Assembly (NCBI RefSeq): GCF_947495625.1
Contig: NZ_CANLZW010000003.1
Span: 62,001-126,000, forward strand
From: an uncultured Cocleimonas sp.
GTDB taxonomy: Bacteria > Pseudomonadota > Gammaproteobacteria > Thiotrichales > Thiotrichaceae
Direction of reading: 5' to 3'
DNA length: 64,000 nucleotides
Positions 1 through 64,000 of this stretch are shown here, in pieces. The notes under the pieces are model-generated. The model was not told the origin of the DNA, searched no databases, and saw nothing but the letters and a program-made list of their open reading frames with translations. The position numbers and the translations under genes were made by a program. Position 1 is the first letter of the stretch; each line of letters starts with the position of its first letter.

Positions 1-1220
1 TGACGCCAGATAAGCTCGTATAGCTTTTTCGCATCATCACCCATGTCTTTTAAGTCACTCATCATGACTTTTACATCAGACGGACGAATCGCCTCATGGG
101 CCTCTTGTGCGCCACTCTTGGCACCGTAATGATTTGGCGCTTCAGGTAGGTATTCTTTACCGTATTTTTTGCCGATGTATTCGCGCACACTTTCCAGTGC
201 ATCTTTACTCAAATTGGTTGAGTCGGTACGCATATAGGTGATGTAGCCACCTTCGTAAAGGCGTTGAGCTAAGCCCATGGTGCGTTTTACGCCATAGCCA
301 AATCGAGTACTTGCAGCTTGCTGCAACGTTGATGTAATAAAAGGTGCTTTGGGTTTGCTGCTAGTTGCTTTGTCTTCGCGTTTAAGTAATGAATAGTCGG
401 CATCTTTCAGTTTTGCGACGGCATCCATTGCCTGCTTTTCATTAACAGGTTTAAACGCCTCACCATTGTCTTTGGTAACTTCCATGCGCAAGGCTTCGCC
501 AGCTTTGGTAGCAAGATCAGCATGTATGTCCCAGAATTCAACAGGGTTGAATGCATTGATTTCGTGTTCTCTATCAACGATCAAACGCACAGCAACTGAC
601 TGTACTCGACCCGCAGAAAGACCACGTCCAATTTTCGACCATAATAAAGGCGAGACCATAAATCCCACAACACGGTCTAGAAAACGTCTGGCTTGTTGAG
701 CATTAACACGATCTACATCCAGTTTTGAAGGTTCTTTAAAGGCTTCCTGAATAGCTGTTTTGGTGATTTCATTAAACGTTACGCGCTCAAAGCGATCATC
801 ATCTCCGCCGATAACTTCTTTTAAATGCCAGGCAATGGCTTCTCCCTCTCTATCCAAATCGGTCGCGAGATAGACTTTATCGCCTTTGGCTGCCAATTTT
901 TGTAATTCGGCAACTACCTTCTCTTTGCCTGGGAGTATTTCGTATTGAGCTTGCCAGTCATTATCAGGGTTAATTCCCATACGACGAACAAGGTTGTCAT
1001 TATCGCGTTTCTTCTTAAAAGCCGCTTTTTTGACTTCACTCATACCTTTCGTCAGTTGGGCGAGTGTTGGTGCTTTTTTCTTTCCAGTTTGGCTTCCGCC
1101 GCCTTTTGGCAAGTCACGAATATGACCTACACTCGATTTCACAATGTATTCTTTGCCTAAGTATTTGTTGATGGTTTTCGCCTTTGCTGGCGACTCCACA
1201 ATGACTAGTGATCTGCCCAT
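1..1220 (-). CDS. topA: DNA topoisomerase I, N-terminal part (cut by window start)
   Basis: Type IA topoisomerase that relaxes negatively supercoiled DNA through a 5'-phosphotyrosine intermediate. About 406 N-terminal residues are visible. The start reads [20 protein letters not shown], the Toprim acidic motif is [12 protein letters not shown], and the active-site motif [13 protein letters not shown] places the catalytic Tyr near residue 329. The lysine-rich loop after GHIRDLP resembles the one in the E. coli enzyme. The start ATG (complement of 1218-1220) is the family start. The gene lies downstream of smg and dprA on the same strand, a common gammaproteobacterial arrangement. The C-terminal zinc-finger part lies outside the window. 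Confidence 0.97.
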
Positions 1221-1469
1221 AATACGTTATATCGTGCCTTATTAAATGTCTGTGAAATGATTAAAAATCGATATTTTAATCGGGATCTTGTTGGGAAATT
1301 GGTGGCAACAATACACTGGAATGTTCATTTTAGTAAAGGATGAAATTTTTCTAATTAGCGATTTAGTGCGAAATATAGGCATTTTTGAGAGCCTTAGATG
1401 TAATCTAAATTAAATACTATAAAGCTAAATTTAATGACAAATAAAAATCACTGAGGTTCACGATTCTTC

Positions 1470-1498
1470 AAAAAAGTGCTCAAAAGTAGGGGGGTGAC
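1470..1498 (+). repeat. G-rich intergenic element, copy 1
   Basis: A6, then GTGCTC, then AAAAGTAGGGGGGTGAC. It lies between smg and topA, both on the minus strand, so it is antisense to the flanking genes. AAAAGT on the left of the G-run can pair with ACTTTT just after it, a 6-bp inverted repeat. Belongs to the 13-copy intergenic family of this window. Confidence 0.93.
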
Positions 1499-1551
1499 TT
1501 TTCGTTTAAAGAGCAAAGAATTGATAGAATTTCGTTTACGTCAAAAATGAG

Positions 1552-1575
1552 AAATGGCCCTAAAAAGGACCATTT
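1552..1575 (-). terminator. hairpin downstream of smg, possible terminator
   Basis: AAATGGCCC, loop taaaaa, GGACCATTT: nine base pairs with one internal mismatch. It lies about 40 bp after the smg stop on the minus strand. The T-rich tail on that strand is interrupted (TTTCTCATTTTT), so termination is plausible but not strong. Confidence 0.45.
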
Positions 1576-1614
1576 TTAAATCTGTTTGTATTGTTAGCAG
1601 TGTTAAATCATAAA

Positions 1615-2085
1615 TTAATGATAAACGGGGGATTCTTCTCCAAGTGCCACGTCATCCATCCAGATGTATTCAGCTTCAGTGTCTGGCTGGTTGAGTAATA
1701 GCATCAAAATCACCCACTTAAGGCGATTAATATCAAATTCCTTATCGCCTAACGTTAAAATACGATCGACCGTGCGTTCAAACATCTCAGAACTTAGAAC
1801 ACCTGTCTGGCGAAGAGAGAACATATAGTTCTGACATTCCTGATCTAGCCAACGTGCTTCGTATTTTGAAAATTGACGAATTGATTGTGCTTTAGGCTCT
1901 GAAATATAAATTTTGTCATCATCAGCAAGACTTTCTAGCCAATCAAATGCTTTAGTAATTCTGGTCTTGGGGAAACCAGCATCTTTAAGTTCACCATGAA
2001 GAATATCTCTATTTTGAGCGACATCTTCAGCTTCAGCAAAGTTATCAAAAAGGTAAAAAAGTACATCCAATGTATTTTCTTTCAT
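1615..2085 (-). CDS. smg: Smg family protein (DUF494)
   Basis: Conserved protein of unknown biochemical role, nearly always located by dprA and topA. The call rests on MKENTLDVLFYLFDNF at the N-terminus and the C-terminal block FDINRLKWVILMLLLNQP, which match Smg along its length. I start it at the ATG complementary to 2083-2085, giving 157 residues, the length of E. coli Smg. The frame stays open upstream to 2241, but that extension has no family similarity and is rich in Ile/Phe/Tyr. The ribosome binding site is weak. Confidence 0.88.
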   Translation of the reverse strand: MKENTLDVLFYLFDNFAEAEDVAQNRDILHGELKDAGFPKTRITKAFDWLESLADDDKIYISEPKAQSIRQFSKYEARWLDQECQNYMFSLRQTGVLSSEMFERTVDRILTLGDKEFDINRLKWVILMLLLNQPDTEAEYIWMDDVALGEESPVYH

Positions 2086-2313
2086 GTGTTTTGGGGTCTC
2101 TAATTTGCTATCAGAAAATGCTTCTTTACGGGGAGAGAAGTTTTTTTCTAAATTATCTTGTAGGTTTATACAAGATCGTATTATTAGAGGAATTTTATAG
2201 TAAATGAAGGTGAATGTCACCTGAACAAGTCTGATTGACATGGTTAAACTGACAGCTGGTTGTTATGACAGCTTGATCTTGGCTTGCTTGGCTATTCGTT
2301 AGTTATTCTTCTG

Positions 2314-3525
2314 TTACTTAAGCCGGGTGTAAGTTCCACCACCATTTGATGCAATCTGGTTTTGTAATTCCAGCATTAATAGAGATGCTGATAGCGAGGC
2401 CGTATCGATTCCTGTTCTGACCACTAATTGATCAATCGAGATGGGGTCGAAGCCCATTTCTTGCAAAATGATTTGTTGGTCGTCGTCTGTATGTGTATTT
2501 TGTTTCGAATCAATGGCTTGGTTTTCAGTGTTGGGTTTGCTACTTGCCGAACCTGCTCCGAACGCTTCTTTATTATCGGTAGATTTTTCATTAGCACTAC
2601 TGCTTGAAACCTGTTGATCGCTTAACAGTGAGTTGAGGTCAATGACACTCGCCATTTCTTCCATAATATCTTGTGCGGTTTCCACTAGCTTTGCCCCTTG
2701 CCTGATAAGTTGATGGCAGCCGCGCGCAAGTGGGTTGTGAATGGATCCGGGAATGGCAAAAACTTCTCGATTTTGCTCCATCGACAAGCGTGCCGTAATC
2801 AATGAGCCGCTTTTCTGGGCAGCTTCAACCACAAGCGTGCCGTAACTTAACCCACTAATAATCCGGTTTCGGCGCGGGAAGTTGCTGGATGCAGGTTGTG
2901 TGCCGATCGGAAATTCGGTCACTATTGCGCCGTTATCCGCAATTTTATGTGCCATCTCTCGATGTTTGGCTGGATATACTCTATCGATGCCAGTAGCGAT
3001 AACCGCTATTGTGGGTGCTTTTACTTCCAATGCTCCAGTATGCGCAGAGCCATCGATGCCCATTGCTAAGCCGCTTGTAATACAAAAGCCTGTTTGACCT
3101 AAGTGTTTGGCGAACTCATAAGCGTTGTTTGTCCCGCCTTGAGTAGGATTACGACTTCCTACGATAGCTATTTGAGGGTCTTTAAGTAATGAAAGCTGAC
3201 CGTGAACATACAATAAAGGTGGTGGGTCACTGATGCGTTTTAATAACTCAGGGTACTCTTCGCATAGAATGGTAATGATATGGTGGTCATCAGCTGCATT
3301 TAGCCACTCGATATCTGGAGTGGCCATCTCTTGATCCTTTTTAGCATCAAGAATGGCATGTGCCAGTTTTTCTGAGATACCTGCCTGGGTAAGTGTAGAC
3401 ATATTGGATGAAAATACAGAAACGGGGTCACCAATATTGTTTAAAAGCTTTTGAAAGCTTTTTGAGCCGACTCCAGATACCCGCCATAACGCTATCCAGG
3501 ATTGTAATTCATCTTCTGTTTTCAT
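2314..3525 (-). CDS. dprA: DNA processing protein DprA
   Basis: Loads RecA on single-stranded DNA taken up during natural transformation. Visible parts are an N-terminal helix-hairpin-helix region (IALWRVSGVGSKSFQKLL), a Rossmann-like core with GSRNPTQGG and SGLAMGIDGSAHTGAL, and the conserved FPRRNRIISGLS. A low-complexity Ser/Asn/Lys linker spans roughly residues 305-345, and a C-terminal winged-helix domain follows. At 403 residues it is a normal long-form DprA. It lies between lysM (upstream on the minus strand) and smg. Its presence makes natural transformation possible but does not show it. Confidence 0.96.
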   Translation of the reverse strand: MKTEDELQSWIALWRVSGVGSKSFQKLLNNIGDPVSVFSSNMSTLTQAGISEKLAHAILDAKKDQEMATPDIEWLNAADDHHIITILCEEYPELLKRISDPPPLLYVHGQLSLLKDPQIAIVGSRNPTQGGTNNAYEFAKHLGQTGFCITSGLAMGIDGSAHTGALEVKAPTIAVIATGIDRVYPAKHREMAHKIADNGAIVTEFPIGTQPASSNFPRRNRIISGLSYGTLVVEAAQKSGSLITARLSMEQNREVFAIPGSIHNPLARGCHQLIRQGAKLVETAQDIMEEMASVIDLNSLLSDQQVSSSSANEKSTDNKEAFGAGSASSKPNTENQAIDSKQNTHTDDDQQIILQEMGFDPISIDQLVVRTGIDTASLSASLLMLELQNQIASNGGGTYTRLK

Positions 3526-3560
3526 CAGGTTTTAGATTGACCAAAAATGTTAAGACATTA

Positions 3561-3592
3561 AAAAGGACCCAGTATAAATCATACATGGGCCC
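3561..3592 (-). terminator. rho-independent terminator of the lysM gene
   Basis: On the minus strand GGGCCCAtGTAT...ATACTGGGTCC forms a long imperfect stem, followed directly by TTTTTAATG. It lies just past the stop of the LysM gene at 3628, separating it from dprA. Confidence 0.75.
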
Positions 3593-3627
3593 TAAATGAT
3601 GTTTAATATTAAGAGTTAACAGTAATG

Positions 3628-4854
3628 TTATGGGTTACCTATCTTATATCCATTTTTAACTTCATGAGTTGAATGGGTAATTACCGCGTAACTAATATCG
3701 TTTAATACTTTGTAAACAATTGCTGTTGCAGAACGTGAAGGCGGTATTCCTACCTTCGCTGCTTTTACAGGCTCATAGAATTTCTTGCCTGTTTTTAAAG
3801 CGATAGGGTCATCAACCATCTTTCCTGGTGAATATACGCCTAAGGTATAACCTTCTTTAATTCCGCTTCGAGCGCCTTTGTTAATGGTGATAACTTGTGT
3901 TTGACCCGAAATCATTTCTGCATCGAATAAAGAAATAATGCTTCCGCGAACTTTGTGAGTAGGGATAATGATTGGTTTATTTAGTGTATGTGTATGATCT
4001 TCTATATACATCAGGCGATCACCACGTCTGATTTCACGTTTTGATTCTACCACTTGTGCGGTTGCCACTTCGGTATTCATAGCGAGTTTTTCAACGTTTA
4101 GGAAACCTGTGTAAACCACTTCACGCCCAAAACTTCTCTGGGTTTCAGGGTCTGAAATCACTTCACCTACATTGAAAATCGCGTATTCGCCACCCGCTTT
4201 TCTATCTTTTAGATTCTTAACGTAAACCGTTTGACCTTCTTCAATTAACAAGTTTGCATCACGTGCATCAACGATATAAGGCGCATTTTTTATGGTGTCT
4301 TCATCAACTACTTTTGGCCACACTAAAAATGGTGCCAGAGTAGATATTGGCTCACCATCGCCAGTTCGCTCAATACGCATTTGAGGAATGAGTTTCTCTA
4401 CTATCGATCCGTCAGACATTTTTACATTTCTATTGCCTTGGTAAATAAATAGTACGTCACCAGGGTAGATTAGATGTGGGTTTCTTACTTTTTGGTTTTT
4501 GTCCCAAACTTCAGGCCAATAAGCCGGATTTTGCAAGAATTTGTTTGAAATCCCCCACAAAGTATCACCTTTTTTAACCACATAACGCTTAGGCGCGTTG
4601 TGTTTAAACTTAGCTTTAGTGACTATTCGTGCAATTTTAGGGCTGTAGCCTGCAGTTTTTGACTTGGCTAATGGCGCTCCGTAGTAACTATCGTAAGGGT
4701 CATGCGCATGCGAGGAGGAAGCAGCAGGTTTTGCCTGAGATGCACCTTGGTAGCCATCTAAGCCACTACAACCACTTAGTAAAGACAGAGAGAGTGCAGA
4801 TACCGATAACGTTAACACTGGAAGACGCGTTAAATTTAGGAAATTAAAAGACAT
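3628..4854 (-). CDS. LysM-domain lipoprotein
   Basis: Envelope protein of 408 residues that probably binds peptidoglycan. The N-terminus is a lipoprotein signal (hydrophobic stretch ending LLSGC, lipidated Cys near residue 29). A single LysM domain follows (RYVVKKGDTLWGISNKFLQ to YPGDVLFIYQ, about residues 90-140). The rest is a beta-rich region with no enzyme motif that I recognise. LysM proteins at this position, divergent from def-fmt and beside dprA, are common in gammaproteobacteria. It is transcribed away from def, so 4855-5001 should hold two divergent promoters. Confidence 0.9.
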   Translation of the reverse strand: MSFNFLNLTRLPVLTLSVSALSLSLLSGCSGLDGYQGASQAKPAASSSHAHDPYDSYYGAPLAKSKTAGYSPKIARIVTKAKFKHNAPKRYVVKKGDTLWGISNKFLQNPAYWPEVWDKNQKVRNPHLIYPGDVLFIYQGNRNVKMSDGSIVEKLIPQMRIERTGDGEPISTLAPFLVWPKVVDEDTIKNAPYIVDARDANLLIEEGQTVYVKNLKDRKAGGEYAIFNVGEVISDPETQRSFGREVVYTGFLNVEKLAMNTEVATAQVVESKREIRRGDRLMYIEDHTHTLNKPIIIPTHKVRGSIISLFDAEMISGQTQVITINKGARSGIKEGYTLGVYSPGKMVDDPIALKTGKKFYEPVKAAKVGIPPSRSATAIVYKVLNDISYAVITHSTHEVKNGYKIGNP

Positions 4855-5001
4855 GAAAACCCTCTTATTTTTATTGTTTATTATTTTGGTGTCTATATGT
4901 TGTTATAAAACTATGAATTAATAATATCGTACCTCATCTATCTCATGCACTGTTTTCAGACTTACGGTATTATTAGAAAATAATTGAGATTGGACTATTT
5001 T

Positions 5002-5511
5002 ATGGCTATTTTAGATATTTTGCGTTTTCCGGATAAGCGTTTACGCACCAAAGCAGTACCAGTGACAGAAGTGACTGATGGGATTCGAGCATTTGTTGAT
5101 GATATGTTTGAAACTATGTACGAAGCGCCAGGTATCGGCCTGGCTGCAACACAGGTAAATGTACATCAACAAATAGTAGTAGTGGATGTTTCGGAAGAGA
5201 AGAATGAACCACTTTGTCTGATAAATCCGGAAATTCTGCATGGCGAAGGCGAAGAGATTTGTGAAGAAGGTTGCCTATCTGTGCCTGAATATTACGCTGA
5301 AGTAAAACGATCAGAATCTATCACGGTTAAAGCATTAGATAGAGACGGTAAGGAGTTTGAATTAAACGCTGATGGTTTATTGGCAGTTTGCATTCAACAT
5401 GAATTAGATCATCTAAAAGGTAAGTTATTTGTTGATTACTTGTCTCCTTTAAAGCAGCAACGATTACGTAAGAAATTCGAAAAGCTCGCTAAACAAGCTG
5501 CCAGCGCTTAA
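5002..5511 (+). CDS. def: peptide deformylase
   Basis: Removes the N-formyl group from nascent proteins. All three metal-site motifs are present: [13 protein letters not shown] (Cys ligand) and QHELDH (two His ligands plus catalytic Glu). The 169-residue reading starts at the ATG giving [15 protein letters not shown], which aligns with E. coli Def. A TTG 18 bp upstream is in frame but not needed. First gene of the def-fmt pair; fmt follows after 36 bp. Confidence 0.97.
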
Positions 5512-5547
5512 CAAATGCCCCAAAAGAACGTTAAAGAGTAATAAACA

Positions 5548-6477
5548 TTGAAAATCGTCTATGCAGGTACGCCTGATTTTGCAGTTCCTGCGCTTCAGTC
5601 TTTAATAAGCTCTGGGCATAAGGTCGTTGCTGTCTATACCCAACCAGATCGACCCGCTGGTAGAGGCAGAAAAGTTCAGTTCGGTCCCGTAAAGCAAGTA
5701 GCGGTTGATGCTGGAATACCTGTTGAGCAACCATTGTCCTTAAAGGATGAAGATGCGCAGCAAACACTCAGTGCTTATGATGCAGATGTAATGATCGTAG
5801 CGGCTTATGGTTTGATTTTGCCGCAGGCAGTATTAGATATGCCGCGCTATGGTTGTTTGAATATCCATGGTTCACTGTTGCCTAGATGGCGCGGTGCTGC
5901 GCCTATCCACCGCGCAATTCAAACCGGTGATACGGAAACAGGCGTCACTATCATGCAGATGGCTTTGGGGCTGGATACGGGCGATATGTTACTTAAGCGC
6001 ACTTGTCCAATTACCACAGAAGATACGAGCCAGACGATTCATGATCGCCTTGCCAGTGATGGTGCCGAAGCCCTACTAAAAGCTTTGGATCTCATCGAAA
6101 AAGATGAACTAGAACCTGTGATTCAAGATGATGCTTTAACGACTTATGCTGAAAAGCTCAATAAAGCGGAAGCCGAGATAGATTGGAGTCAGTCAGCGAA
6201 AGATATTGATTTAAAGATACGCGCATTTAATCCATGGCCAGTAGCTTTTACTCTATTGAATGGTAAGCCTCTTCGAATCTATATGTCGAAAGTAGTGGAA
6301 GAAAATAGCGACCAGAAACCAGGCACAGTAATCTCTGAATCTTCAGAAGGCATTGTCATTGCTACAGGGGATGGTGTTTTATCATTCTCACGTTTACAGT
6401 TGCCAGGTAAAAAAGCGATGGATGTAAAGGATTTTATCAATGGCCAATCGCTAATGGGAAATGTATTTCCCTCATAA
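5548..6477 (+). CDS. fmt: methionyl-tRNA formyltransferase
   Basis: Formylates initiator Met-tRNA from 10-formyl-tetrahydrofolate; functional partner of def just upstream. The N-terminal domain reads MKIVYAGTPDFAVPAL, with the folate-site block NIHGSLLPRWRGAAPIHRAI and the catalytic Asp in GLDTGDML. A C-terminal OB-like domain binds the tRNA (IRAFNPWPVAF). At 309 residues it is the usual length. The start codon is TTG (5548-5550) behind AAAGAG. The nearest downstream ATG would remove the nucleotide-fold strand, so TTG is required. Confidence 0.96.
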   Translation: MKIVYAGTPDFAVPALQSLISSGHKVVAVYTQPDRPAGRGRKVQFGPVKQVAVDAGIPVEQPLSLKDEDAQQTLSAYDADVMIVAAYGLILPQAVLDMPRYGCLNIHGSLLPRWRGAAPIHRAIQTGDTETGVTIMQMALGLDTGDMLLKRTCPITTEDTSQTIHDRLASDGAEALLKALDLIEKDELEPVIQDDALTTYAEKLNKAEAEIDWSQSAKDIDLKIRAFNPWPVAFTLLNGKPLRIYMSKVVEENSDQKPGTVISESSEGIVIATGDGVLSFSRLQLPGKKAMDVKDFINGQSLMGNVFPS

Positions 6478-6538
6478 TGCGCGCCACTATAAATAGATTA
6501 AAAGATTCATCAGAGCATTCATCAAAAGATTCAATATT

Positions 6539-6567
6539 AAAAAAGTGCCTGAAAGTAGGGGGGTGTC
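6539..6567 (+). repeat. G-rich intergenic element, copy 2
   Basis: A6 GTGCCTG then AAAGTAGGGGGGTGTC. It separates fmt from rsmB, both on the plus strand. In many gammaproteobacteria these two genes are adjacent in one operon, so the element sits at a junction that is often uninterrupted. Belongs to the GTGT 3'-end subgroup. Confidence 0.93.
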
Positions 6568-6643
6568 ATTGCTTAATGATGAGTGCTCTAATGCTTGAAA
6601 AGCGTTTAATTCACGATAGTCACTCAATAAAATCACTCTAACT

Positions 6644-7942
6644 ATGCAGAAAAATAACAATAAGCAGGCTGTTAACCCAAGAGTTGCTGCAGCCCGAATC
6701 CTTCAATCTGTTATTTATAACGGAGAATCCTTAAGCACTGCTCTGTCTGATAATGATAGCCCAATGGTTAGCGATCTTTGTTATGGAAGTTTGCGTTGGC
6801 ACGAACCATTGTCTGCGCTTATCAGCATTCTTATGAGTAAATCCTTAAAGAAGAAAGATAAGGATGTAGAGTGTTTGATCCGTGTTGGTTTGTATCAAAT
6901 TATTTACCAGAAAACTCCCGACCATGCGGCTGTGGGTGAAACCGTAAGTGCGCTCAAAGGTCTGAAGAAGCCTTGGGCTAAAAATTTGGTAAATGCCGTT
7001 TTAAGGAATTTCTTACGGGGGCAAGTAAAACTTCAAAAAGAAATGCTAGCTGAAGAACCAGCCAAATATGCTTTTCCGCAATGGTTAATAGATCGTATTA
7101 GAAAAGCATGGCCCGATAATTGGGAAGAAATCTTAGAGCAGTCTAATTTACGTTCTCCAATGACGCTTAGGGTTAATCTGAATCATCAAACCCGAGATGC
7201 GTATTTGCAACAACTTAATGATGCTGAGATAGCTGCTGAGCCTTTGGAAGGCGTATCCACTGCAGTAAAGCTGACTAAACCTCAAAATGTAAAAGACCTT
7301 CCCGGTTTCTCTGAAGGGTCTTCATCAGTACAGGATGGCGCAGCGCAACTTGCTGGTATCTTGTTAGATTGCAAAGAAGGCATGCAGGTACTTGATGCGT
7401 GTGCAGCACCCGGTGGCAAAACAGGGCATATTCTTGAATCTGCTGAGAAACTGAAAGTGATCGCTATTGATAATAGTGAAACACGCATGAAACGGGTCAG
7501 TGAAAACCTTGAGCGATTGAACCTAAAAGCTAATTTAGTCGTAGCAGATGCATTGGATACTGAGGCTTATGCCAAAGATATTCTGTTTGACCGGATTTTA
7601 TTGGACGCGCCTTGTTCTGCCACAGGCGTTATAAGAAGGCGCCCTGATATCAAGGTGTTACGTAGAAACAGCGATATTGCCGAGTTACAAAAACTTCAGG
7701 CGGCAATGCTTCAAGCACTCTGGGAAAAACTAAAGCCAGGTGGGCTATTTCTTTATGCTACCTGTTCAATTTTACCTGAAGAGAACGAAGATCAAATCCG
7801 CTCATTTTTAGACAATAATGCTGATGCCGAAATAGTTGTGATAGATTCTTCTGAGTCCTTGGGTAAGCAGATTTTTCCCGGGGATAATTCAATGGATGGC
7901 TTTTATTACGCCAAAATCCAGAAAACAAATAACAGCAATTAA
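6644..7942 (+). CDS. rsmB: 16S rRNA (cytosine-967-C5)-methyltransferase RsmB
   Basis: Methylates C967 of 16S rRNA using S-adenosylmethionine. An N-terminal NusB-like RNA-binding domain covers about residues 10-145. The Rossmann methyltransferase domain carries DACAAPGGKTGHILE (cofactor loop), LLDAPCSATGVIRRRPD and YATCSILPEEN, which hold the two conserved Cys residues. The 432-residue length is normal. The common gene order def-fmt-rsmB-trkA is kept only in part: trkA is 5.7 kb further on, behind an unrecognised gene and the ntrYX genes. Confidence 0.96.
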   Translation: MQKNNNKQAVNPRVAAARILQSVIYNGESLSTALSDNDSPMVSDLCYGSLRWHEPLSALISILMSKSLKKKDKDVECLIRVGLYQIIYQKTPDHAAVGETVSALKGLKKPWAKNLVNAVLRNFLRGQVKLQKEMLAEEPAKYAFPQWLIDRIRKAWPDNWEEILEQSNLRSPMTLRVNLNHQTRDAYLQQLNDAEIAAEPLEGVSTAVKLTKPQNVKDLPGFSEGSSSVQDGAAQLAGILLDCKEGMQVLDACAAPGGKTGHILESAEKLKVIAIDNSETRMKRVSENLERLNLKANLVVADALDTEAYAKDILFDRILLDAPCSATGVIRRRPDIKVLRRNSDIAELQKLQAAMLQALWEKLKPGGLFLYATCSILPEENEDQIRSFLDNNADAEIVVIDSSESLGKQIFPGDNSMDGFYYAKIQKTNNSN

Positions 7943-8312
7943 TTTAAGTACCTCTCAGCCTTTCACCGTATGGCTTTGCGCCCATAATCTATGTTTCTAG
8001 CTAATATTCATCGTTCAAATCACTTGTGCGCAATACATATATTATTTAGTATGAAATCATAATAATCAGTATTTTTTGCTGATTATTATGATTACCAAAA
8101 AAGAAATATGAACCATAAATGGCTCAACGGATTGACCTTTTATGCGTCTTCTTAGTCACTTTCTGAAGATTTTGGTGATGATAATCTTTCGGGAAAATAT
8201 ACATATTTCATGCCCTAAGGATAAATTTCCAAACCCCCAATTCAGTTATTGATTGAGCATATTTCTTTGCAAAACGTTTGCTCTTACTAACTTAATATTA
8301 AGGAGATTAATC
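7943..8312. other. 370-bp intergenic stretch downstream of rsmB
   Basis: Carries the long AT-rich hairpin at 8055-8093 and the strong ribosome binding site of the next gene (AGGAG at 8301-8305). Apart from these I see no conserved structure and no credible small gene. Confidence 0.6.
8055..8093. terminator. 15-bp perfect AT-rich hairpin, rsmB terminator or operator
   Basis: AATCATAATAATCAG, a 9-nt T-rich loop, CTGATTATTATGATT: a 15-bp perfect inverted repeat. It lies 113 bp after the rsmB stop and 220 bp before the next start. It has no GC-rich stem base and no following T-run, so it is not a textbook terminator. A dyad of this kind could equally be a protein-binding site. Confidence 0.55.
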
Positions 8313-9233
8313 ATGGATCAGATTAGACAAAACGCAGTGAAAGAAATGATAGCGAGTGTCGGTGAAACTAAGTGGAACGAAAATATGGAGTTCCTCCAAG
8401 TCCTGATTTCATCTGTCAAAAATCATAAAATAAATCAACATCCAATTGTTTCTGCAATGAATGCTTGTGAATATTCATTGCAGGAAATGCAGACCATGCA
8501 CATGGAATACCGTGCAATTGTGCATATCTTTACCGATGCCTTGTTGATGGCTCAGTACCAATCTAAAAAAGTAGAAAATGTAATGAAGCCGGGTAGTAAA
8601 GCCTATGCGCGCTTTTTATTGACACTAAATACTTTGGATGAATTTGGTTTTCATTACAAAATTGGCGAGCCTTGTTATTTCCAGGGTACACCTCAAAGAT
8701 CTCATTTGATTCTATTTGAAGAGTTGATGACAGATATGAGCATTACCGATGAAGATAGACAGGAGTTTGTCCCTTCGCCAGTTACTCAAAAGTTAAAAGA
8801 ATGCTTTTTGGCTGCGTATGATGATTATCCACTACTTCTAACACTGCTAGCCATCGCTGAAGAAATTGTCATGATATTCAGTCCAGTAATGCGTTTGAAC
8901 ACTGGCGCATTAGGAATTCCTGTTCAGGAAGGCTATTACCAGGTGCATGGAGTTTCAGAAGATGAGGAAAATGATGCCTGTGATGATTTTCATCAAAATG
9001 ATCTTTGGTTGATTTTAGCGCAAGGTGCAGGCGGTTATGATCAGTCTGATTTATTGCAGAACTCCCTAAATTTCATTGATCTATGGGAAGACTTCTGGTC
9101 TCAGGATTTTTCTAAAAATAAAATCAAGTCCATGCAAAAAATTGCACCTCAAGAAACGGCTATTCATGAAAATATGGAAGAGCAAGTTTCAGAACAAATT
9201 TCAGAAAAAGAAAAAGAATTAGCTGTTAGTTAA
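8313..9233 (+). CDS. unrecognised 306-residue protein, possibly heme-oxygenase-like fold
   Basis: I do not recognise this gene with certainty. It is a soluble, mostly helical, acidic protein without signal peptide or membrane segment. The start is the ATG at 8313, seven bases after AGGAG; an in-frame ATG at 8253 has no such site. The stretch GYYQVHGVSEDEENDACDDF followed by H is reminiscent of the H...D/E...H signature in heme-oxygenase-like diiron enzymes, and earlier Glu/His residues (MEYRAIVHIF, AEEIVMIF) could supply the other ligands. That is inference from motif spacing only. The last 40 residues are a Glu/Lys-rich tail. It stands alone: a hairpin terminator and a G-rich element follow it. 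Confidence 0.5.
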   Translation: MDQIRQNAVKEMIASVGETKWNENMEFLQVLISSVKNHKINQHPIVSAMNACEYSLQEMQTMHMEYRAIVHIFTDALLMAQYQSKKVENVMKPGSKAYARFLLTLNTLDEFGFHYKIGEPCYFQGTPQRSHLILFEELMTDMSITDEDRQEFVPSPVTQKLKECFLAAYDDYPLLLTLLAIAEEIVMIFSPVMRLNTGALGIPVQEGYYQVHGVSEDEENDACDDFHQNDLWLILAQGAGGYDQSDLLQNSLNFIDLWEDFWSQDFSKNKIKSMQKIAPQETAIHENMEEQVSEQISEKEKELAVS

Positions 9234-9298
9234 TCTAAAAAGCATATTCTTACAGGCTAGATCACGTATTTTGTGAACTTTTAGTCTGCTTATAGTCT

Positions 9299-9330
9299 TA
9301 ATAAAGGTAGGTTTATGCCTACCTTTATTA
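9299..9330 (+). terminator. hairpin terminator after the gene ending at 9233
   Basis: TAATAAAGGTAGG, loop tttatg, CCTACCTTTATTA: a perfect 13-bp stem, 66 bp after the stop codon. The descending arm carries CTTTATTA rather than a pure T-run, so efficiency is uncertain. It separates the single gene from the ntrYX-trk operon. Confidence 0.65.
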
Positions 9331-9354
9331 ACTATTATCAGCATAATGAATAGT

Positions 9355-9382
9355 AAAAAAGCCCCTTAAAGTAGGGGGGTGT
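9355..9382 (+). repeat. G-rich intergenic element, copy 3
   Basis: A6 GCCCCTT then AAAGTAGGGGGGTGT. It lies directly upstream of the DUF4390-ntrYX-trkAH operon; copy 4 lies directly downstream, so the two bracket the six-gene unit. CCCCT and AGGGG flank TAAAGT and could form a 5-bp hairpin. Confidence 0.93.
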
Positions 9383-9447
9383 ATTAATCTTTCGATTTAT
9401 ATCAGCCAGCTGATTACAACGATTATCATTAGTGGTAAAATTGCAAC

Positions 9448-10020
9448 ATGTCTGGTTTTCCAAAAATATTTCTCCCTCTAATAGTAGCTATGCTTTTTGC
9501 TTTGCCATCGGGCAATGTTTTTGCTGGTGATATTGATTTCAAAGACTTTAATCTAAAAGGAACGCCTAAAAAATTCGAGGTGTCTACTCGTATAGAGTAT
9601 AAATTGACTGATTATCTCAGAGATGCTTTAAAAAATGGTGTGACATTAAATACCCGGGTTCAAATTCGTTTAGGTGAACACAGTAGCTGGTGGTTTAACA
9701 AAGATATACCCATTTTAACCGTCAACTATCAACTTAAGTATCATGCTTTAAGTCGACATTATGTCTTATCTAAGATTGATACTAATGAGCATTGGAATTT
9801 TTCAAGCTTATCCGCTTCCCTTCGGAAATTAGGTGAATCAAGGCGCTATGAGTTGCCAGATATCACTGAATTTTTAAAAGATGGTGATGATGGAGAGTTT
9901 TATATTTTTGCCATCGCTGATATGGCTCCTGCTACCTTACGATTGCCGTTGCGTATCCAGTCACTATTTAACGATCAGTATCGTTTGACTAGCGAGGGCG
10001 TGTTGTGGCCCCTTCCTTAA
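9448..10020 (+). CDS. DUF4390 family exported protein
   Basis: Short exported protein of unknown function. The N-terminus MSGFPKIFLPLIVAMLFALP continues to SGNVFAGD, a cleavable signal peptide with cleavage near residue 27. The remainder is beta-rich. Proteins of this family sit directly before ntrY in many gammaproteobacteria. Here the 3' end overlaps the ntrY start by 16 bp, which supports translational coupling. By context it may help sense an envelope signal for NtrY, but that is inference. Confidence 0.82.
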   Translation: MSGFPKIFLPLIVAMLFALPSGNVFAGDIDFKDFNLKGTPKKFEVSTRIEYKLTDYLRDALKNGVTLNTRVQIRLGEHSSWWFNKDIPILTVNYQLKYHALSRHYVLSKIDTNEHWNFSSLSASLRKLGESRRYELPDITEFLKDGDDGEFYIFAIADMAPATLRLPLRIQSLFNDQYRLTSEGVLWPLP

Positions 10021-12206
10021 GAACCTTCTTTTTTCAAATCTTTCCTGTTTTAGTTACTTTTTTGTTGTTAGTAACTTCTTTTATATTATTAAGCGTATCG
10101 ACAAAAAACCCTGATCAATCCAGTGCAATTAATACCTGGTTAATACCATTAAATATTGCCGTGCTGGTAATATTGACGAGCTTAATACTTTATAACGTCG
10201 TTAAAGCGCTAGTTCATTTACGATCCAAAAAAGCGGGTTCGCGTTTTACGTTACGTTTGATGTACGCCTTTTCTCTGTTAACTATTTTACCTGTATTGGT
10301 TGTTTCGTATTTCTCGATGAATTTTATCGGAGACAGGGTAGATAACTGGTTTAATGTAAAAATTGAAGGGGCGTTAGACGATTCACTGGAGCTTGCTAGA
10401 AGCTCTCTTGATGTTCGTATGAGGCAGCATTTGTTTAATTTAGAAAGGGCAGGTACGGCACTTAAGCGAGTCGATACTTTAGATTATGGGTCATTTCTGG
10501 ATAGACAACTAATTGCAATGGGAGCCTATGAGATTGTTTTATTCGGCAGCAATAAACGCGTACTGGTTTATAGCGGCGAAGAAATGAGCTCTTTGTTACC
10601 TCACTTTCCCACTGAGGATATCATTAGGAAACTGTCCAGTCGCGGGTATATGTACCAACTTGAGCCAGTAGGTGAGGGCGGCTTGTTTTCACGTGTGGCA
10701 TTAAATATTTCACTGGGTGTTGGGAGAGAAACATTTATCTTAACCGCTTTATTTCCTTTTTCTGAAAAAGAGAGAATATTAGCCGATAGTGTTCAAGATA
10801 CTTATAAACAGTATCAGGAAATCAGCTATCAGAAAGAGCTTATCAAAAGGGGATTTAGAATAACCTTATTGCTCATCATGCTGCTTTCTATTTTATTTTC
10901 AGTCTGGGCAGCGTTTATATATTCTATTCGGTTAACGAAACCGGTCAGAAGACTATTAGAAGCAACCAATGCCGTTGCTTCAGGTGATCTACAAAAAAAG
11001 TTAGATGTTGACGAGAAAGATGACTTTAGCTTATTAGCTAGATCTTTTAATGTGATGACCACAAAATTGTCCAGAGCGCAAAAGGAAAGTGCTGATAGTC
11101 AACAAGAAGTTCAAAGGCAACATGATTATTTAAACGTAGTTTTAGGAAGCCTAACCTCGGGTGTCATAACACTCGATGAAGATTTTATAATCAGAAGAAT
11201 AAATCATGCCGCTGAAGAGCTTTTAGATGCTCCATTAGATAAATTCAAAGGTAAGCGTTTCAAAGCATTATGTAGTGTTACGGATGGGTTGTTGCCGTTT
11301 TATGGATCAATAATGCCTAAGTTAATGGAATCTGCTTCTAGCGATGATCCAAAAGACAAGGATTGGCAAACAGAAGTAACGCTGATGCTGGGAAATACAA
11401 AACATACTTTGGTGTGTAGAGGTGTTGTCTTACCCGAACTTATCGACGGCGCACAAGGCTATCTATTGGTTATTGATGATATCAGTGAAGTGGTGCAGGC
11501 AGAGCATGATGCTGCCTGGGGAGAGGTGGCTAGAAGGCTGGCTCATGAAATCAAAAATCCATTAACGCCTATTCGCCTCTCAGCAGAACGTTTACAACGC
11601 AGACTTAAGCCTTTATTAGATCAGGACTCTGCAGAATTACTAGAAAGAATGAGTAATACTATTGTGCATCAAGTAGATAGCATGAAAACAATGGTTGATG
11701 CATTTAGTGAGTATGCAAGAATACCAGAGCTTAAACTTAAAAAAATAAATATTAATGGTTTGATTCGAGAAGTTGTTGAACTATATAGAATTAATCAATC
11801 CAATGCGGAAATTATCCTAAAATTAGAAGGCTCACCTATACTTAACATCGATGGAGATCGTATCAGGCAGCTTTTAGTCAATTTAATAAAGAATTCGCTG
11901 GATGCTATGCATGATTTTGATGGTCATGGAGATTCAAAATTAAGCATTAGCAGTAAAGTTATAGTATCAACAAAAGGAGCAAAAGAGTTTGTTCTGGTGA
12001 TTGAAGATAATGGACCTGGGATAGTTAAAGAGTTACTGCCACATTTGTTCGAACCTTATAAAACCACTAAAACCAAAGGTGGGGGATTAGGACTAGCCAT
12101 AGTAAAGCGTATAATAGAAGAACATGACGGCAATGTATTAGCCAAAAATAATGAAAACGGGGGTGCAAGTTTTACCATGTACCTACCGTATGAAAAGGAT
12201 AGTTGA
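10005..12206 (+). CDS. ntrY: NtrY-like membrane sensor histidine kinase
   Basis: Sensor kinase of 733 residues. Three N-terminal membrane segments lie at about residues 8-30, 45-66 and 88-109. An extracytoplasmic loop runs to about 285, and a fourth membrane segment lies near 287-309. A HAMP linker (TKPVRRLLEATNAVASGDL), a PAS domain (about 376-490) and a HisKA domain with phospho-acceptor His in ARRLAHEIKNPLTPIRLSAE follow. The ATPase domain has N (NLIKNSLDAM), G1 (EDNGPGI) and G2 (GGGLGLAIVKRI) boxes. The start is GTG inside the end of the DUF4390 gene. The signal is unknown; in other bacteria NtrYX has been linked to nitrogen, redox and envelope control. Confidence 0.93.
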   Translation: MAPSLRTFFFQIFPVLVTFLLLVTSFILLSVSTKNPDQSSAINTWLIPLNIAVLVILTSLILYNVVKALVHLRSKKAGSRFTLRLMYAFSLLTILPVLVVSYFSMNFIGDRVDNWFNVKIEGALDDSLELARSSLDVRMRQHLFNLERAGTALKRVDTLDYGSFLDRQLIAMGAYEIVLFGSNKRVLVYSGEEMSSLLPHFPTEDIIRKLSSRGYMYQLEPVGEGGLFSRVALNISLGVGRETFILTALFPFSEKERILADSVQDTYKQYQEISYQKELIKRGFRITLLLIMLLSILFSVWAAFIYSIRLTKPVRRLLEATNAVASGDLQKKLDVDEKDDFSLLARSFNVMTTKLSRAQKESADSQQEVQRQHDYLNVVLGSLTSGVITLDEDFIIRRINHAAEELLDAPLDKFKGKRFKALCSVTDGLLPFYGSIMPKLMESASSDDPKDKDWQTEVTLMLGNTKHTLVCRGVVLPELIDGAQGYLLVIDDISEVVQAEHDAAWGEVARRLAHEIKNPLTPIRLSAERLQRRLKPLLDQDSAELLERMSNTIVHQVDSMKTMVDAFSEYARIPELKLKKININGLIREVVELYRINQSNAEIILKLEGSPILNIDGDRIRQLLVNLIKNSLDAMHDFDGHGDSKLSISSKVIVSTKGAKEFVLVIEDNGPGIVKELLPHLFEPYKTTKTKGGGLGLAIVKRIIEEHDGNVLAKNNENGGASFTMYLPYEKDS

Positions 12207-13582
12207 TGACAGCACAATATATTCTCGTAGTCGATGATGAGCCAGATATTCGTCAGTTAGTGAGTGAAATACTTGAAGATGAAGGGTACGAAGTTGAAAC
12301 GGCTGAAAATGCCGAAGAAGCTAAAGAGCTTAGAAGAAAACGAAGGCCAGATTTGGTTTTACTTGATATCTGGATGCCAGGTCAAGACGGTATCTCTTTA
12401 CTAAAAGATTGGCAAAACAGTAGCTCTCTGGTCTGTCCAGTGATTATGATGTCAGGGCACGGCACTATAGAAACAGCTGTAGAAGCAACACGTTTAGGTG
12501 CTCATGACTTTATTGAAAAGCCATTGTCGATTGCCAAGATGCTGTTGTGTATCGAGAATGCACTCCGTTCTGAACAGCTGGTTCAAGAGAACAAAGAACT
12601 ACGGGATCAAATAAGCCAGCCTCAATATCCTGTGGGAAATAGCCCCATCATGGTCAAGCTTAGAGAGCAGGCAGACCGTATATCAAAACATAATAGTCTG
12701 GTTCTTATTTACGGCGAAGGTGGTGTGGGTAAAGAGGTATTTGCGCGTTATATCCATTCCCAGAGTGATAATAGTGGGCGATTATTTTTGAAGTCGACAG
12801 TTTCTCTTATCCCCAAAGATAATATGAGCAACGAACTATTTGGTTCTGAGTCTGATGATAAAATTACTTATGGGTTATTCGATCAAGCTCAGGGCGGGAC
12901 ATTATATCTTTCTGATATAGGAGCATTATCAAAAGATGCTCAAAAACGTTTATTAATTGCTTTACGTCAAGGTTATTTCACTCGTGTGGGTGGAGATTCA
13001 CATATTCCTTTCAATGTAAAATTGATTTTCTCATCCCAGCATGATTTAAGAGACGATGTAGAAGCAGACAGTTTTGATAAAGAGCTTTATCTGGAAATCA
13101 GTGTTGTTCCATTAATGATTCCGGAACTTCGTGAGCATCCGGAAGATGTACCAGAATTGTTAAATTACTATGTAGATCAACAGATTGAACACGAAGGTTT
13201 GCCTTATCGACATTTTTCAGTGCCTGCCCAAAACTTTTTAAGGAACTATCAATGGTTAGGAAATATTCGTGAATTAAGTAATCTGGTACAACGATTATTG
13301 ATTTTAGGAACCGATTCAGAAATTACGCAAGAAGAAGTTGAAGAGGCCATTGGTACTGAAATTCCTGTCTTCTCACAAGAACTTAGTCAGAATTCGGATA
13401 GTTTATTTGAGTTGCCTTTACGACAAGCTAGAGAGCAATTCGAGCATGACTATTTAGATCACCAGTTAAAGCTGGTAGAGGGTAATGTAAGCAAACTCGC
13501 TGAGTTAGTGCAAATGGAACGAACTCATTTATATCGTAAAATGCGTTCGCTGAAGATTGATCCCAAAAAATATGGAAAATAA
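12206..13582 (+). CDS. ntrX: NtrX-like response regulator with degenerate AAA+ domain
   Basis: Partner of the upstream kinase; the kinase stop and this start overlap as TGATG. The receiver domain has the acidic pair VVDDEPD and phospho-acceptor Asp in LLDIWMP. The AAA+ domain departs from the sigma-54 activator norm. The GAFTGA loop is missing: where family members read ELFGHEKGAFTGA this protein has ELFGSESDDKITYG. Walker A is GEGGVGKE rather than GESGTGKE, and Walker B reads TLYLSDIG rather than TLFLDEIG. A Fis-type helix-turn-helix ends the protein (VSKLAELVQMERTHLYRKMR). It probably binds DNA without driving sigma-54 open-complex formation. Confidence 0.92.
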   Translation: MTAQYILVVDDEPDIRQLVSEILEDEGYEVETAENAEEAKELRRKRRPDLVLLDIWMPGQDGISLLKDWQNSSSLVCPVIMMSGHGTIETAVEATRLGAHDFIEKPLSIAKMLLCIENALRSEQLVQENKELRDQISQPQYPVGNSPIMVKLREQADRISKHNSLVLIYGEGGVGKEVFARYIHSQSDNSGRLFLKSTVSLIPKDNMSNELFGSESDDKITYGLFDQAQGGTLYLSDIGALSKDAQKRLLIALRQGYFTRVGGDSHIPFNVKLIFSSQHDLRDDVEADSFDKELYLEISVVPLMIPELREHPEDVPELLNYYVDQQIEHEGLPYRHFSVPAQNFLRNYQWLGNIRELSNLVQRLLILGTDSEITQEEVEEAIGTEIPVFSQELSQNSDSLFELPLRQAREQFEHDYLDHQLKLVEGNVSKLAELVQMERTHLYRKMRSLKIDPKKYGK

Positions 13583-13624
13583 TTTGAGCACCAAGTTTTT
13601 TAGCAGTGTGTGGGAAATTAAGCA

Positions 13625-15001
13625 ATGAATATTGTTATTCTGGGAGCAGGTCAGGTTGGTAGCTCCTTAGCGAGAAATCTAGCGAATGAAGATAATGATA
13701 TTACTATCATTGATACAGACATTGCTTCGCTTCGTGATCTCAGAGAAAAGCTGGATGTACATACTCGTTTAGGCCCAGCATCTCACCCCGATGTTTTAGA
13801 GCAGGCCAATGTGAATGATGCTGACATGTTAATTGCCGTCACCAATAGTGATGAGGTTAATATGATGGCTTGCCAGATTGCATACAGTTTGTTTAGAACC
13901 CCAACACGTATAGCTAGAGTAAGAGCTTCAGGTTATTTGCAACACCCAGAACTGTTCACACCTGAATTAATTCCGGTTGATGTTTTGATCAGTCCAGAAC
14001 AGTTAATTACCAATTATATTTTTCGCCTTATTTCTAATCCAGGTACTACTCAGGTTTTAGATTTTGCTGGTGGTCGAGTAAGATTGGTCGCGGTTAAAGC
14101 ATTCCATGAAGGGCCGATGGTTGGCCGTGAAATCCGGAAATTGAGAGAGCACCTACCAGAAGTGAAGGTAAGGATCACAGCGATATTTCGAGATGGAAAA
14201 GCGATTAGTCCAAATGGAAGTACTGTCATCGAGGCTAACGATGAAATTTTTGTTATCGCGAGTGCTCAACATATCAGAGCTGTCGTCAGTGAATTAAGAA
14301 GTGTCGATAGGCCGTACAAACGCATTATGATTGCTGGCGGCGGAAATGTAGGAAGAAGATTGGCCAATGCACTCGAAGAAGGCAGATACAAAGTCAAAAT
14401 AATTGAAAAGTCCCCTGAAATTGCAAAAAAGCTTGCAGAGAGTTTAAATAAGACAATCGTTCTAGAAGGTGATGCTGCAGATGAGTCTTTACTGCTTGAA
14501 GAGAATATTGAAGATACTGATATCTTTTGTGCGCTGACCAATGATGATGAAGCTAATATTTTATCGGCAATGCTTGCTAAACGATTGGGGGCACGAAAAG
14601 TGATGTCTTTAGTGAATCGAACGGGTTATGTGGATTTAGTCGAAAATGCCAATATAGATCATGCCGTTTCTCCTCAGCAGATAACTATTGGTGCGTTACT
14701 CACCCATATTAGAAGTGGAGACATTGTATCAGTGCACTCATTACGTAAAGGTGATGCAGAAGTCATTGAAGTTGTCGCTCATGGTGATGCTAAAAATTCA
14801 CGCGTCGTTGGTAGGAAGCGTGCTGATTTAAAATTACCTCCTGGTGCTACCGTAGGTGCTATTGTTCGCAAAGATGAGGTAATCATGCCGCATCATGACA
14901 CCGTCATAGAAGAAGAAGACCATGTCATCTTATTCCTTGCTGATAAACGCTATATTAATGCCGTTGAAAAAATGTTTCAGGTTGGTTTAGGCCACATTTA
15001 G
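13625..15001 (+). CDS. trkA: Trk potassium uptake regulatory subunit TrkA
   Basis: Cytosolic gating ring subunit of the Trk K+ transporter. Two tandem RCK units each carry a Rossmann dinucleotide loop: MNIVILGAGQVGSSLARNLA at residue 1 and IAGGGNVGRRLANAL near residue 237. Each is followed by a TrkA-C domain. The length of 458 residues matches the family. It lies 42 bp after ntrX and 12 bp before trkH, so it is co-transcribed with both. Confidence 0.97.
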   Translation: MNIVILGAGQVGSSLARNLANEDNDITIIDTDIASLRDLREKLDVHTRLGPASHPDVLEQANVNDADMLIAVTNSDEVNMMACQIAYSLFRTPTRIARVRASGYLQHPELFTPELIPVDVLISPEQLITNYIFRLISNPGTTQVLDFAGGRVRLVAVKAFHEGPMVGREIRKLREHLPEVKVRITAIFRDGKAISPNGSTVIEANDEIFVIASAQHIRAVVSELRSVDRPYKRIMIAGGGNVGRRLANALEEGRYKVKIIEKSPEIAKKLAESLNKTIVLEGDAADESLLLEENIEDTDIFCALTNDDEANILSAMLAKRLGARKVMSLVNRTGYVDLVENANIDHAVSPQQITIGALLTHIRSGDIVSVHSLRKGDAEVIEVVAHGDAKNSRVVGRKRADLKLPPGATVGAIVRKDEVIMPHHDTVIEEEDHVILFLADKRYINAVEKMFQVGLGHI

Positions 15002-15013
15002 GCCTGATTCTTT

Positions 15014-16465
15014 ATGCAACTTTTTATCATTCAGCGTATTTTGGGTTTGCTCATGGTGTTGTTCAGTTTCACCATGTTGCCACCCGTTTTGGTTGGCTGG
15101 ATTTATAATGACCTTTCCATAGCACCATTTATCAAAGGTTTTTTACTTGTTTTTATTGTAGGTGCCGTCCTCTGGTTTCCTGTACGGCATAGAAAAAGAG
15201 AGCTGCGTTTACGTGAAGGGTTTTTAGTAGTTGTTCTATTCTGGAGCGTACTAGGGATGGCCGGATCTGCACCCTTAATTTTCTCGCATGAGCTGCAGAT
15301 CTCTTTTGTTGATGCGGTTTTTGAGTCTGTATCTGCACTAACGACTACCGGAGCTACTGTCATAGTAGGTCTCGATGATTTACCCAAATCCATTCTATTC
15401 TACAGGCAACAGTTACAGTGGTTGGGCGGTATGGGTATTATCGTACTGGCTGTAGCAATATTACCCATTCTCGGTATTGGTGGCATTCAGTTATATCGTG
15501 CTGAGGCTCCTGGCCCTGTAAAGGACTCTAAGTTAACACCAAGAATAAAAGGCACAGCAAAGCTGTTATGGATTATTTATCTGACGTTTACTGTCACTTG
15601 TGCGGTTGCATATTATCTTGCGGGTATGGATGTATTTGATGCTATTAGTCATAGTTTCTCTACGGTAGCGATTGGTGGGTTTTCTACTCATGACGCGAGT
15701 ATGGGCTATTTTAATAGCCATGCGATAGAACTTGTTGCCGTCGTCTTTATGTTGTTGTCCGGGGCAAATTTCAGCTTACATTTCATCGCCTGGCGATCAT
15801 TGAGCTTAAAAGCTTACCAAAGAGATTCTGAGTTTCGATTATATGGTCTGCTATTCGTTCTGCTTACCATTGTAACTCTTGCGTATTTATACTTTATGCA
15901 TGTTTATGGGAGCTTTTCAGAATCCTACTATCATGCAATGTTTCAGGTGGTTTCGATTGCTACAACCACAGGTTTTACTACTACAGATTATAGTCATTGG
16001 CCTGGATTTTTACCTGTCTTGTTAGTTCTTGCTAGTTTTGTTGGTGGTTGCGCAGGTTCTACAGGTGGCGGAATGAAAGTAATCAGGGTTCTGTTGTTAT
16101 TTAAACAGGGCTGGCGTGAAGTACTCAGGCTTATTCATCCAAATGCACGAATTGCGATTAAATTGAATAAAAAACCTGTTGATAGAAGTGTTATTCAAGC
16201 GGTGTGGGGGTTTTTCTCGGTTTATATCGGTATTTTTGTACTGTTTATGTTGATCTTGATGGCTGCAGGAATGGACCAGGTTACTGCGTTTTCTGCTGTA
16301 GCAGCAACGTTAAATAATCTAGGTCCCGGGCTCGGAGAAGTGGCACAAAACTATAAAGAAGTGGGTGATTTTTCCAAGTGGCTATTGTGTTTATCGATGC
16401 TTATGGGACGTTTAGAAATATTTACATTGCTTGTCGTCCTTACGCCCGCGTTCTGGAGGAAATAA
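15014..16465 (+). CDS. trkH: Trk potassium transporter TrkH
   Basis: Membrane channel-like subunit for K+ uptake (483 residues, many hydrophobic segments). The repeated pore-loop signatures are visible as SALTTTGATVIVGLDDLP, FSTVAIGGFSTHDAS, ATTTGFTTTDYSHWP and ATLNNLGPGLGEVAQNY, one per MPM repeat. It works with TrkA, encoded 12 bp upstream. The following methyltransferase starts at the base after its stop codon, so translation is probably coupled. Confidence 0.96.
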   Translation: MQLFIIQRILGLLMVLFSFTMLPPVLVGWIYNDLSIAPFIKGFLLVFIVGAVLWFPVRHRKRELRLREGFLVVVLFWSVLGMAGSAPLIFSHELQISFVDAVFESVSALTTTGATVIVGLDDLPKSILFYRQQLQWLGGMGIIVLAVAILPILGIGGIQLYRAEAPGPVKDSKLTPRIKGTAKLLWIIYLTFTVTCAVAYYLAGMDVFDAISHSFSTVAIGGFSTHDASMGYFNSHAIELVAVVFMLLSGANFSLHFIAWRSLSLKAYQRDSEFRLYGLLFVLLTIVTLAYLYFMHVYGSFSESYYHAMFQVVSIATTTGFTTTDYSHWPGFLPVLLVLASFVGGCAGSTGGGMKVIRVLLLFKQGWREVLRLIHPNARIAIKLNKKPVDRSVIQAVWGFFSVYIGIFVLFMLILMAAGMDQVTAFSAVAATLNNLGPGLGEVAQNYKEVGDFSKWLLCLSMLMGRLEIFTLLVVLTPAFWRK

Positions 16466-17047
16466 ATGTCAGGTAAAAAAGACAAATGGGATCAAGCATA
16501 TCAGCAGGCTGACTTTTCTTCTGCAAAAGTCGCAACAGTACTTAGTGACAATTCTTATCTGCTGCCTCTCTCAGGAGGAGATGCCTTAGATTTAGCTTGT
16601 GGAAGGGCGGGCAATGCTCAATTTTTAGCTAAAAATGGCTTTATTGTCGATGCGGTAGATATTTCATCTGTTGTTCTTGATGGTTTGTCTTCTTATGTTA
16701 TGGAGAATAAATTACAGATAGATACGATTCTTCGAGACGTTGAAAGTGATGGAATGCCTGAAAAGAGGTACGATGTTATCGTAGTGAGTTACTTTTTGAA
16801 TCGTGAGTTATTCCCTCAAATAGTAGAGTCACTAAAGCCGGGAGGGTTATTGTTTTATCAAACCTGGTCTCAGCTAAAAGTGACTGATACAGGACCTAGT
16901 AATCCTGATTTTCGATTAAAAGCAGGAGAGCTTCTAGATCTTTGTGATTCATTACAGATAATTCTCTACAGAGAAAATGGAGAGCTAGGTAAAACTGATT
17001 CTGGATTAAGAAATGAAGCAATGATCATTGCTCAGAAGCCTCTATAA
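16466..17047 (+). CDS. class I SAM-dependent methyltransferase (TehB-like)
   Basis: Small methyltransferase of 193 residues. The cofactor loop is ALDLACGRAGNAQFLAKNGF, followed by VDAVDIS (acidic end of strand 2) and the post-motif block SLKPGGLLFYQTW. It resembles TehB/UbiE-type small enzymes, but the substrate is unknown. It is the last gene of the ntrYX-trk operon, with no gap after trkH. A G-rich element on the minus strand closes the unit 20 bp later. Confidence 0.85.
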   Translation: MSGKKDKWDQAYQQADFSSAKVATVLSDNSYLLPLSGGDALDLACGRAGNAQFLAKNGFIVDAVDISSVVLDGLSSYVMENKLQIDTILRDVESDGMPEKRYDVIVVSYFLNRELFPQIVESLKPGGLLFYQTWSQLKVTDTGPSNPDFRLKAGELLDLCDSLQIILYRENGELGKTDSGLRNEAMIIAQKPL

Positions 17048-17067
17048 CCCATCCTATAATTTAAAAA

Positions 17068-17096
17068 GTCACCCCCCTACTTTTAGGGCTTTTTTT
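17068..17096 (-). repeat. G-rich intergenic element, copy 4 (only intergenic minus-strand copy)
   Basis: Read on the minus strand: A7 GCCCT then AAAAGTAGGGGGGTGAC followed by TTTTT. It lies between two convergent genes. On the plus strand the same DNA reads as AAAAGT...ACTTTT plus CCCT/AGGG and ends in T7, so this copy could also work as a terminator for the methyltransferase gene. It is the one intergenic copy of 13 in the opposite orientation. Confidence 0.93.
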
Positions 17097-17120
17097 CTAG
17101 ACGTTGCTTGTTCAACTCTT

Positions 17121-17732
17121 TTACATGCCGTTAGTAAACTTATCTGTATCAGTAGCACCACTATCCCTAACTAATTTCAAAGCTTTGGAATACTCATTTA
17201 GTATACCTAAGCTCCACTGGATTCTTTCGCGAAAATAGTTGTCAGCCTCGACATCATTCTTCTCTTGATCATCGTTAAGTACTGATTCTACATTTCTAAT
17301 GATTAAGTGTTCTGGTAAATAACAGATTCGGTTGTTTTTATAACTACTCATGCGTAATTCAGCAACAGGGTAAGAACCACCGTCAACAGAAGATACCGCA
17401 ACAATAAGTGCGGGTTTATGAGATAACTGTTTTTTCCACATTAAAAAGAAATTCTTAAGTGCCGCAGGTACTTGCCCGTGATATTCAGGTGAAATAATTA
17501 CAAATCCATCACTGTTCTCTAATTCATCAGAGATGGGATCTAAAATACGCTTCCATTCTTCATCACCTTCCCAAATAGATTCATCCCACAAAGGTATTGG
17601 ATTTCCAGCTAGACTTAATAAATAAGTATCATCAGATAATTTAGATTCTAATAATGTTTTCTCAATATGTTTGCCTACTTTGATGCTTTGAGAGTTTTGG
17701 CGGTGGCTGCCGCTGATAATAGATATTTTCAT
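17121..17732 (-). CDS. NADPH-dependent FMN reductase / flavodoxin-fold quinone reductase
   Basis: Flavoprotein of 203 residues. The phosphate-binding loop is ISGSHRQNSQSIKVGKHIE at the N-terminus. The FMN-contact region VIISPEYHGQVPAALKNFF is typical of the NADPH-dependent FMN reductase family (SsuE, ArsH and chromate reductase relatives). Substrate cannot be decided. It is a single gene convergent with the ntrYX-trk operon and divergent from the surface-glycan genes. Confidence 0.85.
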   Translation of the reverse strand: MKISIISGSHRQNSQSIKVGKHIEKTLLESKLSDDTYLLSLAGNPIPLWDESIWEGDEEWKRILDPISDELENSDGFVIISPEYHGQVPAALKNFFLMWKKQLSHKPALIVAVSSVDGGSYPVAELRMSSYKNNRICYLPEHLIIRNVESVLNDDQEKNDVEADNYFRERIQWSLGILNEYSKALKLVRDSGATDTDKFTNGM

Positions 17733-17854
17733 AGTTAAATTAGCTAAAACAGAAGTTTTAAAATGCGATAAGGATTAGAATCCTATAGGATGACAAAGTT
17801 AGTGAATATAGGCAATGTTTCTAATTATTAAACTAATTAGATGAGCAAAAGATA

Positions 17855-18775
17855 ATGAATATCTCAGATATAAAAAAAGACAATACATTAAATGTCTGGG
17901 TATTAACGGATGGAAGACCTGGTCATGCTAATCAATCTGAAGGATTAGTTGAAGCATTAAGCAAATATCGTCAGATTAATATTGTCCGCCCTCCTTTACT
18001 GACTAAGATTCAAGCACTGAAAATGTGGTTGTTCAACTGGTGTTTTATAAATAAAAAAGAGGATACTCCAGATTTAATTGTAGGGGCAGGACATCAAACG
18101 CATTTGAGCTTACTTGCTTATAGAAGGTGTTTTGGTGGAAAGGTCGTGGTGATGATGAGCCCAAGTCTGCCTTCTCTCTTTTTTGATTTATGTTTTATCC
18201 CTAGACACGATAACCCAGGTAACAGAAGTAATATCATTGAAACAGTAGGTGCGATTAATCGTGTCGTGCCAAATACAACGTCATCAGTGAAGAATACTGG
18301 TTTGATAATGCTTGGAGGGCCTTCTAAACATTATCAATGGAGCTCGAAAAAGCTTATTAAACAGATCCAGAATGTACTTACGAAACAGCCAGAAATCCAA
18401 TGGGTGATTGCTGGTTCACGTAGAACGCCACAAGATACCTACGATGAAGTTAAAACAAATTTCCCGGAATTGGTGTTAATTGTTCCTGAAAATGTCTCTT
18501 CGGATTGGCTCCCACAAAAAATGCATGAAAGTGAACAGGTTTGGGTGACGGCTGACAGTATTTCAATGATATATGAAGCGCTCACATCAGGAGCTAAAGC
18601 AGGCGTAATTGAACTTGATTATGATAAGCTTTCCCGGATAACTAAAGAAATTGACCGATTGATCAGCGAAGGCGCGGTTGATTCTTTAAACACTCTAGAT
18701 CGACCCCATACAGTAACTGAACTCTACGAGGCAGATCGCTGTGCAAAACTTTTATTAGAGAAGTTTGAGTTATAA
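17855..18775 (+). CDS. ELM1/GtrOC1-family putative glycosyltransferase
   Basis: Family named after plant ELM1, whose bacterial members are predicted GT-B-like glycosyltransferases of surface polysaccharides. The signature is visible at WVLTDGRPGHANQSEGLVEA near the N-terminus, then DLIVGAGHQTHLSLLAYRR and VVVMMSPSLPSLFFDLCFIP. A second-domain region QVWVTADSISMIYEALTSG resembles a nucleotide-sugar site. At 306 residues it is typical. It is the first gene of a three-gene run: the next starts at the base after its stop codon. Confidence 0.82.
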   Translation: MNISDIKKDNTLNVWVLTDGRPGHANQSEGLVEALSKYRQINIVRPPLLTKIQALKMWLFNWCFINKKEDTPDLIVGAGHQTHLSLLAYRRCFGGKVVVMMSPSLPSLFFDLCFIPRHDNPGNRSNIIETVGAINRVVPNTTSSVKNTGLIMLGGPSKHYQWSSKKLIKQIQNVLTKQPEIQWVIAGSRRTPQDTYDEVKTNFPELVLIVPENVSSDWLPQKMHESEQVWVTADSISMIYEALTSGAKAGVIELDYDKLSRITKEIDRLISEGAVDSLNTLDRPHTVTELYEADRCAKLLLEKFEL

Positions 18776-19900
18776 ATGACTAAACAATTAACGATATTGC
18801 AATTACTTCCTGACCTTGAAAGTGGGGGGGTGGAAAAGGGAACGCTAGAGGTTGCTAAAGCAATAGTTTATGCCGGACATAGGTCAATTGTAATGTCTGC
18901 AGGTGGTCGTTTAGTAAAAAGACTTGAGGAAGAGGGCAGCGAACACATATTTTGGGATTTAGGTAAAAAGTCACCTTTGACTTTTTTGCAGGGCAGTAAG
19001 CTCCGAGCATGGTTGCAGCAGAATAAAATCGATATTATTCATGCACGATCCAGAATGCCTGCTTGGGTGGCTTGGCTAGCCTGGCGTAAAATGGCATCAA
19101 ATAATCGACCGCACTTTATCACCACAATGCATGGTTTAAATTCAGTGAGTCGTTACAGTAAGATAATGACTTATGGTGAGAAAGTCATTGCCGTTTCAGA
19201 TACGGTGAAATCTTATATTCTCGATAAATACCCTGAAACCAATGAAGATAAAATCATTACCATTGCACGCGGTATCGATATAAAAGAATTTCCATTTCAC
19301 TATCAACCAGAAGCTGAATGGCTTGCTGCCTGGTATCAAGAGTATCCACAAACTCAGGGGAAATGGGTAATCACCCTGCCGGGTCGTTTGACGCGCTTGA
19401 AAGGTCACAATGACTTTCTGGATGTTCTGAATACATTGAAATCAGAAAATCTCAATGTGCATGGCTTGATCGTTGGTGGAGAAGATCCCAAAAGAAAGCA
19501 ATATGCGCAAGAGCTGTATGCAAGAGTAAAGTCTGATGGGCTTGAAGACTACGTTACCTTTGCCGGCTATCGATCAGACATGAAGGAAATATACGCTATC
19601 TCAAATGCTGTTTTGTCACTCTCAACGCAACCGGAGTCTTTTGGTCGCACAGCCGTTGAGGCGATTAGTTTGGGAACGCCAGTCATTGCCTATAATCATG
19701 GTGGTGTTGGTGAAACTATGGGGCAAGTTTATCCGGCTGGTCTGGTAGCTTTGAACGATACTGAAGAAACCGCAATACGATGTAAGCAATTATATAATGG
19801 TAGCATTCAAGCTCCTCAAGGTGAGCTAGCTGTTTACAGTAAACAGGAAATGTTAGATAAGACTGTGGCTTTATATGACGCATTGAGTGAGAAAAATTAG
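18776..19900 (+). CDS. family 4 glycosyltransferase (LPS core type)
   Basis: GT-B glycosyltransferase of 374 residues. The N-terminal acceptor loop is LPDLESGGVEKGTLEVAKAI, conserved in lipopolysaccharide glycosyltransferases. The C-terminal donor site is PESFGRTAVEAISLGTPVIA, the E(x7)E motif of GT4 enzymes, and the middle region LPGRLTRLKGHNDFLDVL is also typical. The stretch encoding Ser16-Gly-Gly-Val19 uses AGTGGGGGGGTG, one base from the window's G-rich element. Acts on the cytosolic face in surface glycan assembly; specific sugar unknown. Confidence 0.9.
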   Translation: MTKQLTILQLLPDLESGGVEKGTLEVAKAIVYAGHRSIVMSAGGRLVKRLEEEGSEHIFWDLGKKSPLTFLQGSKLRAWLQQNKIDIIHARSRMPAWVAWLAWRKMASNNRPHFITTMHGLNSVSRYSKIMTYGEKVIAVSDTVKSYILDKYPETNEDKIITIARGIDIKEFPFHYQPEAEWLAAWYQEYPQTQGKWVITLPGRLTRLKGHNDFLDVLNTLKSENLNVHGLIVGGEDPKRKQYAQELYARVKSDGLEDYVTFAGYRSDMKEIYAISNAVLSLSTQPESFGRTAVEAISLGTPVIAYNHGGVGETMGQVYPAGLVALNDTEETAIRCKQLYNGSIQAPQGELAVYSKQEMLDKTVALYDALSEKN

Positions 19901-19903
19901 TTT

Positions 19904-20731
19904 ATGTCTATTTATGTAGGACTGATTTTATTTCTCGTGTTATTAGGCGCATATTATTCGCATCGATATGCCTGGTGGAAAAAGGCAGTTCCATTTAAGT
20001 ATCCCAGAATACTGATGTATCACATGATTAGTAACCCTATCAAAGGGGCAAAATTCAATTCTTTACGTGTTTCACCTGAAATGTTTGAAAAGCAGCTTCG
20101 ATACCTGATTGATAATGATTGGCAGTTCTTTACGATGTCTGAGTTAGTGTCAAAAAAGGATCAGTTGCCTGAAAAAAGTATCGCTATAACCTTCGATGAT
20201 GGTTATCAAGATAACATTAGCAATGCTCTGCCATTGCTAAAGAAATATAAAGCGAAAGCGACCATTTATTTAGTTATTGATCGGCACAATAGAGAATGGT
20301 CGAGCAAACGTAAAAAAAAGAATAATTCAGGTGAGCTAATGGCTGAGCCTAAGCTTTCAGACGAACAGGTAAAAGAGTTATTAGAATCTGGCTTGATTGA
20401 AATAGGTTCGCATACTGTTACTCATGATAATTTGCCGACGCTTTCAGAAAAACAGAAGCATGAAGAAATAGTGTGTTCTAAGAAAAAAATAGAAGATCTT
20501 TTCGGTATTAAGTGCCATTCATTTTGCTACCCGTTTGGCTTGTTTGATCAAGCTGATTTAGACTTAGTCGAATCAGCAGGGTATACAAATGCGACGACTG
20601 TTGAAACGGGGATTTCTGATTTTAAAAAAACAAATCCCTATCTTTTAAAACGAGTAACGGTAAGTGGAAAAGATAACTTTTATGCATTCAAGCTAAAGAT
20701 GAAAATAGGTCGACGAGGTATTAAGAAATAA
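19904..20731 (+). CDS. polysaccharide deacetylase (NodB domain)
   Basis: Carbohydrate esterase family 4 protein of 275 residues with an N-terminal hydrophobic segment (about residues 3-18). Motif 1 is AITFDDGYQD (catalytic Asp and metal-binding Asp), motif 2 is IGSHTVTHDNL (the metal-binding His pair) and motif 3 is FCYPFG. It probably removes N-acetyl groups from a cell-surface glycan. It follows the glycosyltransferase by 3 bp and ends the ELM1-GT-deacetylase operon. The next gene is convergent. Confidence 0.9.
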   Translation: MSIYVGLILFLVLLGAYYSHRYAWWKKAVPFKYPRILMYHMISNPIKGAKFNSLRVSPEMFEKQLRYLIDNDWQFFTMSELVSKKDQLPEKSIAITFDDGYQDNISNALPLLKKYKAKATIYLVIDRHNREWSSKRKKKNNSGELMAEPKLSDEQVKELLESGLIEIGSHTVTHDNLPTLSEKQKHEEIVCSKKKIEDLFGIKCHSFCYPFGLFDQADLDLVESAGYTNATTVETGISDFKKTNPYLLKRVTVSGKDNFYAFKLKMKIGRRGIKK

Positions 20732-20816
20732 AAAATACTGTCGAATCTATTAGAAAAAATGTAAAACTAGAACGTTTAAAAGACTTTTTGAGATAATGTT
20801 CGATTGCTAGTTCAGG

Positions 20817-21644
20817 CTATTCTTCAGTGTGAGGGTTTGGCAAATTGATGAAAATCGTTTGTAACAGCACACAAAGTTCAGGTTGTTGCTGTAGGCGTTG
20901 CAGCTTTGAGTAAACGAAGTGAAGATCGGCGTTTCTTGTCGCTTCCGGTACATGCTCCCCGAGCAGTTCTATTAATTTATTCGGATCTTCAAGTAATACT
21001 TTTCCTCCGCGTCTAGGCTTCAGGCAATCGTCAATCAGCCGCAAATAGTCAAACGCCATTTGTTGTTCCTGATTAACCCATTCCACGGGGCCAAATTCAA
21101 AATCAATGACTGATAGTTTCTCACTATTTGGGTCTATGAGTATGTTGCCAAGGTTAAGATCCAGATGAATCACTCCTAGACTATGCATTGTTGAAATAAG
21201 AGGAAAAACGTTACTTAGCACCTTCCATAATTCCGCTCGGTTTTTTGTTAAATATCCGGAAAGTCTTTCCCAGGGTAACCAACTACACGCAATCGCGTGT
21301 TCAGATCGCCAAAGCGGTTCAGGAGAAAGTCCACCTGGTGCAAGTTGTACGTAGGCATCCCATTCTCTGCTTAAACGATCAACGGGACCAAGCGGGATAC
21401 CAGGGTCAAGAGGGCCAATTGGGTCATTTATTATTTTGTGCTCGCTATTTATTCTAACTACTGCAAATCTGCTTCCATTTTTGGATGCATAGTAAATCTC
21501 ATCGTAACCTCCTTTTGCTGCAGCTGGGCTTAATTTTATTTTTTGCCCTTCGCGTCGTTCAAGTGCGGCTTCAACTTCAATGCGTCGGCTGGCATTTTTC
21601 TTTAGTTCTTTGTGACGCTTTAGCCAGCGCATTGGTGATTTCAT
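20817..21644 (-). CDS. lipopolysaccharide kinase-like protein (InaA/WaaP type)
   Basis: Protein-kinase-fold enzyme of 275 residues. The catalytic loop reads GVIHLDLNLGNILID and the metal-binding motif is VIDFEFGP, in the place of HRDLxxxN and DFG. Proteins of this kind phosphorylate Kdo or heptose of the LPS core, and the surrounding glycan genes fit that. The N-terminus is Lys/Arg-rich (MKSPMRWLKRHKELKKNASR) with no membrane segment. Co-oriented with the zinc-ribbon methyltransferase, 20 bp away, so they probably share a transcript. Confidence 0.82.
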   Translation of the reverse strand: MKSPMRWLKRHKELKKNASRRIEVEAALERREGQKIKLSPAAAKGGYDEIYYASKNGSRFAVVRINSEHKIINDPIGPLDPGIPLGPVDRLSREWDAYVQLAPGGLSPEPLWRSEHAIACSWLPWERLSGYLTKNRAELWKVLSNVFPLISTMHSLGVIHLDLNLGNILIDPNSEKLSVIDFEFGPVEWVNQEQQMAFDYLRLIDDCLKPRRGGKVLLEDPNKLIELLGEHVPEATRNADLHFVYSKLQRLQQQPELCVLLQTIFINLPNPHTEE

Positions 21645-21664
21645 GACAAACTGCTCTCAATTAA

Positions 21665-22438
21665 TTAGGTCTTGTTCGCGACTTTGCCAATGACAACCAG
21701 CTCGCTAAACCCCACATTGTTGATTTTAACTTTGTCTGGGAAATTATCGGTGGGCTGCCCGTCGAGTACCATCTTGTTCGCCAGTTGATACTGTTCGTCA
21801 TAACGATTTGATGAAAAGCATTCAACTTCATCGAATACAGTGTCAATTTTGTCTATGAGGTCGATCCCGATTTCACGAGAACGCTCGTTAATCATTTTAC
21901 CAAACTCTTTGGTTTCTTCATGTTTATATATTTCTGCTATAACAGCTAATCCTCCAGGTTTGAGTACACGATGAATCTCAGAAAGACTTGCATCCAAATC
22001 GGGCGGTATAGTAAGTACCCTTGAAATTACTACGCAGTCATAGGAGTTGTCATTGAATGACATGGCTTGAACGTCTTCGTTAAAGTCCACATCTTGTTTT
22101 AGTAAGTCAGCGGTGTGATACGTCTCAAACTTCTCTGCGACCAGATCTTTAAGGCAATCTTCCGGTGCGATATGTAGTACGCTCTTTCCTTGTGTTTCAG
22201 CGGCATTAAATACTTCGTTGAATACGAGGTACATCATACGGTGACGTTCGTTGGAGGCACATTTGGGGCATTTACTATCGATACGAACCAGATCGGGTTG
22301 TTTGCTTATGCGTTTATCTTTAAAGGGTCCTTGGTATCCACAGATTGGGCAAAGATAACTCTTTCCTGATTGTTTGAATAGCTTGTAAAAAAAAGGTCTG
22401 ATGATGCCTTTCAGTTTTTCTGTGTGGGCGTTTCTCAT
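21665..22438 (-). CDS. zinc-ribbon class I methyltransferase
   Basis: Methyltransferase of 257 residues with an N-terminal four-Cys zinc ribbon (CPICGYQGPF and CPKCASNERHRMMY, about residues 30-65). The SAM domain has VLHIAPEDCL, then the late block SEIHRVLKPGGLAVIAEIY. Related proteins are found in surface polysaccharide clusters, where they may methylate a sugar. Substrate is unknown. Between the LPS kinase-like gene and yrbL on the minus strand. Confidence 0.82.
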   Translation of the reverse strand: MRNAHTEKLKGIIRPFFYKLFKQSGKSYLCPICGYQGPFKDKRISKQPDLVRIDSKCPKCASNERHRMMYLVFNEVFNAAETQGKSVLHIAPEDCLKDLVAEKFETYHTADLLKQDVDFNEDVQAMSFNDNSYDCVVISRVLTIPPDLDASLSEIHRVLKPGGLAVIAEIYKHEETKEFGKMINERSREIGIDLIDKIDTVFDEVECFSSNRYDEQYQLANKMVLDGQPTDNFPDKVKINNVGFSELVVIGKVANKT

Positions 22439-22514
22439 TAAACGTGCCTGTGTCTCGAAATTGTGTTTCGGAATATAGTTGTTGATTTCAGAGATTGTTT
22501 ATTTATGTTCAATC

Positions 22515-23216
22515 TTAATCTCTGTGTCTAAGTATACCTTGATCCCACGTACTGTTTTTTCGCATTTCTTGCGTAACGCCACCTTGTTTTGCGAAGTTCT
22601 CAAACCTGGGCCATGCTTCTTCGACGCGCCTTTTTACTTTGGCTCTTCCCAGAGTTTTAGACCAGCGCGCAAGAGGTATAAAAGCTGGGTCTCCCAATCC
22701 GTCTATGATATACATGGTTGGGACACCATCTTTGTCAAAGCTTACGACGATGTTATGGTCAAGTAGTTTTCTGGAAAGTACTATATGCTCATGCAGGAAA
22801 TCACCAAGCTTATCGTATGCAGTTCGTAAATCTGCAAGATCAAAACCATCGGTAATCAGCTGACGAATACTTCTTGCAATTTGACCGTCTTCATCTCGGA
22901 TTAGGTCTAAAACAAGACCTGGTCCCAAGTCAGTTTCATGCATGCCATAACATCTCGGCAAGTGGTCTGTCATCCCCTCTCCGATTTGATCGTATAGCTC
23001 ATTCAGCACTTCCATTTCATGGCGATTATTGTCGTATTCACGGTGAAAGCTGGCAGGAATAATTCTCTTCTTTTTTAAGCGCACGGTTCTTTCATCATCT
23101 TGTCTGAGTATCTTGACGCACTTACTGGGATCATTAGGATGGGTAAAACAAAGTCGCCTGCCGCCTGCGCCAAATGCCGACTTATCTTTAAGTTGTAGGA
23201 CTTCGCTGGAGCTCAT
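22515..23216 (-). CDS. yrbL: YrbL family protein, PhoP-regulated kinase-like
   Basis: Member of the YrbL family, known in enterobacteria as a PhoP/PhoQ-regulated gene with a predicted kinase-like fold. Matching blocks are SAFGAGGRRLCFTHPNDPSK at the N-terminus, CVKILRQDDE, GLVLDLIRDEDGQI and DGLGDPAFIPLARWSKTLGR. Function is unknown in detail. It lies among surface-glycan genes with two other kinase-like proteins. If the phosphotransferase fold is active, a phosphorylated glycan is the likely substrate, which is inference. Confidence 0.82.
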   Translation of the reverse strand: MSSSEVLQLKDKSAFGAGGRRLCFTHPNDPSKCVKILRQDDERTVRLKKKRIIPASFHREYDNNRHEMEVLNELYDQIGEGMTDHLPRCYGMHETDLGPGLVLDLIRDEDGQIARSIRQLITDGFDLADLRTAYDKLGDFLHEHIVLSRKLLDHNIVVSFDKDGVPTMYIIDGLGDPAFIPLARWSKTLGRAKVKRRVEEAWPRFENFAKQGGVTQEMRKNSTWDQGILRHRD

Positions 23217-23309
23217 AGGGTGGCAATCCTGTAAATGTGAGTATGGTGATTAATGTGATCTGGAATTATAACTCACTCTGATGTCTTGTTATAACCGATT
23301 TAACTGGAA

Positions 23310-24581
23310 TCACAGCTTGTTCAGTATGGTTGTGAGCGCTTCCACAGAATCTTCAAGTGAACAATCATTGTTAAATGCCAGGTAGTCTGTGGGTGATCGC
23401 AGGGAATGGCAGTTAAACATGTCCTGGTTGTAGTGCAGGATTCCTTGTTCTGTCATTTCAGGTTTTCTGTCAGATATGTTTTGAGGATTAACAATACAAT
23501 GAATGATAGGGATTCTTTTGCCGAAGATATTGGATAAAAATCTGAATCTGGAAAATCGTGGTGTATCTGTTTTTCTGTCTAGATACAGAAAATCCATAAT
23601 TGTTCTATCTACTAACATCAGTCCTTTATTTTTCTGTCTCCAGTATTTTATGCGAATGCCTAGACTGGCTCTAAGATAAACCCACGGCGCTAGTTTTTCA
23701 TCGAAAGTCTCTCTCGATTGAAATAGCAGAGGTCTGATAAAAATGACCAACAGTTTATGGATATATGATTTTCTATATAGGTGTTTACCGGTAAATACAC
23801 GAGATATATTGTCTTCTGATTCTAGTAAATGGGTTGCTATAGTTGTTTTTCCCGCACCGTCACTGCCCATGATAGAGATCATTCGGTTCTCTCTAGGAGC
23901 AGCCAGCCAGCTTTCTTTGATTAGGGAGCTTAATCGTTTGGTTGTGTGTGTAAAGTTACTGGGACTTTTAATTAAGCATCGTTCATTGATATATTTCAGT
24001 GTCAATTCGTCGATCGTTTGCGAAATTTTTTGAGTGTTTACTATATCTACGATCACATCTGTGAGTTCTTTGTCACAGTTTTCGTTGTAGTAGTTTAATC
24101 TACTAATGGTTGATTGATTATCGATGCTGCGTTTTTTGCATATAAGATGTTGGATATAGATGCATGCTTCAAGATTAGCAGGAAATCTGCTGATAGAACT
24201 TTGCGGTGTTTTGATTGCATCTTTTGCTCCAGAATAAGTGAGGCAGGATCTCTTGTGATCAAGTTGCCAAAGTTCTAGCCAAAGATCGAATATGACGCAA
24301 TCTTTCCCATCTGTTGAATACAATATCAGTTGTACTTTTCGATTTTTCCGAGACATAACTCGAGCGTGACATTTGCGTTCACATACCCAAGTATATATAG
24401 CACTAAGTAAAATCTTCGCAGATTCGTTAGATACGAGAAGGTCAATATCGTCCTGATTGAACTGAGTGTCAGATATTTGCTCTCCTCGTAATTGGATAGC
24501 ACTCCATGGGCCGTTTTCTATCTGTTCAAGACACCACCTCAAATTGTCACTCGGTATATTATGTGTGGGGCTATCTGTCAT
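23310..24581 (-). CDS. two-domain protein: nucleotidyltransferase-like plus thymidylate-kinase-like P-loop
   Basis: 423 residues. The N-terminal half (to about 210) has an acidic pair (QFNQDDIDLLVS) and a later Asp (CVIFDLWLE), as in nucleotidyltransferase-fold proteins that lack a full GS motif. The C-terminal half is a kinase: Walker A MGSDGAGKTTIATHLL and the lid-side motif LMLVDRTIMDFLYLDRK, as in thymidylate kinase relatives. Such fusions occur in polysaccharide clusters; substrate unknown. It ends the minus-strand surface group before lptG, with 93 bp between it and yrbL. Confidence 0.72.
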   Translation of the reverse strand: MTDSPTHNIPSDNLRWCLEQIENGPWSAIQLRGEQISDTQFNQDDIDLLVSNESAKILLSAIYTWVCERKCHARVMSRKNRKVQLILYSTDGKDCVIFDLWLELWQLDHKRSCLTYSGAKDAIKTPQSSISRFPANLEACIYIQHLICKKRSIDNQSTISRLNYYNENCDKELTDVIVDIVNTQKISQTIDELTLKYINERCLIKSPSNFTHTTKRLSSLIKESWLAAPRENRMISIMGSDGAGKTTIATHLLESEDNISRVFTGKHLYRKSYIHKLLVIFIRPLLFQSRETFDEKLAPWVYLRASLGIRIKYWRQKNKGLMLVDRTIMDFLYLDRKTDTPRFSRFRFLSNIFGKRIPIIHCIVNPQNISDRKPEMTEQGILHYNQDMFNCHSLRSPTDYLAFNNDCSLEDSVEALTTILNKL

Positions 24582-24715
24582 GGAATTACTACTCGCTTCC
24601 TAAGTGGTGGTTAAAATGGGGTAGGAGTGTTATGGCTAGCATTGTAAGTGAATTCTTTCTCTCGATCTAATCGCTTTAGATGTGTAAAAAAACGATAATT
24701 TAATTTATAAAGGAA

Positions 24716-25780
24716 TCAAGTTTTCCTGCTTATTGCCAAAAGCCCAATAAATAGAAAAATAATAGAGGGGAGAAATGCACTAACCAGGGGAGAAAAGCCA
24801 TAAACCGCACCTAATTCGTTGGCGGTTCTGTTTGCCAGATAGAAAATGATTCCAACAAGAATACCTACGAAAATTCGTTGTCCGATGCCACCCCCCCGGT
24901 TTGAGCTAAATAAAAATGGCATTGCTAGTATCAGCATGACTAATGTCGATAAGGGAATTGAGAATCTTTTCCAGTAGATAAGCTCGTATTTGTCAGTCTT
25001 GATGGCATTTTGTTTTTGGTATTCAATAATTTTAGAAAGTGCGCTACTGGATAATTGATTCGGGTCAGTATTTGCAACATCTAAAACTTTTGGGTCTATA
25101 AACGCTATATCCGTTTCTAATTCATTTGATGTCTTCAGCACATGGTTATCTTCAAATTTAGTTGTACTAACTTGATAAAAATCCCAGTTTTTATCATTTG
25201 CCTTGGCATTTTTCACTGAGGTTAAAGTTTCAAGACCCGAGTGATCTTCTTTAAACGAATAAATCGACACATCTGATACTTGTGTGCTCGATAACACTTT
25301 ACCTATTTTGATGATGCTTCGCTTTTCTTTGACCCAGAGACCAGAATCATCCACAAGAACAATATTTTTATTTTTTAATTGCGCTTTAAAATTACGCGCA
25401 TGTAAATCACTGGCAGGGACTAGCCACTCGCCGACAACAAATATCCCTATCGCCAACAAAGCACCTAGTTTTATAACTGAGGACACAATATTTCCAATAG
25501 ATACTCCGGCGGCTCGCATCGCAATAAATTCAGAGTTTGCAGCAAGATTGCCTAACCCTAAAAGGGTCCCAATCAGAACTGAAGTCGGGAAAAACTCATA
25601 GAAACTAGCTGGAAGAGTGTAAATTAAATAAATAATTGCCTGCATTGTGGTGTAAAGCGCATTGGTTTTCCCCGCTTCATTAATAAAAGCAAAAAAGGTA
25701 TCTAAAATTACCAAGGCCAGCCATGCAATGAGTATGCCTTGGATGGTAGAGCTCCATAAATAGCGATCTAAAATCTTCAT
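24716..25780 (-). CDS. lptG: LPS export permease LptG
   Basis: Inner-membrane subunit of the LptB2FG transporter that extracts LPS from the inner membrane. The 354-residue protein has six predicted membrane segments (three at each end) around a periplasmic beta-jellyroll. The N-terminus MKILDRYLWSSTIQGILIAW and the C-terminal block FLFSSNRGGGIGQRIFVGIL are family signatures. The start overlaps the lptF stop by 4 bp. LptB is not in this window. Confidence 0.94.
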   Translation of the reverse strand: MKILDRYLWSSTIQGILIAWLALVILDTFFAFINEAGKTNALYTTMQAIIYLIYTLPASFYEFFPTSVLIGTLLGLGNLAANSEFIAMRAAGVSIGNIVSSVIKLGALLAIGIFVVGEWLVPASDLHARNFKAQLKNKNIVLVDDSGLWVKEKRSIIKIGKVLSSTQVSDVSIYSFKEDHSGLETLTSVKNAKANDKNWDFYQVSTTKFEDNHVLKTSNELETDIAFIDPKVLDVANTDPNQLSSSALSKIIEYQKQNAIKTDKYELIYWKRFSIPLSTLVMLILAMPFLFSSNRGGGIGQRIFVGILVGIIFYLANRTANELGAVYGFSPLVSAFLPSIIFLFIGLLAISRKT

Positions 25781-26913
25781 TTTAGATTTCCATATTGTCT
25801 ACGGAGCAACCACAGGGAGAGAGCAATAAAAATCGCATGGGTCCACCAAAGCCCGAGCCAATTAGGAATTCGCCCATCTTCTATCATTGATTTACCTGTA
25901 ATGATCAAATTGGCATATACCGCATAAAGCAGTATGCCAAACGCAAGTTTCCCAAAACGTCCTTGTCGAGGTGTCGTATGACTAAGGGGGAATGCCAGAA
26001 GTGCCATCACAGGTGCTTGAAGAATCAATGCCAAGCGCCAATGGATCTCTGCGTTACTCTCATTACTCTGAAGTTTTAGTAATTCAAGAGTAGGCTCTGT
26101 TTCCAAATCTTTAGAAATATTTATTTCGAGTGCCGGGATATGAATGCCATGTTCTGCAAAATTAAAAATACTGAATTCACCGGTACTTTTATTATTATCG
26201 TAGCGACTTCCATTTTCTATTTTGACAATTCTATTGCCGCTCTTGGGGTCGACGTAAAGTAGGGCTTGTTGTGCAGAAACGATAATTTCAACATTGTCTT
26301 CTGTTTTTTTATCGTCAACTTTAGTTGGGGAATCTGTAGATTCAGTTTTGTTAGGCGTCTCCTCTTTATCATTTAGGTGCATAAAGAAGCGTTTCATCAC
26401 AACATTTTCTTCATCGATATCTTCAACAAATAAAGTGATGCTTTTTCCGCCGGTTTTACTGTGCATAAACTCACCGACAGGGATACCAGATGCTTCAGGC
26501 CGTTGTTTTATTTCTTGTTTGATGTTGTAACTGGTTTTCTCTAAATCTGGAATGACAAATAAGGTTAACCCAGCAATAATGAGCGTCAATGGTGCAACAA
26601 ATAGGAAAATGCCTTTGTAAAATTGTTTTGGACCAATGCCGGAGGAATGCAAAGCCGACATTTCATGGTCTCTATAAAGACGCCCGAATGCGAGCATCAT
26701 GCCTATCAGTAAGGCGATTGGAACAAGTTTTATTAATCCATTAATGGATCCTAGAAAAACCAGTTTGCTCAGCGCATCAATAGGTAAATTGCCGCCACTA
26801 ACTTTTCCCAATAAACGGACAAAAGTATTGCCAACAATAATCAGCATCAATACCAGTAAAGTGGCTGAAAATGTAGACATGATTTCGCGCACCAGATAGC
26901 GCTGGATAATCAT
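25777..26913 (-). CDS. lptF: LPS export permease LptF
   Basis: Partner of LptG in the LPS transporter. The N-terminus MIIQRYLVREIMSTFSATLL is typical of LptF. It has 378 residues with the same three-plus-three membrane topology around a periplasmic domain. That domain contains an acidic Thr/Asp/Lys-rich insertion (about residues 190-215) that looks like a flexible loop. It overlaps lpxL and lptG by 4 bp at either end, so the operon is translationally coupled. Confidence 0.94.
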   Translation of the reverse strand: MIIQRYLVREIMSTFSATLLVLMLIIVGNTFVRLLGKVSGGNLPIDALSKLVFLGSINGLIKLVPIALLIGMMLAFGRLYRDHEMSALHSSGIGPKQFYKGIFLFVAPLTLIIAGLTLFVIPDLEKTSYNIKQEIKQRPEASGIPVGEFMHSKTGGKSITLFVEDIDEENVVMKRFFMHLNDKEETPNKTESTDSPTKVDDKKTEDNVEIIVSAQQALLYVDPKSGNRIVKIENGSRYDNNKSTGEFSIFNFAEHGIHIPALEINISKDLETEPTLELLKLQSNESNAEIHWRLALILQAPVMALLAFPLSHTTPRQGRFGKLAFGILLYAVYANLIITGKSMIEDGRIPNWLGLWWTHAIFIALSLWLLRRQYGNLK

Positions 26914-27857
26914 GATTTGTGACCTGATAGTTGGCTTTTCGAGTATTCTTTATAGAAGTCTCTATTTTCTGTTTTGTAATTTTTATATCGCTTATGTGTC
27001 CATAAGTATTGATCGGGATACTCTTTTATCAAATCTTCTAATATCTGATTCAAGCGCGTTGTGTCATTCAATGCGTCATCACTTGGAAAGTTCTCAAGTG
27101 GTGGATAAGTTTTTATTAGATAGCCTTTGCGGCTGTCATTTTTGCCAGTTAAACGGACTGTTATACAAGGTATAACTTTGGCATTTGTCATCTTTGCTAG
27201 TCTCGCGGTACCCGTATTTGTTGGAGCATCAACGCCAAAGAAAGGGACGGGTAAGCTTCCTTTGCCTCGGTAGTTTTGGTCGGTGGCATACCAGACAGGT
27301 GATCCATTTTTAATGCTTTTTATCATGTCACGAATTCTGCTTTTAGGTATGGCTTTGCCGTATTTAGTATCTCTTTGTAAAGCCACTAAATATTCTATCA
27401 GTGCATTTTGGTGTGGGCGATAGGTAACATGAATGGGCATTTCTAACGCCATAATTCTTCCACCTACTTCCAGGCTAGAAAAATGAGCACCTAACATAAT
27501 GACATTGCCATCTTTTAATGCATCCCTTAGATAATCAAAGTCTTCCACATGCGCGAGCTTTTCTATTTTTTCATCAGAACCCCACCAGCCTAGTGCAGCC
27601 TCAATAAGGCCTTGACCCATTGAGATGAAATGATCTCGGTTGAGTTTTTCTAAGTCAGCTTTTGAAAGTTCAGGAAAAGCAATTTCCAGATTAATCTGAC
27701 TTATTTTTCTTCTAGAGGATGCAACAGAATAAATCAAAATCCCCAGCCACTTGCCTAACACCATTTGAACAGACCAAGGGAGCAGAATAATGAGTTTGAG
27801 AATTCCAACCCCAAGCCAAGTTGGCCAATAACGTGGGTTGAAAAATTTTGAGGGCAT
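26910..27857 (-). CDS. lpxL: lipid A biosynthesis acyltransferase (LpxL/HtrB family)
   Basis: Transfers a secondary acyl chain to lipid A at the inner membrane. The N-terminus MPSKFFNPRYWPTWLGVGIL aligns with E. coli LpxL. The catalytic HX4E motif is AHFSSLEVG and the late block is YPDQYLWTHKRYK. I start it at the ATG complementary to 27855-27857. The frame is open to 27914, but that would overlap the zinc-finger gene and add unconserved residues. Leads the lpxL-lptF-lptG operon, linking lipid A completion with LPS export. Confidence 0.92.
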   Translation of the reverse strand: MPSKFFNPRYWPTWLGVGILKLIILLPWSVQMVLGKWLGILIYSVASSRRKISQINLEIAFPELSKADLEKLNRDHFISMGQGLIEAALGWWGSDEKIEKLAHVEDFDYLRDALKDGNVIMLGAHFSSLEVGGRIMALEMPIHVTYRPHQNALIEYLVALQRDTKYGKAIPKSRIRDMIKSIKNGSPVWYATDQNYRGKGSLPVPFFGVDAPTNTGTARLAKMTNAKVIPCITVRLTGKNDSRKGYLIKTYPPLENFPSDDALNDTTRLNQILEDLIKEYPDQYLWTHKRYKNYKTENRDFYKEYSKSQLSGHKS

Positions 27858-27874
27858 TTTAACGTTTATATTAA

Positions 27875-28093
27875 TTAGTCTTGAAGATGGTACAACGTTC
27901 CGCAATAAGGACATCGTGCAGTACCATCTTTCGAGTTTTCTATCGCGAGATAAACTTTAGGATGTGCGCACCACAGGGCAGAAACATTTGTCGGACAATG
28001 CAAAGGTAATTCATTACGGGTAATAGTGACATCATTCGTAATATTTAACTTTTTATAATCCGCTTCTTTATCTGAACTTCCCTGTGATGCCAT
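27875..28093 (-). CDS. zinc-finger domain protein (zf-CHCC type)
   Basis: Small protein of 72 residues ending in a Cys-His-Cys-Cys zinc-binding site: LHCPTNVSALWCAHPKVYLA, then CPYCGTLYHLQD. It resembles bacterial relatives of the NDUFS6 zinc-finger domain. Such proteins are commonly found next to ilvE and LPS genes in gammaproteobacteria; the role is unknown. 17 bp before lpxL and 35 bp after ilvE. Confidence 0.85.
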   Translation of the reverse strand: MASQGSSDKEADYKKLNITNDVTITRNELPLHCPTNVSALWCAHPKVYLAIENSKDGTARCPYCGTLYHLQD

Positions 28094-28128
28094 TTGATGT
28101 CCTTTCGTTGTTTGTAACTCTTATAGTG

Positions 28129-29049
28129 TTATACCAGAGTTAACCAGTCTTTGTATTTTTCAACCTTCCCATGAACGCTGTCAAAATACAATGATTGTAA
28201 TTTTTCAGTAATAGGGCCACGAGTACCGTTACCGATAGCTCTATTGTCTAATTCACGAATGGGAGTTACTTCTGCTGCTGTTCCAGTAAAGAAGGCTTCA
28301 TCCGCAATATAGACTTCATCGCGAGTAATGCGCTTTTCTACGATTTCGTAGTTAAGATCATTAGCAAAGGCAGTAATGGTATTGCGAGTAATTCCATTGA
28401 GTGCAGATGTTAAGTCTGGCGTATAGATGACACCATTTTTAATGATAAAGATATTTTCACCACTACCTTCTGCAACAAAACCTTCAACATCTAGAAGAAG
28501 TGCTTCATCATAACCATCCGTTAGTGCTTCTTGAAGTGCAAGCATAGAATTAATGTAATGACCGTTCGCTTTAGCTTTACACATACTGATATTCACGTGG
28601 TGACGTGTGAATGAAGATGTCTTAATGCGTAATCCTTTTTCCATGTTCTCTGCGCCAAGGTACGAACCCCATTCCCAGGCTGCAACAATGGTATGCGTTT
28701 TAAGATTATCAGCTCGAAGTCCCATACCTTCTGAGCCATAAAAACACATGGGTCTTAGGTAAGCGGAATCCAGGTTATTTTCTTTAACGGCAGCTATTTG
28801 TGCTTTAGTGATTTCTTCCTTTGAAAATGGCATTTCCATATTCATGATTTTTGCAGAATCAAACAAACGATCCGTATGTTCTTTCAAGCGGAAAATCGCA
28901 GGTCCTTGATCGGTTTTATAAGCACGTACGCCTTCAAAAACACCCATTCCGTAATGTAATGTATGAGTAAGTACATGCACATTGGCTTCACGCCAAGGTA
29001 CCATTTTTCCATCAAACCAGATTAGACCGTCGCGGTCAGACATTGACAT
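28129..29049 (-). CDS. ilvE: branched-chain amino acid aminotransferase
   Basis: PLP-dependent transaminase for the last step of Leu, Ile and Val synthesis. Fold type IV features are the N-terminal IWFDGKMVPWREANVHVLTH, the PLP lysine in SMCKAKANGHYINSML, and the phosphate-site run EGSGENIFIIKNG and GITRNTI. Length 306 is normal. GGAG lies seven bases before the start. The pathway's dehydratase ilvD is also in this window, 21 kb away, not in an operon with it. Confidence 0.96.
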   Translation of the reverse strand: MSMSDRDGLIWFDGKMVPWREANVHVLTHTLHYGMGVFEGVRAYKTDQGPAIFRLKEHTDRLFDSAKIMNMEMPFSKEEITKAQIAAVKENNLDSAYLRPMCFYGSEGMGLRADNLKTHTIVAAWEWGSYLGAENMEKGLRIKTSSFTRHHVNISMCKAKANGHYINSMLALQEALTDGYDEALLLDVEGFVAEGSGENIFIIKNGVIYTPDLTSALNGITRNTITAFANDLNYEIVEKRITRDEVYIADEAFFTGTAAEVTPIRELDNRAIGNGTRGPITEKLQSLYFDSVHGKVEKYKDWLTLV

Positions 29050-29189
29050 CGTTTAACTCCTATTTTAAACGCAATATTTCAAGGCGTAAGGATACTACAG
29101 CTTGTGATACGTCAACAATTGGAGAAAGCTAAAAAGATGGAAAATATTGGATTTTCTATTAGGTACTTTTAATTTACTTCTATAATTGT

Positions 29190-29217
29190 AAAAAGTGCCT
29201 ATAAGTAGGGGGGTGAC
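29190..29217 (+). repeat. G-rich intergenic element, copy 5
   Basis: A5 GTGCCTA then TAAGTAGGGGGGTGAC, the one intergenic copy with T instead of A at the first core position. It lies between ilvE and a lytic transglycosylase gene, both on the minus strand. It is the copy closest to the diverged element inside dacB (23 of 25 bases identical). Confidence 0.92.
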
Positions 29218-29254
29218 TATATTTTTCTATAATTACGGATATGCTGATTTTTTG

Positions 29255-30076
29255 TTATTTAGAGGCTAGTTGTATTTTTTTCTTATAGCCAATCCCAACT
29301 TTTTTCAGTCGTTTATATTCGGCATAAACTTTTTTTACATAATTTCGTGTTTCGTTAAAAGGTGGAATCCCGTTGTATTTATTTACATTACCAGGTCCGG
29401 CATTATAAGCAGCAATTGCAAGTTTGTAATTACCATCAAATCTTTCCAGCATTTTTGCAATATATTTTACGCCACCCTGTATATTATGTTCTGGGTTCCA
29501 GGGGTCATTAATTCTTAATCCAAGCGCGGTCTGTGGCATTAATTGCATCAGGCCTATCGCTCCGACACGTGAATGCGCGCCTTCATTGAAGCAGGATTCC
29601 TGCTTTACAATTGCGTGAATCAGTTCTTCATCAACATCGTAAATACGTGAATAAATCTGAATCGGTTTTTTGTAAACACGTGCTTGTTTGTTTAAATGTC
29701 GATCGTTTCCACAGCCAACAATAATTCCATTGTCGCGACCTTTAGGGTCGACAAGGTTGGCATATTTGATGCCTTTGTTGTTGCTTAAACGTGAATTCTT
29801 ACGTTTTTTATAAGTGGATTTTTGTTTTGTTTTTCGCGCTGATGAAACTTTATCTGTTTTGGGCTTTTTCTTAATACTAGATTTGTACGCGCCTTTTTTC
29901 TTGATCTGATAGATTTTTACTAATTTATATCCAGAGCCTGAGAGTTTTTCACCCGAAAGCAGGGTGGAGCCATCTTTTTTTACATACTTATACATAGCGG
30001 CATGCGCCTGGCTACTGAATGTCAGAATAAAAGTGCATAAAACAATGCTGGAGAAATAGTGAGTTGCTATTTTCAT
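29255..30076 (-). CDS. exported lytic transglycosylase (SLT domain)
   Basis: Cleaves peptidoglycan glycan strands in the periplasm. A signal peptide ends near SSQAHAA (residue 27). A short DUF4124-like segment (MYKYVKKDGSTLLSGEKL) and a long Lys/Ser-rich linker follow. The SLT domain begins near residue 145 with AIVKQESCFNEGAHSRVGAI (catalytic Glu), then GLMQLMPQTA and AAYNAGPGNVNKYNGIPPF. Start taken at ATG rather than an in-frame TTG one codon earlier. Monocistronic by spacing. Confidence 0.92.
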   Translation of the reverse strand: MKIATHYFSSIVLCTFILTFSSQAHAAMYKYVKKDGSTLLSGEKLSGSGYKLVKIYQIKKKGAYKSSIKKKPKTDKVSSARKTKQKSTYKKRKNSRLSNNKGIKYANLVDPKGRDNGIIVGCGNDRHLNKQARVYKKPIQIYSRIYDVDEELIHAIVKQESCFNEGAHSRVGAIGLMQLMPQTALGLRINDPWNPEHNIQGGVKYIAKMLERFDGNYKLAIAAYNAGPGNVNKYNGIPPFNETRNYVKKVYAEYKRLKKVGIGYKKKIQLASK

Positions 30077-30216
30077 CAATTATTAGTCTTTATTATAATT
30101 ATTAGGTAACTATTGTCTTTGGGGTTAAGCAAAGATTATGTCTAATGGCAAATTTTGTCTACTGACTTAAGATGAATGGAACACCTATTTGATGATGGGC
30201 TTTCGTACAGTGAGTA

Positions 30217-30621
30217 CTAGTTCAACATTCTCGGTAGAGCTAGCGTAAACGGCTCGATAATTGCATCAAAGTGATGTTGATCGTCGGCAACCATTTGATA
30301 GGTGCCTTGCATTGATCCAACGGGGGTTTCCATCATTGTGCCGCTGGTGTATTCAAAGGATTCGCCAGGCCTTAAATAGGGTTGTTCGCCAATCACGCCT
30401 TTGCCTTTCACTTCTTGAATGCGGTTATTAGCATCCGTAATTATCCAGTGGCGACTGATTAATTTAGCGGCGATATCACCTTTATTCTCAATTTTAATGG
30501 TGTAAGCAAAAACAAATCGACTGGCTTCGGGGTTAGATTCAGCTTCTATGTACTGGGTAGAAACGGTTACTTGGATATTATAATTATTCAACTCGGCATC
30601 CTTATCGCTATCTTGACTCAT
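30217..30621 (-). CDS. apaG: ApaG protein
   Basis: Small beta-sandwich protein (134 residues), historically linked with Co2+/Mg2+ resistance in enterobacteria. The family blocks are YIEAESNPEASRFVFAYTIK, RHWIITDANNRIQEVKGKGV and GESFEYTSGTMMETPVGSMQ. Its usual partners ksgA and apaH are not adjacent here. Divergent from trmO; 30622-30789 holds the two promoter regions. Confidence 0.95.
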   Translation of the reverse strand: MSQDSDKDAELNNYNIQVTVSTQYIEAESNPEASRFVFAYTIKIENKGDIAAKLISRHWIITDANNRIQEVKGKGVIGEQPYLRPGESFEYTSGTMMETPVGSMQGTYQMVADDQHHFDAIIEPFTLALPRMLN

Positions 30622-30789
30622 AAAAATCAGGCCTTTGCTATTTTATAGCTATGTTGTTTGACATCGGTTAATTAAAATAATTTTGTAAAATATGAATGTA
30701 GTTAAGTTTAGCTCTAATTCTAGTCTCATTTGATTATTTTTGTATGAAGCATTTAATAATAGGTCGGAGCATCAGTATAATCCAGCAGA

Positions 30790-31497
30790 ATGAAAAGCCT
30801 GAATTTTACATCTATAGGATTAATCTCCTCCTGTTTTAAAGAGAAGTTTGGGATACCCAGGCAACCTGGATTAGTAACGGCGGCAAAAGCTCAGCTTAAA
30901 CTGGATAAGGTATTTACCGAGGAGAGTGTTCGAGAATTAGACGGTTTTTCACATGTCTGGCTACAATTTGCCTTTCATAAAACAGAATCTCAAGGTTGGA
31001 AACCTATGGTGCGACCGCCACGATTGGGTGGAAATACAAAAGTAGGTGTGTTTGCATCGCGTTCCACGTTTCGTCCTAACCCAATAGGTTTGTCGGTCGT
31101 TGAATTGGAAAGTATTGAAATAGAATCTTCGAGGGTCGTGTTGCACCTTAAAGGTTGTGATCTTATGGATGGTACGCCCATTTTGGATATAAAACCTTAT
31201 CTGCCATATGTCGATGCAATACCTGAAGCAGAAGCTGGGTATGCAAAAGAGAGACCCTTAAACAAAATGACAGTGCTTATGAGTGACGAAATAATTCAGG
31301 CGTGTCATTATGCCAGTCATCGTTTAGGAGAAGATGTTGAAGTTTTGATAAGGCAATTATTAGAGCTCGATCCGAGACCTTCATATCATGAAAATAACAC
31401 TAACAAACAACGAATCTACTCAATGAAATTACTTGATTTTGACCTAAGATGGCAATACTGCGAAAATAACGCTATCAAGGTCTTAAGCATCAATTAA
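30790..31497 (+). CDS. trmO: tRNA N6-methyltransferase TrmO (TsaA/YaeB)
   Basis: Adds a methyl group to threonylcarbamoyl-adenosine at position 37 of tRNA-Thr. The N-terminal beta-barrel domain is clear: PRQPGLVTAAKAQL, GFSHVWLQFAFH and the signature VGVFASRSTFRPNPIGLSVV. The C-terminal domain (from about 160) is shorter and ends in YSMKLLDFDLRWQY. The length of 235 residues fits. Followed after 60 bp by dacB on the same strand. Confidence 0.92.
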   Translation: MKSLNFTSIGLISSCFKEKFGIPRQPGLVTAAKAQLKLDKVFTEESVRELDGFSHVWLQFAFHKTESQGWKPMVRPPRLGGNTKVGVFASRSTFRPNPIGLSVVELESIEIESSRVVLHLKGCDLMDGTPILDIKPYLPYVDAIPEAEAGYAKERPLNKMTVLMSDEIIQACHYASHRLGEDVEVLIRQLLELDPRPSYHENNTNKQRIYSMKLLDFDLRWQYCENNAIKVLSIN

Positions 31498-31557
31498 TAT
31501 CGATGAAATATTCAGTACTCTAAATAAAGATCAGTGACTTTGTCGATTGGGGATTTA

Positions 31558-33141
31558 ATGAAATTAACAGATAGAAAAGAGCGTATCTTTTCATGCGCTA
31601 AGATAATGATTGCCTGTGGGCTTTTCATTGCTGGCTCAGTTAATGTCGGATCAGTAAATGCCAAAGAGTCCAGTCAAACTAAAGTAAGCGATGCTAAAGA
31701 AGATCCGCAACCCGCACAAACATATTACATCAATAAACAAACGCCTCAAGATTTACCAGAGTCAGTTAATAAACTTTTAAAAAAATATAAGATACCCACA
31801 AAAAATATCAGTATTTATGTGCGTGATTTAAACGCTGATGCTCCGATGCTGGAACTTAACGCTGATAAATTACGCACACCAGCATCAACCATGAAGTTGC
31901 TAACTACCTATGCCGCGCTTAAAGAGTTAGGACCAAATTATTCCTGGAGAACAGAGGTTTGGACAAAAGGGCCTATAAGTGGGGGGGTGTTATCCGGTGA
32001 TTTAATTTTAAAGGGTTACGGAGACCCTTTTCTGGTTTATGAAAATTTCTGGAAGCTGGTTAAGACTTTACGTGATAAGGGTTTAAAGCATATTGAAGGA
32101 GATATTATTATTGATAATAGTTATTTCCAGTTACCCATTCATGACCCGGCAGCTTTTGACGGTAAGGCATTTCGAATTTATAACGCTCAATCCTCTGCGT
32201 TGATGTTTAATTTTCAGGCAACTCGTTTTCTCTTTACCCCTGAAGAGAATGATCAGGTATCCAAAGGAAAGAAAAAGAGTAAAAAAAGTAAGTCGATCGG
32301 TAAGGTTAAGGTTAAACCATATCCTGATATAACTGATTTTAATTTTAAGAATCAGATAAAATTAACCAAAGGCAGGTGCAGGAAATCCCATTTACGTCCC
32401 AAATTAAAAAGGGATAAAAAGGGCGAGTTGATTATCAGTGGAAATTACGCCGCAAAATGTAAACAACGATTTATCTTGCGTGCTATTTCTAAACCTGAAG
32501 AACATGTTTTTAATGCCTTCCGTGATTTTTGGTTAGACCTCAACGGCACTCTTAAAGGGAGCCTGAAAGTAGGTAGAGTATCAGCAAAAGATGAACTATT
32601 TCATGTGCATAGCTCTCCAACACTTGGAGAACAGATACGACTGATCAATAAATGGAGTAATAATGTGATGACAAAACAATTATTGCTTACTCTTGGTGCG
32701 AAAAAATATGGGTCACCTGGTACTCTAACAAAGGGACGACAAGCTATTCTAGATACAATGAATGCTAATAATATTGATACTAATGGCATCCAGCTAGAAA
32801 ATGGCTCTGGTTTATCAAGGTCAGCGCTAGTGACTGCACGACAAATGGGTAATTTGTTAGAGGCCGCTTATAGAGATCCGTATATGCCTGAATTTATGGC
32901 CTCCATGTCTTTGCCAGGTGTTGATGGAACTTTGGTGAATCGTTTCAGGAAAGACGAACTGCGTGGGAGAAGTCATTTAAAAACTGGTACGTTAGACTTT
33001 GTGACGGCAATTTCTGGATATATGTTAAATCGAAAAGGGAAAAGACTTGTTATTGCCATTCAACATAATGGAAAAAGAACGGGAGCTGGGCGCGGTGCAA
33101 AAATACAAGATGCCATCCTTCGTTGGAGCTTTGAGCAATAG
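31558..33141 (+). CDS. dacB: D-alanyl-D-alanine carboxypeptidase/endopeptidase (PBP4)
   Basis: Periplasmic class C penicillin-binding protein of 527 residues that trims and cleaves peptidoglycan cross-links. The active-site motifs are complete: STMK in TPASTMKLLTTY, SNN in NKWSNNVMTKQLL, and KTG in LKTGTLDFV. A signal segment spans about residues 14-36. I start at ATG 31558 behind GGGGA; an in-frame GTG lies 24 bp upstream. Codons for GPISGGV coincide with a diverged copy of the window's G-rich element. The tamA start codon follows the stop at once. Confidence 0.94.
   Translation: MKLTDRKERIFSCAKIMIACGLFIAGSVNVGSVNAKESSQTKVSDAKEDPQPAQTYYINKQTPQDLPESVNKLLKKYKIPTKNISIYVRDLNADAPMLELNADKLRTPASTMKLLTTYAALKELGPNYSWRTEVWTKGPISGGVLSGDLILKGYGDPFLVYENFWKLVKTLRDKGLKHIEGDIIIDNSYFQLPIHDPAAFDGKAFRIYNAQSSALMFNFQATRFLFTPEENDQVSKGKKKSKKSKSIGKVKVKPYPDITDFNFKNQIKLTKGRCRKSHLRPKLKRDKKGELIISGNYAAKCKQRFILRAISKPEEHVFNAFRDFWLDLNGTLKGSLKVGRVSAKDELFHVHSSPTLGEQIRLINKWSNNVMTKQLLLTLGAKKYGSPGTLTKGRQAILDTMNANNIDTNGIQLENGSGLSRSALVTARQMGNLLEAAYRDPYMPEFMASMSLPGVDGTLVNRFRKDELRGRSHLKTGTLDFVTAISGYMLNRKGKRLVIAIQHNGKRTGAGRGAKIQDAILRWSFEQ
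31965..31989 (+). repeat. diverged copy of the G-rich element inside dacB
   Basis: AAAAGGGCCTATAAGT followed by GGGGGGGTG. It matches intergenic copy 5 at 23 of 25 positions; the differences are a T-to-G before GCC and an A-to-G before the G-run. It is read in frame as Lys-Gly-Pro-Ile-Ser-Gly-Gly-Val. It has the same plus orientation as most intergenic copies. It could be an inserted copy kept in frame, or chance, but the identity extends well beyond the G-run. Confidence 0.6.
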
Positions 33142-35022
33142 ATGTTGAAAAGCTTACCCTTTATTCTCTGTAGTTTACTTATTTCGTATTCTGTTTTTGC
33201 AGGAGATGCGAATGATGATGTTGACAATCAAATCATTAAAGCAGCTATTACAAAAAATGATACAGAGTCTGAAGAGACACCTGAGAATAAGCCTGACACA
33301 AAAACTGGCAAAAAGTCTGAAACAAAAGTTGATGATGAAGCTACTCTACCATCAGCAAAGTTAGCAACCATAGACGTTACTGGGGTTGAGGATGATCTAA
33401 AGAAAAACATCGAACTCCATATGCCTGTTACTGTTCCTGAATGTACTGCCGATCGAGCAGAAGTGAAACAGTTCTTCACAACGGTAAAAAAGAATTTAAG
33501 AAAAGCTACTAGAGCTTTGGGTTACTACGATGCAGAGCTGGTGTCTGGTGGATCTATCGTCGATAACTGTTGGAAGCTACGTTTGACGGTTAAACCGGGT
33601 AAATCAACTAAAGTCACATCAATATTAACTGAAGTTGTTGGTGAAGGTAAAAACGAAAAGCTTTTTACAGATATAATTAAGAAACCGCCTTATTCAAAAG
33701 GTGATGTGCTCAATCATCAGAATTATACTGATTTCAAAACTAAGCTTTCAGAAGCTGCGCAATCATTAGGCTACTATGATGCTGAATTTGAAAAGCATAG
33801 TATCAAGGTCGATCCAACAACATATCGAGCGAGCGTTGTACTCATTCTAAATACAGGAAAGCGTTATCAATACGGAGAAATAACGGTTGATCAAGAGCTT
33901 CTGTCTGAAAAAGCGATGTCAAAATATATACTGCTTAAAACAGGTGATCCTTTCTTCGCTGAAGACCTAATTAATCAACAGCAACTATTGCAACGTAGCG
34001 GTTATTTTAATTTGATTAAGGTCGAAGTACTTAATGAACAAGCTAAAAATTTCCGTTTACCTGTTGTAATCACGTTAACCGCTAAAAAACGAAATGCTTA
34101 CAAGTTCAAAGTAGGCTATGGCTCTGATACAGGTGCTCGTATAGCTGCAGAAATGAATAGGCGCTATTTGGGAAAAAGTGGCAAGCAACTAAAGGTCAAG
34201 GCTCAATATTCTGAAAAACTTCCAGAGTTCTCTGTTCAGTTATTAAACCCTAGAAATAATCCTGATGATAATAGTCTGATCTATAGTATTGATCTAAAGA
34301 AAGACTCAAATGATGATATTGAAAGTCATACCTTATCTGTTGGGGCTACTCTTGTTCGTAAATTTGGCAATGGGTGGGTTAGAACGGCTTCCATAAAGGC
34401 TATTAAAGATAAGACGCAGGTGGATAGCGAGGATGAAACTGATGCTGAACTATTGATGTTCGGTGTTGGTTTAGAAAAAGTAGTTGCCGATAGCTTACTT
34501 AATCCTAAAGATGGGTGGCGCTTAAAATTATCTCTAGACTCTGCTTTGGAAGCACTCCTGAGCGATCAGGATGTTACTCGGCTTAAAGTTCAAGCAAAAG
34601 GTATCAAGCAAGTTGGTCCTGGACGTATTTTGGCCCGTATGAATCTAGGCGCTTCTATAGTTTCAGATTTTAATAGTCTTCCTAAAAGTTTAAGGTTTTT
34701 TGCCGGCGGTAGCACTAGTGTCAGAGGTTATACTTTTGAAAGCCTTGGTGAAGAGAATGATAATGGAAAAGTAATAGGTGGTAAGCATCTGTTAGACCTA
34801 AGTCTAGAATATCAACATCCAATTAATGACTCCTGGAGTGCAGCAGTTTTTGTAGATGCAGGTAATGCATTTGAAAGCTGGAGTGATCCTGGTATGAAAG
34901 TAGGTGTTGGTTTTGGTGCACGTTGGAGCTCTCCCGTTGGTCCTGTTCGAATTGATATCGGATTTCCTAAGGATGATTTTGGCGACCCTCATCTACATCT
35001 AAGTGTGGGATCTGATTTGTGA
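33142..35022 (+). CDS. tamA: translocation and assembly module outer-membrane protein TamA
   Basis: Omp85-family barrel of 626 residues that works with TamB in outer-membrane assembly. Signal peptide MLKSLPFILCSLLISYSVFA. An acidic low-complexity segment follows (about 22-70), then POTRA domains (to about 300) and a 16-strand barrel. The barrel carries the lid-lock signature RFFAGGSTSVRGYTFESLG and the C-terminal DIGFPKDDFGDPHLHLSVGS. It begins at the base after the dacB stop. The tamB start overlaps its stop as GTGA. Confidence 0.94.
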   Translation: MLKSLPFILCSLLISYSVFAGDANDDVDNQIIKAAITKNDTESEETPENKPDTKTGKKSETKVDDEATLPSAKLATIDVTGVEDDLKKNIELHMPVTVPECTADRAEVKQFFTTVKKNLRKATRALGYYDAELVSGGSIVDNCWKLRLTVKPGKSTKVTSILTEVVGEGKNEKLFTDIIKKPPYSKGDVLNHQNYTDFKTKLSEAAQSLGYYDAEFEKHSIKVDPTTYRASVVLILNTGKRYQYGEITVDQELLSEKAMSKYILLKTGDPFFAEDLINQQQLLQRSGYFNLIKVEVLNEQAKNFRLPVVITLTAKKRNAYKFKVGYGSDTGARIAAEMNRRYLGKSGKQLKVKAQYSEKLPEFSVQLLNPRNNPDDNSLIYSIDLKKDSNDDIESHTLSVGATLVRKFGNGWVRTASIKAIKDKTQVDSEDETDAELLMFGVGLEKVVADSLLNPKDGWRLKLSLDSALEALLSDQDVTRLKVQAKGIKQVGPGRILARMNLGASIVSDFNSLPKSLRFFAGGSTSVRGYTFESLGEENDNGKVIGGKHLLDLSLEYQHPINDSWSAAVFVDAGNAFESWSDPGMKVGVGFGARWSSPVGPVRIDIGFPKDDFGDPHLHLSVGSDL

Positions 35023-38000
35023 GAAAACATTTAAATCAGTATGTGTTCTCGCCTTTGTTCTGGGTGATGTCACTATTACTAGTTCTATTATTTGCATTAG
35101 TGATCACGCTTTTTACTCCAATAGGCCCGAAAACTATTGCGTACCTTGCCGACTCCTCACTAAAGCAACTCACCCTTAAAGGGGTATCGGGTAGTGTTTT
35201 ATCAGGACTTCATGTAGACAAGTTCGTTTGGGAGGATGGCGTTGCGGTCGTGCTTGAGAATATCGATGTAAAACTCAATAAATTTGATATCAAAAATGAA
35301 AAGATCCACGCCAAAAATGTAACTGTCGGAAAATTATCAATAGACTTGCAAGGAAAGACTAAGTCAGATGAGGTGTCAAAGGATGTTACTTCTTTGCCTA
35401 ACTTTGGATTGCCCATTAATCTAGATGCTGATGTTTTAAAACTAGAATCATTACAAATTACTAAAAGCATACCTGGGGATAGTAAGAGTCAAACGTTGCT
35501 ATTCCAGATTCAGGATATCCAACTCAATAAAGCAACAATAAAGCAAAATATACTTAATTTTGAAGAATTAAAAGGCGCTCCTATTATTTTAAATCGACCC
35601 TTAAGAATCGATGTGGTCGATGGTGAGCTGAACATGAATCAGCCCCATGAAATCAAAACTAAAGGCACTGCGTCCTTTGAGCATGATGTCATTGGAAATG
35701 TAAATGGAACAGTTGATGTTAAAGGAACACTCACTAATTATATTTTTGATGGCGATTTAGTTCTTGAGCAAAAACAGCTAGGCAAGGGAACAGCCCTGGT
35801 TAAAGGTGAAGGAGATTACAAGCAAGTTACGTTTGATGACATTATATTCGTCAGTGTTCATGGTAATGCAGAAGCGAAAGGTAATGTGAATTGGGACCCG
35901 GAAATTCGCTGGAATTTTGATGCTGATGCAAAAAATCTAACCACGAGTAGTTTATTACCAGAATGGCCAGCCAGTGCTGATGCAAAAATAAAATATACAG
36001 GCACCTTTTTAGATTCCCGGTTAGAGAACCAGTTACAAATTGTAGAGTTAGATGGGACGTTCCGTGGACAGAAATTAACAGCCAAAGGTCAGGTTACAGA
36101 ACGAGAGAGCTTAGTTCAAGCAAACAAACTTGAGGTGACACTCGGGGATAACGCAATTATGGTTGATGGCGCGGTAACAGAGCCATTAAATCTGGATATT
36201 AAAGTTGATGCGAAATCACTAAAACAATTAGTTCCAGATGTCGCAGGAAGAGTTGAAGGCGCTGTTACCATCAAAGGTGAATATAAAAAGCCAGAAATAC
36301 AGGCCAAAGTTAAAGCCAATAGCCTTGCCTATGCTGGATATAAGCAATCAACACTTCCAATATTAATTGAAACGGATGTGGTTGTTGATAATGACGTGCT
36401 AAGTCTAAAAAGTGCGCAAATCAAAAGTGGAAAGAACACCGTAAGCCTATCTGGAACTGCTACTGAACCACTTGATTTGAAATGGAATATTGAGGCTAAT
36501 GATCTAAAACAGGTTTCTCCCCAATTAGCCGGTAGTATCAATGGAAGCGCAACCTTAAAAGGTCTGATTGAAAAGCCTGTATCTACCTTAGATATAACCG
36601 CAAAAAATCTCGAATTTAATGGGATTAGACAAGGGGAAGAAGCTTTAACCCTAAAAGGACAAATTAGCCTAGATAAAAAAATAATTCAGTTGAAAGAGCT
36701 CAATGTTGCTAGTGGTAAAAATATTCTTCTAGTAAACGGTAATGCAGGCGAGCCACTAGACTTAAAAATTAATATTAATGCGCCAGATCTGAAGCAGGTT
36801 TCACCTGATTTAGCCGGACGTATACAGGGAGATACCCAGATTGTTGGTCTTTATAAGTCTCCTACTATCACAACAAAATTAGTAGCCTCTAATTTGCAGT
36901 ACCAAGACTTTAAGTTAGGTCAGTCAGATATGAATCTGCAAGGTGAAGTTCAATTAGTTGATGGTGTACCGATGGTTAAAGAACTGAACACCATTATTGG
37001 AGATAACCGTTTTCAGGTGACGGGGCGTGCCAGCAGTCCTTTTAACTTAAGTTGGAATATTGATAGTAAAAATCTTAAAGAAATTGCATCAGAATTATCT
37101 GGAAGATTAATAGTTAAAGGCCAACTCCAGGGAACCATAGATAAGCCTATTATAAATGCGACTGTAGACGCTAAAAAAATAAAATATAAAACTTTTAACC
37201 TGGATTCTGCTGACTTCACAGCGAGTACTACAAACAATATTTATAAAATAAATGGAAAGCTCAAGAATTTTGAAAGTGATGGTCAGAAGATAGATGACGC
37301 TAATTTAGAGTTAAATGGATCTATAGAAAATCATACTATTTCTGCGTTAATTGATCATCAAGAGGCGAAAGTACAACTTAAGGCTAATGGCGGCTGGAAA
37401 AACCAACAGTGGAGTGGGATTCTTCAGCAATTAAAATTAGATGATACCCAAGCAGGTGATTGGGCACTTCAAAAGCCTGCACGAGTTAGTGTTTCAAAAA
37501 GTGGATTTAGTGCTGATCAATTTTGTTTGTCGAGTAAAAAGACCAATGCTTGTTCAACAGCTAGTTGGTCTGAAGCTTCTGGTATAAATGCCAAGGGTAC
37601 CTTGAATGAAATACCATTGGAGTTAGCAAAGCCCTGGTTGCCAGAGGGTATGGAATTAAATGGTGTTGTAAATGGATCTTACGATATCCAGCAAAACAGT
37701 GGGAGACCTAAGGGGAAGATACAATTTAAGCTCCCGAGTAATAGTTTCTCCTTTAAAGCTGATGATGAGGTACGTGATTTCTTTTATGAAGACGCAGAAA
37801 TTAATGCAACCATAGATAATCGAACTATTAATGCTGATGCCTCGATGAAAATAGTTAATCGAGGTCAATTCTCAGCAAATGCCAAAATCAAACTGTCTCC
37901 AGAAAATGGCAAACATACTATTGATGGTAAGGCTAATTTCGATATACCAAATATTAACTTTGCTCAGGAGCTTATCCCTCATAGTCGAGGCTTACGTGGG

Positions 38001-39182
38001 GCGCTCAGTAGTAAGTTTAGCTTTAGTGGATTACTAAGTAAGCCTCAAATAAAAGGTCAGGCAGATATAAAAAATGCTTACCTTAGATTACCTGAAGCAG
38101 GTACAGAGTTAACCGACATCAATATTAATGTCACTGCAGATCAGCCCGGAAAAGCTAAAATCAACGGTAGAATGTTGATGGGTAAAGGCGCTTTAAATGT
38201 CACCGGCGATATGGATATTCAAGATGTGGCAAAGTGGAAAGCAAATATAAAAATTAGCGGCAATAATATTCGCTTTATGAACACCAATGAAATTAAGGCT
38301 ACGATGTCTCCAGATATCGTTTTAGGCTTATCTCCTGAGGTAGTCAGTATCAAAGGCAAGGTGACTATTCCTTATGCTGATATACGATTAAATGATATTC
38401 CTGAAAGTAGTATCGATGAATCAGGTGATGCATTTGTCATTGGTGAGAGAAAGCCTGGTGAACAGGTTTCAGCAGTAAAATTACAACCGAATGTGATTAT
38501 CGTATTAGGTGATAAAGTACGATTAGATGCATTTGGTTTAAAAGCAAGACTATCTGGTGATGTTAATGTCACTCACAACCGACGGGATGTTTTAGCCAAT
38601 GGTTCTCTAAGAGTGACTGATGGAAAATTTCAGGCTTATGGTCAGGATTTAGAAATCAACAATGGTCGATTAATATTCAATGGCTCACCTAAGCTTGTGG
38701 GTATGGATATTCGAGCTACTAGAACAGTCGATAATCAAGTTGTTGGCGTTCACCTTGGTGGAAATGTTCTTAACCCTAAATCTACTATTTTCTCTAACCC
38801 TGCGATGCCCGAAAGTGAGGCATTGAGCTTCCTGTTAACAGGGCATAGTTTATCTTCGGCATCTGGTCAGGAAAGTGCTTTATTGATGTCAGCAGTTAGG
38901 GGCCTTGGTATAACCGGTAGTGGTAGTTTGGCTCAGAATATCGGCGCATCGTTTGGTCTGGATGACGTTAATATCGTAACTAAAGAGGACTTAAGAGAAA
39001 GTGAGTTGGCTTTAGGTAAAAGGTTGGGATCGAGATTATATGTACGCTATCTCTTCGGTTTATTTGACCAAACCCAAAAAATTGCGATTAAATACAAAAT
39101 TAATAAGGTGCTGTCGCTCGAAGCTGAAACGTCGGTGGATGAATACGGTCTTGATTTAATTTACGAGTTTGAAAGGGATTAG
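35019..39182 (+). CDS. tamB: translocation and assembly module protein TamB
   Basis: Periplasm-spanning inner-membrane protein (1387 residues) of the AsmA-like bridge family. One N-terminal membrane anchor (PLFWVMSLLLVLLFALVITL) is followed by a very long beta-rich stretch. The C-terminal DUF490 domain includes RVTDGKFQAYGQDLEINNGR and PESEALSFLLTGHSLSS. A motif like LKQVSPDLAGRIQG recurs about every 95 residues (see findings). Partner of TamA; probably moves phospholipid or assembles outer-membrane proteins. Start is GTG overlapping the tamA stop. Confidence 0.94.
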   Translation: MRKHLNQYVFSPLFWVMSLLLVLLFALVITLFTPIGPKTIAYLADSSLKQLTLKGVSGSVLSGLHVDKFVWEDGVAVVLENIDVKLNKFDIKNEKIHAKNVTVGKLSIDLQGKTKSDEVSKDVTSLPNFGLPINLDADVLKLESLQITKSIPGDSKSQTLLFQIQDIQLNKATIKQNILNFEELKGAPIILNRPLRIDVVDGELNMNQPHEIKTKGTASFEHDVIGNVNGTVDVKGTLTNYIFDGDLVLEQKQLGKGTALVKGEGDYKQVTFDDIIFVSVHGNAEAKGNVNWDPEIRWNFDADAKNLTTSSLLPEWPASADAKIKYTGTFLDSRLENQLQIVELDGTFRGQKLTAKGQVTERESLVQANKLEVTLGDNAIMVDGAVTEPLNLDIKVDAKSLKQLVPDVAGRVEGAVTIKGEYKKPEIQAKVKANSLAYAGYKQSTLPILIETDVVVDNDVLSLKSAQIKSGKNTVSLSGTATEPLDLKWNIEANDLKQVSPQLAGSINGSATLKGLIEKPVSTLDITAKNLEFNGIRQGEEALTLKGQISLDKKIIQLKELNVASGKNILLVNGNAGEPLDLKININAPDLKQVSPDLAGRIQGDTQIVGLYKSPTITTKLVASNLQYQDFKLGQSDMNLQGEVQLVDGVPMVKELNTIIGDNRFQVTGRASSPFNLSWNIDSKNLKEIASELSGRLIVKGQLQGTIDKPIINATVDAKKIKYKTFNLDSADFTASTTNNIYKINGKLKNFESDGQKIDDANLELNGSIENHTISALIDHQEAKVQLKANGGWKNQQWSGILQQLKLDDTQAGDWALQKPARVSVSKSGFSADQFCLSSKKTNACSTASWSEASGINAKGTLNEIPLELAKPWLPEGMELNGVVNGSYDIQQNSGRPKGKIQFKLPSNSFSFKADDEVRDFFYEDAEINATIDNRTINADASMKIVNRGQFSANAKIKLSPENGKHTIDGKANFDIPNINFAQELIPHSRGLRGALSSKFSFSGLLSKPQIKGQADIKNAYLRLPEAGTELTDININVTADQPGKAKINGRMLMGKGALNVTGDMDIQDVAKWKANIKISGNNIRFMNTNEIKATMSPDIVLGLSPEVVSIKGKVTIPYADIRLNDIPESSIDESGDAFVIGERKPGEQVSAVKLQPNVIIVLGDKVRLDAFGLKARLSGDVNVTHNRRDVLANGSLRVTDGKFQAYGQDLEINNGRLIFNGSPKLVGMDIRATRTVDNQVVGVHLGGNVLNPKSTIFSNPAMPESEALSFLLTGHSLSSASGQESALLMSAVRGLGITGSGSLAQNIGASFGLDDVNIVTKEDLRESELALGKRLGSRLYVRYLFGLFDQTQKIAIKYKINKVLSLEAETSVDEYGLDLIYEFERD

Positions 39183-39183
39183 G

Positions 39184-39555
39184 GTGAGTGAATCTCCATT
39201 ATTGTTAGCAGTCAGTGAAATTGGGGGGTATCCAAATTTCACTGAGTTGTATCAAAAACTGGGCTTTGAAGTCATCACCGAAACCAGTATGCGGAAAGTA
39301 CTAAAGTTGCTTAAGAAAAAAGTCCCTACTGTAATCGTCGCCGAATTTAATTATCAATCCGACTTTCGTGATCGAACCAGCTCTTTAGAATCCATGATGT
39401 CCGTCGTTCAAAGACATAGTGGAATAAGAGTAATTATTTTCTATGATAAAGAGCACGAAAGCCAATTAGCTAAATTGCAGGCTCGCTATGATATTGCGGA
39501 ATCATTGAGTTTCCCGATAACAGAAGAAAAACTTAGTGAAGCCGTTAAAGCCTGA
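39184..39555 (+). CDS. small receiver-like protein of unknown function
   Basis: 123 residues from a GTG at 39184, one base after the tamB stop. An in-frame TTG at 39169 would overlap tamB. The sequence alternates beta strands and helices (SPLLLAVSEIGG, PTVIVAEFNY, IRVIIFYDKEHE) like a CheY-type fold. However, I see no acidic pocket, and no Asp stands at the end of the third strand where phosphorylation would occur. So it is at most a pseudo-receiver. Spacing suggests co-transcription with dacB-tamA-tamB. Function not recognised. Confidence 0.6.
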   Translation: MSESPLLLAVSEIGGYPNFTELYQKLGFEVITETSMRKVLKLLKKKVPTVIVAEFNYQSDFRDRTSSLESMMSVVQRHSGIRVIIFYDKEHESQLAKLQARYDIAESLSFPITEEKLSEAVKA

Positions 39556-39592
39556 GCGCTGTTAAAACTAAGAATATTTAAACTCTAAAGAA

Positions 39593-40072
39593 ATGGTAGC
39601 GGATTTGATTTATAGACAAGCGCAGGAAAGTGACCTCTCTACTTTAATAGAAATGTTGGCTGATGATCAGTTGGGTGCGCATCGCGAAGATTCTTCAAAG
39701 CCTGTTAATGAGGCTTATATAAAAGCGCTGAAGATAATTAGTGATGATATCAATAATGAATTGATAGTTGCGGAGATAGAAGAAGGATCAGAAACATCGA
39801 TTATTGGGATGTTGCAACTTACCTTTATTCCATATCTCACTTATAAAGGCTCATGGCGTTGTTTAATCGAGGGTGTGCGTGTGCATAAAGATCATCGCAG
39901 TAAAGGATATGGTAAGCAGCTATTCGAATGGTCAATAAAACGCGCCAAAGTACGGGGGTGTAATATTGTTCAGTTAACCTCAAACAAACAGCGTTCTGAT
40001 GCTATCCGGTTTTATAATGATCTTGGATTTAAAGCCTCGCATGAAGGCTTTAAATTAATGATTGAGGATTGA
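39593..40072 (+). CDS. GNAT-family N-acetyltransferase
   Basis: Acetyltransferase of 159 residues. The acetyl-CoA loop is VRVHKDHRSKGYGKQLFEWS (Q/RxxGxG/A form), followed by LTSNKQRSDAIRFYNDLGFK at the C-terminus. Substrate is unknown; the fold is shared by enzymes acting on antibiotics, amino acids and proteins. It lies 37 bp after the small receiver-like gene and 20 bp before the argS stop, which is convergent. Confidence 0.88.
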   Translation: MVADLIYRQAQESDLSTLIEMLADDQLGAHREDSSKPVNEAYIKALKIISDDINNELIVAEIEEGSETSIIGMLQLTFIPYLTYKGSWRCLIEGVRVHKDHRSKGYGKQLFEWSIKRAKVRGCNIVQLTSNKQRSDAIRFYNDLGFKASHEGFKLMIED

Positions 40073-40092
40073 TGATTCAATCTACGAATACG

Positions 40093-41820
40093 TTACATTC
40101 GTTCCATTACATCAATACCCAGCAAGTCCAATCCAGTTTTCAGCGTATTAGCGGTAAGTTGAGATAACTTTAAGCGGCTTTGTTTGGTGTTTTCATCGGC
40201 TTTCATAATTGGGCAAGCTTCATAAAAAGTCATGAAGTTTCCAGATAACTCATAAAGATAATTACACAAAATGTTAGGCGTACCATCTTTGGCTACAGCT
40301 TCAATGGCTTCTGAAAGTTGTAATAGCTTGCTTGCTAACTGACGTTCTACAGGCTCTTCAATAATAATTTTCGCAGATGTATCAATTGCACCAGCTTTAC
40401 GGAATATGCTTTGAATTCGCGCATAGGCGTATTGTAAATAGGGAGCTGTATTTCCTTCAAAGCTGAGCATGGTGTCCCAGTTGAAAATATAGTCGGACGT
40501 CCGATTCTTGCTCAAGTCTGCGTATTTTACAGCGCCAATGCCAACAGTCTTGGCGATGCTTTCACGACTTTCCTGGTCTAAGTCAGGGTTCTTTTCCGTA
40601 ACAAGATCAAGCGCGCGCTGCTGGGCTTCATTGAGTAAATCAATAAGTTTCACGGTGCCACCAGTTCTAGTTTTAAATGGTGTGCCGTCTTTACCCATCA
40701 TGGTGCCGAATGCCATGTGTTCGAGGCTGGTTTCTTCTTTTACAAATCCTGCTTTTTTGCCCACAGCAAATACTTGTCTGAGATGCAGGCTTTGGCGTGC
40801 GTCGACAAGATACAGGCCACGTGTCATCTTCAACGTATCATTACGATAGCGAAGTGCGGCTAAGTCTGTCGTCGCGTATAAATAGCCACCATCAGATTTT
40901 TGCACAATCATCGGAATGATTGAGTCGTCTTTACCTTTAAACTCTTCGAGAAAAACGCATTGCGCGCCTTGGTCTTCAGTTAATAGACCTTTTGTTTTCA
41001 GGTCGCTAATAACATTGGCCAAGTCGTCGTTATAGGCACTTTCTGGCATCACATCTTCACGTGTTAGTAATACGTTCAGAATTTTGTAGATTTCATCACA
41101 ATGATTGAGTGAGGTATCAATGAACTGTTTCCATAAGGCCAGAAACTCTGGGTCACCTGCTTGTAGTTTGACTACGTTATCACGAGCCTGTTTAGCGAAA
41201 TCAGCATCTTCATCAAAGCGCACTTTTGCTGCTTGATAAAACTTTTCTAAATCGGCTAATTGCAGCGTGATTTCACTGTCTTGCTGTTTTAACTCACCCA
41301 TGTATGTGAGCAACATGCCAAATTGAGTGCCCCAGTCGCCGACATGGTTTTGGCGAATCACTTTGTGTCCGCTAAACTCTAAAACACGGGCGATTGAATC
41401 TCCGATAATGGTAGAACGCAAATGGCCAACATGCATTTCTTTGGCTAGATTTGGTGCTGAGTAATCGATGACGACGGTTTCAGGGTGTTCTGCTTTCTCT
41501 ATATTTAATCTATCTGACTCGAGCGTTTTTTCTACTTGTTGTTGCAACCACTCGTTCTTTAAATGAATATTGATAAATCCAGGTCCGGCTATTTCCAGCT
41601 TATCCGCGTAGGTCGATAGATCAAGGTTTTCTAAAACTTTGGCGGCAAATTCTCGGGGATTCATTTTGAGTGCTTTAGCAGCGCCCATTATGCCATTTGC
41701 CTGGTAGTCACCAAACTCTGGTCGAGAGGAAGTTTTTACAACGGCAGGAGCATTGTTAAGCGCGCCAGCATCGGCCAATGCCTGAGTGATTATTGTTTCA
41801 AGTTGTGTGCGAATATTCAT
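40093..41820 (-). CDS. argS: arginyl-tRNA synthetase
   Basis: Class Ia synthetase (575 residues) charging tRNA-Arg. The HIGH-type motif is in LAKEMHVGHLRSTIIGDSIA. The region corresponding to KMSKS is the degenerate GKDGTPFKTRTGGTV, as in many ArgRS. An N-terminal Add1 tRNA-binding domain (about 1-90) and the C-terminal DALR anticodon domain ending in DVMERM are present. Convergent with the acetyltransferase gene. A G-rich element lies 88 bp upstream of its start. Confidence 0.97.
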   Translation of the reverse strand: MNIRTQLETIITQALADAGALNNAPAVVKTSSRPEFGDYQANGIMGAAKALKMNPREFAAKVLENLDLSTYADKLEIAGPGFINIHLKNEWLQQQVEKTLESDRLNIEKAEHPETVVIDYSAPNLAKEMHVGHLRSTIIGDSIARVLEFSGHKVIRQNHVGDWGTQFGMLLTYMGELKQQDSEITLQLADLEKFYQAAKVRFDEDADFAKQARDNVVKLQAGDPEFLALWKQFIDTSLNHCDEIYKILNVLLTREDVMPESAYNDDLANVISDLKTKGLLTEDQGAQCVFLEEFKGKDDSIIPMIVQKSDGGYLYATTDLAALRYRNDTLKMTRGLYLVDARQSLHLRQVFAVGKKAGFVKEETSLEHMAFGTMMGKDGTPFKTRTGGTVKLIDLLNEAQQRALDLVTEKNPDLDQESRESIAKTVGIGAVKYADLSKNRTSDYIFNWDTMLSFEGNTAPYLQYAYARIQSIFRKAGAIDTSAKIIIEEPVERQLASKLLQLSEAIEAVAKDGTPNILCNYLYELSGNFMTFYEACPIMKADENTKQSRLKLSQLTANTLKTGLDLLGIDVMERM

Positions 41821-41907
41821 GGGCGGGGATTCTACCGCAAAAAATGATTGATGCCTTACTCTTTAGCGAAAACTTTAAGTGTAAGGCTAATTAATATTTG
41901 GTCTCGC

Positions 41908-41937
41908 AAAAAAAGTGCCTAAAAGTAGGGGGGTGAC
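41908..41937 (+). repeat. G-rich intergenic element, copy 6
   Basis: A7 GTGCCT then AAAAGTAGGGGGGTGAC. It lies between argS and the ctpA-type protease gene, both minus strand, and is antisense to them. One of the closest matches to the family consensus. Confidence 0.93.
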
Positions 41938-41988
41938 TATTTAATAATCCCCCACAGTCATTTTTATAATAAATTCTTAAAAGAATCA

Positions 41989-43341
41989 TTAGCCTTTCTT
42001 TAAATTCATTTCTTGAATCAGATTCATACTTTTCAACAAATTAAGGGCTTCGTAGAGTTGGAAATCAGTTTCGACTAAGTTTTTCTCTTCTGATTTATCT
42101 TTAGCATCTATTGCATCATTGTTAGATGCTTCAGGTTTCTTTTTCTCTCCGTTGGGATTAGAGATGTGGCCACTTAAATCTGCTTCTGATAGAGGAGAAA
42201 TGTCTTCTTCAGTATTCTCATCTTTCTTTTTGAATTCGAGTTCTTCAACGGTAATGTCTGGCTCAATGCCTTTCGCCTGAATTGATCGGCCTGATGGTGT
42301 GAAGTAACGTGCTGTGGTTAATTTTACGCCAGTCTTTTCGTCCAGAGGGAGTACCGTTTGAACGGATCCTTTACCAAATGTTTTAGTGCCAATGATTAGT
42401 GCTCGCTTATGATCTTGTAAAGCGCCTGCAACAATTTCAGAGGCTGAGGCTGATCCTTGATTAACGAGTACGACTAAGGGCGCACCTTCGAGTAAATCAT
42501 CAGGTGTCGCGTTATAACGCATTAGGGCATCATCAACGCGCCCTTCGGTATAGACGATATTACCTTTTCTTAAGAAAACATCAGATACGCCAACTGCCCC
42601 ATTTAAAACACCGCCAGGGTTATCTCTTAGATCAAGTACCAGTCCTTTTAGTGCATTTTTATTATCTTTAAGTAGATCTTCAATAGCCGTTTTGGTGTTA
42701 TCAGTTGTCTTAGATTGAAAGCTAGAGATACGAAGATATCCATAATCTTTTTCTAGAATTCTCTTTTTAACGCTTTTTACTTTGATTACATCTCGAACGA
42801 TTGTGATTTTGAACGGCTTTGATTTACCTTCACGAGTAATTAATAGTTCGATGGCTTCGCCAGGTTTACCACGCATTAATTTGACTGCATCGTTGAGTGT
42901 TAAACCCTTAACCGATTTATCATCGAGGCGAATTATTAAGTCACCTGATTTTAGCCCTGCCTTTTTCGCTGGCGTATCGTCGATAGGAGCGATGACTTTA
43001 ACGAAGCCATTTTCCATGCCGACTTCAATACCTAAGCCGCCAAATTCACCTGAAGTGCCCACACGCAATTCTGTAAAAGCTTCCTCATCAAGATATGCAG
43101 AGTGAGGGTCAAGCCCTGATAGCATGCCACTGATCGCATCAGTGATTAATTTTTTATCATCCACTTCTTCTACATAATCATTTTTGATTCTGGCGTAGAC
43201 TTCTGAGAACTTTTTGAGTTGCGCAAGTGGAAGCGTTTGAGAGCTAGGTTTTAAAGCAAACGCATTAATGCTAAAAGAGACCGCGAGCCCAATAAAAACG
43301 CCAGAAATAGCGCCAGTAGTTAGTGATTTTTTTAAGGGCAT
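41989..43341 (-). CDS. S41 C-terminal processing peptidase (CtpA family)
   Basis: Periplasmic serine protease of 450 residues. Parts in order: N-terminal signal or anchor (about 10-30), a PDZ domain (GGLGIEVGMENGFVKVIAPI to LMRGKPGEAIEL), and the catalytic core with Ser in NQGSASASEIVAGAL and Lys in IIGTKTFGKGSVQTVLP. A charged low-complexity region follows near 370-420. CtpA-type proteases next to envC are common in gammaproteobacteria; there they degrade peptidoglycan hydrolases or lipoproteins. 100 bp after envC on the same strand. Confidence 0.93.
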   Translation of the reverse strand: MPLKKSLTTGAISGVFIGLAVSFSINAFALKPSSQTLPLAQLKKFSEVYARIKNDYVEEVDDKKLITDAISGMLSGLDPHSAYLDEEAFTELRVGTSGEFGGLGIEVGMENGFVKVIAPIDDTPAKKAGLKSGDLIIRLDDKSVKGLTLNDAVKLMRGKPGEAIELLITREGKSKPFKITIVRDVIKVKSVKKRILEKDYGYLRISSFQSKTTDNTKTAIEDLLKDNKNALKGLVLDLRDNPGGVLNGAVGVSDVFLRKGNIVYTEGRVDDALMRYNATPDDLLEGAPLVVLVNQGSASASEIVAGALQDHKRALIIGTKTFGKGSVQTVLPLDEKTGVKLTTARYFTPSGRSIQAKGIEPDITVEELEFKKKDENTEEDISPLSEADLSGHISNPNGEKKKPEASNNDAIDAKDKSEEKNLVETDFQLYEALNLLKSMNLIQEMNLKKG

Positions 43342-43441
43342 ACAACTCTCTAATACACAAGTAGGATGAATCGATATTACCCTAATATTAGAGATATTGT
43401 CACTAAATAAGCTGAGTGAAAAATGCTTATTTTTTTAATAC

Positions 43442-44728
43442 TTACCTGCACCATTGGGCAGGATTATGGTGTGTTGTGCCACGGCGAATCTCAAAATATA
43501 AGCCAGAGTTAGTTTGGCTGCCAGAATTTCCTACTGCGGCAATGATTTCGCCCGCCTTTACAATCTGTCCTTCTTTCTTATAAACGCTGCGGTTATAGGC
43601 ATACAGACTGCGATAATTCTTATCATGACGGATAATAACAAGATAGCCATAGCCTTTTAATCGGCCGCTATATTCGACTTTGCCACGGGCTATGGCATGT
43701 ACATTGGAGCCCGCTGGCGCAGAAATAATGACACCTTTCCATCTTTGTTTAGTGTTTCTACTGCTGCCATATTTTTGAGTAAGACGACCCTTAACTGGCC
43801 ATGAAAGTCTTCCTTTGAGAGAAGAAAATGGTTTATTAGGAACAAATCGTCTGCTGACTACCTGGCCTGTTTGTTTTGGTTTAGTTGCTTTGGGTGTTGT
43901 CTTTGGTGTTGCTTTTTGGCTAGCTATTTTTTTCAGTTGTTCCTGTCTTTTTCGTTCCGCTTCTTCCTTTCGGTTTTTTTGGGCGAGTCTTTCTATGACA
44001 CCTTTTAGGCGTGACTCTTCCTTCTTCAGTTTCGATAATTTTTGCTCTTGCGAGTAGACGACTTTCTTCTGTTTCTTAAGGGCGGACTCATGTTCTGCTA
44101 CTGTCTTTTTCAACAGCATTTTTCTTGAACTTTGTTTGGCTTGCAATTCATTTAAGGTCTTGGTATCAGCATTGATCTTATCTTGGATCAGTTTTACTTT
44201 ATCCAGCTGGACTTGAATGCCTTTAATACGCTTTAAACGATGTTTATTCATGTATTCGTAGTACTTTATCGTTCTACTAATATCTGATGGATTGTCCTGC
44301 TTGAGTAATAACCGTAAATGAGATTGTTTGCCCGATGTATACAAAGCCTGCATTTGCTGTGCAAGGGCATCTTTTTGTTGATTGGTTTGTATCAATAATT
44401 TCCGTTTTTTTTCGTTCGACTTGTTTAGATTGGACGTTAATGAATTTATTTTAGTCTCGGTACTATGGAGTCTTTTGGAAATCTCATTGAGTTTGTCTTC
44501 TGTGACTATCACTTTTTTTGAGAGCTGCTTCGACTTGCTTCGTTCCTTCTCAAGTATTTTGTTTGTGTTTGATATCTTGTTCTGGATTTTGCTTTGTTTT
44601 TGTCCAGATGTTTCTGCAAAGTTACTGGATATAGGCATTGTCAGTAAAGCACAGCAAGCAAGTGCCGTAAAAACATTCATTTTCACAGTCGAACTTTTTA
44701 TTTTAATTGTTGTAATTTTTAGCCCCAT
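43442..44728 (-). CDS. envC: EnvC-like murein hydrolase activator
   Basis: 428 residues: signal peptide (MNVFTALACCALLTMPIS after a Lys-bearing n-region), a long coiled coil (about 40-250), a basic linker, and a C-terminal LytM domain. The zinc and catalytic residues of active LytM enzymes are lost. The usual HxxxD first site is WKGVIISAP, the YAH position reads YAYNRS, and the HxH site reads LYFEI. That fits EnvC, which activates amidases instead of cutting peptidoglycan. An in-frame ATG at 44680 would give a shorter, uncharged signal peptide, so I keep the longer form. Confidence 0.9.
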   Translation of the reverse strand: MGLKITTIKIKSSTVKMNVFTALACCALLTMPISSNFAETSGQKQSKIQNKISNTNKILEKERSKSKQLSKKVIVTEDKLNEISKRLHSTETKINSLTSNLNKSNEKKRKLLIQTNQQKDALAQQMQALYTSGKQSHLRLLLKQDNPSDISRTIKYYEYMNKHRLKRIKGIQVQLDKVKLIQDKINADTKTLNELQAKQSSRKMLLKKTVAEHESALKKQKKVVYSQEQKLSKLKKEESRLKGVIERLAQKNRKEEAERKRQEQLKKIASQKATPKTTPKATKPKQTGQVVSRRFVPNKPFSSLKGRLSWPVKGRLTQKYGSSRNTKQRWKGVIISAPAGSNVHAIARGKVEYSGRLKGYGYLVIIRHDKNYRSLYAYNRSVYKKEGQIVKAGEIIAAVGNSGSQTNSGLYFEIRRGTTHHNPAQWCR

Positions 44729-44810
44729 TTGTCGAGATTTTATCAGTTCGTAAACGAACTTTTAAGCATTAACGTAAATTATAATCGGCTTGATATAAAA
44801 ACAGTCGGAG

Positions 44811-44840
44811 TATATTATAGTATCGTTGTTTTATAATATA
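44811..44840. promoter_or_regulatory. AT-rich inverted repeat, possible operator of the ArsR-type regulator
   Basis: TATATTATA (44811-44819) and TATAATATA (44832-44840) are a perfect 9-bp inverted repeat with a 12-bp spacer. TATAATATA recurs at 44875-44883, running into the regulator's start codon. AT-rich dyads near the start are usual operators for BigR/SqrR-type ArsR proteins, so autoregulation is plausible. AT-richness makes chance matches possible. Confidence 0.4.
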
Positions 44841-44882
44841 TTGAATAACGAATATAACCTACCTGTCGAGTATCTATAATAT

Positions 44883-45233
44883 ATGAATAGTCCGAAAATT
44901 GCCCAGGGTGCAGATGAAAGTTGCACACTTGTGAGCGACCTTTTAGTTAGAGAGGAGGACGTTGAAACAGCATCGCGTTCACTTAAAGCTATTTCTCATC
45001 CATTGCGTCTGAAAATTTTGTGTGTGCTTGGTGAAAATGAAGTCAGTGTTCAAGATATCGTAGAATGTGTCGGTACATCACAAAGCAATATCTCACAGCA
45101 TTTAGCTATTTTACGTGACAAAGGAATACTCGCTTCGAGAAAAGAAGCAAATCGAGTATTTTATCGTGTTGGTGATGCTCGCACGCTTAAGCTTATCAGC
45201 ATGATGCAAGATGTTTTTTGCAGTACACACTGA
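44883..45233 (+). CDS. ArsR-family regulator, probable sulfide/persulfide sensor
   Basis: Winged-helix repressor of 116 residues. The recognition helix region is TSQSNISQHLAILRDKGI and the wing is SRKEANRVFYRV. Cysteines are at residues 14, 47, 62 and 113. Cys47 in LKILCVLGENEVSVQDIV and Cys113 in MMQDVFCSTH match the two Cys used by BigR, SqrR and YgaV to sense reactive sulfur by disulfide or polysulfide bridging. The ArsR metal motif ELCVCDL is absent. The next genes encode a rhodanese and a glutaredoxin, consistent with a sulfur signal. The ribosome binding site is weak. Confidence 0.82.
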   Translation: MNSPKIAQGADESCTLVSDLLVREEDVETASRSLKAISHPLRLKILCVLGENEVSVQDIVECVGTSQSNISQHLAILRDKGILASRKEANRVFYRVGDARTLKLISMMQDVFCSTH

Positions 45234-45292
45234 TATTTATCGCTAGGTTTTAAGCATTAAACTTTCGACTGAATAGCAATATAAAATTCCAT

Positions 45293-45345
45293 CAGGCTGA
45301 CTCTTCAGCCTGAAAAAACAGTATTAGAGCTTTACGCAAAGCTCT
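45293..45345 (+). terminator. tandem hairpins between the regulator and the rhodanese gene
   Basis: First stem CAGGCTGA/TCAGCCTG (45293-45300 and 45305-45312, 4-nt loop), second stem AGAGCTTT/AAAGCTCT (45326-45333 and 45338-45345, 4-nt loop). Both are perfect 8-bp stems. Neither is followed by a T-run on the plus strand; the first is followed by A6, so it would terminate best in the minus direction. They may separate or attenuate expression of the rhodanese operon. Confidence 0.5.
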
Positions 45346-45390
45346 AGTGCGGTTATCTTACCCCTTTTTATTCATTTCTAAAGAAAATTC

Positions 45391-45816
45391 ATGCAAGAAT
45401 ATATTGATTTCGCTGGTAATAACCCATTGCCTATACTGGGTTTTGTTGCAGTATTATTGTTTATTATCAAACTTGAAATATCTCGTTTTACACGAAAATA
45501 TAAGCAGGTTAATGTTAATGAAGCCGTAATGTTATTAAATAAAGATAACGCTGTGGTTGTTGATGTACGTGAAGATAAAGAATTAACGTCAGGAATCATT
45601 AAAGGTGCTAGACATATAACCTTGGCGCAATTACCTCAAAAAATTGGTGAATTAAGCAAGAACAAACAATCTCCGGTATTGGTTTATTGCCGTAGTGGTA
45701 GTCGTTCTGGAAATGCATGTAATCAATTAACAAAAGCTGGTTTTGAAGATGTTTCTAATCTTGCTGGTGGTATCATGGCATGGGAATCAGCAAATTTACC
45801 ATTGTCTAAGCGATAG
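45391..45816 (+). CDS. membrane-anchored rhodanese (YibN type)
   Basis: Sulfurtransferase-domain protein of 141 residues with an N-terminal membrane segment (LPILGFVAVLLFIIKLEIS). The rhodanese domain has VVDVREDKELTSGIIKGARH and the active-site loop VYCRSGSRSGNACNQL with the persulfide-bearing Cys. The order rhodanese-grxC-secB-gpsA is conserved in gammaproteobacteria. Transfers or binds sulfane sulfur; physiological acceptor unknown. 11 bp before grxC. Confidence 0.92.
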   Translation: MQEYIDFAGNNPLPILGFVAVLLFIIKLEISRFTRKYKQVNVNEAVMLLNKDNAVVVDVREDKELTSGIIKGARHITLAQLPQKIGELSKNKQSPVLVYCRSGSRSGNACNQLTKAGFEDVSNLAGGIMAWESANLPLSKR

Positions 45817-45827
45817 AAGTTTTAGAT

Positions 45828-46097
45828 ATGCCAGCTGAAGTAATTATGTATGCCACAAGATTCTGCCCATATTGTATGCGTGCAAGGTCTTTATTCAAGA
45901 AAAAAGGCGTAGAATATACTGAAATTAGCGTAGGTCGCGACCGTGATCTATGGGATGAAATGGAACAACGTAGCGGGCGAAATACCGTTCCGCAAATTTT
46001 TATAAATGATGAATCCGTAGGTGGTTATGATGACATTGCCGCTCTCGACCGACAAGGCGAACTGGATCAGAAATTAGGGATAGAACAAGATGGCTGA
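45828..46097 (+). CDS. grxC: glutaredoxin 3
   Basis: Glutathione-dependent disulfide reductase of 89 residues. The active site is CPYC in YATRFCPYCMRARSLF; the cis-Pro glutathione contact is NTVPQIFINDESVGGYDD. The 3' end overlaps the secB start by 8 bp, so the two are co-translated. Confidence 0.96.
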   Translation: MPAEVIMYATRFCPYCMRARSLFKKKGVEYTEISVGRDRDLWDEMEQRSGRNTVPQIFINDESVGGYDDIAALDRQGELDQKLGIEQDG

Positions 46098-46629
46098 AGA
46101 TACAAATTCACAAAACGGCGCAAAACCAAACGGACAGGAAGCTGTTCAGAAAACTGAAGCTCAAGAGCAGCAGTTCATTATCGAGCGTGTGTACGTAAAA
46201 GATATTTCATTTGAGTCTCCGAATAGTCCAGCTATTTTCACACAGGATTGGGAACCAGATACAAACCTAAACCTAAATACTCAGGTTAATCCGTTGGGTG
46301 AAGATCATTATGAAGTTGAGCTTCATTTAACAGTATCAGTAAAAGGTAAAGACGGAAAAACGGCGTTTCTTGTAGAAGTAGTTCAAGCAGGTGCTTTTCT
46401 TATCAAAGGTTACCCAGCTGAGCAATTAAACCATTTATTGGCTAGTTACTGTCCAAGCAACTTATTCCCTTATGCACGTGAAGTGATTTCAAACTTGGTA
46501 TCTAAAGGTAGCTTCCCTGAAATGCATCTTTCTCCAATTAACTTTGATGCACTTTACGCACAAAACGTTGCTAAGCAGCAAGAAGCTCAAGCAAACGGTG
46601 GAGCACCAGCAGAGACGACTGAAGTATAA
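46090..46629 (+). CDS. secB: protein-export chaperone SecB
   Basis: Tetrameric chaperone that keeps presecretory proteins unfolded and hands them to SecA. The core is clear: FIIERVYVKDISFESPNSP, YEVELHLTVSVKGKDGKTAF and CPSNLFPYAREVISNLVSKG, followed by FPEMHLSPINFDALY. At 179 residues it is longer than E. coli SecB (155) because of a Gln/Asn-rich N-terminal tail and an Ala/Gln-rich C-terminal tail. Confidence 0.96.
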   Translation: MAEDTNSQNGAKPNGQEAVQKTEAQEQQFIIERVYVKDISFESPNSPAIFTQDWEPDTNLNLNTQVNPLGEDHYEVELHLTVSVKGKDGKTAFLVEVVQAGAFLIKGYPAEQLNHLLASYCPSNLFPYAREVISNLVSKGSFPEMHLSPINFDALYAQNVAKQQEAQANGGAPAETTEV

Positions 46630-46703
46630 TTAGTCGATCTGTCTAAGCATATATCGTTTAAGAGTAAGTATTAGAAGAGTAAATTTAAGAAGAGTAAAAA
46701 AAC

Positions 46704-47717
46704 ATGACAACATCAGAGCGTCCCCAGAAAATATCGGTTTACGGTGCAGGTTCATGGGGAACTGCTCTGGCGTTGCAACTCGCTAGAAATGGCATAGATG
46801 TATTGCTCTGGGATTTCAATCCCGAGCATATCGAAGCTTACGATAAAGCCCGCGAAAACACCGGATTCCTTCCGGGAATTCCTTTCCCAGATAATCTGAA
46901 GTGTTCTAGTTCAATCGATGATCTAGTTCAACATTCTTACGATCAATTAATCGTTATACCCAGTCATGGCTTTCGTGATTTGCTTAAGCAATTAAAACCA
47001 AAACTTAGCAAGCAACACACCATTGTTTGGGCAACCAAAGGCCTTGAAGTGGGAAGCGGAAAGTTGTTGCATGAAGTGCTTATTGAAGAATTAGGTACAG
47101 ATATACCTTATGGTTTGGTTTCTGGACCTACCTTTGCCACTGAAGTTGCCAAAGGTTTGCCGTCAGCAATGACTGCAGCGGCATCTACAGAAGCATTGGC
47201 AGAACGAACTGCTGCAGCATTTCAAGGGGGTAATTACCGTGTTTATACCAGTGATGATGTGCTCGGCGTAGAACTCGGGGGTGCAGTGAAAAATGTGCTA
47301 GCCATAGCCGCTGGAATTTCTGATGGTTTAGGCTTTGGCGCAAATGCAAGAGCTGCGATTATCACTCGAGGTCTTGCGGAAATTATGCGACTTGCCGATA
47401 AGATGGGTGCGCAACATGAAACAATTATGGGCTTATCCGGTGTTGGTGATCTGGTTTTAACGTGTACCGACAATCAATCACGTAATCGACGTTTGGGTTT
47501 AGCGCTTGGTGAGGGGAAAGATCTTGATGCTGCAATTGCTGAGATTGGACAAGCCGTGGAAGGCGCCAAGACATCACACAGTATCCATATGCTAGCTGAG
47601 CGTGCCGGGATTGAGATGCCGATTAGCGAATGCGTTCATCAGGTTCTTTATAAAGGCATGGCACCCGAAGATGCCGTCACAGAATTATTTGCGCGCGAGT
47701 TGAAGCCTGAATTCTAA
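46704..47717 (+). CDS. gpsA: glycerol-3-phosphate dehydrogenase [NAD(P)+]
   Basis: Makes sn-glycerol-3-phosphate for phospholipids. The dinucleotide loop is SVYGAGSWGTALALQLARNG; the catalytic Lys and substrate region are WATKGLEVGSG, VSGPTFATEVAKGLP and GGAVKNVLAIAAGISDGLGF. The 337-residue length is normal. The leader carries a 15-bp-period direct repeat (AGAAGAGTAAA at 46673 and 46688), and the second copy supplies the ribosome binding site. Last gene of the rhodanese-grxC-secB-gpsA operon. Confidence 0.97.
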   Translation: MTTSERPQKISVYGAGSWGTALALQLARNGIDVLLWDFNPEHIEAYDKARENTGFLPGIPFPDNLKCSSSIDDLVQHSYDQLIVIPSHGFRDLLKQLKPKLSKQHTIVWATKGLEVGSGKLLHEVLIEELGTDIPYGLVSGPTFATEVAKGLPSAMTAAASTEALAERTAAAFQGGNYRVYTSDDVLGVELGGAVKNVLAIAAGISDGLGFGANARAAIITRGLAEIMRLADKMGAQHETIMGLSGVGDLVLTCTDNQSRNRRLGLALGEGKDLDAAIAEIGQAVEGAKTSHSIHMLAERAGIEMPISECVHQVLYKGMAPEDAVTELFARELKPEF

Positions 47718-47811
47718 TTTTTAAAACTGAATTACTGATTACTTATCTTTAATTCCCTGTCTTTGATCTATCCTGTAATTTTTATTATGTTCTCTGATTC
47801 ATCCTCATAAG

Positions 47812-47840
47812 AAAAAAATGCCCTCAAAGTAGGGGGGTGT
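47812..47840 (+). repeat. G-rich intergenic element, copy 7
   Basis: A7 TGCCCTC then AAAGTAGGGGGGTGT. It lies between gpsA and the ornithine-cyclodeaminase-like gene, both plus strand. With copy 8 it brackets the two-gene oxidoreductase cassette. Confidence 0.93.
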
Positions 47841-47888
47841 GATTTTAATAAACTATAATATCCTGTATCAAATATTGTGAGCATTTAA

Positions 47889-48863
47889 ATGAATTCCATA
47901 CCTTATCTTGGCAGTGAGCAACTTAAAGCAAAACTTCCGTGGCTAGACCTGATTGATGCCATCGATACCGTTTTCACCTCTGAAGTGATTGAGCCCTTGC
48001 GTCACCAGCATGACTTGAACGTACCCAATGAACCAACCGCTTCTTTGTTATTAAAACCAGCCTGGATTGAAGGCGAGTATCTTGGGGTGAAGCAAGTTAC
48101 TATTTTTCCTGGGAATAGCGCTCGAGGGCTTCCCGGGCTAAATGGTAGTTATCTACTCAGTAGTGCAAAAACAGGCGAACCATTATTGCAAGTTGATGCG
48201 GATGAGCTAACTGCCAGACGCACTGCTGCAGCCTCAGCGCTGGCCTGCCGATATTTATCCCGTGCAGATTCGCATAAATTATTGCTCATCGGTTCTGGTC
48301 GATTAGCCCGTGAATTAGTATATGCACACAGTGCTGTCCGACCAATAGATCAAATCGAAGTATGGAGCCGCAATCAACAATCTGCAGAAAAACTGGTTGC
48401 CACATTTGTTACAGAAGGATTGCCCGCAACGGTCTGTACGGATGCAGATTTAGCTTATTCCGCAGCTTCGGCAGATATCATCAGCTGTGCAACCATGTCG
48501 ACTCAAGCAATTATTTTAGGTGAATGGCTAACGCCTGGTACGCACCTCGATTTAGTAGGTGGATTTAAACCAGATATGCGTGAAACTGATGATGCTGCGG
48601 TCCAGAAATCAGCCGTTTTTGTCGACACACGATTGGCAGCCATCGTTGAAGCGGGTGATTTAACTCAACCCATAGAAAATGGTACGTTTGATAAAAATGA
48701 TGTCGTTGCCGAATTATCTGAATTAAGTGGAAAGCAGCACGAGGGTCGCAGTCAGCTTTTAGACAGCGATCAACAAATTACACTCTTTAAATCGGTGGGT
48801 GCAGCAAGAGAGGATTTAGCGGCAGCTATTTTGGCTTATGAAGGTTTAGTAGACGAAACTTAA
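47889..48863 (+). CDS. ornithine cyclodeaminase / mu-crystallin family protein
   Basis: NAD(P)-binding enzyme of 324 residues. Family blocks are VKQVTIFPGNSARGLPGLNG, DADELTARRTAAASALACRY (conserved Arg-rich helix) and the Rossmann region LLLIGSGRLARELVYAHSAV. The family includes ornithine cyclodeaminase and ketimine reductases acting on pyrroline- or piperideine-2-carboxylate. Pairing with a D-amino-acid-dehydrogenase-like gene 1 bp downstream favours the ketimine reductase role, but that is inference. Confidence 0.88.
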   Translation: MNSIPYLGSEQLKAKLPWLDLIDAIDTVFTSEVIEPLRHQHDLNVPNEPTASLLLKPAWIEGEYLGVKQVTIFPGNSARGLPGLNGSYLLSSAKTGEPLLQVDADELTARRTAAASALACRYLSRADSHKLLLIGSGRLARELVYAHSAVRPIDQIEVWSRNQQSAEKLVATFVTEGLPATVCTDADLAYSAASADIISCATMSTQAIILGEWLTPGTHLDLVGGFKPDMRETDDAAVQKSAVFVDTRLAAIVEAGDLTQPIENGTFDKNDVVAELSELSGKQHEGRSQLLDSDQQITLFKSVGAAREDLAAAILAYEGLVDET

Positions 48864-48864
48864 G

Positions 48865-50142
48865 ATGAATCAAGACCAACCAAAAGGCACTGTTGCGATT
48901 GTCGGCAGTGGCATTATTGGTATTACTACAGCGCTCGAATTACAGGAAGCTGGTTATCAGGTTACGTTATTTGATAAAACGAACCCAGCAACTGAGACTT
49001 CCTATGGTAATGCCAGCTTCCTTGCCATAGAGCTCATTGATCCTCAGGCTACAGTGGGGAATATTGTCTCTGCAGTGAAGCAACTTTTTAGTGAAAATGC
49101 GGCATTAAAAGTTACCCCAGATCACTTGTTTTCCTTCATCCCGTGGAGCATCAAGTTTCTAAAAAAGGCGGCTAAATCACGGCAAAATAAAAGCCGTAAA
49201 GCCATTGTCGCTTTAAATAAACATTCCATAAATGCCTGGAAATCGCTATTAAATAAATCTAATTGCGAAGAAATGATGCGTAAAAGTGGCTATCTCCAAG
49301 TATGGGAAAAGTCTTCAAGTATCAAGCAAGCAGAAAACTGCCAGAAAGCACTACAAGCACAGGGTATTGAGTGTGAAATCTTAAAAGATTCGGCATTATT
49401 TGATATAGAGCCCGCGTTATCACGTGATATAAAACATGCGCTTTATTGCCCAGAATCCGTGCAATTATTAGAGCCCTATGAAACGGCAGTCGCGCTATTT
49501 GATCGCTTTGTAGAGCAAGGTGGGAATTTCAAACAATCAGAAGTGAAGCAAATCTCTACGCCTGATCAACGCGTTGGTTTATCTACCTCCAGTGGTGATT
49601 TTGACTTTGATAAATTAGTGGTTTGCGCGGGAGTCTGGAGTAAAAAACTACTTGAACAGCTGGGGCTGGATATTCCGCTGGTAGCCGAACGAGGTTATCA
49701 CTTAACGTTTCCAGATAGCCCAGTTAAATTTAAGCGTTTGATTATGTCGGCTGATAGGCATGTGATGTTAACGCCACTCAAAACCGGAATGCGAATCACC
49801 GGTTTTGCCGAGTTTGCCAATGTGGATTCAAAACCCGTTGCAAAGCGTTATGAAACCTTGAGTAAGCATATCAATGCGATAATCCCGAATTTTGATGCTG
49901 ATAAACAACAGCCCAGTGAATGGATGGGTAATCGCTCAACATTGCCAGATTCTTTGCCAGTTATCGACTTGCACCCGCAACATCCTCAAATTGGGATGGT
50001 CTTTGGTCATCAACATTTGGGATTAACGCAAGCACCCATATCGGCAAAAATTATTACGGCGTTGATTGATAGTGATAAAAACAATCAAACACTGGCTGAC
50101 TTTAAAGACGTATTGAGTAGTTTTTCAGTAAATAGGTTTTAA
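48865..50142 (+). CDS. FAD-dependent D-amino-acid dehydrogenase-like oxidoreductase
   Basis: DadA/DAO-family flavoenzyme of 425 residues. The FAD loop is VAIVGSGIIGITTALELQEA, followed by the substrate-side SYGNASF. The C-terminal block GMVFGHQHLGLTQAPISAKI is the second FAD-contact region. It oxidises an amino or imino acid to a keto or cyclic imino product. It follows the cyclodeaminase-family gene by one base, so one transcript. Could act on D-proline or hydroxyproline; no motif fixes the substrate. Confidence 0.87.
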   Translation: MNQDQPKGTVAIVGSGIIGITTALELQEAGYQVTLFDKTNPATETSYGNASFLAIELIDPQATVGNIVSAVKQLFSENAALKVTPDHLFSFIPWSIKFLKKAAKSRQNKSRKAIVALNKHSINAWKSLLNKSNCEEMMRKSGYLQVWEKSSSIKQAENCQKALQAQGIECEILKDSALFDIEPALSRDIKHALYCPESVQLLEPYETAVALFDRFVEQGGNFKQSEVKQISTPDQRVGLSTSSGDFDFDKLVVCAGVWSKKLLEQLGLDIPLVAERGYHLTFPDSPVKFKRLIMSADRHVMLTPLKTGMRITGFAEFANVDSKPVAKRYETLSKHINAIIPNFDADKQQPSEWMGNRSTLPDSLPVIDLHPQHPQIGMVFGHQHLGLTQAPISAKIITALIDSDKNNQTLADFKDVLSSFSVNRF

Positions 50143-50162
50143 CAGATTTTTTTATATTCCTG

Positions 50163-50191
50163 AAAAAAAACGCCCCAAAGTAGGGGGGTGT
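50163..50191 (+). repeat. G-rich intergenic element, copy 8
   Basis: A8 CGCCCC then AAAGTAGGGGGGTGT. It lies between convergent genes, 21 bp after the DadA-like stop and before a separate perfect terminator (50246-50276). Having its own terminator nearby argues that the element is not needed for termination. Confidence 0.93.
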
Positions 50192-50245
50192 GTATGACAA
50201 CAAAGCAGCATGGTTATATAAAAACTATATACGAAAATAAAGCAC

Positions 50246-50276
50246 AAAAAAGCCTCGAGAGTATCGAGGCTTTTTT
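50246..50276. terminator. bidirectional rho-independent terminator
   Basis: AAAAAAGCCTCGA, loop gagta, TCGAGGCTTTTTT: a perfect 13-bp stem with T6 on both strands. It serves the DadA-like gene on the plus strand and ilvD on the minus strand. Confidence 0.92.
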
Positions 50277-50309
50277 AATACATTCAATGCATAGGTATAA
50301 CGCTAAACA

Positions 50310-52160
50310 TTACTTTTCAACTTGAGACACATCTCTAACCGCACCTTTTGCTGCAGATGTTGCCATAGCTGCGTAGGCTCTTAATGCTGGAGTGACATTT
50401 CTCGGACGAGGCCCAGCTTTCCAGCCTGCGCTACCTTTGGCATCCATTGCATCACGGCGCTGTTGCAGCTCATCATCAGAAATTCTAAGCGAAATTTTAC
50501 GGTTCGGAATGTCGATATCTATGGTATCGCCTTCTTCGACTAGTCCAATCGCTCCGCCTTCTGCTGCTTCTGGTGAAGCGTGTCCGATCGATAAACCCGA
50601 TGTGCCGCCAGAGAAACGACCGTCGGTGATTAATGCACAAGCTTTGCCAAGACCTTTTGATTTCAAGTAACTGGTCGGATACAGCATTTCCTGCATGCCC
50701 GGTCCACCTTTTGGTCCTTCATAAAGAATAACAACGATATCGCCTTCGACGATCTCATCAGCAAGGATTGCGGTTACTGCATCATCTTGAGATTCATAAA
50801 CACGTGCGCGCCCTTCAAAGGTCAAGATATGTTCATCAACGCCCGCTGTCTTTACGATACAGCCATCTTCTGCGATATTTCCGTAAAGTACTGCTAAACC
50901 ACCGTCTTTAGAGTAAGCGTGTTCAACATCACGAATACAGCCGCCGACTTTATCAATGTCTAGATCATCCCAGCGTTTGCTTTGACTAAAGGCATGCACG
51001 GTACGTACATTTCCCGGAGCCGCTTTATAGAAAGTTTGTACTTCTTCAGATGGGTTACGTGCGATATCCCACTTTTCCAGTGCTTCGCCCATTGTGCGCG
51101 CGTGAACGGTGTTACATTCTGTATGAAGCATACCGCCTCGTTCTAGCTCGCCCAGAATTCTGAAAACGCCACCAGCGCGATGTACATCTTCCATGTGGTA
51201 TAGCTGAGTTGCAGGTGCTACTTTGCTCAAATTAGGCACTGAGCGAGACAAACGATCCATATCGTCCATGGTGAAATCGACTTTAGCTTCATGAGCTGCT
51301 GCAAGTAAATGCAGAACAGTATTGGTCGAACCACCCATGGTGATATCGAGACTCATCGCGTTTTCGAAGGCTTTGAAGTTAGCAATGTTACGTGGTAATG
51401 CAGTCTCGTCGTCTTCTTCATACCAACGTTTAGTCAGAACCATAATCTGACGAGCCGCTTCTAAGAATAACTGCTCACGATCAGAGTGTGTTGCCAGCAT
51501 CGAACCATTGCCTGGCAACGATAAACCTAAAGCTTCTGTCAAACAGTTCATTGAGTTTGCAGTAAACATGCCTGAACACGAACCACAGGTAGGACAGGCT
51601 GAAACTTCCGTCTTAAACACATCTTCATCTGAGACTTTATCATCAGCGGCGGAAACCATGGCATCAACCAGATCAAGTTTTACCACCTGATCTTGAATAA
51701 CCGCTTTGCCCGATTCCATCGGTCCACCAGATACAAAGATCACTGGAATGTTCAAGCGTAAGGCAGCGTTTAACATGCCCGGTGTGATTTTGTCGCAGTT
51801 AGAAATACAGACTAAAGCATCCGCACAATGCGCGTTCACCATGTATTCCACAGAATCAGAGATAATTTCGCGTGATGGCAAACTATAAAGCATGCCATCG
51901 TGACCCATTGCTATACCGTCATCAACAGCAATGGTATTGAATTCTTTTGCGACACCGCCCGCTTTTTCTATTTCGCGTGCTACAAGCTGACCCATGTCTT
52001 TCAGGTGGACATGACCTGGCACAAACTGCGTGAATGAATTTGAAATAGCGATGATTGGCTTACTGAAATCGTCATCTTTCATACCAGTAGCGCGCCATAG
52101 GGCTCTGGCTCCAGCCATATTACGGCCGTGGGTGGATGTGCGTGAACGATACTCTGGCAT
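50310..52160 (-). CDS. ilvD: dihydroxy-acid dehydratase
   Basis: Iron-sulfur enzyme (616 residues) that dehydrates dihydroxy acids in branched-chain amino acid synthesis. Cluster cysteines are in [19 protein letters not shown] and [19 protein letters not shown]. The substrate-side block is [20 protein letters not shown]. It stands alone, away from ilvE and any ilvBN or ilvC. The leader contains a G-rich element but no evident leader peptide or riboswitch. Confidence 0.97.
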
Positions 52161-52232
52161 GGGGATTCTTCTCTATTATAAATGGTAGAAGGCTATTTTA
52201 ACGCTGAATCAGGGTCTTTGGAAATACTCTTT

Positions 52233-52261
52233 AAAAAAGCGGTTAAAAGTAGGGGGGTGAC
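52233..52261 (+). repeat. G-rich intergenic element, copy 9
   Basis: A6 GCGGTT then AAAAGTAGGGGGGTGAC. Lies upstream of ilvD (minus strand) and upstream of the small gene at 52382. The spacer departs from the GCC form and cannot form the CCT/AGG hairpin, which argues against a folded-RNA role. Confidence 0.92.
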
Positions 52262-52381
52262 CTTTAAATTATTAACGGATCTTTTGTGAAAGTGTGATGA
52301 ACTTCACGGAATTAACAGTGAGAATCCAATATATTATTCATACAGCAATAGTCACAGTCATAAAAGACAAAGGAGCTAATC

Positions 52382-52474
52382 ATGAAACTTACAATCTTAC
52401 CCATATTGATCATTAGCCTAATGCTTGCGGCGACAATTATTATATCCGCAGAAGTGTTGATGTCTCCTTTCTAG
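52382..52474 (+). CDS. 30-residue hydrophobic microprotein
   Basis: ATG to TAG gives MKLTILPILIISLMLAATII followed by ISAEVLMSPF. One continuous hydrophobic segment covers residues 4-22, so a single-pass membrane protein or a small secreted leader is likely. Support for translation is AAAGGAG ending six bases before the ATG. A weak promoter-like pair (TTAACA near 52311 and TATTCA 17 bp later) lies upstream. It sits alone between two direct copies of the G-rich element. I recognise no family; confidence rests on the ribosome binding site and composition. Confidence 0.6.
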   Translation: MKLTILPILIISLMLAATIIISAEVLMSPF

Positions 52475-52507
52475 CAGGCTTTGAAGCATCTCTTTGAGAA
52501 TGCTTTT

Positions 52508-52536
52508 AAAAAAGTGCTCCAAAGTAGGGGGGTGAC
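52508..52536 (+). repeat. G-rich intergenic element, copy 10
   Basis: A6 GTGCTCC then AAAGTAGGGGGGTGAC. Lies between the microprotein gene and the patatin gene. It is 275 bp from copy 9 in the same orientation, the shortest interval in the window. Confidence 0.93.
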
Positions 52537-52553
52537 CTTAAATATTGAATGCC

Positions 52554-54005
52554 TTACTTTAGCCCGTTAATAAATGCTTGAAAGCTCTTTGAGCGTTGCA
52601 TTAATTTCATGCCAGCATCTTCCAGTTGATCTACGGTTTTATTCGGTAGCTCGAGGGCAGTGGGAACGATTCCTAATTCTTTAAGTTCCGAGGGTCTCAG
52701 GTCTTCAAGATTAATTTCAATCAATTGAAACTCTATATTTGCGCAGTCTTTACTGGGCTTTTCTCGACAGCGTGATGTTTGTACTTGTTTTTTCCAGACA
52801 GGGAATTTGCTCGTTAATAAGTCAATAGTCTCCGTGTTGTACTTATTGGATTGGATTGTGGTGGTGGTATCAATCACATCAACCGTTGAAGGCGCTCGCT
52901 TTCGGGTGGCAATAATGGGGTTTTGAAAACTGGCGGCATTAACGCTGATAAAAACCATCTTTTTGGTGTCCTGCATGCCGTAGGTTTTCATCGCACTCCA
53001 CATGCTGTCGTTATGAAACGAAATGATATCCAGAATAGAGCGTATGCCCAGATTATCAGCGACTCCACCATCGACTAAATGCAGGTATTTTAACTTTTTA
53101 TTATCGCGGTAGTTTTTAACTCTAAGGGCATCTTTATAACGCTTTTGCTTATTTTTTACTTTGTTTCTATTGCGTTTTTGAACATCCCAAACGATAGGTG
53201 AAAACTTGCAACTGCCCGCGTGATTCTCCAGAGTGATAGGAGAGAAAACAACAGGCACGGCAGAAGAGGCAGCAACGGCACGAGATATCGGATAGCTATT
53301 TAAATCTGAGCAAATCCAGCTGAAATGATAGCCAGTAAAAGAAAAGCCTTGTCCCAATGACAAGTCTGTCGCATTGATAACGATAAATGGAGCATCGGGG
53401 CGCATATCGCCAAAATGTTTCTTTTTGAAAATAGTCTGGTGATAATATTCTGCGGCTAGATCGCTGCGTTCAAACAGCGCTGGCGCTAATCGAATCCAGG
53501 ATTTTGGGCTAAATAAAGAAAGGTTGAGTAATTCTGTCTGGATTTTTCTCTTAAGCACTTTCTTCTCAAAATCTTTGAAAATGCCATCGCCAAATAAACC
53601 ATAATACGCTGAGGTGAAACTTCCGCCAGATACCGATGAAATCATGTCGACTTCATCCAGTAAGCGTCGTTGTTTATTGCCGATATTGACGTTGGTGTCA
53701 CGTAATTTTTTTAGAACGCCGTATGACAGTGCCGCAGAACGGGTTCCACCACCTGAAAATGCCATAAATAAAGAAAGCTCGTCAGATCGTTGATTTTTTG
53801 GTGCTGAGCCTAATGCTGCTAATTCTGAGCTAGATTTAGCCTTCAGGGGCTCGTTCATTTTAGGGGAAGTAACGCTACAAGCACTAAGAAATAACCCGCT
53901 AAAAATTATGCATAGTGGCTTAGCTGTGAATATTTTTCTTATGCGGCTTAGTGTTGTTATTTGTGACATAGTGGTTAAAGTAGTCTCTTGTAAATCTTTT
54001 AGCAT
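52554..54005 (-). CDS. patatin-like phospholipase lipoprotein
   Basis: 483 residues. A lipoprotein signal ends at LFLSACSVTSP. The patatin core has the oxyanion loop FMAFSGGGTRSAALSYGVL, the nucleophile elbow ISSVSGGSFTSAYYG (Ser in SVSGG, the form common in this subgroup), and the catalytic Asp in HLVDGGVADNLG. Predicted acyl hydrolase on membrane lipids. The ATG at 53969 is an alternative start that keeps the signal peptide; neither start has a strong ribosome binding site. Confidence 0.9.
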   Translation of the reverse strand: MLKDLQETTLTTMSQITTLSRIRKIFTAKPLCIIFSGLFLSACSVTSPKMNEPLKAKSSSELAALGSAPKNQRSDELSLFMAFSGGGTRSAALSYGVLKKLRDTNVNIGNKQRRLLDEVDMISSVSGGSFTSAYYGLFGDGIFKDFEKKVLKRKIQTELLNLSLFSPKSWIRLAPALFERSDLAAEYYHQTIFKKKHFGDMRPDAPFIVINATDLSLGQGFSFTGYHFSWICSDLNSYPISRAVAASSAVPVVFSPITLENHAGSCKFSPIVWDVQKRNRNKVKNKQKRYKDALRVKNYRDNKKLKYLHLVDGGVADNLGIRSILDIISFHNDSMWSAMKTYGMQDTKKMVFISVNAASFQNPIIATRKRAPSTVDVIDTTTTIQSNKYNTETIDLLTSKFPVWKKQVQTSRCREKPSKDCANIEFQLIEINLEDLRPSELKELGIVPTALELPNKTVDQLEDAGMKLMQRSKSFQAFINGLK

Positions 54006-54040
54006 AGTGTGTTAGTAGCTTAGTGTGTTAGTTTATCTTT

Positions 54041-54583
54041 ATGTCAAAAATAATTCTATTCAATAAACCCTTCGGTGTTTTAACCCAATTTACTGACAGC
54101 GAAGGGCGTGCGACTCTGGCTGATTACATCAAACAAAAAGGTGTATATGCGGCAGGGCGTCTTGATCGTGATAGTGAAGGTTTATTGGTGTTAACTGATG
54201 ATGGAAAGCTTCAAAATCGAATAGCCAGCCCAAAACATAAAATGTCTAAAACCTATTGGGTGCAGGTGGAAGGTGAGCCGAAGGAGTCTGACGTAAATAA
54301 ATTACGTGAAGGCGTAGAACTCAAAGATGGCATGACCATGCCAGCAAAAATCAAAATTATTCCAGAGCCTTATTTATTGTGGGAGCGGGATCCGCCAGTA
54401 CGTGTTCGTAAGACCATTCCGGATAGCTGGTTGGAAATTACGATTAGTGAAGGTCGAAACCGGCAGGTTAGGCGGATGACCGCAGCAATCGGCTATCCAA
54501 CATTACGTTTAATTCGGTATCGAGTGGGTTCCTGGACGATTGATGGGTTGGGTAAAGGGGATCTGAAAGAACTTGAAGTTTAA
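54041..54583 (+). CDS. rluE: 23S rRNA pseudouridine synthase, RluE type
   Basis: Small RsuA-family pseudouridine synthase of 180 residues without an S4 domain, as in RluE, which modifies U2457 of 23S rRNA. The catalytic Asp lies in AAGRLDRDSEGLLVLTDDG; the C-terminal block SEGRNRQVRRMTAAIGYPTL is family-specific. Divergent from the patatin gene with 35 bp between. Confidence 0.92.
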   Translation: MSKIILFNKPFGVLTQFTDSEGRATLADYIKQKGVYAAGRLDRDSEGLLVLTDDGKLQNRIASPKHKMSKTYWVQVEGEPKESDVNKLREGVELKDGMTMPAKIKIIPEPYLLWERDPPVRVRKTIPDSWLEITISEGRNRQVRRMTAAIGYPTLRLIRYRVGSWTIDGLGKGDLKELEV

Positions 54584-54808
54584 TTGTAAAAACTTAGTCG
54601 AGGTATAGACTGTCGACGAGCTAGTTCTAAGCTTTGGTATACATGAGTTGTCCATTTCAAAAAACAAAATGGCAAGCTCATGGTAAGTAAGGGGTGTGAA
54701 AGTGTGTACTCCTAATTGTTTCAGTCACTGATGTTAATATACTAGATTACTTGCGATAAATTGGCAGAGAGCGAATAATCCATCATTTAAAGCCTTCTGG
54801 GATTAGCC

Positions 54809-55543
54809 TTGCCTCTTATATTCGAAGAACTCGATTTTCGACATACGCCACTTGGCGAAATAAGCTTAAGAAAGCGTTCAGAGCCTCGCCTGGAAAATAA
54901 ACTCATTTACGAAGTTAAGATGAATGAAGAGTTTTTGATGTCGAGTCTGTTTGTCGAAGCAGAATTACAACTCTCTCACCTTGGTTTAGCAGCGCTTGGC
55001 GATAAGTTTGATGATAAACCACTAGATGTGATCGTCGGCGGTTTGGGGCTCGGTTATACGGCAGCAGCGGCGCTAGAGAATTCTTCTGTTGCAACCTTGA
55101 AAGTGATCGATGTGATGCCGCCAGTGATTGAATGGCATGAAAAAGGTTTGGTGCCTTTAGGTGAGGAACTCATGGCTGATTCTCGTTGTGAGCTAGTGTT
55201 GGGAGATTTCTTCGCCATTGCGAGTGCAGATACTCAGGGCTTTGGTAAAGCTAATCAGGATAAAAAAGTAGATGCTGTACTCTTGGATATCGATCATTCG
55301 CCCAGCTTTTTATTATCGCCTGGGAATGCTTCCTTTTATTCCAGCAAGGGTTTGTCTTCTTTAGCCAATAAAATAAATCAGGGAGGTGTATTTGCGCTTT
55401 GGTCGGACGTTAAAGCAAGTGATGACTTTATCCAGTTACTTGAAAGTGTTTTTGCTGATGTTAAATCTCATCTGGTATCGTTTGCTAATCCATATACGCA
55501 GGAAACTTCCAGTAATTATGTTTATACGGCAATCGTTAGATAA
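54809..55543 (+). CDS. spermidine-synthase-like methyltransferase-fold protein
   Basis: 244 residues. The nucleotide loop is LDVIVGGLGLGYTAAAAL, followed by the acidic strand-2 end VIDVMPPVIEWHEKG and the strand-4 block VDAVLLDIDHSPSFLL. It resembles spermidine-synthase-like spermine/SAM-binding proteins but lacks the full N-terminal tetramerisation domain. Substrate unknown. Start is TTG with GGGA eight bases upstream; the first ATG would remove 36 residues. It stands apart from rluE (225 bp gap with no clear feature). Confidence 0.75.
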   Translation: MPLIFEELDFRHTPLGEISLRKRSEPRLENKLIYEVKMNEEFLMSSLFVEAELQLSHLGLAALGDKFDDKPLDVIVGGLGLGYTAAAALENSSVATLKVIDVMPPVIEWHEKGLVPLGEELMADSRCELVLGDFFAIASADTQGFGKANQDKKVDAVLLDIDHSPSFLLSPGNASFYSSKGLSSLANKINQGGVFALWSDVKASDDFIQLLESVFADVKSHLVSFANPYTQETSSNYVYTAIVR

Positions 55544-55616
55544 GTGAAGAGATTATTAGAAGTATTTTTTAGAGCTATTTTCAAAGTTAAACTTACAAGG
55601 TATTAAGGAGGAATTT

Positions 55617-56060
55617 ATGAAAGAAGTCATCAAGCATTATTCTAAAGATAATATTACGGTCGTTTGGCAACCCGCCAAATGCTCACACTCTAAAATATGT
55701 TTTCATGATTTACCTCAGGTGTTTAATCCAAATAATAGACCATGGGTAACATTGAGTGAATGCTCAGAAAAAGAAGTAATAGCGCAGGTTAAAAAATGCC
55801 CATCTGGGGCGTTATCAATTAAACAAAATGAGGAAGTCGCAATGCAAGAAAAAAACATGCAAGAATCAGATACTAGTAATACAACCAAAGTAAAAGTAGC
55901 CAAAGGTGGCCCATTATTGGTAGAAGGGAATATAACAATAACCATGCCCGATGGTGAAGAAGTGGCGAAAGAAGGTATGACTGCGTTATGTCGTTGCGGG
56001 GCTTCGGCGAATAAACCGTATTGCGATGGTAGTCATAGCAAAATTGAGTTTGATACTTAA
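55617..56060 (+). CDS. divergent ferredoxin plus CDGSH iron-sulfur protein
   Basis: Fusion of two small iron-sulfur modules in 147 residues. The N-terminal half is a Fer4_19-type ferredoxin-like domain with three conserved Cys: WQPAKCSHSKICFHDLPQVF, LSECSEKEV and VKKCPSGALSI. The C-terminal half is a CDGSH domain with the 3Cys-1His site LCRCGASANKPYCDGSHSKI that holds a 2Fe-2S cluster. A Met/Glu-rich linker joins them. AAGGAGGA lies five bases before the ATG, the best ribosome binding site in the window. Electron transfer or cluster storage is likely; partner unknown. Confidence 0.88.
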   Translation: MKEVIKHYSKDNITVVWQPAKCSHSKICFHDLPQVFNPNNRPWVTLSECSEKEVIAQVKKCPSGALSIKQNEEVAMQEKNMQESDTSNTTKVKVAKGGPLLVEGNITITMPDGEEVAKEGMTALCRCGASANKPYCDGSHSKIEFDT

Positions 56061-56125
56061 AAAGCACTAATAGAATTAATGGTGCATCAGTTTTGGTGCT
56101 GAGTTGTCGAATAAAGAGTTAATGT

Positions 56126-56152
56126 AAAACCCCCTTAAAGTAGGGGGGTGAC
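56126..56152 (+). repeat. G-rich intergenic element, copy 11
   Basis: A4 CCCCCTT then AAAGTAGGGGGGTGAC, the shortest A-run in the family. Between convergent genes (CDGSH protein and gloB). CCCCCT and AGGGGG could pair over a TAAAGT loop, the strongest hairpin of any copy. Confidence 0.92.
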
Positions 56153-56180
56153 CTTGAGCTTAACTAGAATGATAAGGCTA

Positions 56181-56996
56181 TTAATCGTATTCCGAATCTT
56201 TCCAGGTACGCATTGCCGTAAACACTTCTGTAGAGTTTTGTAACGGTTTGCCCGCTATTTCAGAAACTCTATTAATTACATGAGGTAAATGAGTTCTCAG
56301 AAATGGATTGGTTTCCAGCTCTAATGATAGTCGAGAGGGGACTGTAGCCTGATCGTTATCCAGCAATGCCATTGAATCTTCTTCTCTTGCCAAAAGGTCA
56401 CCACTATCCGGTTCTACCCATTTGGCAAACCCAATATTGTCCATCGTGTATTCGTGAGCGCAGTAGATCAGCGTATCTTTAGGCAGTTTCGAAATTTTTG
56501 CTAGAGAGTCATGAAGATCTTTCATGGTGCCGTTGAAAACGCGTCCGCAACCTGCGGCAAAGAGCGTGTCACCGCAAAATAGACGACCTTCTCCTGTTTG
56601 GTCAGCGTTTTCTTCCAGTGTGTAATAAGCAATATGCCCGGCAGTATGACCGTGTACATTCATTACCTGAAAGTCTGTATCAATCTGATCAATATGGATT
56701 TTTTCATTCCCCTGGAGTGGATGCGTAATATGTGGGATACGTTCACTCGCAGGTCCATAAACCGGAAGATCTGGATACTTTTCTAATAATTTACCAATAC
56801 CGCCAACATGATCTGCATGAAAATGGGTGATGAGAATGGCAACAGGTTGAATGCTATCTTTTTCTAACGCTTCAATGACAGGAGTAGCATCTCCCGGATC
56901 GACAATCGCGGCGTATTGTTGCTTTTCATCACAAATAAGCCAGATATAGTTGTCAGAAAAAGCTGGGACAGTGATAATACGATTCTTAGAAGACAT
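56181..56996 (-). CDS. gloB: hydroxyacylglutathione hydrolase (glyoxalase II)
   Basis: Metallo-beta-lactamase-fold hydrolase that finishes methylglyoxal detoxification. Metal ligands are in ILITHFHADHVGGIGKLL (THxHxDH), VHGHTAGHIAYY and LFCGDTLFAAGCGR. The substrate-binding C-terminal domain ends with FTAMRTWKDSEYD. 271 residues against 251 in E. coli. Divergent from gmk with 27 bp between the starts. Confidence 0.95.
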   Translation of the reverse strand: MSSKNRIITVPAFSDNYIWLICDEKQQYAAIVDPGDATPVIEALEKDSIQPVAILITHFHADHVGGIGKLLEKYPDLPVYGPASERIPHITHPLQGNEKIHIDQIDTDFQVMNVHGHTAGHIAYYTLEENADQTGEGRLFCGDTLFAAGCGRVFNGTMKDLHDSLAKISKLPKDTLIYCAHEYTMDNIGFAKWVEPDSGDLLAREEDSMALLDNDQATVPSRLSLELETNPFLRTHLPHVINRVSEIAGKPLQNSTEVFTAMRTWKDSEYD

Positions 56997-57023
56997 AATA
57001 ATTAATTTTTTTGAGAGTGGTAA

Positions 57024-57635
57024 ATGAGTACGGGAACACTATACATTATTTCTGCACCTTCGGGAGCGGGTAAAACCAGTTTGATTACTAAGCTATTGGA
57101 AACATTGGACGGTGCTGAAATGGCCGTCTCTCATACTACTCGTAAAGCCCGTGAAGGCGAAGTTAACGGAAAGCATTATCATTTTATCGATGCAGATACC
57201 TTCCTCAATGGTGTACATAATGGCGAGTTTTTAGAGCATGCAAATGTGTTTGGTAATCATTATGGAACCGCTAAAAAATCAGTGGAAGATATACTCAACA
57301 AAGGCGTTGATGTGATTCTGGAAATTGATTGGCAGGGTGCTCAGCAAGTAAGAGACTTGATGCCTGATTCGTTGTCAATTTTCATTTTGCCACCCTCCAA
57401 AGAAGAGCTAGAAAAGCGTTTGCGTGGTAGAGGTACGGATAGTGATGAAGTCATCTCAAAACGCTTGGGTCAATCGGTTGATGATATTCAGCATTACTCT
57501 GAATTTGATTACGTCGTGATAAATGATGACTTTAATGACTCGGTAGATACGTTAAAGAGTATTTTTGTTGCCAATAGAGCTCGTTGTGAGCAGCAGCAAA
57601 AGATAAATGCAAAAATATTGAAAGGACTTTCTTAG
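57024..57635 (+). CDS. gmk: guanylate kinase
   Basis: Converts GMP to GDP. The P-loop is IISAPSGAGKTSLITKLL, the GMP-binding region is VSHTTRKAREGEVNGKHYHF, and the lid is LRGRGTDSDEVISKRLGQSV. 203 residues, the usual length. In many gammaproteobacteria rpoZ and spoT follow; here a G-rich element and a convergent MazG-like gene follow instead. Confidence 0.97.
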   Translation: MSTGTLYIISAPSGAGKTSLITKLLETLDGAEMAVSHTTRKAREGEVNGKHYHFIDADTFLNGVHNGEFLEHANVFGNHYGTAKKSVEDILNKGVDVILEIDWQGAQQVRDLMPDSLSIFILPPSKEELEKRLRGRGTDSDEVISKRLGQSVDDIQHYSEFDYVVINDDFNDSVDTLKSIFVANRARCEQQQKINAKILKGLS

Positions 57636-57670
57636 CTGATAAATAGCTAACAAGTGGAATCAAAATATTG

Positions 57671-57698
57671 AAAAAGTGCCTTAAAGTAGGGGGGTGAC
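57671..57698 (+). repeat. G-rich intergenic element, copy 12
   Basis: A5 GTGCCTT then AAAGTAGGGGGGTGAC and TTTATAA. It lies between convergent gmk and the MazG-like gene and ends one base before the latter's stop codon. TAAAGT and ACTTTA flank the G-run as a 6-bp inverted repeat. Confidence 0.93.
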
Positions 57699-57699
57699 T

Positions 57700-58050
57700 T
57701 TATAATTTATTGTATTTGATCGCCAATCCCTTAGACTTTTCAACAGGGTATTTTTCAGCATTTAGAATCATTTTACGCTTTGCTGTCTCTACAAGATCGA
57801 CATCTAATTTATCTGCCAGTCGAATTAGATAGATAAAAATGTCGGCCATTTCCAGGCTTACTTCATCCAGAGTCTCTGCAGAAAGATTTTTGCTTTGTTC
57901 ATCCGTCAGCCATTGAAAGTGCTCAACTAATTCTGCGCATTCAACAATCATCGCCATAGAAAAGTTTTTCGGCGAATGAAACTGATCCCAGTCACGTTCT
58001 TCGGCGAACTCTCGTAATTTAAGTTTTAGTGATTCTATTTCTGCTGACAT
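57700..58050 (-). CDS. MazG-like nucleotide pyrophosphohydrolase (dCTPase type)
   Basis: All-alpha NTP pyrophosphohydrolase of 116 residues. Metal-binding acidic helices are MAMIVECAELVEHFQWL (ExxE) and LDEVSLEMADIFIYLIRLAD (ExxD). Related to RS21-C6/dCTPase proteins that clean the nucleotide pool. I start at the ATG complementary to 58048-58050 (MSAEIESLKLKLREF); the open frame continues to 58095 without family similarity. Confidence 0.9.
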   Translation of the reverse strand: MSAEIESLKLKLREFAEERDWDQFHSPKNFSMAMIVECAELVEHFQWLTDEQSKNLSAETLDEVSLEMADIFIYLIRLADKLDVDLVETAKRKMILNAEKYPVEKSKGLAIKYNKL

Positions 58051-58101
58051 GCTTAAGTTTTGATAAATATAAGTATCATAGCAAATTAACGCCATTAAAA
58101 A

Positions 58102-58127
58102 AGCCAGTCGTTTTTACGTGACTGGCT
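58102..58127 (-). terminator. rho-independent terminator of tusE
   Basis: AGCCAGTC/GACTGGCT, an 8-bp stem with a 10-nt loop. On the minus strand it is followed by T6 directly. It lies 45 bp downstream of tusE and upstream of the MazG-like gene. Confidence 0.85.
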
Positions 58128-58171
58128 CCTTGAATCATTTTTTAACTCTTAATGTAATATAAAAGTTAAAA

Positions 58172-58513
58172 TCAACTACAGCCTTTAGGTCTTGGTAATC
58201 CAGCCACTTTATTGGCTGATTTAATCAATCCGCCTTTAGGGAAGAAGCTAAAGATATACTTATTTGATGAGCGATCTTTACCGAATTCTTCTTTCATCAT
58301 CTTCATGAATTTACGTGGCTCAGCTACCTGACCGTTATCGTAAAATGCTTTACGGGTGAGGTTAATGATGTCCCAGTGCTCAGGAGTAAGTTCGTCAATA
58401 CCTTCTACTTCTGTTGCAATTTTTTCTGCAATGGCTTCTGACCATTCGCTTAGATCTTCTAACCAGCCTGCTTCACTGAGTTGTATTGTTTTGCCTTCTA
58501 CTTCGATTTCCAT
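58172..58513 (-). CDS. tusE: TusE/DsrC family sulfur-relay protein
   Basis: 113 residues. The fold blocks are AGWLEDLSEWSEAIAEKIA, LTPEHWDIINLTRKAFYDNG and GLIKSANKVAGLPRPKGCS. The penultimate Cys (residue 112), the sulfur carrier, is present. The second Cys that true DsrC has about ten residues earlier is absent, so this is TusE-like: it takes sulfur from TusBCD for 2-thiouridine formation in tRNA. No tusBCD is nearby. Confidence 0.93.
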   Translation of the reverse strand: MEIEVEGKTIQLSEAGWLEDLSEWSEAIAEKIATEVEGIDELTPEHWDIINLTRKAFYDNGQVAEPRKFMKMMKEEFGKDRSSNKYIFSFFPKGGLIKSANKVAGLPRPKGCS

Positions 58514-58605
58514 TATGTACCCTTTGAAGGTTAAATTTAATTTGTACGGTAGTATATCATTAAATACTAATAGATAACAAAATTGATACTTATGATTAAT
58601 TTTAT

Positions 58606-59490
58606 ATGGGTATTTTCAGTTACAATTCAACAATGAAATTATTTACAAATTTTCTCGAGGTTTTGCAGTCCATTCATGAACAATCCTTTTTAAATAAGGA
58701 TGTTAAAGACGCAAATAGTCAGAATCTTCAGCCTGGCCGGATTTATTGGGATAAGAGGCCGGCTATCGTTTTAATGGTCGTTGCTTTGTGTATATTGCTG
58801 CTTCATTACCTTAAATTTAATACGGCTTTTTATGCAACATTAAATCTATGGTTTTCTCAAGTTTCAGATAATCCAGCTGCGAAAGTGATGGAGTTGCGTA
58901 GACAAACATTCTTTCCACTAGTGACGCAAGCGTGGTGGGGCTTTTGGCATTTAATAACGTTTGTGTTGATACCAGTTTTGACAATTAAATATATCTTAAA
59001 AGAACCTCTAAAGAATTACGGTTTAGGAGTTGGGCGTTTAAGAGAACATATAAAATGGTATGTGTTGCTTGCAGCTCCTATTTTATCTTTTGTTGTCATC
59101 GTAAGTTTTCGAGATGACTTCTCTAATCATTATCCATTTTATAAGCTGGCGCATCGCAGCTGGTTTGATTTGATCGCCTGGGAAATAGTGTATTTACTTC
59201 AATTTATTTGCGTAGAGTTTTTCTTTCGTGGCTTTATCATACAAGCCTGTCGCCCTGCATTTGGCGTTAACGCTATTTTCGTGATGATTGTGCCTTATAT
59301 GATGATACATTTATCCAAGCCGTGGTTAGAGGCTAGTGGAGCTATATTCTTCGGTTTATTTTTAGGTGTTTTGGCGCTTCATACACGATCCATCTGGGGA
59401 GGTGTAGCTGTGCATGTGTCGATTGCTTTGAGTATGGATATTGCAGCGCTGTTGCAGACTAAAGGATTGCCTCAGCACCTTTTTCCTTAG
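58606..59490 (+). CDS. CPBP-family intramembrane protease-like protein
   Basis: 294 residues, several membrane segments. The CPBP (Rce1-like) motifs are FICVEFFFRGFIIQAC (in place of EExxxRG; the first Glu is Val here), then MIVPYMMIHLSKPWLEASG with the conserved His, and IWGGVAVHVSIALSM. Loss of the first Glu may affect activity, although the second Glu is retained. An in-frame ATG at 58633 is an alternative start. Its 3' end overlaps the kpsT-like stop by 4 bp, convergently. Confidence 0.82.
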   Translation: MGIFSYNSTMKLFTNFLEVLQSIHEQSFLNKDVKDANSQNLQPGRIYWDKRPAIVLMVVALCILLLHYLKFNTAFYATLNLWFSQVSDNPAAKVMELRRQTFFPLVTQAWWGFWHLITFVLIPVLTIKYILKEPLKNYGLGVGRLREHIKWYVLLAAPILSFVVIVSFRDDFSNHYPFYKLAHRSWFDLIAWEIVYLLQFICVEFFFRGFIIQACRPAFGVNAIFVMIVPYMMIHLSKPWLEASGAIFFGLFLGVLALHTRSIWGGVAVHVSIALSMDIAALLQTKGLPQHLFP

Positions 59491-60149
59491 GTTGAAGCTG
59501 TAGTGAACGCACTATAAAGTTCTATTGCCTGCTCTACATCGTCGTGAATTTCTAAATTGTCGCCAGTCAGTAATATTGCGACATCGCTATATTCTTTAAT
59601 GGTTGCCATGCTGTGTGAAACCATGATGATACTTGAGTTCTCTCTTTTTGCAGCAAAGGCATCTTTACACTTTTTCTGAAAACCCTGATCACCAACCCCC
59701 ATAATTTCATCTACTAAATAGACTTCAAAGTCTATTGCCATACTCAAAGCAAACGCGAGGCGAGAGCGCATACCCGATGAATATGTTTTTATGGGCTCGT
59801 AAATATAATCACCAATCTCAGAGAAGTCTTTAACATACTCAGTGACATATTTTATATCTGCGTTATAGATTCTACAGGCGAAGCGCAGATTTTCTATTCC
59901 TGTTAGAGAAGGATGGAATGAGCCTGTAAAGCCTAAAGGCCATGAGTATCTTCCTTTTCGGATGATTCTACCGCTGTCTGGATATTCACTCCCAGCTATC
60001 AATCTTAGAAGGGTTGATTTTCCGGCACCATTAACTCCTAAGACACCAATATTTTTTCTTTCAGGAAATTTAAAGTTAACATTTTTAAGAACAATATTCT
60101 GGCCATTAGCCATATCGTAAGCTTTATTAACATTTCGAAACTCAATCAT
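59487..60149 (-). CDS. kpsT: capsule polysaccharide ABC transporter ATPase (KpsT type)
   Basis: ATP-binding subunit of a polysaccharide exporter (220 residues). Walker A GVNGAGKSTLLRLIAG, signature YSSGMRSRLAFALSMA, Walker B VYLVDEIMGVGD. KpsT-like rather than Wzt because there is no C-terminal carbohydrate-binding domain. Overlaps kpsM by 4 bp. Order on the minus strand is kpsE-kpsM-kpsT. No polysaccharide synthesis genes or KpsD/KpsC/KpsS lie in the window. Confidence 0.92.
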   Translation of the reverse strand: MIEFRNVNKAYDMANGQNIVLKNVNFKFPERKNIGVLGVNGAGKSTLLRLIAGSEYPDSGRIIRKGRYSWPLGFTGSFHPSLTGIENLRFACRIYNADIKYVTEYVKDFSEIGDYIYEPIKTYSSGMRSRLAFALSMAIDFEVYLVDEIMGVGDQGFQKKCKDAFAAKRENSSIIMVSHSMATIKEYSDVAILLTGDNLEIHDDVEQAIELYSAFTTAST

Positions 60150-60925
60150 ACTTGTCGAGCCTTTTTACTACTTAATCTTTCCACTAATAACCCAAGGGTG
60201 AATATTCCTACGCAGATAAAAACAGCATATTCTGGATCATACAAATCACTTTCAAAGCTAGGATAGTATCCAGACCTGAACCATTCGATTAAATGAATCA
60301 ATGGATTGAAATCTACAAATTCGAAGACTTCCGGTGAAAGAAAATTAGCTGTAAAAAATATTCCTGAAATGAAATATAAAGGTCGGGAAAACGCATTGAA
60401 AATACTTGTGTATGAAGGGTAGTGAGGAATAATTGCAGCATTAATTAAACCAATTCCAGTGCCAAGTAGAATGATTAACCCTGTTGGTTTCATCATTTCT
60501 AGAAAGCTATCTATCCTAATTCTTATGCCCATATAATGTGCGATAGCTAAAAAGAACAGCATAACTAAAAACAAGGTTGAAAATTCTAGAGCTACTCGTG
60601 AAATGGTGATGTCTATAGGCATCACTTGGGGATATCCGAGTAATGCTTTGTTTGAACTTAATCCTGTTGTGACATTGCTGACAATATTGCTATAAAGTAA
60701 CCAGGGGATAATCCCAGTGAGAATAAATAGCCCCATACTATCTCCCAGCGGAGTTGCTCTATCAAGTGCTGAGAAAATACCTATAAACACGACAACATGT
60801 GCGAAAGGCTCAAATAATGCCCAAAAGAACCCAAGTTTGCTATTGCCATATCTAGCTCGAGTTTCTCGTAAGGTGAGTGCAGAAATTACTCTACCTTGAA
60901 CGTTTAATGCGTTTAAAAATTCCAT
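60146..60925 (-). CDS. kpsM: capsule polysaccharide ABC transporter permease (KpsM type)
   Basis: Membrane subunit of the exporter, 259 residues with about six membrane segments. Family blocks are TLRETRARYGNSKLGFFWAL near the N-terminus and ALFEPFAHVVVFIGIFSALD, followed by FILTGIIPWLLYSNIV. It works with the KpsT-like ATPase encoded in the overlapping gene downstream and with the KpsE-like protein upstream (40 bp). Confidence 0.92.
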   Translation of the reverse strand: MEFLNALNVQGRVISALTLRETRARYGNSKLGFFWALFEPFAHVVVFIGIFSALDRATPLGDSMGLFILTGIIPWLLYSNIVSNVTTGLSSNKALLGYPQVMPIDITISRVALEFSTLFLVMLFFLAIAHYMGIRIRIDSFLEMMKPTGLIILLGTGIGLINAAIIPHYPSYTSIFNAFSRPLYFISGIFFTANFLSPEVFEFVDFNPLIHLIEWFRSGYYPSFESDLYDPEYAVFICVGIFTLGLLVERLSSKKARQV

Positions 60926-60965
60926 GATAAAATTTAGATTTAAAGGTCAGTGAAATTATCGTTGA

Positions 60966-62069
60966 TCACATCCAACCAGCATGATCTCTGATAGAAGATA
61001 TAATTAAACCTAACAACCCCCATAATAAAAGAGATGCTAAAAAGAGAATAATATAATCATCTGGTGTTTTAGGTTTAGAGGGTTTTTCGGGCAGTTTAGG
61101 TTGCACAATAACAATTAAATAACGATGTTGTTGTGTCGCATCAATACGTGACTGTTCAAGATTTAAAAGAGCTGCTTCATAAGATTTTTCTGCGAAGCCT
61201 TGCTCTGTTAATAGTTCCTCGTGCTTTGAAATTATCGAACTCATGGTTTTTGCATCAGTGCTATCAGTGATTCTTGTACTTCTGATGCGTTCAATATTAA
61301 CCTGTTTTTTCAGGGAGAAAACTTTGTTTTTGGCTTCTATGATCTTTCTGGATGTGTCAGGAAATTCGAGTCTGAGGCTTCGTAAATCTGCTTCTGCACG
61401 AGCACGCTCAGCTTCTAATTCTTCTACCAGTTTTAGTTTTGATTCCGCGGATTGTTCTGGACTAAGTGCTTGTTCTTTTTCGCGAAAAGTTCTTACATCT
61501 GTACGCGCATTTTTTAGTTTTGTTTCGGCATTTTTTAATTCTTGTCGTGCGAATTTTAAACTGTCCTGACGAGATTTTTCAGATAAAGTATTAACCAGAT
61601 CCTCACTGGCCGTTAAAATAGCCTTTATCACTTTTACTGCAGACTCAGGCTCAAATGCAGTGACCTTTAAATCCACTATTCCAGAAGTGGTGTCAAATTC
61701 TACATTTACCTTTTTTTGCCAGTATTCAACAATATCCTCTATGCTGGAGTCTTGTTCTAATCGGGACAGGAAGTCTTTATCTTCACGTGCATAGAGCTCA
61801 TTAATGTCAAAATATTGCTTGGTACGTTCGATGACTTCTCTGGATTCTATAAAGTCTTTAACGATCAAAGCATCTCTTGTCGATGATACGCTTCCAGGAA
61901 GTCCTGTTAGAGCACCTAAAGGATCTGATTGACCCTGACCTTGTTTTTCAATAGTGAAGTGCGCATTCGCTTCATACTGAGGGCTTGCTACTTTGAGGTA
62001 ATAAAGTGTTCCCAAAGTCATCGGGGTAACAAAAAATAACCAGAACAGAAGTGATTTAAAAATTTTCAT
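60966..62069 (-). CDS. kpsE: capsule polysaccharide export inner-membrane protein (KpsE type)
   Basis: Polysaccharide co-polymerase-like export protein of 367 residues. Two membrane segments lie at the ends (LLFWLFFVTPMTLGTLYYL and LFLASLLLWGLLGLIISSI). A long periplasmic coiled coil lies between (about 175-300), with the Pro-rich LPEKPSKPKTPDDY before the second segment, as in KpsE/Wzz. It connects the ABC transporter to the outer-membrane part of the export path. First gene of the kpsEMT operon; 292 bp of upstream region before the divergent Ada-like gene. Confidence 0.9.
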   Translation of the reverse strand: MKIFKSLLFWLFFVTPMTLGTLYYLKVASPQYEANAHFTIEKQGQGQSDPLGALTGLPGSVSSTRDALIVKDFIESREVIERTKQYFDINELYAREDKDFLSRLEQDSSIEDIVEYWQKKVNVEFDTTSGIVDLKVTAFEPESAVKVIKAILTASEDLVNTLSEKSRQDSLKFARQELKNAETKLKNARTDVRTFREKEQALSPEQSAESKLKLVEELEAERARAEADLRSLRLEFPDTSRKIIEAKNKVFSLKKQVNIERIRSTRITDSTDAKTMSSIISKHEELLTEQGFAEKSYEAALLNLEQSRIDATQQHRYLIVIVQPKLPEKPSKPKTPDDYIILFLASLLLWGLLGLIISSIRDHAGWM

Positions 62070-62234
62070 AAAGGATTAGGCGATAGAAGCAAATGATCTG
62101 TGAGGTAGAATACTGATTTGACTGTTATTCTAGTATGAAGTTAGTGGTCATATTATTCAGAATATATGTTTTAACAATCTAGGTGTGTAAGATCGTGGAG
62201 TATATAGGAATAATCAAGAACTGGAAAACTATCT

Positions 62235-62262
62235 AAAAAAACCGCTCAAAGTAGGGGGGTGT
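62235..62262 (+). repeat. G-rich intergenic element, copy 13
   Basis: A7 CCGCTC then AAAGTAGGGGGGTGT. It lies between divergent genes (kpsE and the Ada-like gene), about 99 bp before the latter's start. Belongs to the GTGT subgroup. Confidence 0.93.
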
Positions 62263-62360
62263 ATTCATTCTAAAATTCACTGATGGATTAGCAAGTTTCG
62301 GGTTTTGTTTCTTTGCTATAAAACCTATGATGTTCTTAATCAGACAGGATTGTAGTCATC

Positions 62361-63257
62361 ATGAGTAACATTCAACAAAATACAGATAGTCGAGATTACG
62401 AGCGCATCGAAGCTGCTATTTTATTTATCAAAGAAAATTTTCAGCAACAGCCCAGTTTGGATGAAATCGCTGCGCAAGTTCACTTGAGTCCTTTCCACTT
62501 CCAGCGCTTATTTACCGATTGGGCCGGTATTAGTCCTAAGCAATTTCTCCAGTACACCAGTATTAATTATGCCAAACAGATTCTCAAAGAGAGCCAGTCT
62601 ACTTTATTAGAAGTGTCAGAAGAAACTGGCTTGTCTGGTACCGGACGATTGCATGATTTATTTATAAAAATTGAAGGAATGACACCCGGCGAATATAAAA
62701 AAGGAGGAGAGTCACTCACAATATATTATCAATATATGCAAAGTGTTTTTGGTTTGGTGTTGGTTGCATCAACAGATAAGGGAATTTGTTATATGGGGTT
62801 TGTTGTGGAGGATAAAAGAAAGACGTTTGAGGAGTTACTAAAACGATTTCCTCAAGCTACCTTCATAGAAGCCGAAAAAGAACTTCATTCACACGTTGTC
62901 AATTTTGGTAAGTTTGATTCATATAATAGTGGGTCTGACTCATTCAATGATGGGATGATAAATTTGCATATTAAAGGGGCCGAGTTCCAGTTAAATGTCT
63001 GGGAAGCACTATTAAAAATTCCTTTAGGCCAGCTAAATACCTACGGTAATGTGGCAGATATTATTCAACGTCCTAAAGCATCCAGAGCGGTGGGCACTGC
63101 CATCGGGAGTAATCCTGTTGCTTTTTTGATTCCTTGTCATCGTGTTATCAGAGCTAATGGCGTGTCTGGTGGTTACATGTGGGGGCCAGAAAGGAAGTCT
63201 GCCATGCTTGGGTGGGAAGCTGCTCAGATTGCAAATAGCAAAAACGACAAGACGTAA
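62361..63257 (+). CDS. AraC-type regulator fused to O6-methylguanine-DNA methyltransferase
   Basis: 298 residues. The N-terminal part (about 10-115) is an AraC helix-turn-helix pair (PSLDEIAAQVHLSPFHFQRL, GLSGTGRLHDLFIKIEGMTP). The C-terminal part is a methyltransferase with acceptor Cys in FLIPCHRVIRANG. It matches the last two thirds of E. coli Ada but lacks the zinc-Cys domain that senses methyl phosphotriesters. So it can repair O6-methylguanine but should not be switched on as Ada is. Followed after 2 bp by alkB. Confidence 0.93.
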   Translation: MSNIQQNTDSRDYERIEAAILFIKENFQQQPSLDEIAAQVHLSPFHFQRLFTDWAGISPKQFLQYTSINYAKQILKESQSTLLEVSEETGLSGTGRLHDLFIKIEGMTPGEYKKGGESLTIYYQYMQSVFGLVLVASTDKGICYMGFVVEDKRKTFEELLKRFPQATFIEAEKELHSHVVNFGKFDSYNSGSDSFNDGMINLHIKGAEFQLNVWEALLKIPLGQLNTYGNVADIIQRPKASRAVGTAIGSNPVAFLIPCHRVIRANGVSGGYMWGPERKSAMLGWEAAQIANSKNDKT

Positions 63258-63259
63258 AT

Positions 63260-63859
63260 ATGGATTTATTTGGTTTTGATTCTGATCTGAATATCCTGCC
63301 TTATGATGGGGATGTTTATTATTATGGCTGTATTTTAGAGTACGATTTCGCCAAACAAATCCGCTTGGATTTACTGCAAAATATCGCTTGGAAAAATGAT
63401 GAAGTGGTTATTCATGGTAAACATATAATCACTGATAGAAAAATCGCGTGGTATGGCGATAAACCATACAGCTATACCTATTCAAATACTACCAAGCAAG
63501 CACATATGTGGACTGCGGAGTTATTACAATTGAAGCAGATCGTTGAAAAACACACAAACGCCGTTTTTAATTCCTGCCTGCTCAATCTCTACCATACTGG
63601 GGCTGAAGGACTATCCTGGCATAGCGATAATGAAAAAGAATTGGGTAAAAACTCGGTAATTGCTTCTTTGAGTTTAGGGGCAAAACGGAAGTTTTCTTTC
63701 AAGCACAAGCAAAGCAGAGAAACTGTTACACTTGAGCTTGAAGAAGGGAGTCTTTTGCTAATGAAAGGCGAGACCCAGCAGCACTGGTTGCATTCTCTAC
63801 CCAAAACGACAAAAGTTCACGAGCCAAGAATTAACCTCACCTTCAGGCAGATGCTATAG
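63260..63859 (+). CDS. alkB: AlkB-family alpha-ketoglutarate-dependent DNA dioxygenase
   Basis: Fe(II)/2-oxoglutarate enzyme that removes alkyl groups from bases. The iron triad is His and Asp in GLSWHSDNEKELG and His in QQHWLHSLPKTT; the 2-oxoglutarate Arg lies in PRINLTFRQML. Substrate-side block is YGDKPYSYTYS. 199 residues, closer in size to the ALKBH2/ALKBH3-like bacterial group than to E. coli AlkB. Paired with the Ada-like gene as a repair operon; its last bases overlap the convergent GFA gene. Confidence 0.92.
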   Translation: MDLFGFDSDLNILPYDGDVYYYGCILEYDFAKQIRLDLLQNIAWKNDEVVIHGKHIITDRKIAWYGDKPYSYTYSNTTKQAHMWTAELLQLKQIVEKHTNAVFNSCLLNLYHTGAEGLSWHSDNEKELGKNSVIASLSLGAKRKFSFKHKQSRETVTLELEEGSLLLMKGETQQHWLHSLPKTTKVHEPRINLTFRQML

Positions 63860-64000
63860 GTCTTTTCCATCAAATACTGCGGCATCGATATTGTCTGTAT
63901 CAATCTCATCAATACAGCCAAGATTGGCGCGATAGTGGTCAGGCATTCTCACTGTTTGATGGAATGGGTAAATGCCACAAACCTTACAGAAGAAGTGATG
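63854..64000 (-). CDS. GFA-family glutathione-dependent formaldehyde-activating-like protein, C-terminus (cut by window end)
   Basis: Only the last 48 codons are present. HFFCKVCGIYPFHQT carries the late zinc-binding Cys pair of the GFA/CENP-V domain, and NLGCIDEID is the typical end. Role unknown beyond zinc binding. The stop codon lies inside the last codons of alkB, a 6-bp convergent overlap. Confidence 0.8.
   Translation of the reverse strand, partial: HHFFCKVCGIYPFHQTVRMPDHYRANLGCIDEIDTDNIDAAVFDGKDL

Follow-up and report, generated by a model that had tools for sequence, protein, structure and literature searches.

The small membrane proteins of Escherichia coli have about 30 residues and one hydrophobic helix, and they are made from monocistronic genes with a ribosome site of their own. 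Other bacterial one-helix microproteins act by packing against larger membrane proteins, and genes of this size are usually skipped by annotation pipelines. The known polarity signals of chromosomes are short octamers scattered through genes. A published definition of architecture-imparting sequences (AIMS), including KOPS, asks for at least 70% of copies on the leading strand and for a bias and abundance that rise toward the terminus (PMC5993296). REP/REPIN elements of the GTAG type, described together with their RAYT (Y1) transposases, have palindromic units with GTAG at one end, form hundreds of intergenic copies, some of them inverted pairs with long hairpins, and occur in species-specific variants (PMC3733652, PMC3116915).

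Here we describe an interval of an uncultured Cocleimonas sp. in which a 30-codon frame, hereafter the microgene, stands between two direct copies of a G-rich repeat. The stretch of 64,000 nucleotides that was analyzed is called the window, and the genome to which it belongs (4.60 Mb, 89 contigs) the study genome. A preliminary description of the window had reported, between ilvD and a patatin gene, a 30-codon frame with AAGGAG six bases from its ATG and one hydrophobic segment, flanked by two direct G-rich copies 275 bp apart, the tightest spacing in the window. All of these features are present as described (Table 1).

Table 1. Features of the interval between ilvD and the patatin gene, and copies of the repeat in the window. 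Positions are counted within the window; gene calls are simple open-frame calls.
Feature	Position	Strand	Basis or remark
ilvD, divergent neighbor	50310..52160	-	NCBIfam NF009103
G-rich polar repeat, upstream copy	52230..52267	+	same place in C. flava, variant in G011
CRP-type box TGTGA-N6-TCACG, center 52300.5	52293..52308	+	
Predicted -10 element TATATT, 21 nt 3' of CRP-type box	52330..52335	+	
Ribosome-binding site AAGGAG, 6 nt 5' of microgene ATG	52370..52375	+	
Microgene, 30 codons, MKLTILPILIISLMLAATIIISAEVLMSPF	52382..52474	+	ATG at 52382, stop codon end at 52474; frame, orthologs, synonymous bias, AlphaFold2 helix
Possible stem-loop AAGCATCTC-TTT-GAG-AATGCTT(TT), 3' of microgene stop, weak terminator candidate	52483..52507	+	stem in both MFE and centroid fold
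G-rich polar repeat, downstream copy, between convergent microgene and patatin gene	52505..52542	+	matching position in C. flava; no copy in G011
Patatin-like phospholipase, convergent neighbor	52554..54005	-	PF01734
Repeat copies in the window (examples)	1485, 6554, 17065 (minus), 29204, 41924, 47828, 52248, 52523, 56139, 57685		

Results

Conservation of the 30-codon frame

The start of the microgene reads AAGGAG-CTAATC-ATG, and the best 19-residue Kyte-Doolittle mean of its single hydrophobic segment is 2.75. AlphaFold2, given three ortholog sequences, returned one helix over residues 5-27 with a mean pLDDT of 89. The microprotein is predicted to be a single membrane helix.

Orthologs were found in C. 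flava (90% identity) and in the MAG G011 (60% identity). In all three genomes the microgene adjoins ilvD in divergent orientation; it faces the patatin-like gene in the study genome and C. flava, and an unrelated gene in G011. Start, ribosome site and 30-codon length are common to the three species, the region of the ribosome site being retained as GACAAAGGAG in C. flava and as ACAAGGAG in G011, and the invariant residues of the protein include MKL, IS, MLAATII and SA. Within this ortholog set, which consists of three genomes only, the study genome and C. flava are separated by 6 changes at 21 synonymous sites and 3 at 69 non-synonymous sites (dN/dS about 0.13, Fisher p = 0.004), and comparison with G011 gave a dN of 0.29 and a dS of 0.88 (dN/dS about 0.33, Fisher p = 0.036). 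Conservation of the frame in relatives with a synonymous bias, which the preliminary description had named as a check, was thus found in both species. Because position and reading frame are conserved and the changes show this bias, the 30-residue frame is, on comparative evidence, a genuine and selected gene.

Outside these three genomes the microprotein was not found in 63 genomes of the order, and among 57 relatives reaching other families of the class it was again confined to the same three. The sole further match in the searches of relatives was at chance level (E = 0.47). Comparison with Pfam and NCBIfam returned no family above the cut-off. On contig C2 of the study genome, near 179.7 kb (G000:C2; L076:19698), a further intergenic frame, MSLRAKIIGVFDLMITIIVTPLLLSLF, likewise has a ribosome site and encodes a hydrophobic segment.

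Promoter motif and CRP-like protein

The CRP-type box upstream of the microgene reads TGTGATGAATTTCACG in C. flava, and its G011 version is TGTGATGTATTTCACG. While the sequence between box and -10 hexamer has diverged, the box itself and the spacing of 21 nt are kept in all three species; the hexamer is TATATT in C. flava as well and TAATCT, a weak match, in G011. Transcription is predicted to start near 52342, at the usual distance from the -10 element, which would put the center of the box at -41.5, that is, in the class II position. Relative to this predicted start, the sequences of all three species have a box near -41.5 together with a -10 element.

Counted in either orientation, the core TGTGA-N6-TCAC is rare, with 30 occurrences in 2.04 Mb against 16 expected from base composition, and it is enriched between genes (10 of the 30 are intergenic, whereas intergenic DNA makes up 13% of the total; p = 0.003). 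The study genome, C. flava and G011 each encode a CRP/FNR-family protein in which SREMISR aligns to SRETVGR of E. coli CRP. CRP is the best match of this protein in the PDB (E = 5.8e-25) and CRPs are its closest solved relatives; since its score of 114.7 lies below the NCBIfam CRP cut-off of 266, naming it CRP would be premature. Judging from motif and protein sequence, an activator of the CRP/FNR family probably regulates the microgene. No paper linking CRP to small membrane proteins turned up in a search of the literature.

A strict terminator scan at the microgene found none, which leaves the possible stem-loop behind the stop codon uncertain as a terminator. The peptide is rich in Ile and Leu and an ilv leader peptide was considered; this was rejected, since ilvD is divergent and no gene lies downstream on the microgene strand before the convergent patatin gene.

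Alternative readings of the microgene

The unit might instead produce a regulatory RNA under CRP control, like Spot 42 of E. coli, with the frame being incidental or a secondary product of a dual-function transcript. Such an RNA would suit the monocistronic organization, the length of about 165 nt, the CRP-type box and the possible stem-loop at the 3' end. However, differences between the orthologs pile up at codon positions 3 and 1 and nearly spare position 2 (2/1/6 at positions 1/2/3 between the study genome and C. flava, 12/1/15 between the study genome and G011), and start, ribosome site and length of the frame are retained throughout. The fold is moreover no better than that of shuffled sequences (z = 0.40), and there is no meaningful Rfam match. 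We consider this reading unlikely.

A type I toxin-like hydrophobic peptide, restrained by an antisense RNA, also seems improbable to us. Length, hydrophobicity and narrow distribution of the microprotein are consistent with it, and a minus-strand promoter-like match (GAGACA-16-TATAAT, 52466 down to 52439) lies within the microgene and faces its start, but matches of this kind are expected 1.5 times by chance in the stretch examined. The gene is present as a single copy and has no family match in NCBIfam, Pfam or Rfam, and the CRP-type activator site would be atypical, such sites being, to our knowledge, not typical of type I toxins. The preliminary description had offered a small regulatory membrane protein or a toxin-like peptide; the conserved frame, the purifying selection and the conserved promoter motif argue for a membrane protein, and the toxin-like role is not supported and keeps a low probability.

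Quite improbable, finally, is a signal-peptide-like precursor that would be cut after ISA/VSA to give the heptapeptide EVLMSPF, EALMSPF or NILVSSF. The short MK n-region, the hydrophobic core, the conserved S-A at 22-23 and the more variable tail behind it have the order of such a precursor, but the tail is hydrophobic as well as variable and the AlphaFold2 helix runs through the putative cleavage site.

Distribution at the ilvD locus

The ilvD locus was seen in nine genus members, namely the study genome, C. flava, G011, G004, G007, G001, G005, G010 and G002. In the ilvD tree the study genome groups with C. flava, followed by G011 and G004, and the other five stand apart. The microgene was not found next to ilvD in G004, G007, G001 and G005, where absence from a MAG can be an assembly gap, nor in G002, where the flank covers only 106 bp. 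G010 has the patatin gene directly after ilvD and no microgene in the gap. The ilvD and patatin genes of G004 are about 1 kb apart, with a different frame in the intervening DNA and an apparent degraded repeat at the usual place. The simplest history would be that the common ancestor of the four-species clade gained the microgene and that G004 lost it.

The short gap between ilvD and patatin in G010 (L098:1350-1440) contains an inverted pair of the repeat variant of that species, AAAAAGAGGGGGGGTGGGCTA, which forms a long hairpin. This hairpin occupies the place where the study genome and C. flava have the microgene and single copies of the repeat.

Number, form and conservation of the G-rich repeat

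With up to two mismatches, the 17-nt core of the repeat occurs 587 times in the study genome and 393 times in C. flava (G003), and the window holds ten copies with at most three mismatches, where 0.08 would be expected by chance. In the study species the consensus of aligned copies is A5-N2-GCCT-N-AAGTAGGGGGGTG, with a weak ACTTT behind it. Of the copies with at most one mismatch in a 12-nt core, about 87% lie outside frames, where only 13% of the DNA is found. Single copies are not palindromic beyond the 5-bp AAAGT/ACTTT, and inverted pairs that give long hairpins are a minority (16 in C. flava and 6 in the study genome, in the sampled stretches). Comparison with Rfam returned nothing of value, and those papers on the genus Cocleimonas that were consulted do not mention the repeat in title or abstract.

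Figures for conservation and polarity come from sampled 20-kb stretches; one of these, L024 (G003:C1:335001-355000), reads entirely N and was excluded from all counts. Among 43 copies of the study genome with an aligned counterpart in C. flava, about 40 retain the element (read by eye). Core and A-tract are 92-93% identical between the two species. In the flanks the identity is roughly 79-84%, and at the two variable positions, -3 and +12, it drops to 51-53%. As far as sequence comparison goes, this pattern has the look of selection on a fixed site and not of mobility.

Other species have other versions, AAAAAGGTGGGGGGTGTACTTTT in G007, AAAAAGTGGGGGGTGTCATTT in G011, AAAAACAGGGGGGATGGGT in G002 and the variant of G010 given above. 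G002, G004, G007, G010 and G011 each have their own version, as if the whole set had been rewritten between species. The little sequence that was read of G001 and G005 revealed no clear form of the repeat.

Orientation of the repeat along the chromosome

In C. flava, dnaA lies on contig C1 near 970 kb, where the GC skew changes sign, and the single dif match lies on C2 at 116.9 kb (G003:C2:116878-116903). Single copies are distributed 248:73 between leading and lagging strand (77%, p = 2e-23) when contigs C3 and C4 are assigned to replication arms by skew, and C1 and C2 alone, which are anchored by dnaA and dif, give 152:55. Copies less than 300 kb from dnaA have a leading share of 55%, those further along C1 71% and those less than 300 kb from dif 85% (p = 0.001). 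Over the same three zones of the sampled stretches, the density per 100 kb runs 10.4, 12.1 and 16.1 on the leading strand and 8.6, 5.0 and 2.9 on the lagging strand. The bias is the same whether the flanking genes are leading (64:22) or lagging (54:18), and it is also seen in gaps between convergent genes (52:12) and between divergent genes (37:3). Orientation of the repeat follows replication and is independent of gene direction.

The study genome also has a single dif match (G000:C4:21978-22003). Five of the six copies to the left of it (C4:136-12534) are on the plus strand, and the sixth belongs to an inverted pair as its minus-strand member. Single copies in this part are thus directed toward dif, as they are in C. 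flava.

Several explanations of the repeat were rejected. As part of a terminator or promoter it would not be expected to run 77 times with and 64 times against gene direction in co-directional gaps. Plain G-richness is insufficient as a cause of the leading bias, other G5 runs reaching 62% (196:119) against 77%. The element is not KOPS, as it lacks GGGNAGGG; this canonical KOPS is separately present, 29:3 on the leading strand. An altered FtsK was rejected as its reader as well, since 12 genomes of the genus share an identical FtsK gamma recognition region and the repeat varies among them.

The two flanking copies

The 38-nt copies around the microgene are 87% identical, with a 17-nt core identical in both, and form the closest direct pair in the window. 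C. flava has the pair in the same places with a spacing of 276 bp. Direct pairs less than 600 bp apart number ten in 2.08 Mb sampled, and two of these are the flanking pair in the two species.

The preliminary description had supposed that the repeats might have let the segment between them move or be lost. Two direct copies of such identity, and the absence of the interval beside ilvD in other genus members, are consistent with a mobile or deletable cassette, but we reject this reading as very improbable because C. flava has both copies in the corresponding positions, the microgene of G011 has no downstream copy, and about 590 copies of the position-stable family occur across the genome. With 15 of the 16 copies in the window pointing in the same direction, a gene flanked by a direct pair is to be expected. 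Although relatives lacking the microgene do exist (G010, G007), their ilvD-adjacent DNA is not the scar of recombination between the repeats; no examined genome combines ilvD, one copy of the flanking repeat and patatin with the interval cleanly missing, and the gap of G010 holds the inverted pair instead. Where an abundant polar repeat flanks a gene in direct orientation, its copies should, as this case warns, not be taken for cassette ends.

Discussion

On balance we favor the view that the interval is a self-contained, lineage-specific unit with CRP-type control, which encodes a one-helix inner-membrane microprotein and to which the flanking repeats are unrelated. The unit would run from the CRP-type box through the -10 element and the ribosome site to the 30-codon gene. 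An activator of the CRP/FNR family with a CRP-like recognition helix most likely activates the microgene from the class II position, and the microprotein most likely packs against a larger membrane protein. We infer that the microgene is expressed and that its product inserts into the membrane, and any partner or function is proposed on the same footing. Both flanking G-rich copies belong to an intergenic repeat that is found across the genome, is stable in position and is mostly directed from oriC toward dif, so that neighboring copies are usually direct. The microprotein lends itself to clean tests, as the product of a young membrane microgene that is under selection and has a predicted regulated promoter of its own; by itself it is a further member of the known class of single-helix microproteins.

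The repeat matters more than the microprotein. We put forward only tentatively that it is a new chromosome-polarity signal of about 30 bp, intergenic and held at fixed places by selection, which mostly points along the oriC-to-dif direction and has changed in concert from species to species, an idea that we rate as possible but doubtful. If it were true, a dedicated, co-evolving DNA-binding protein other than FtsK would read the repeat. With a signal that is long, intergenic, position-stable and species-variable, it would become possible to find the reader protein and to follow how it co-evolves with its sites.

With the small membrane proteins of E. coli the microgene shares length, single hydrophobic helix, monocistronic organization and own ribosome site, here combined with probable CRP/FNR-type control from a CRP-type box at class II spacing. 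In contrast to them, its product is without a Pfam or NCBIfam relative and is confined to one Cocleimonas clade.

The repeat shares with GTAG REP/REPIN elements the hundreds of intergenic copies, the GTAG in its main variant, some inverted pairs with long hairpins and the species-specific variants (PMC3733652, PMC3116915). Unlike them, it has single copies that are not palindromic, a strong orientation bias with respect to replication and positions conserved between species; only a minority of its copies form inverted pairs. Five of the six genomes rich in the repeat form are without a Y1 transposase: the REP-type family PF01797 has no match in C. flava, G004, G007, G008 and G011, and of the four matches in the study genome the best is interrupted by TAA. 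REP/RAYT mobility was rejected as a present mechanism because PF01797 is absent from these five genomes.

Compared with AIMS and KOPS (PMC5993296), the repeat is likewise leading-biased, its 77% standing against the 70% of the definition, and both its bias and its leading-strand density increase away from the origin and toward the terminus in the sampled stretches. It differs from AIMS octamers in its length of about 30 nt with A-tract and G-tract, in its largely intergenic placement and in the inclusion of inverted pairs, and it varies from species to species within a single genus in which the FtsK gamma domain hardly changes. The repeat therefore resembles a long AIMS, unusual in being about 30 bp in length, intergenic and species-variable, for which a function in chromosome polarity may be proposed.
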